Shown here piece by piece: positions 1 to 18,298 of a stretch of 18,298 nt of DNA; position 1 is the first letter of the stretch; every line of letters begins with the position of its first letter. The notes beneath the pieces are model-generated. The model worked only from the letters and a program-made list of their open reading frames with translations, was not told where the DNA came from and made no database searches. The stretch lies in assembly GCA_964017145.1 (NCBI GenBank), contig CAXHKQ010000326.1:1-18298 (forward strand), in the 5' to 3' direction. This DNA is from Agrocybe praecox (Eukaryota > Basidiomycota > Agaricomycetes > Agaricales > Agrocybaceae). A program made the position numbers and the translations under genes.

Positions 1-57
1 GTACATTTGAGTGTTAGCCGAACAGAGAGAGACTTGATCCCTCTAGATCCGCCACTG
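1..57 (-). mobile_element. Possible transposon end cut by the window edge
   Basis: On the minus strand the sequence starts CAGTGGCGGATCTAGAGGG at 57 and is preceded by TA. This resembles CAGTGGCG-type ends of animal DNA transposons. The partner end would lie outside the window, so this is only suggestive. Confidence 0.25.
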
Positions 58-3000
58 TATGCCAGTACACGTTGTTACAATATAATCGGCCGCGTTATTT
101 ATGGTCTGCTCCTCTCGTTTCGCTCACGATTCGGCGCCCGAGAGCTCAAAGCGGTGTAACTGTGCCTGATTTATGATTGCCAAACGCAGTCGCGGCCGAA
201 AGCGGCAGCCATCCGCTGCTGCTGGCCACTGCCGCAGCCGCCGCTGGTTTTTCGGGTAGTGAGCGCCGCGACTAGTCTACTCTAAATCATGCATCATGCA
301 AGTGGCGGCCGACGTTGGGCTGGCTGCCGCTGCTGCTGATGTTGCTGCTGTCTGTGCAACTACTGCTGCTACCACTGATCGGTGCTGCGCGGCGAAATTG
401 CGGCCTATTGCCATTGGCGGCAAATGAATAGAGCGGTACGGTTTCGACGACGCCATCGCAACGGCCGAACCATACAAGTACAATGTATACTGTAATAAAA
501 TCGGGTGCCGAATAGAGGAGGGAACAATATTTTTTGTCTCGTTTTTATAGTGGGATATTAGTAGACTTCGGAACGAAATTTGTTAAAAAAATACTAGAGA
601 TATCAACGGCATCGATTTAAATGATTTGCCCAGACTATCAACGTTGTCAGTAAGACGAAGATTTTTAAGCTCATATTCATTCACTTGCTTGAAACTTCTT
701 CTCAAAGGTCTCGCGACCAGCCGTTAGCGTATTGTACAACTTGTAAAGATTCGTTGAAAACATTGTCTTATCTTCCCAGCTCTTATTCGAATGCTCCCTA
801 ACGTTCCGGCAGGCGAAATTCTTTTTGATAACAAAATTAATAGGAATACAATAAAATTATATCAATTTACAGAAAGTGGAAATCGATAACTTTCAGCACC
901 TCACTGAACGTATCTCTAACGAAGTTAAGGGGTAAACACTATTCTTCTCTTCTCTTCCTACAGAACATTTGTAGCCACGATTATGCGTCAAGTTTTCGTA
1001 CGATTCGAATGTACCTAACTTGTTTCCAGCGCAAAGGCATTATTTCTCTCGTTTTCATAATTTTAGTCCCTTTTTGCCATTCCCACTATCTGTATACCAT
1101 TGTTTGCCCTCTAAACTCTCTCCATAATTGTAGGAGTTTTCATCAAATTGAATACTGATCATTTTTCAACTGCCTGTTGAAAACATCTCGAAGAACTTCG
1201 TTGAGGAAAACAAATTTGCAGACGGTTAAGCCTGCCAGCCTGCCTGTACAAAATGTATGCTATATTAGAAAAATATTAATTCTCATGTGTACATGTGTAT
1301 TCTTCATAAAATGTTTCCAATATTTACACTGAAAAACATATTTCAACGTCTCTCAACATTCGAGCCATTCGTAATAACGCCGTGTGCATATTTTTTTCTA
1401 TGTGTATATTTGAATGAGCCGCTCCAACATCGTTTTCCTCGGAATCGCTACACTATAGTTTCCAGCCGCATACACTACACACCTTTCTGCCCCGACAAAT
1501 ACACTCGAAACATTTGCAACACATTCGCGCACTCTCGCACAATAAAATCAGTTCAGATTGGCCAATTCGGCAGTGTTGCTGCAACAGCAGCGCAGCAGCT
1601 GCTGCAAATCCAGCGGGGTCGTGTGACTGGAATGCGCCGGCTTTACGCCGGCCAGCGTTTGGGTCACTTGTAATTACACACGCCTAACCGAGTACATAGA
1701 GCGCACTCGGTTGCTTCAGATAGCGTTGGAAAATTGTCCGCATTTGGTGGTGTCCGAGAGCATACTAGCAAACTGGTATAGCAACACATACACATAGCTA
1801 GCCCAACTGATAATGAGAAGTTGATCAAAAATATCATTGCTGCTGCTCGGCTCGACCGGCAATTGTTGCGTGACACACGAAACGCGACTCTTATGATCCG
1901 ACCAACTCTTTTACAGAGTGTCCCACCTAATATATACTCAACATTCGCGAGATATACAAATTCACAACATTTACAGACGGAATTTAAGATGTGCGGTGTA
2001 AGCCAATCCTGTTATTGCGCGCTTGCCATTAGCGATGTTTTATTCACATTATTTTTGTGCCGTTCGTCGCGATCCGGCCAAAGATGCAGCCAATTTTATG
2101 TTGGTTTCGTGGTTCGTGTGAAAATCCGCGTGTTCCAGAGAGTTGCAGCGAAGCTATACGAGCGAGCGTGTGTCATATCAGGCGATTCGATTCGATTCTG
2201 CACACGAATATGTGCGTGTCATTTGCCGGTTTTCAGCTGCGTGTGCGCGCGCACGGGCATGCTTAGCTTACCACTCAGCGGTGCGGCGGTGCAAGCTCCG
2301 CTCCGTTTAAGCGCTCATATGAGGTCTAGTATTGAAAGAAATACAAGTATTAAAATTCAATATTCAGAATAGTGGCCATGCTCAGCTCATGCGATCATGG
2401 TTAAGTTTGGCAAAAAATGCTCTAGTTAGAAATATCCATTAAAAAAACACTTTTTTTTCGATCGACTGTGTTTCGTGAACGCAAAACGAACGAAACAAGC
2501 TTTGTGTCATTAGAAAAGAGCGGTCTTGAACTATGTATCTGAGGATGCATGCCCCCATATGCACATAAAATAGACGTTAACAACAAAATTGATCTGAAGA
2601 CTATCATTGTATGTTTTTGAAAATAACTATGAATCTGGACCTATCGACCTGAGTTATTGAAATATTGATTTAATTTGATCTTCCCCTCGAGCCCTTTGAC
2701 ATGAAAATATGCTGTGTGGGAAATTCTGGCTCGAACGTGGCGTCTTGCGAACATGTTCCTCCAAGATGATAATATTTTGAGGGTTAAATAGTTCGCTATC
2801 GAAGATATTCTGTAGGTTTGAGAGAAAGAACATGATCATCAAAAAGTGGACTTCAACACCTTTGAATAATAATTTGTTCGCGTGTATGTCGAAAAAATTT
2901 CAGCAAAGAGCTTATCGGACAAAGTTCGGACAAAGCTCTCTAGTAATGTAAAAAAAGAATTTCATGGTAGATATTTTCAGTACGTTTGGCTCTGTCGCCA

Positions 3001-5011
3001 CCAGTTCTGACATAAGAAGACCTTCCTTCTCAAAACATTTAAGGTAAAAATGCCCCTAAAACACCTGAAGGCCTTCAATACTAGACTCAATATGTATGAG
3101 CGTGTCGGTTATCGCGTGTCGCTCCGTCTCGCGATTGGCACGTAATGTTCCGAATGCACGCCGGTTGGTGTGCCACCGAATTTATGGCACTCCATTGCGT
3201 CAGCGCACAGCGAGTTGTAAACGATTGAGTGTCCGCGAGATGCCGTTTTGAATAAGATGTTTCGCTCGGTGCCGGGACGCGTCACTGAGAGACGTTGCGC
3301 TGTCTGTCATTACGAGCACTTGATTTATATGAATTGGGGGCCGAGACACATCAGCACCAATGTATCTAGTAAATGCTCTGCATTCGAGATTACCAAATCA
3401 CTGCACGAACATACCTACATAGCACCAAACCGCAAACTGACGGAGAGCGTAACCAGCGATGATTACACTCAATAAATCCGGCCGACCGCAAGTTGTTTGA
3501 TGTGTGCCAGAGCGGCTGACATTCGCCACCGCGAACCACACGTGTGTGCATGTGTATGTGTGTACCAATAGTGTAAGCTTTACATTGAGATTTGGTTCAC
3601 TAGACATGTAATATACTATTGGAAAAGTGATACATTGACCACCATCATTAAACTTATTTTTCGACGATTGAGAGTTATTGTTATTAGCAATCAAACTGAA
3701 CTTCATCATCTACATCCATTTACCCCATTAAGGAGTGTTGGGCGGCTGTATTTGAAAATACGAAGCTTTTACAGGTTATTTTACTGTTGATAGGCTCCAG
3801 TATATCAACAGGGCAGTTTTACTCAAACAGGAGCTTTTACTAGAACTAAATCAGCGCTCAGCGCCACACTGAGAGAGAGAACATAGCCAAGCCAACATTT
3901 ACGTGTCTGCTCACACACGGGCAGAGTGATACGTTGTTTTTTCCACTCTGCGCTTTGAGAACTTATTGTTTTTGTGTATAGCAACCCGTTTATTGCTGAT
4001 TACACAGTTCCCAGTTTTTGACGACGCGTTTGATAAATTTGATTTCAAAACCCGACTACGCTACCCACTCTACCATCGCGTCGTCGTCGAACTTATTACC
4101 TACCAATTGTAGCAATAATCAAAAATACATTTTATCAACAATTTTATAAAAAAATGCCGAAATAACGAAAATCATGATTTTATAGCTATATTTATATGCG
4201 CAAAATTGGTCAATAAAACGAGTTCGTCGCTACGAGGGGGTGATCTATTATCCCCAGTGTAATCATTAGATCTGGCGCCTTCTGATTACCATTCATTTCT
4301 ATCAAATGGATACGTAATTTTAGACCAACGAGTCGAAAATTGGTCGATGGATGGTTTTTCATCGCTGAAGAGGAAGGACTGTTGGGAGGGATCTATAAAT
4401 TCACTGAAATATCTGTCTGTATATCTGAAGCTTAGAATTGACACACATAGTTTCGTAATAGCCATTTGAATATAATAAAATAATCCCAATTTTAAGCTAT
4501 CGCAAATGGTATGTGAGCTTGTGTGTGGATTTACGGCAAGCAACACACACATCGTCGAGTGCGAGCGCGTAACAAATTGTCAATATCGTGCAACGGCGGC
4601 TGCAATTTCGCCGCCGCATTTCTAGCGAAATCTCAACCGGGCGCGAACGTCGTCTTCGATACGAGGTATGGAGCTGTGCGCTCGCAATGATCGCGGCAAT
4701 TAGGTGAACATTCTGCGCTGGGTCGGTCGGACACGGTCGGACAGCAGCAACAGCAGCAGCAACATCATCACATAATATCATGCTGCACCAACACGTGTGT
4801 GTGTGTCGCAATCGAATCAACTCGTAAAAGTAATTTACGCTTTTGATATTTACGACCAGCGCATCGCCCAGCACACACACACACGAACACACACTCTTAC
4901 AATTGCGACCATACTCACACATACTGGATAGGGCGTTAAAACTTGTACAAAGGAAGTGTCGCATTCACACATGATTTTCATTGCGAAAACCAGCACATTT
5001 GGAAATTGTAT
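58..5011. other. Intergenic region without recognisable genes
   Basis: The open frames here are short, compositionally biased and match no family I know. CpG-rich or low-complexity islands lie near 180-460 (GCTGCTGC runs), 1560-1670 (CAGCTG and a GCCGGC-TTTAC-GCCGGC hairpin at 1636-1652), 2140-2320, 3080-3310 and 4500-4930 (CAGCAACAGCAGCAG and short CA runs). Between them is AT-rich DNA. They could be enhancers or non-coding exons of a gene outside the window; nothing in the sequence proves either. Confidence 0.5.
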
Positions 5012-5013
5012 TA

Positions 5014-5199
5014 CAGTCAAACCTCCCTAAGCCGGAATCGCACGGGACCGAACATAAATTCCGGCTTGGCGAAGTTTTCGGCTTACAGAGGTCGACTTCC
5101 ATACAAATCGTGTTCTCGGGACCGAACAATACCGATACAAATTTCCGGCTTAGCGAGGATTCCGGCTTAGGGAAGTTCCGGCTTAGGGAGGGTTCACAA
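5014..5199. mobile_element. pogo/Tigger-like MITE with TA target duplication
   Basis: The left end CAGTCAAACCTCCCTAAG and the right end (reverse complement TTGTGAACCCTCCCTAAG) form imperfect terminal inverted repeats. TA flanks both ends (5012-5013 and 5200-5201), as in the Tc1/mariner-pogo group. The body repeats TTCCGGCTTA several times and GGGACCGAAC twice (5044-5053, 5118-5127). At 186 bp it has no coding capacity. Confidence 0.75.
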
Positions 5200-5245
5200 T
5201 ATTTATTGTTCGTTATACCATAACATAATTCACTCGAAAACTGTA

Positions 5246-6086
5246 GAGTACGACGGGGTGATTTTTGCATAGGGGCAATTTTTGCACCCCCTTATTTCCT
5301 TCAATAACGAAGATATTCCACTGAATTTGTTGTATGTGTCTTCTATCAAAATCTTTCTATGAATATAGACTCTTGTCGCCTATAACCCAATATGTGATTT
5401 TGGTGTTTTCCTCACGACAATTCATCTCCAATCAATGATTTAAGAATAACATTCGAACAAATTATAAAAAATATCGAAAGATTGACTTCAAAGCGGAATT
5501 TACCGGTGAATTTGAATATTTTTGTGTTTTAAACGATTGTATCGAGTAATGAAGGTAATTTGTCAACAGGTACATGTGGGGCAATTTTTGCATGGCTGCA
5601 CCATATTTTATTCATATATCATTCAATTATGTTGTTGAACATCCTAGAAGATAGAAGATAGCGTGGACAATTTTATCCGGGTTAAGCCTTACTTTAAAAT
5701 CCATCTGTAGTGCTAGTACGATTTTTAGTATGAAGAATTGTCATAACAAACTGGCGCACACGCGGATCCATATATAATATATGCCATATTATTATTCCTT
5801 CGTTTCTTCCGATTTTATTTGATTGAAGGAACATAAATTAGGCTTATATGTTTTTCCGACATAAAATTGTACAGTTTGAGCTAAAATAGACATGGGTGCA
5901 AAAATTACCCCGCACTTTTTAAAACGTCGAAAAAACATGCCCCCGGTTTTATGCTAATAGCTCCGTAAATTGAGTTTTCACATAATAAGAATGTTCAGCA
6001 GAATCATAGCCTGTTAAATTGTCTTTCAATCGCATTTTTCCGAATTACGATAATTAATCTCTTGAATTAAATACCCCATCGTACTC
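5246..6086. mobile_element. 841-bp non-autonomous DNA element with TA duplication
   Basis: TGTAGAGTACGACGGGGT at 5242-5259 is matched in inverse at 6073-6090 with one difference. If the duplicated dinucleotide is TA (5244-5245, 6087-6088), the terminal repeats begin GAGTACGAYGGGGT. Subterminal ATTTTTGCA motifs occur at 5261, 5278 and 5584, and inverted at 5897-5905. There is no open reading frame of note, so it must be mobilised in trans. Confidence 0.75.
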
Positions 6087-6353
6087 TACATTCATTTTGA
6101 AGCAACCAATGATCGAGCAACGATTCATCATCTGCAAGCTTCGCTCCAATAGTGCATTCAATAAATTAAATTTTCAGGATAGTAACTCGAATTTCCGGAA
6201 TTGAATTTCACTCTAAGGGTGTGGCGTATGGCGTAGCCTGAATTTTATGCTGGTGGTTATTTTACAATTCTCAGAATGAAAGCCATATTTCTTCTTCCGA
6301 TTCGCGATCTTTATAGTTGGTATATAACGTCATAAAATCATAACTGAATCGTG

Positions 6354-6377
6354 TCCGGCTTAAGGAGCTCCACCCTG
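6354..6377 (-). mobile_element. Solitary pogo-like terminal repeat
   Basis: On the minus strand this reads CAGGGTGGAGCTCCTTAAGC followed by CGGA, resembling the 5014 element end. It has no TA on its outer side. It may be a remnant, or the far end of an older element that began at 5014 and later received the 841-bp insertion. Confidence 0.45.
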
Positions 6378-7245
6378 TGCGCACACTGGCTCTCACAACA
6401 CGCTCTGTTCAATTGAACATACATTTCGCTGTACGCGCACGTCGCATATGTGTCCGCACACACATGTAATAATTGGTTCAAGTTTACCCAACACGCACGC
6501 GCAAACAGAGCCATTTTATGACCCCGATCGCATCATAAGTTTGTCTCTGCGCGAGCGCGCAAATCCGCATCCGCGTACGATCGCGTGCGATGCAACAGTC
6601 GCGCGCAGCGATAAATGTGTGCTGAGCGCGATTTTATTGGACGCGCGCGCGTGGACTGACTGCACGGCTACTGGTAGCTGGGACTGCGCGACAACATGAC
6701 AGCGGTATTCCACCAACAGCAGCAGCACCATCCAAAGCCACCGAAGATAGAATGCGATTTCACGGCTGAGGCGTGCACAAATCGTCGCCGGTCTGAAGCT
6801 CAATTTGGCAATAAATTACCAATTACCGCAGGCGCAATAACTCAGCCAGGTGACCGGTTGGGAATGTTTGTCCGGGGATGTATGCAAACGGTGCGCACCG
6901 CACACATATTACGTGCTCGGTGCATCAATTAACTCGCGCGCATCTGCTGAGAGTCCCGCGGTCTTCAGCTCCAGCTCCCAGCAGAACGGAGAGACGAACG
7001 ACGAACACACGGCGGGTCTGTATAGTATTATGTCATCATATGTTTGCATTTTGTCGTCGTGATTTATATAATTTACTGCCCTGCGTGCCAGCGCACACAA
7101 TGCCATAAGCGAACAGACACTACACATACATACAAGTGTGCGGTACGTTTATGAATTAGAGTGGGTCGAAATATTGTTTTTGAACGGAACAATCAAATGA
7201 CAGTTGGGCTGGATTATTCCAATACAATGTTTGGTATATTTTGTA
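6378..7245. other. CpG-rich non-coding island
   Basis: Dense CG dinucleotides and alternating CG/CA runs mark about 6380-7110, much richer than the flanking AT-rich repeats. I see no conserved coding sequence and no convincing core promoter. A regulatory role is possible but not shown. Confidence 0.35.
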
Positions 7246-7444
7246 GTAAGGAGTGAGGCAGACAAAGACGCATATCTTTAGTATCTGTATCTGGTATATG
7301 TAATCATCATCAAAACCGAATATTTCTGTTCTGTATAACATAATCATAATATGAATTAACTTTTATAATCCGTTTGATTTTTCGAGATTGCCGCACTGGT
7401 TTATAAGTTATAGCTTTTTGTTTTTTTTTCGCCTCACTCCTTAC
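7246..7444. repeat. Perfect 14-bp inverted repeat pair
   Basis: GTAAGGAGTGAGGC at 7246-7259 is repeated in inverse at 7431-7444. The 171 bases between are AT-rich and non-coding. It may be the terminal repeats of another small transposon, but no target duplication is clear. Confidence 0.5.
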
Positions 7445-7494
7445 CAACCTTAAAAAAATAAAAAAAATGGCTTAAATAACAAATAAAACTAACC

Positions 7495-7674
7495 AGCCGA
7501 ACATTCTGTTCGGTCCCGAGAACTTTGGAAACAATTTGTATAGAAATCGACCTATGTGTGAGCCGGAAACTCTCTGATTTTCTGATTTACCTGATTTATT
7601 TTCGGTCTTGAATTTTTTTAAAGCTGGAAAATGTTTTCGGTTCCGTGTGATTCCGACTCAAGGAGGTTCCACTG
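7495..7674 (-). mobile_element. Degraded pogo-like MITE, relative of the 5014 element
   Basis: The right end on the minus strand is CAGTGGAACCTCCTTGAGTC, flanked by TA at 7675-7676. Inside, GTTCGGTCCCGAGAAC (7508-7523) is an exact 16-base inverse match to 5112-5127, followed by a diverged ATTTGTAT and TCGACC as in that element. A clean left terminal repeat is missing, so the left boundary is approximate. Confidence 0.55.
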
Positions 7675-8082
7675 TATTTCTATGAATTAACATAGATTAA
7701 AGCTACTTTTGACATTGCGAAGGAAGAGAGACAGCAAAATTCGATTTTTTATGAGTTTTTTGGGTTTTGCCCCAGCCGATAAAAAATCGCAAGAAGTCTC
7801 CTGAATTCAGTAGTGGCTATTCGGGAACCGAAAACGATGTGCGCAGCGCACGCCAAAATTGTGCACTTGGAATAGTCAACAACATTACTTAGGAAGACCA
7901 AAAGCTGATAACCTGAAGAATTAAAAAACCTCAGGAAGGTCTTACGCAATTGAGAACGTTGTGTAACGATTACAAGTCACCAATTGTTCACTTCAGGAAA
8001 TTTAGTGTAATATCATAGACGACCTATTATTCTGAAGCGAGGGAAACCTTCAAGGACAATTATGAGTTTGTGCCATTGATAA
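7675..8082. other. Non-coding stretch between two transposons
   Basis: No gene or repeat is recognised. The only small feature is a GTGCGC-A-GCGCAC palindrome near 7840. Confidence 0.5.
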
Positions 8083-8690
8083 CACTAGACGACACTTTTT
8101 TTATCGGCATTCTGTATAAACTTTTCCGACGTGCTTTTATCTCCTAATCACGAATTTGAGAAAAAAAAAGATTTCAGGAAGGCTTTCTAAAATAATGACG
8201 TAAATGGTATTTTTCTACATGACCTCAGACAATTGCCCATATCACATGTTTTAATGTTTGTAGGCCGATCTGCCGCACATCAATTGAAAGCTTATTAAAA
8301 ATGCTACAATTTATGTGAACATTGTTTCTGAATGATGTTTGAAATCTTCCCCTACTTATAATCGTGTGACGGCTCTAAAGATGCACAAGAACTCAAACCT
8401 AAAGACAATGGAAACACAACTAGTGATATTTTAAGTTTTCTCAGCTAAAAATCCCAGCCAAGCCAAGGTGGCTTGAGTTAGATTCCTTGTAGTACTACTT
8501 TCGGCCTACGAAAATTAAAACATGAGATATGGGCAATTGTCTGAGGTCATGTCGAAAAGTACAACTCACGCCAATATCTTCGAAAGCCTTCCTGAAACTG
8601 ATTTTTTTCGTGATTGGGAGATAAAATCACGTCGGAAAAGTTTATACGGAAGGCCGATAAACGCCATAACTTGATTTTTGTTACCCAGTG
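8083..8690. mobile_element. CACTR-ended foldback MITE with TAA target duplication
   Basis: The left end begins CACTAG and the right end in reverse complement begins CACTGG, with TAA directly outside both (8080-8082, 8691-8693). Arms of about 150 bp, roughly 8105-8255 and 8513-8665, are imperfect inverted repeats sharing blocks such as ATAAACTTTTCCGACGTG and GACCTCAGACAATTGCCCAT, around a loop of about 260 bp. The ends and a 3-bp duplication suggest the CACTA/CMC group; the superfamily is inference. No coding capacity. Confidence 0.7.
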
Positions 8691-8693
8691 TAA

Positions 8694-9336
8694 TAATACA
8701 AATTATATTAGTATTCTTTTAATTCTTTGGGCGAAGATATTCAGTGTGTTATTTGAATTATGCTATTATGCTCACCTACGACGAACAGACTGCACTGGCT
8801 AGTCGGCTCATTCGATCAGAATAAAAAAACGTTTTTCGACCCAGTCTAACATTACACACGGGCACATTGAAGCGCGTCGCGTGGTGACCAGCTGTAGTGC
8901 ATGGACACCGTTTACATGTGCGATGTTGTCGTCGTCGTCACCCAATATGGTCGGGCAATGCGCATGCTCTCTCCGCCGATGTTGGTCCACGTTGCTCTGG
9001 GTGCGATGCCGCTTGCTGGTTGCTGTCGGCGCCGCATTCAACACCTGGGCAGATTAATCAGAGCGCTCGTCGGCCGAAGCGCGTCGCTATCAACACGGCG
9101 AGGCGAGTGAGTGTGTGCGGAGTGGACACGAGTCTCAGCGCCACACCGATGCGCGGCGCATCGTCACGTTCCGCACTCCGTATAAAGACGAGCCTCAGCG
9201 AGCGGGCACACATTCCAGCATTGCACCACCATGTGCAAAGACCAAAGACAGTGATTGTCCGTTTTTGGGATTGGCAGATGGATGGCACTTGCGCTTTTCG
9301 AGAGAATGTCATTTGTCAAACTGCATGGTAGAGGTT
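8694..9336. other. Non-coding GC-rich stretch with a TATA-like site
   Basis: A GC-rich block runs from about 8870 to 9250. TATAAAG at about 9180 lies in a GC-rich context and could be a core promoter on the plus strand, but no gene follows it. Overlapping short frames here are compositional and match nothing I recognise. Confidence 0.35.
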
Positions 9337-9787
9337 GCAATACCGGGCGGATTTCTGGATCGCCCGGACAGTTACGTTATTTAAATATGGTCGATACCGG
9401 TAATAGTAAAAATTATACCAAAATACTACTTTTTTATTATTAAAGAAAATCGTTAGATGAAATTGGAACGCAGAAAGCACTCAGAATCCAGATTAACCGG
9501 CAAGTCCAATGCTTATTATTGAAAATCAATTAACGCCAACTGTCAGTTACCCGATGATGCACTGTCGGCTAGTGTCGACCATGTGTTGCAAAGTTCCAGG
9601 CCTGAAGTTTCTCCCGGTTGGTGTGATGATAATAATTTTAGCAGTTTCTTGAATATTTCGTCCACAATTTCCAAGCTCTAGTTGAACAGTTACTAGCCAT
9701 ATATCGAACGGTTAACTTTATTTTGAAAAATACCGTTACTTTTTAATCATTTATTTCTAAATACCGGTTAACCGGTTACGGTATTGC
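9337..9787. mobile_element. Candidate hAT-like non-autonomous element rich in ACCGGTTA
   Basis: GCAATACCG at 9337-9345 and its inverse CGGTATTGC at 9779-9787 bracket a stretch with repeated ACCGGT, CGGTTAAC and TACCGTTAC motifs. Such CCGGTTA-rich ends are seen in some insect hAT-type elements. I cannot find the 8-bp target duplication, so the outer limits and class are uncertain. Confidence 0.4.
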
Positions 9788-10103
9788 ACGCACAACTGCA
9801 CACGTAGACCGCACATTCAAGTACCTTGCGGAGTGGAATTCTTTTCATAACGTAGTGTGGATAACCGTTTGGTCGATTGATTGTGATTACGAGCCGAAAA
9901 TGTTGTCTTTTCGCTATCTAGCCTAACAACACGCGAATTGCGTGGTTATCCCAGCAATACACACTCGCCGTGTTTGTTTGTTGTGTGTTTATGGAACGTT
10001 ATCGCTTGATTCGAATCGAATTGATGAGTAGCTGCGAGTAGCAAACATCCAAGTGTGCGGCGATCGAAGCCCGCGATTAGGTCGAGTTGTTATTTGGTTT
10101 TGG

Positions 10104-10125
10104 GTGTGTGTGTGTGTGTGTGTGT
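10104..10125. repeat. (GT)11 microsatellite
   Basis: An uninterrupted GT dinucleotide run lies downstream of the receptor 3' end, in the otherwise featureless stretch 9788-10268. Confidence 0.9.
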
Positions 10126-10268
10126 TATGTTATGGAATGGAGGTATGTTCGCGCACTGGTTCAGGTGTACCACAATCATTGATTCACGAACGCTATCTGC
10201 GACTGGTTGGTTGAGTTACCATTCCATAGCGTCCACGAATATGCGTTGACGCCATCAAATGTACAATA

Positions 10269-10274
10269 TTTATT
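10269..10274 (-). terminator. Polyadenylation signal of the glutamate receptor
   Basis: AATAAA on the minus strand lies about 100 bases past the receptor stop codon, within GAATAAATATTG. It is the first canonical signal after the stop. The cleavage site is not visible. Confidence 0.6.
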
Positions 10275-10373
10275 CGTGGTCAATAACAAGAGAATACATC
10301 GGTCGGTACATCGGACAGCGCTGCTCCCGCTTCAGACTAACACTACAATTGGTCTACGCAAAATTCGTCGTCA

Positions 10374-11363
10374 TTAATTGTGGTCCCCCTGTCCATCATG
10401 ATAGAACCCACATCCAGCGCCGCTGTTCTCCCGATCGCCCATCTTCAAACCGCCAAAATGCGGATGCCCGTCCTCGTAATCCGGCGATCCGTTCTCCAGC
10501 GCTCCCCCAAAAGTAGTTCGCTGCGGTCCGCCCACCACGCCCACCACCGTCGGCACGTACGTCGTCTCCGGACTGCATTTGTTGCAGCTGCGCCGCAGTG
10601 CCGGCCGCTGACGCGATCCATGGCAGCGCACCGCAAAGCGCAACTCCTCCGCCATCTCGGCGCACAGCGACTGCTTCTCCGACTGCGTCACCTTCTTCGA
10701 GTTCCAGCAGAACTCCAGAATGGCGACCGCAATGGCGAGCGCCAGGCCGCACAGCAGCACCACGAACACGCCGCCAATGTTCTCAATTCCCAGCGCATTC
10801 GCCTTCGATTCCTTGTTCTTCTCGTCCCGATTGCACACGTCGCCAGTGTTCTTCCACCACTTGTCGTACAGTATCTGAATGACGCCCTTCTCCTGCAGCT
10901 CCAGAATGGCCAGTGAGATCTTGTCGCGCCACAGCGATCCCTTCGGTGTCGCAATGCCGTAGCCCTTGGAGTCGAGCAGCCCGCCGATTTGCGTCAGATT
11001 GCAGTTGCGCTGCACCGCATAGTCGATCATGGTGGACTCCATCAGGAAGGCATAGTTGCCCTCGAGCACTTTGCCGGTGCCATCGTCGTAGCTGCGCACG
11101 AACACCGACGGGCTCTTGCTCTCCATGAAGCGCCACATTTTCTGGTAGATTCCGATCTTGGAGTCGCGGAAGAAGGTCATGGTGCTGCCACCCTCGAGGG
11201 TGCCGTACGAGATGTCCGTTTGGTCGGCCAGGTCGGCGGCGTTCTCGATGGGCGTAATCATGCGTTCGACGGTGAGGAATGCGGCCAAATTGGCGGTGTA
11301 CGAGGAGATAATGATGAGCGTGAAGAACCACCAGATGCCGCCGACGATTCGCGTCGAGGTTGC
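10374..11363 (-). CDS. Receptor exon 9: M3, ligand-binding S2, M4 and cytoplasmic tail
   Basis: This terminal exon has 329 codons plus TAA at 10376-10374. The acceptor is TGCAG|GCA. It encodes [10 protein letters not shown]3 with [16 protein letters not shown]2 with GGST (Ser738, Thr739), FLMEST (Glu787) and [14 protein letters not shown], then M4 (about residues 875-897 in 8a numbering) and a tail of about 110 residues. The tail is Gly-rich near its end and I see no clear PDZ-binding motif at its C terminus. The exon is markedly more GC-rich than exons 1-5. Confidence 0.94.
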
Positions 11364-14300
11364 CTGCACGCGCGCAGATAACACATACATTTAGATAATT
11401 CTTGACTTGCTTGACATGCTCTTGAAAACTCTACAGAATACTGAAGCTTTTACTACACTATTTCGCTACGCTTGCAACAAGCCAAACGTCGTCGTCAAAG
11501 TCATTCAAAGTGTTGCACACCTTAAGATTCAAGTCAGATCCCTGCTGCATCAGTGTGCCAATGGCAAACCAGAAGCTGTTGTTCAGCGTGAAATTGTTCT
11601 CAATGCAAATCAGCTCGGTATTGTCAACATCATCTTGAATATAATCGATGCCTTTGTGATAGTAATCGTTGTCGATTGCCGAACAATGTAAATGCGGATT
11701 ATCTTCGTGTTTCGCGTGGGTCTGAGTACATCCGTTCGGATCGACACCGTCTTCATGGTCGAGTAGCTTGAGAAATGCTTTGCGATAGAACTTGTTGTAG
11801 TTCACGTCCTTGTCGTGGACTTGTACGCATTGATGTGAGAGGCTGGACGGACAATCCGAATGCATCGTTGCCGGATGCCATTCGAACGGCGAAAATCGTG
11901 CGACTATCCAGAGCGTTAGAGCGACCAGAACATAAGCGGCCCCAATGTAGCACCAAATCTCCTTCGCTAGCGGATTCATGAACGAGAAGATACGCTTCTG
12001 AACGGCCTCTGGTTTCTGTAAATTGTGCGAATAATCGAAATGAAATTATAATGTGAATGGCATGCGAATCATGAATCATTTCAGGTGCGCGAATAACTTT
12101 GACGACGACGACAAGTGAACACACGGCAAACCCAAAATCCTACAAAATGCATCGAACAAACCTTCGGGTTCAGGCCTGATCCCTGTCGCAAGAACGTGCC
12201 GGTTATGAACCAGAAACTGTTCGACACCGAGAACTGGTTCTCGACAACGTCGGACTCTTGCTGGCACGGATGCGGATTATTCCACTCGTACGGCGAGAAG
12301 CGCGCCATCACGAAGAGCGTGAAACTGACCAGCAAATATGCAGCCAAAACGTACAGCCAAATTTCGACCGCGAGTGGATTCATGAATGAGAAAAGCCTCG
12401 TTGGCTGACTTGTGGGCATCTGATCGCAGATGATGCGGATAGATTGTCGTCATTGTTGTGGATTGATTACACCAAGCAATTGTTTTCGACTCGTATGCTT
12501 ACCTTGAACAGAATACCGATGCCTAGGTTCATGAATGGTTTTGTGAAATCGATGACAGATTCTCGGGCATAATTGATTGTCATCGAAGCGACTGCCAAAT
12601 CAGCACGCTGTGAGTATTTTCAGAGAAAACAATTAGCTCTCCGGCAGCATTCCGACACTCGAAATACTCACCCTCTCTATCAGCTCCTGCACGATTCCGT
12701 TCCACGTCTTCGTCTCCGGATCGTACACACCGTACATGTTATCCGGAACCAGACGAATCGAATACCGGAAGCCAATCTGCCCGGCAATTCCTTTCAGCAA
12801 ATCAATGCAGAATCCCTCGAATCGTGCATTGCCCTCCAGATTCGGATCGGTGCGCACCATCACGTAGGGCTTTTCCTCGCGCGTCATCACGATCAGCGTG
12901 ATGTTCGTTGCATTCGATTCGTAGAATGCAGTTTTATCGGAGATATTCACTCCCGACGCGGGCATCCAGTCGCCGACTTTCTGCACATGCTCCCGCTTCA
13001 ACTTTAGCAAATCAAGCTTGAAGTTGCTGCGCTGACCGTTCCGGAACTCAATCGGTCCGGTCAGGCCGTTCCACACGGTGCTGGTGATGCGTTTGTGCAC
13101 CAGCCGGCCGGAGCTCCACGGGCGATCCTCGTTGTCGCAGCTCACGTTCGCCACGGACAGAAATGCGGACGATCGATCGAGCTCCATCAGACCGGCTGCC
13201 AGCGTGTACACGGAGTCGAACATCAGAGCCGGTTTGGTGCGTATCATCATGCTGGAGTTAAGGCCACCTTGGGTGGATGAATTTGCGTGGGGTTTGGGTT
13301 GAAACCCGTCTAGTTGTTTCAAAATATCTTTGACACGATGGGATTCGCTGTCGACTAGACGGAAGGCAGTTATGTTGACATTGTTGTAGTTGAAGTCTTC
13401 GAGATCGAACGACTCGAGATCCTGGATAGATGACTGAGAATTAGATTGGGGCTACATATTATGGCGTTTTATACTCACGAATGTGGTGAACATGTAGTGA
13501 TATCGATAGTCGTTCATTTGAAGTTGTAAAATCTGTAAACACATTATTTTCTGACTGACTTGTAAATTAGTGAGAAAATGTTGTCTTACCGATCGGAAAA
13601 ATATCTTTATGTTAGTGGCATCTGTATCGACGATTATTTTGAATATTTCTTTCTGTCGAATATCACGTAATACTTGTCGGTATGTGTCAGGTGCGGTTTG
13701 GCGAATATATATCTCATGATTCGAGAATGCAGATCGAACATTGGAGGCCTTCAAAAAGTCTTGCTGTTTGAACAGTCCTGAAATGCAAGCCATTTTGTTA
13801 AAATTTTGACAAACCATCCACAACTGTTTCGAGTATTCTCACCGTAATCGTTCTCGTACAGAACAGCAAATCTCGTCCAATTCAAATAGCTGATAAGATC
13901 GAAATAGGCTTGATTTATGTACCGTTGTGATGGATGTAAATTTATCGAGAACGATCTCGGAACCAATAGGTCACTGTAGGCATCATGTCGTTGCGGATTG
14001 TAGCCGCCTCCGGGCTGGTGCATCGGAAACGGTCGGTTCGTTGGTCGATGAATATAACTATTTTTGATTGCATTCTCAATGGTCGTATGAAAATCGATGC
14101 GTTGCTGAATGCACGGTATTTGGAGAGCGTCACATATTGATTCAATATGTGTGCCGAGAAAGGTATCAGTCGGTGCAAAAATTGCGTACACACCACCGAG
14201 GCGCGAGGTTTTCGCGGCACCGAAACTCTGCGCCCCGTCGTATTCGTTGGCAAGTTGGCGACAAACTGAAATTAATGGAAACTATCAAGAACCTGGATTT

Positions 14301-14639
14301 TATGAATGCAATGTCGAATGTTTACTCTTCTTTGTCGTTCTGAATGAGTCTTCCTTTGGCACATATTGGATATCGTAAATTAATGTTGTTGATGGCAGTA
14401 TAGTTTTGTCCTTGTTTATGCGGTAAATCGCATACTTGAATGCGATTTCGGCCGAGCCGTTACGTTGGTCCTCTGTGAATATTGTGGCTGAAACGAATGT
14501 CTGATAACAAATCGAATACAAATCAAACGTTATATTGCAACTTACCTATACGGACGATAGATGGGAGGCCACATTCTCCTATGTCCAACAACATAAGCAG
14601 TACCACTATCACCAAACGCAATTGCAAAGTTCGAAACAT
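10374..14639 (-). CDS. Kainate-type ionotropic glutamate receptor, nine coding exons with two alternative pore exons
   Basis: This gene encodes a ligand-gated cation channel subunit of the plasma membrane, probably neuronal. I joined exons at GT-AG sites: 14546-14639, 14326-14487, 13843-14265, 13590-13777, 13479-13532, 12672-13421, 12503-12607, then 12162-12419 (8a) or 11521-12015 (8b), then 10374-11363. Phases agree throughout, giving 1007 residues with 8a or 1086 with 8b. Domains in order are a signal peptide (about 1-23), amino-terminal domain (24 to about 470), ligand-binding S1 (from about 489), M1, pore loop, M3 with [10 protein letters not shown]2 and M4. Glutamate-contact residues are present: Tyr493, Thr567 and Arg572 in S1; Ser738, Thr739 and Glu787 in S2 (8a numbering). 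The family call is secure. The precise orthologue among insect kainate-like subunits is not, so no symbol is given. Constitutive introns are 57-83 bp. The gene diverges from the GMC gene. Confidence 0.95.
11521..12015 (-). CDS. Alternative pore exon 8b: M1 and pore loop, Gln at the Q/R site, long loop
   Basis: This 165-codon exon is a second copy of the M1-pore exon, phase 0 at both ends (TTTACAG|AAA and AAG|GTGTGC). It encodes [21 protein letters not shown]1, RFSPFEW, a loop about 79 residues longer than in 8a, then [12 protein letters not shown] and [13 protein letters not shown]. The Q/R-site residue is Gln749, codon CAG at 11547-11545, as in unedited vertebrate kainate subunits. The loop is His/Cys/Asp-rich. 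There are no stops or frame breaks, so this is unlikely to be a dead duplicate. It is not a separate gene: it lacks its own ligand-binding and M3-M4 parts. Use in place of 8a is inferred from exon phase and homology. Confidence 0.92.
12162..12419 (-). CDS. Alternative pore exon 8a: M1 and pore loop, Arg at the Q/R site
   Basis: This 86-codon exon is phase 0 at both ends (CAG|ATG and AAG|GTTTGT). It encodes the pre-M1 stretch, M1 (about residues 608-631), a short M1-pore loop with NNPHPC and SDVVENQF, and the pore loop [19 protein letters not shown]. The residue aligned with the vertebrate Q/R site is Arg670, codon CGA at 12188-12186. The short loop resembles vertebrate kainate subunits in length. 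It joins in frame to ATSTRIVGG of exon 9. Confidence 0.93.
12503..12607 (-). CDS. Receptor exon 7: S1 glutamate-contact segment
   Basis: This 35-codon exon, phase 0, runs [20 protein letters not shown] and ends in [10 protein letters not shown]. Arg572 is the near-invariant residue that holds the glutamate alpha-carboxylate. The Pro of the vertebrate AMPA/kainate P-L-T/A motif is Ser here (ASMT). The exon ends at LFK|GTAAGC, the common donor for both alternative pore exons. Confidence 0.92.
12672..13421 (-). CDS. Receptor exon 6: end of amino-terminal domain and ligand-binding S1
   Basis: This 250-codon exon is phase 0 at both ends. It starts at CCAG|GAT with [20 protein letters not shown]. 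It then covers the end of the amino-terminal domain ([25 protein letters not shown]) and the linker, and enters S1 with EEKPYVMVR, where Tyr493 corresponds to the Tyr that packs over bound glutamate. [18 protein letters not shown] follows. The donor is AGG|GTGAGT. Confidence 0.93.
13479..13532 (-). CDS. Receptor exon 5: 18-codon exon of the amino-terminal domain
   Basis: This 54-base exon, phase 0 at both ends, encodes [18 protein letters not shown], a conserved segment of the amino-terminal domain. The acceptor is TTTACAG|ATT and the donor TTC|GTGAGT. It is too short to be found by length alone; homology to the family and matching splice sites support it. Confidence 0.87.
13590..13777 (-). 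CDS. Receptor exon 4: amino-terminal domain
   Basis: The acceptor CAG|GA completes Gly227, giving [13 protein letters not shown] across the junction. The exon then encodes [15 protein letters not shown] and [19 protein letters not shown], typical of lobe 2 of the leucine/isoleucine/valine-binding-protein-like domain. It ends in phase 0 with the donor TCG|GTAAGA. Confidence 0.88.
13843..14265 (-). CDS. Receptor exon 3: amino-terminal domain with two insertions
   Basis: The acceptor TTTCAG|TT completes Ile86. Conserved blocks are [55 protein letters not shown]. Two stretches look longer than in related receptors I know: about residues 93-110 (Gly/Ala-rich) and about 144-186 (Pro/His/Asn-rich). 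Both are read through in frame with no stop. The donor is G|GTGAGA. Confidence 0.88.
14326..14487 (-). CDS. Receptor exon 2: amino-terminal domain, first lobe
   Basis: The acceptor is TTTCAG|CC, which joins exon 1 to give Ala32 and then [13 protein letters not shown], a hallmark of kainate-type amino-terminal domains. Another AG lies 11 bases upstream but breaks the frame. The exon carries [12 protein letters not shown] and [12 protein letters not shown]. The donor is A|GTAAAC. Confidence 0.88.
14546..14639 (-). CDS. Receptor exon 1: start codon and signal peptide
   Basis: ATG lies at 14639-14637. The exon encodes 31 codons plus one base. A Leu/Val/Ile-rich stretch at residues 5-18 followed by DIGEC looks like a cleavable signal peptide, leading into LPSIVRI, the usual start of the mature amino-terminal domain in insect kainate-like subunits. 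The donor is G|GTAAGT. This is the only Met that gives a signal peptide directly upstream of the conserved domain, so the start is well supported. Confidence 0.85.
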
Positions 14640-14983
14640 GGACCAGACCTACATCAACAAATACAGTGCAAAAGTGCATTCTCATTATGACAAACACCGA
14701 CGCTTTCACTTATACGTGTACATCCGTTTGAATTATCGATTTTTCCGGTCCAGACGAGTAATTAATTCCGAACTGAATTCGCTATGGACACGTGAATGAA
14801 CACTGGAATGAATTGACGTATTCGATACAAACCTTTGAAACTGTGTTGTGAGATTTGAAATTGATTCCAAACTGCCGAAATTGAGAAATAAAACGTATTC
14901 ACTTGATGACCAATGCACGCACACGTGCTCCTCGGCCGAGTTTATGTTTACGACTAACAGCGTACGACGTGACGAACTATGTC

Positions 14984-14992
14984 ATATATAAA
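14984..14992 (-). promoter_or_regulatory. Candidate TATA box for the receptor promoter
   Basis: TTTATATAT on the minus strand lies about 345 bases upstream of the receptor ATG. An initiator-like TTAGTC lies about 30-35 bases downstream (A at 14955). Read on the plus strand the same site is TATATAAA, so its direction is ambiguous. The assignment rests on position and motif only. Confidence 0.35.
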
Positions 14993-15602
14993 TCATGTTC
15001 TCGTTACGGCCAGTTGGAAAATAAATAAATACATTTTGTTGCGAATAAAAATAGAATGTACAGGTTATGGTTTGAGACCATTTTGAAAAGTTTGAATTTG
15101 TTAGTAATATTATTTACGTAGGTGCACGAAATCATATCTCTTCTTGCACGAGAAAGTGCATAAGATTGACGAGCGAAACTAGAACAATGAACGTGTGAGT
15201 GCGCGCGCATATGCTGAACTATACACTATACACATACATTACTTGTGCACACACACACATTTTCCCCTCCAGTCTGCGATATTTGTCAACATCGGACATG
15301 GATCGATTGTGCACACACGACGTTCCCCCAGTCTGCCAAACACTTTGCTATTTATACTCGGCTGTCGTCGGCGTCGGCGATGAATTTAAATTGAACAAAG
15401 TCAAGTTCAAAGCCGTTTACTACTACTACATACGATATACACCAGCGCATCGCGGAGCTGTTTGGAGTCTAGCGCGCACCGCAGTGCCCGACCACAATAG
15501 TATTCAAAGTCATATGGCACGAGCCCGCTCCGAGCTATTGTGCAAATCGTGCGCTTGCCAAAGACTGACTGTGTAAAGTGCGATAACTCGCGGATCCACA
15601 AT

Positions 15603-15624
15603 CACACACACACACACACACACA
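15603..15624. repeat. (CA)11 microsatellite
   Basis: An uninterrupted CA dinucleotide run lies about 340 bases upstream of the GMC candidate promoter, within the divergent intergenic region. Confidence 0.9.
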
Positions 15625-15941
15625 ATCGGCCGGCCTCACTAAACCACACTGTCCCACTCAGAACATCATCGCCGATAAAACCACCTATCGCTGCTATCTT
15701 GGTATGTCAATTTCGGTTATCATCCCACCTCCGCCTCATCCGACGACACCTTCGAAAAAAAATGTCGAAAAAAAATGTGCAGCGTGGAAATATTATCGCA
15801 ATAAACCAACGCGAGTGTCTTCGAGCGTGCCTCAGTATCAACTGGCTCCAATCTAAGATATCGTTTACCTCACACGCACACACCGAAACCGACGCACATT
15901 CGGCGCGTTGAGCGCCGGTCAGTTTTGATAAGCGCCCGGGC

Positions 15942-15981
15942 ATAAATAGCGCACCGCCTTCAGACGTCCGACCAGTCAGTC
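15942..15981 (+). promoter_or_regulatory. Core promoter of the GMC oxidoreductase
   Basis: ATAAATA at 15942-15948 is followed by overlapping initiator-like sites CCAGTC and TCAGTC at 15972-15981 (A at 15974 or 15978). The spacing of 30-36 bases fits a TATA-initiator pair. A donor-like AAC|GTAAGC at 16063/16064 and a TTGTAG acceptor at 16357 would make a non-coding first exon of about 90 bases and a 294-base intron in front of the coding start. Confidence 0.5.
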
Positions 15982-16358
15982 GCAGGGCAGTCAGCTCGTC
16001 AGTCGCATCGCCGAGTGTGTTTGTTTGTTCATTATTCACAAACAGTGCAATCCAGAAATAAACGTAAGCTAATCAGATGCGCATTCGCTTGATGAGTGTG
16101 TGTGCATAGTGCGATAGGAGAGCGTTAAGTGCTCATTTGAGTGTTTCGTAGTGCCATAAACGGAGGTGTTTTTGCGGTCGACCGAACGCCGAACGCTCAG
16201 AGTTAATCAACAGCTGTTGCTGCACACTTGTTAGACAAAAACACACCCTCTTCAATCAAAAGCCGTTGATATCTCGAGCCCACCTTTAGATCTGAGATTG
16301 GCATCGACATTGAAAATATTCCACCTACAATAAGTGCGTTATCTTGTTCGATTGTAGC

Positions 16359-18298
<1,940 letters not shown>

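Follow-up and report, generated by a model that had tools for sequence, protein, structure and literature searches.

The window, by which we mean the whole stretch of 18,298 nucleotides that was analysed, carries on its minus strand (10374-14639) a gene for a kainate-type receptor. Coding exons occupy nine positions in it, the eighth of which is present twice. The coding exons are as follows.

14546-14639, minus strand: exon 1, signal peptide region, with a putative start codon (ATG) at 14639; placed by eye from its donor and open frame
14326-14487, minus strand: exon 2, from the spliced open frame
13843-14265, minus strand: exon 3, amino-terminal domain, from the spliced open frame
13590-13777, minus strand: exon 4, from the spliced open frame
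13479-13532, minus strand: exon 5, from the spliced open frame
12672-13421, minus strand: exon 6, end of the amino-terminal domain and ligand-binding S1, from the spliced open frame
12503-12607, minus strand: exon 7, with the common donor at 12503 (GTAAGC), read from the sequence and the spliced open frame
12162-12419, minus strand: exon 8a, M1 and pore loop, R/G version, 258 nt, 86 aa, phase 0 at both ends
11521-12015, minus strand: exon 8b, M1 and pore loop, Q/D version, 495 nt, 165 aa, phase 0 at both ends
10374-11363, minus strand: exon 9, with the common acceptor at 11363, M3 to the stop codon, Lig_chan match with E 2.1e-27

Exons 8a and 8b have AG/GT borders and lengths that are multiples of three. 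The original prediction held that both are phase 0 at each end and fit the same exon 7 donor and exon 9 acceptor, and this is what the spliced frames give: exons 1-7 joined to exon 9 through 8a form an open frame of 1007 aa, and through 8b one of 1086 aa. Its further claim that each of the two exons encodes M1 plus the pore loop is borne out by Pfam Lig_chan (PF00060), which matches above its cut-off in each exon taken alone (8a, E 3e-18; 8b, E 1.5e-13). Exon 8a also matches the same stretch of vertebrate GluK2 with E 3.5e-30, and the two exons are 71% identical across a stretch of 114 nt. Tandem exon duplication is a simple origin for two exons that are homologous by this identity and by their common Lig_chan match; with the GluK2 match and the presence of the same pair in other arthropods, the pair lies far beyond chance. 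When the whole protein (8a isoform) is used as query, most of the best 120 of 1069 matches bear the name glutamate receptor kainate 1, 2 or 3, the others being unnamed or hypothetical proteins or CG11155. Judged by these matches, the gene is a kainate-type ionotropic glutamate receptor, GRIK2-like and of the CG11155 group. By eye, exon 3 (14265-13843) has a Pro/Gly/Asn-rich surplus of some 30 residues over P0107 and other kainate receptors of insects. The receptor gene is adjoined by a GMC-type oxidoreductase gene (16563-18298, plus strand; Pfam GMC_oxred_N, E 2.7e-10), whose coding sequence by eye switches reading frame several times, which suggests small assembly indel errors or a broken copy. 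A Lig_chan search of the assembly to which the window belongs (59 Mb, 347 contigs; best candidates scored) returned this receptor gene only, far fewer than expected for an insect, so the assembly probably represents a fraction of a genome.

The two pore exons differ at the Q/R site and at the +4 residue together, and 8b has in addition a loop of its own between M1 and the pore. The relevant positions are listed here.

12186-12188, minus strand: Q/R-site codon of 8a, CGA, Arg, read from the sequence
12174-12176, minus strand: Q/R+4 codon of 8a, Gly where vertebrate AMPA and kainate subunits have an acidic residue, read from the sequence
11545-11547, minus strand: Q/R-site codon of 8b, CAG, Gln, read from the sequence
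11533-11535, minus strand: Q/R+4 codon of 8b, Asp, read from the sequence
11608-11877, minus strand: additional loop of 8b between M1 and pore, 90 aa, with 18% Asp/Glu and 11% His and a net charge of -9, from a composition count

Counting codons from the sequence gives the same Arg and Gln at the same positions as had been claimed at the outset. A passage of PMC6307864 states that the Q/R residue and the acidic residue at +4 have a part in the Ca2+ permeability and the polyamine block of AMPA and kainate receptors, and excerpts of a study on a placozoan receptor (PMC12226733) describe loss of polyamine block once the +4 acid is removed and more rectification with Arg at the Q/R site. By analogy with these vertebrate and placozoan receptors, a transcript with 8a (Arg plus Gly) would give a low-calcium, polyamine-resistant pore, and one with 8b (Gln plus Asp) a calcium-permeable, polyamine-blocked pore. 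The outcome for the R/G pore is uncertain, because in the placozoan receptor Arg raises rectification and loss of the +4 acid removes the block. The same excerpts report poor expression of the placozoan Arg mutant and poor conductance of all-Arg AMPA and kainate homomers (PMC12226733), so R-only subunits may, by analogy, need partner subunits.

The original prediction had proposed a search for the exon pair in other insects, and the pair is indeed present there and also in crustaceans. The 252 homologues considered are the union of the best 120 of 7744, the best 120 of 1069 and the best 120 of 1414 matches, obtained with the isoforms of the window itself or a leafhopper Q isoform as queries; the figures are thus counts of related sequences and not of independent events. 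Classed by pore motif, their cassettes are R only in 85, Q only in 55, R followed by Q in 107, and two or three Q in five, these last being apparently fused neighbouring genes or distant relatives. Among the same 252 listed homologues, the +4 residue is Gly in 192 of 192 R cassettes, and in the 173 Q cassettes it is Asp in 166, Glu in five and Asn in two. The pair with R upstream occurs in flies, beetles, bees, ants, sawflies, bugs, stick insects, locusts, termites, mayflies and damselflies, and among crustaceans in Penaeus, Scylla, Procambarus, Cherax, Armadillidium, Daphnia and Artemia. No protein is from a mosquito or moth by name among the matches listed, and the lower flies Culicoides and Bradysia have the R form only among the matches listed, neither of which is evidence of absence.

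The two exons differ in how strongly they are conserved. Mean pairwise identity, with the loop excluded, is 0.938 for 8a (37 rows) and 0.725 for 8b (31 rows), and the 8a of the window is 99% identical to that of a damselfly over 75 columns; this near-invariance suggests that the Arg form matters greatly. A tree built from 89 cassettes over 75 columns, the trait columns among them, sets R cassettes apart from Q cassettes with support 100/99 and groups the 8b of the window with seven fly 8b exons with support 99/98; the bootstrap of this tree was not settled (0.988 versus the 0.99 wanted). Its place among fly 8b exons makes it likely that the receptor gene is of fly origin. Insects and a barnacle also have a second kainate gene, in which an R cassette is again followed by a Q cassette; the R cassette of this gene is very different. 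Quick trees require two R/Q changes with M1 only (pore left out) and one with only the two trait positions masked, so that, as far as these trees go, the R/Q switch either predates the duplication of the kainate genes or arose twice.

That the two exons serve as alternatives is supported by gene models made by others, in which R-only and Q-only isoforms of what appears to be one gene are found. In 17 species, picked because both R-only and Q-only forms were listed, the two models are identical over at least 353 residues before and at least 242 residues after the cassette in 17/17, and such matching flanks are what alternative inclusion predicts. One R-only protein of 1000 aa (P0138) is encoded on a contig of 3189 bases, which is too short for introns, and is therefore likely a transcript of the R-only form. 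The 107 listed models that hold R and then Q in one protein can be read in another way, namely that 8b is an optional cassette used after 8a and that the product is an M1-P-M1-P-M3 subunit, either a tandem-pore receptor or non-functional, with no either/or switch. The reading frame permits this, as double inclusion and double skipping are both in frame and the frame accordingly does not force mutual exclusion, and five of the 14 model pairs compared (Bacillus rossius, Anthonomus, Episyrphus, Halyomorpha and Neocloeon) differ solely by the presence of 8b. However, the 55 listed Q-only models, and the occurrence of Q-only beside R-only forms in all of the picked species, would not be expected of a cassette that merely follows 8a; from receptor topology a second M1 should invert M3 and place the S2 lobe inside the cell, and gene predictors tend to chain two in-frame exons in series. 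The serial models were moreover favoured by the ranking of the first search, and many look like gene predictions. We regard this optional-cassette reading as distinctly unlikely and infer that most serial models are artefacts or unproductive products. One serial model of the second gene (P0119) has a UniRef record but no genomic contig and may be transcript-derived; since part of its ligand-binding region is present twice, it may equally have arisen in assembly. Gene models of the picked species thus support the claim of alternative R and Q exons, while the models that hold both, as they stand, count against strict mutual exclusion.

The same comparisons brought up two further isoform differences. 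In several insects (P0099/P0131, P0150/P0212, P0153/P0215, P0145/P0222 and P0224/P0226) the paired models show a second difference, which starts 353-355 residues ahead of the pore cassette and suggests that the amino-terminal domain has an alternative exon as well. Two-cassette models of bees and sawflies differ from R-only models at the C-terminus as well (P0055/P0164, P0024/P0181 and P0028/P0184).

We propose that one of the two tandem M1-plus-pore exons would be inserted per transcript, bringing either Arg with Gly or Gln with Asp into the pore. As a whole, this spliced two-residue pore switch is in our judgement probably the best explanation of the locus, the choice between the exons being deduced from predicted intron pairing and the electrophysiology from known receptors. 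A related reading accepts that R and Q forms are made by splicing and places the main role of the switch elsewhere than in Ca2+ selectivity, with heteromer assembly, trafficking or conductance being tuned and the 8b loop being regulatory. It draws on the poor behaviour of all-Arg homomers and of the placozoan Arg mutant noted above, on the near invariance of 8a, as might befit an obligate partner, and on the 8b loop. Among the hand-picked cassettes, 23 have a loop of at least 20 residues, with lengths of 26-172 residues and a net negative charge in 21/23; by eye, the 8b loops of that set have little sequence in common. The residues that change between the forms are nevertheless none other than those at Q/R and +4, the two linked with Ca2+ permeability and polyamine block, and a main role apart from Ca2+ selectivity is in our opinion a minor possibility. 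From receptor topology, the loop should lie on the cytoplasmic side. Penaeus, Scylla, Procambarus, Cherax and a single sawfly model (Diprion) have a Q cassette of 86 aa, no longer than the R cassette, which makes the long 8b loop likely a later addition. Leafhopper 8b loops (P0003 of Homalodisca and P0099 of Macrosteles) consist of an extreme His/Asp repeat, and P0003 has a precomputed match to PF02535, a zinc transporter family; judging by composition, the His/Asp loop of leafhoppers may bind metal.

How the choice between 8a and 8b is made can be approached from the splice sites and the introns around them. Position +4 of the intron is A in 7/7 of the other donors of the gene and T in those of 8a (GTTTGT) and 8b (GTGTGC), as expected for weak, regulated sites. 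An intron of 146 nt between 8a and 8b, and exon lengths that are multiples of three, make steric or frame-based exclusion unlikely. U12-type (minor) introns were rejected by eye, since all borders are GT/AG with the look of U2-type introns. The candidate pairing elements in the introns are these.

12090-12110, minus strand: middle element, in the intron between 8a and 8b; predicted 21-bp pairing with 11487-11507 (two G-U), from a fold of the region
11487-11507, minus strand: partner element, in the intron between 8b and 9, from a fold of the region
12083-12090, minus strand: stretch whose predicted pairing would cover the 8b donor (about 11515-11522), from a cofold
12444-12456, minus strand: weak competitor element, 13 nt, in the intron between 7 and 8a, complementary to the middle element at 12102-12114, from ungapped complementarity

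The predicted 21-bp helix has an ungapped score of 49, compared with a shuffle mean of 26.1, and 0/1000 dinucleotide shuffles score as high; in the rest of the window 1/1240 pairs of the same spacing (overlapping, in 25-base steps) reaches that level, with a score of 68. This ungapped test was chosen after a gapped energy test and is the second of two tried: by gapped duplex energy the pair between introns 8a-8b and 8b-9 is not singled out (12/200 shuffles as low), and introns 7-8a and 8a-8b give 15/200 shuffles as low. Part of the helix is a GAC/GTC triplet run. No Rfam match reaches the gathering score. The cofold of the two helix segments has an energy of -47.2 kcal/mol, with the helix extending over the 8b donor. 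Mean unpaired probability, computed for the whole region, is 0.116 at the 8b donor, 0.173 at the exon 9 acceptor and 0.294 at the 8a donor, so that predicted masking is not specific to 8b, the other two sites being mostly paired as well. For the competitor pairing before 8a, 13/1000 shuffles score as high with the middle element held fixed and 103/300 when both introns are shuffled, and a competitor pairing that would loop out 8a is only a hint.

On the basis of these predictions, formation of the 21-bp helix would loop out 8b and perhaps cover its donor, and 8a would then be joined to exon 9 to give the R form; were the helix undone, or were the middle element to pair with the intron before 8a in its place, splicing would take up 8b and the Q form would result. 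The weak and, by prediction, mostly paired 8b donor could also belong to an exon in decay, in which case the R form would be the working receptor of this genome and 8b rarely or never used. Such a state would agree with the greater divergence of 8b and with its end SDLNLK, in which LNLK replaces the LNPK of most homologues. Against it, the 165 codons of 8b are all open, M1, the pore motif, the Gln and the Asp are kept, and the exon groups with fly 8b exons as described, and we consider decay of 8b very improbable. As for the pore switch that we prefer, the joint proposal of an old arthropod splice switch of two residues, a fast-evolving and mostly acidic cytoplasmic loop by the pore mouth that many species have in the calcium-permeable Q form only, and a Gln exon hidden by intron pairing is one that we hold with about even confidence.

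Among essential RNA edits of the nervous system, that of the Q/R site is the best known. ADAR editing of vertebrate GluA2, GluK1 and GluK2 likewise yields Gln or Arg at the same pore position in the product of one gene, with the same expected effect on Ca2+ permeability and polyamine block. In the present gene, however, the genome itself encodes both residues, each in an exon of its own, and the +4 residue changes too. A search of the intron between 8b and 9 for a complement of the 8b Gln region found none that stands out (763/1000 shuffles as high), unlike what is known of the edited receptors. Editing of 8b from A to I, with CAG read as CGG, is possible in principle, and splicing may act in place of editing in these animals.

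Other known systems share parts of this arrangement. The flip/flop exons of AMPA receptors are tandem, exclusive exons of an ionotropic glutamate receptor gene, but they lie at the end of ligand-binding S2 and affect gating, according to a passage of PMC8257547, whereas in the present gene the exchanged segment is the pore. Insect nAChR alpha6, which combines alternative exons with editing, is an insect neurotransmitter receptor with tandem alternative exons; it belongs to another receptor superfamily and has no Q/R site. For silkworm, an excerpt of PMC1919356 reports an nAChR alpha6 form in which the two alternative exons 3 occur together. Competing intron pairings control exclusive exons by loop-out in insects, and docking and selector structures of Dscam, 14-3-3zeta, Mhc, MRP and srp govern the use of tandem exons in this way, as outlined in parts of PMC6071210. 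In competing-structure control as described in the same source (PMC6071210), one element can pair with either of two others, a layout that the middle element here would share, although the pairing here is predicted from one genome and its competing second pairing is weak. The likely Drosophila orthologue is CG11155, and the D. busckii CG11155 model (P0086) has R and Q cassettes. In the passages of PMC4521455 and PMC4382183 that deal with it, CG11155 is treated as one gene, with no mention of pore exons; knock-down of CG11155 affects rhythmicity under constant light, according to PMC4521455. For D. melanogaster, a passage of PMC6071210 gives a total of 102 exclusive clusters of two exons and leaves them unnamed, so that CG11155 may be included, and the two pore exons may well be annotated in Drosophila databases. 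The main text of a study on Bactrocera oviposition concerned with Grik2a/b/c (PMC12875582) does not contain the words isoform, splice or exon, and in the literature searched, where the term 'Q/R' with its slash is unsearchable, no description of R/Q pore exons of arthropods was found. Isoform models with one or the other or both of the exons are already present in public databases, without a discussion of what they switch having been found in that literature.

If the proposed switch is real, splicing would govern calcium entry through this kainate receptor in insects and crustaceans. The use of R and Q forms would then be readable from the junctions of existing RNA-seq data for any tissue, and the arthropod and vertebrate receptors would offer a natural comparison between splicing and editing as routes to one and the same residue.
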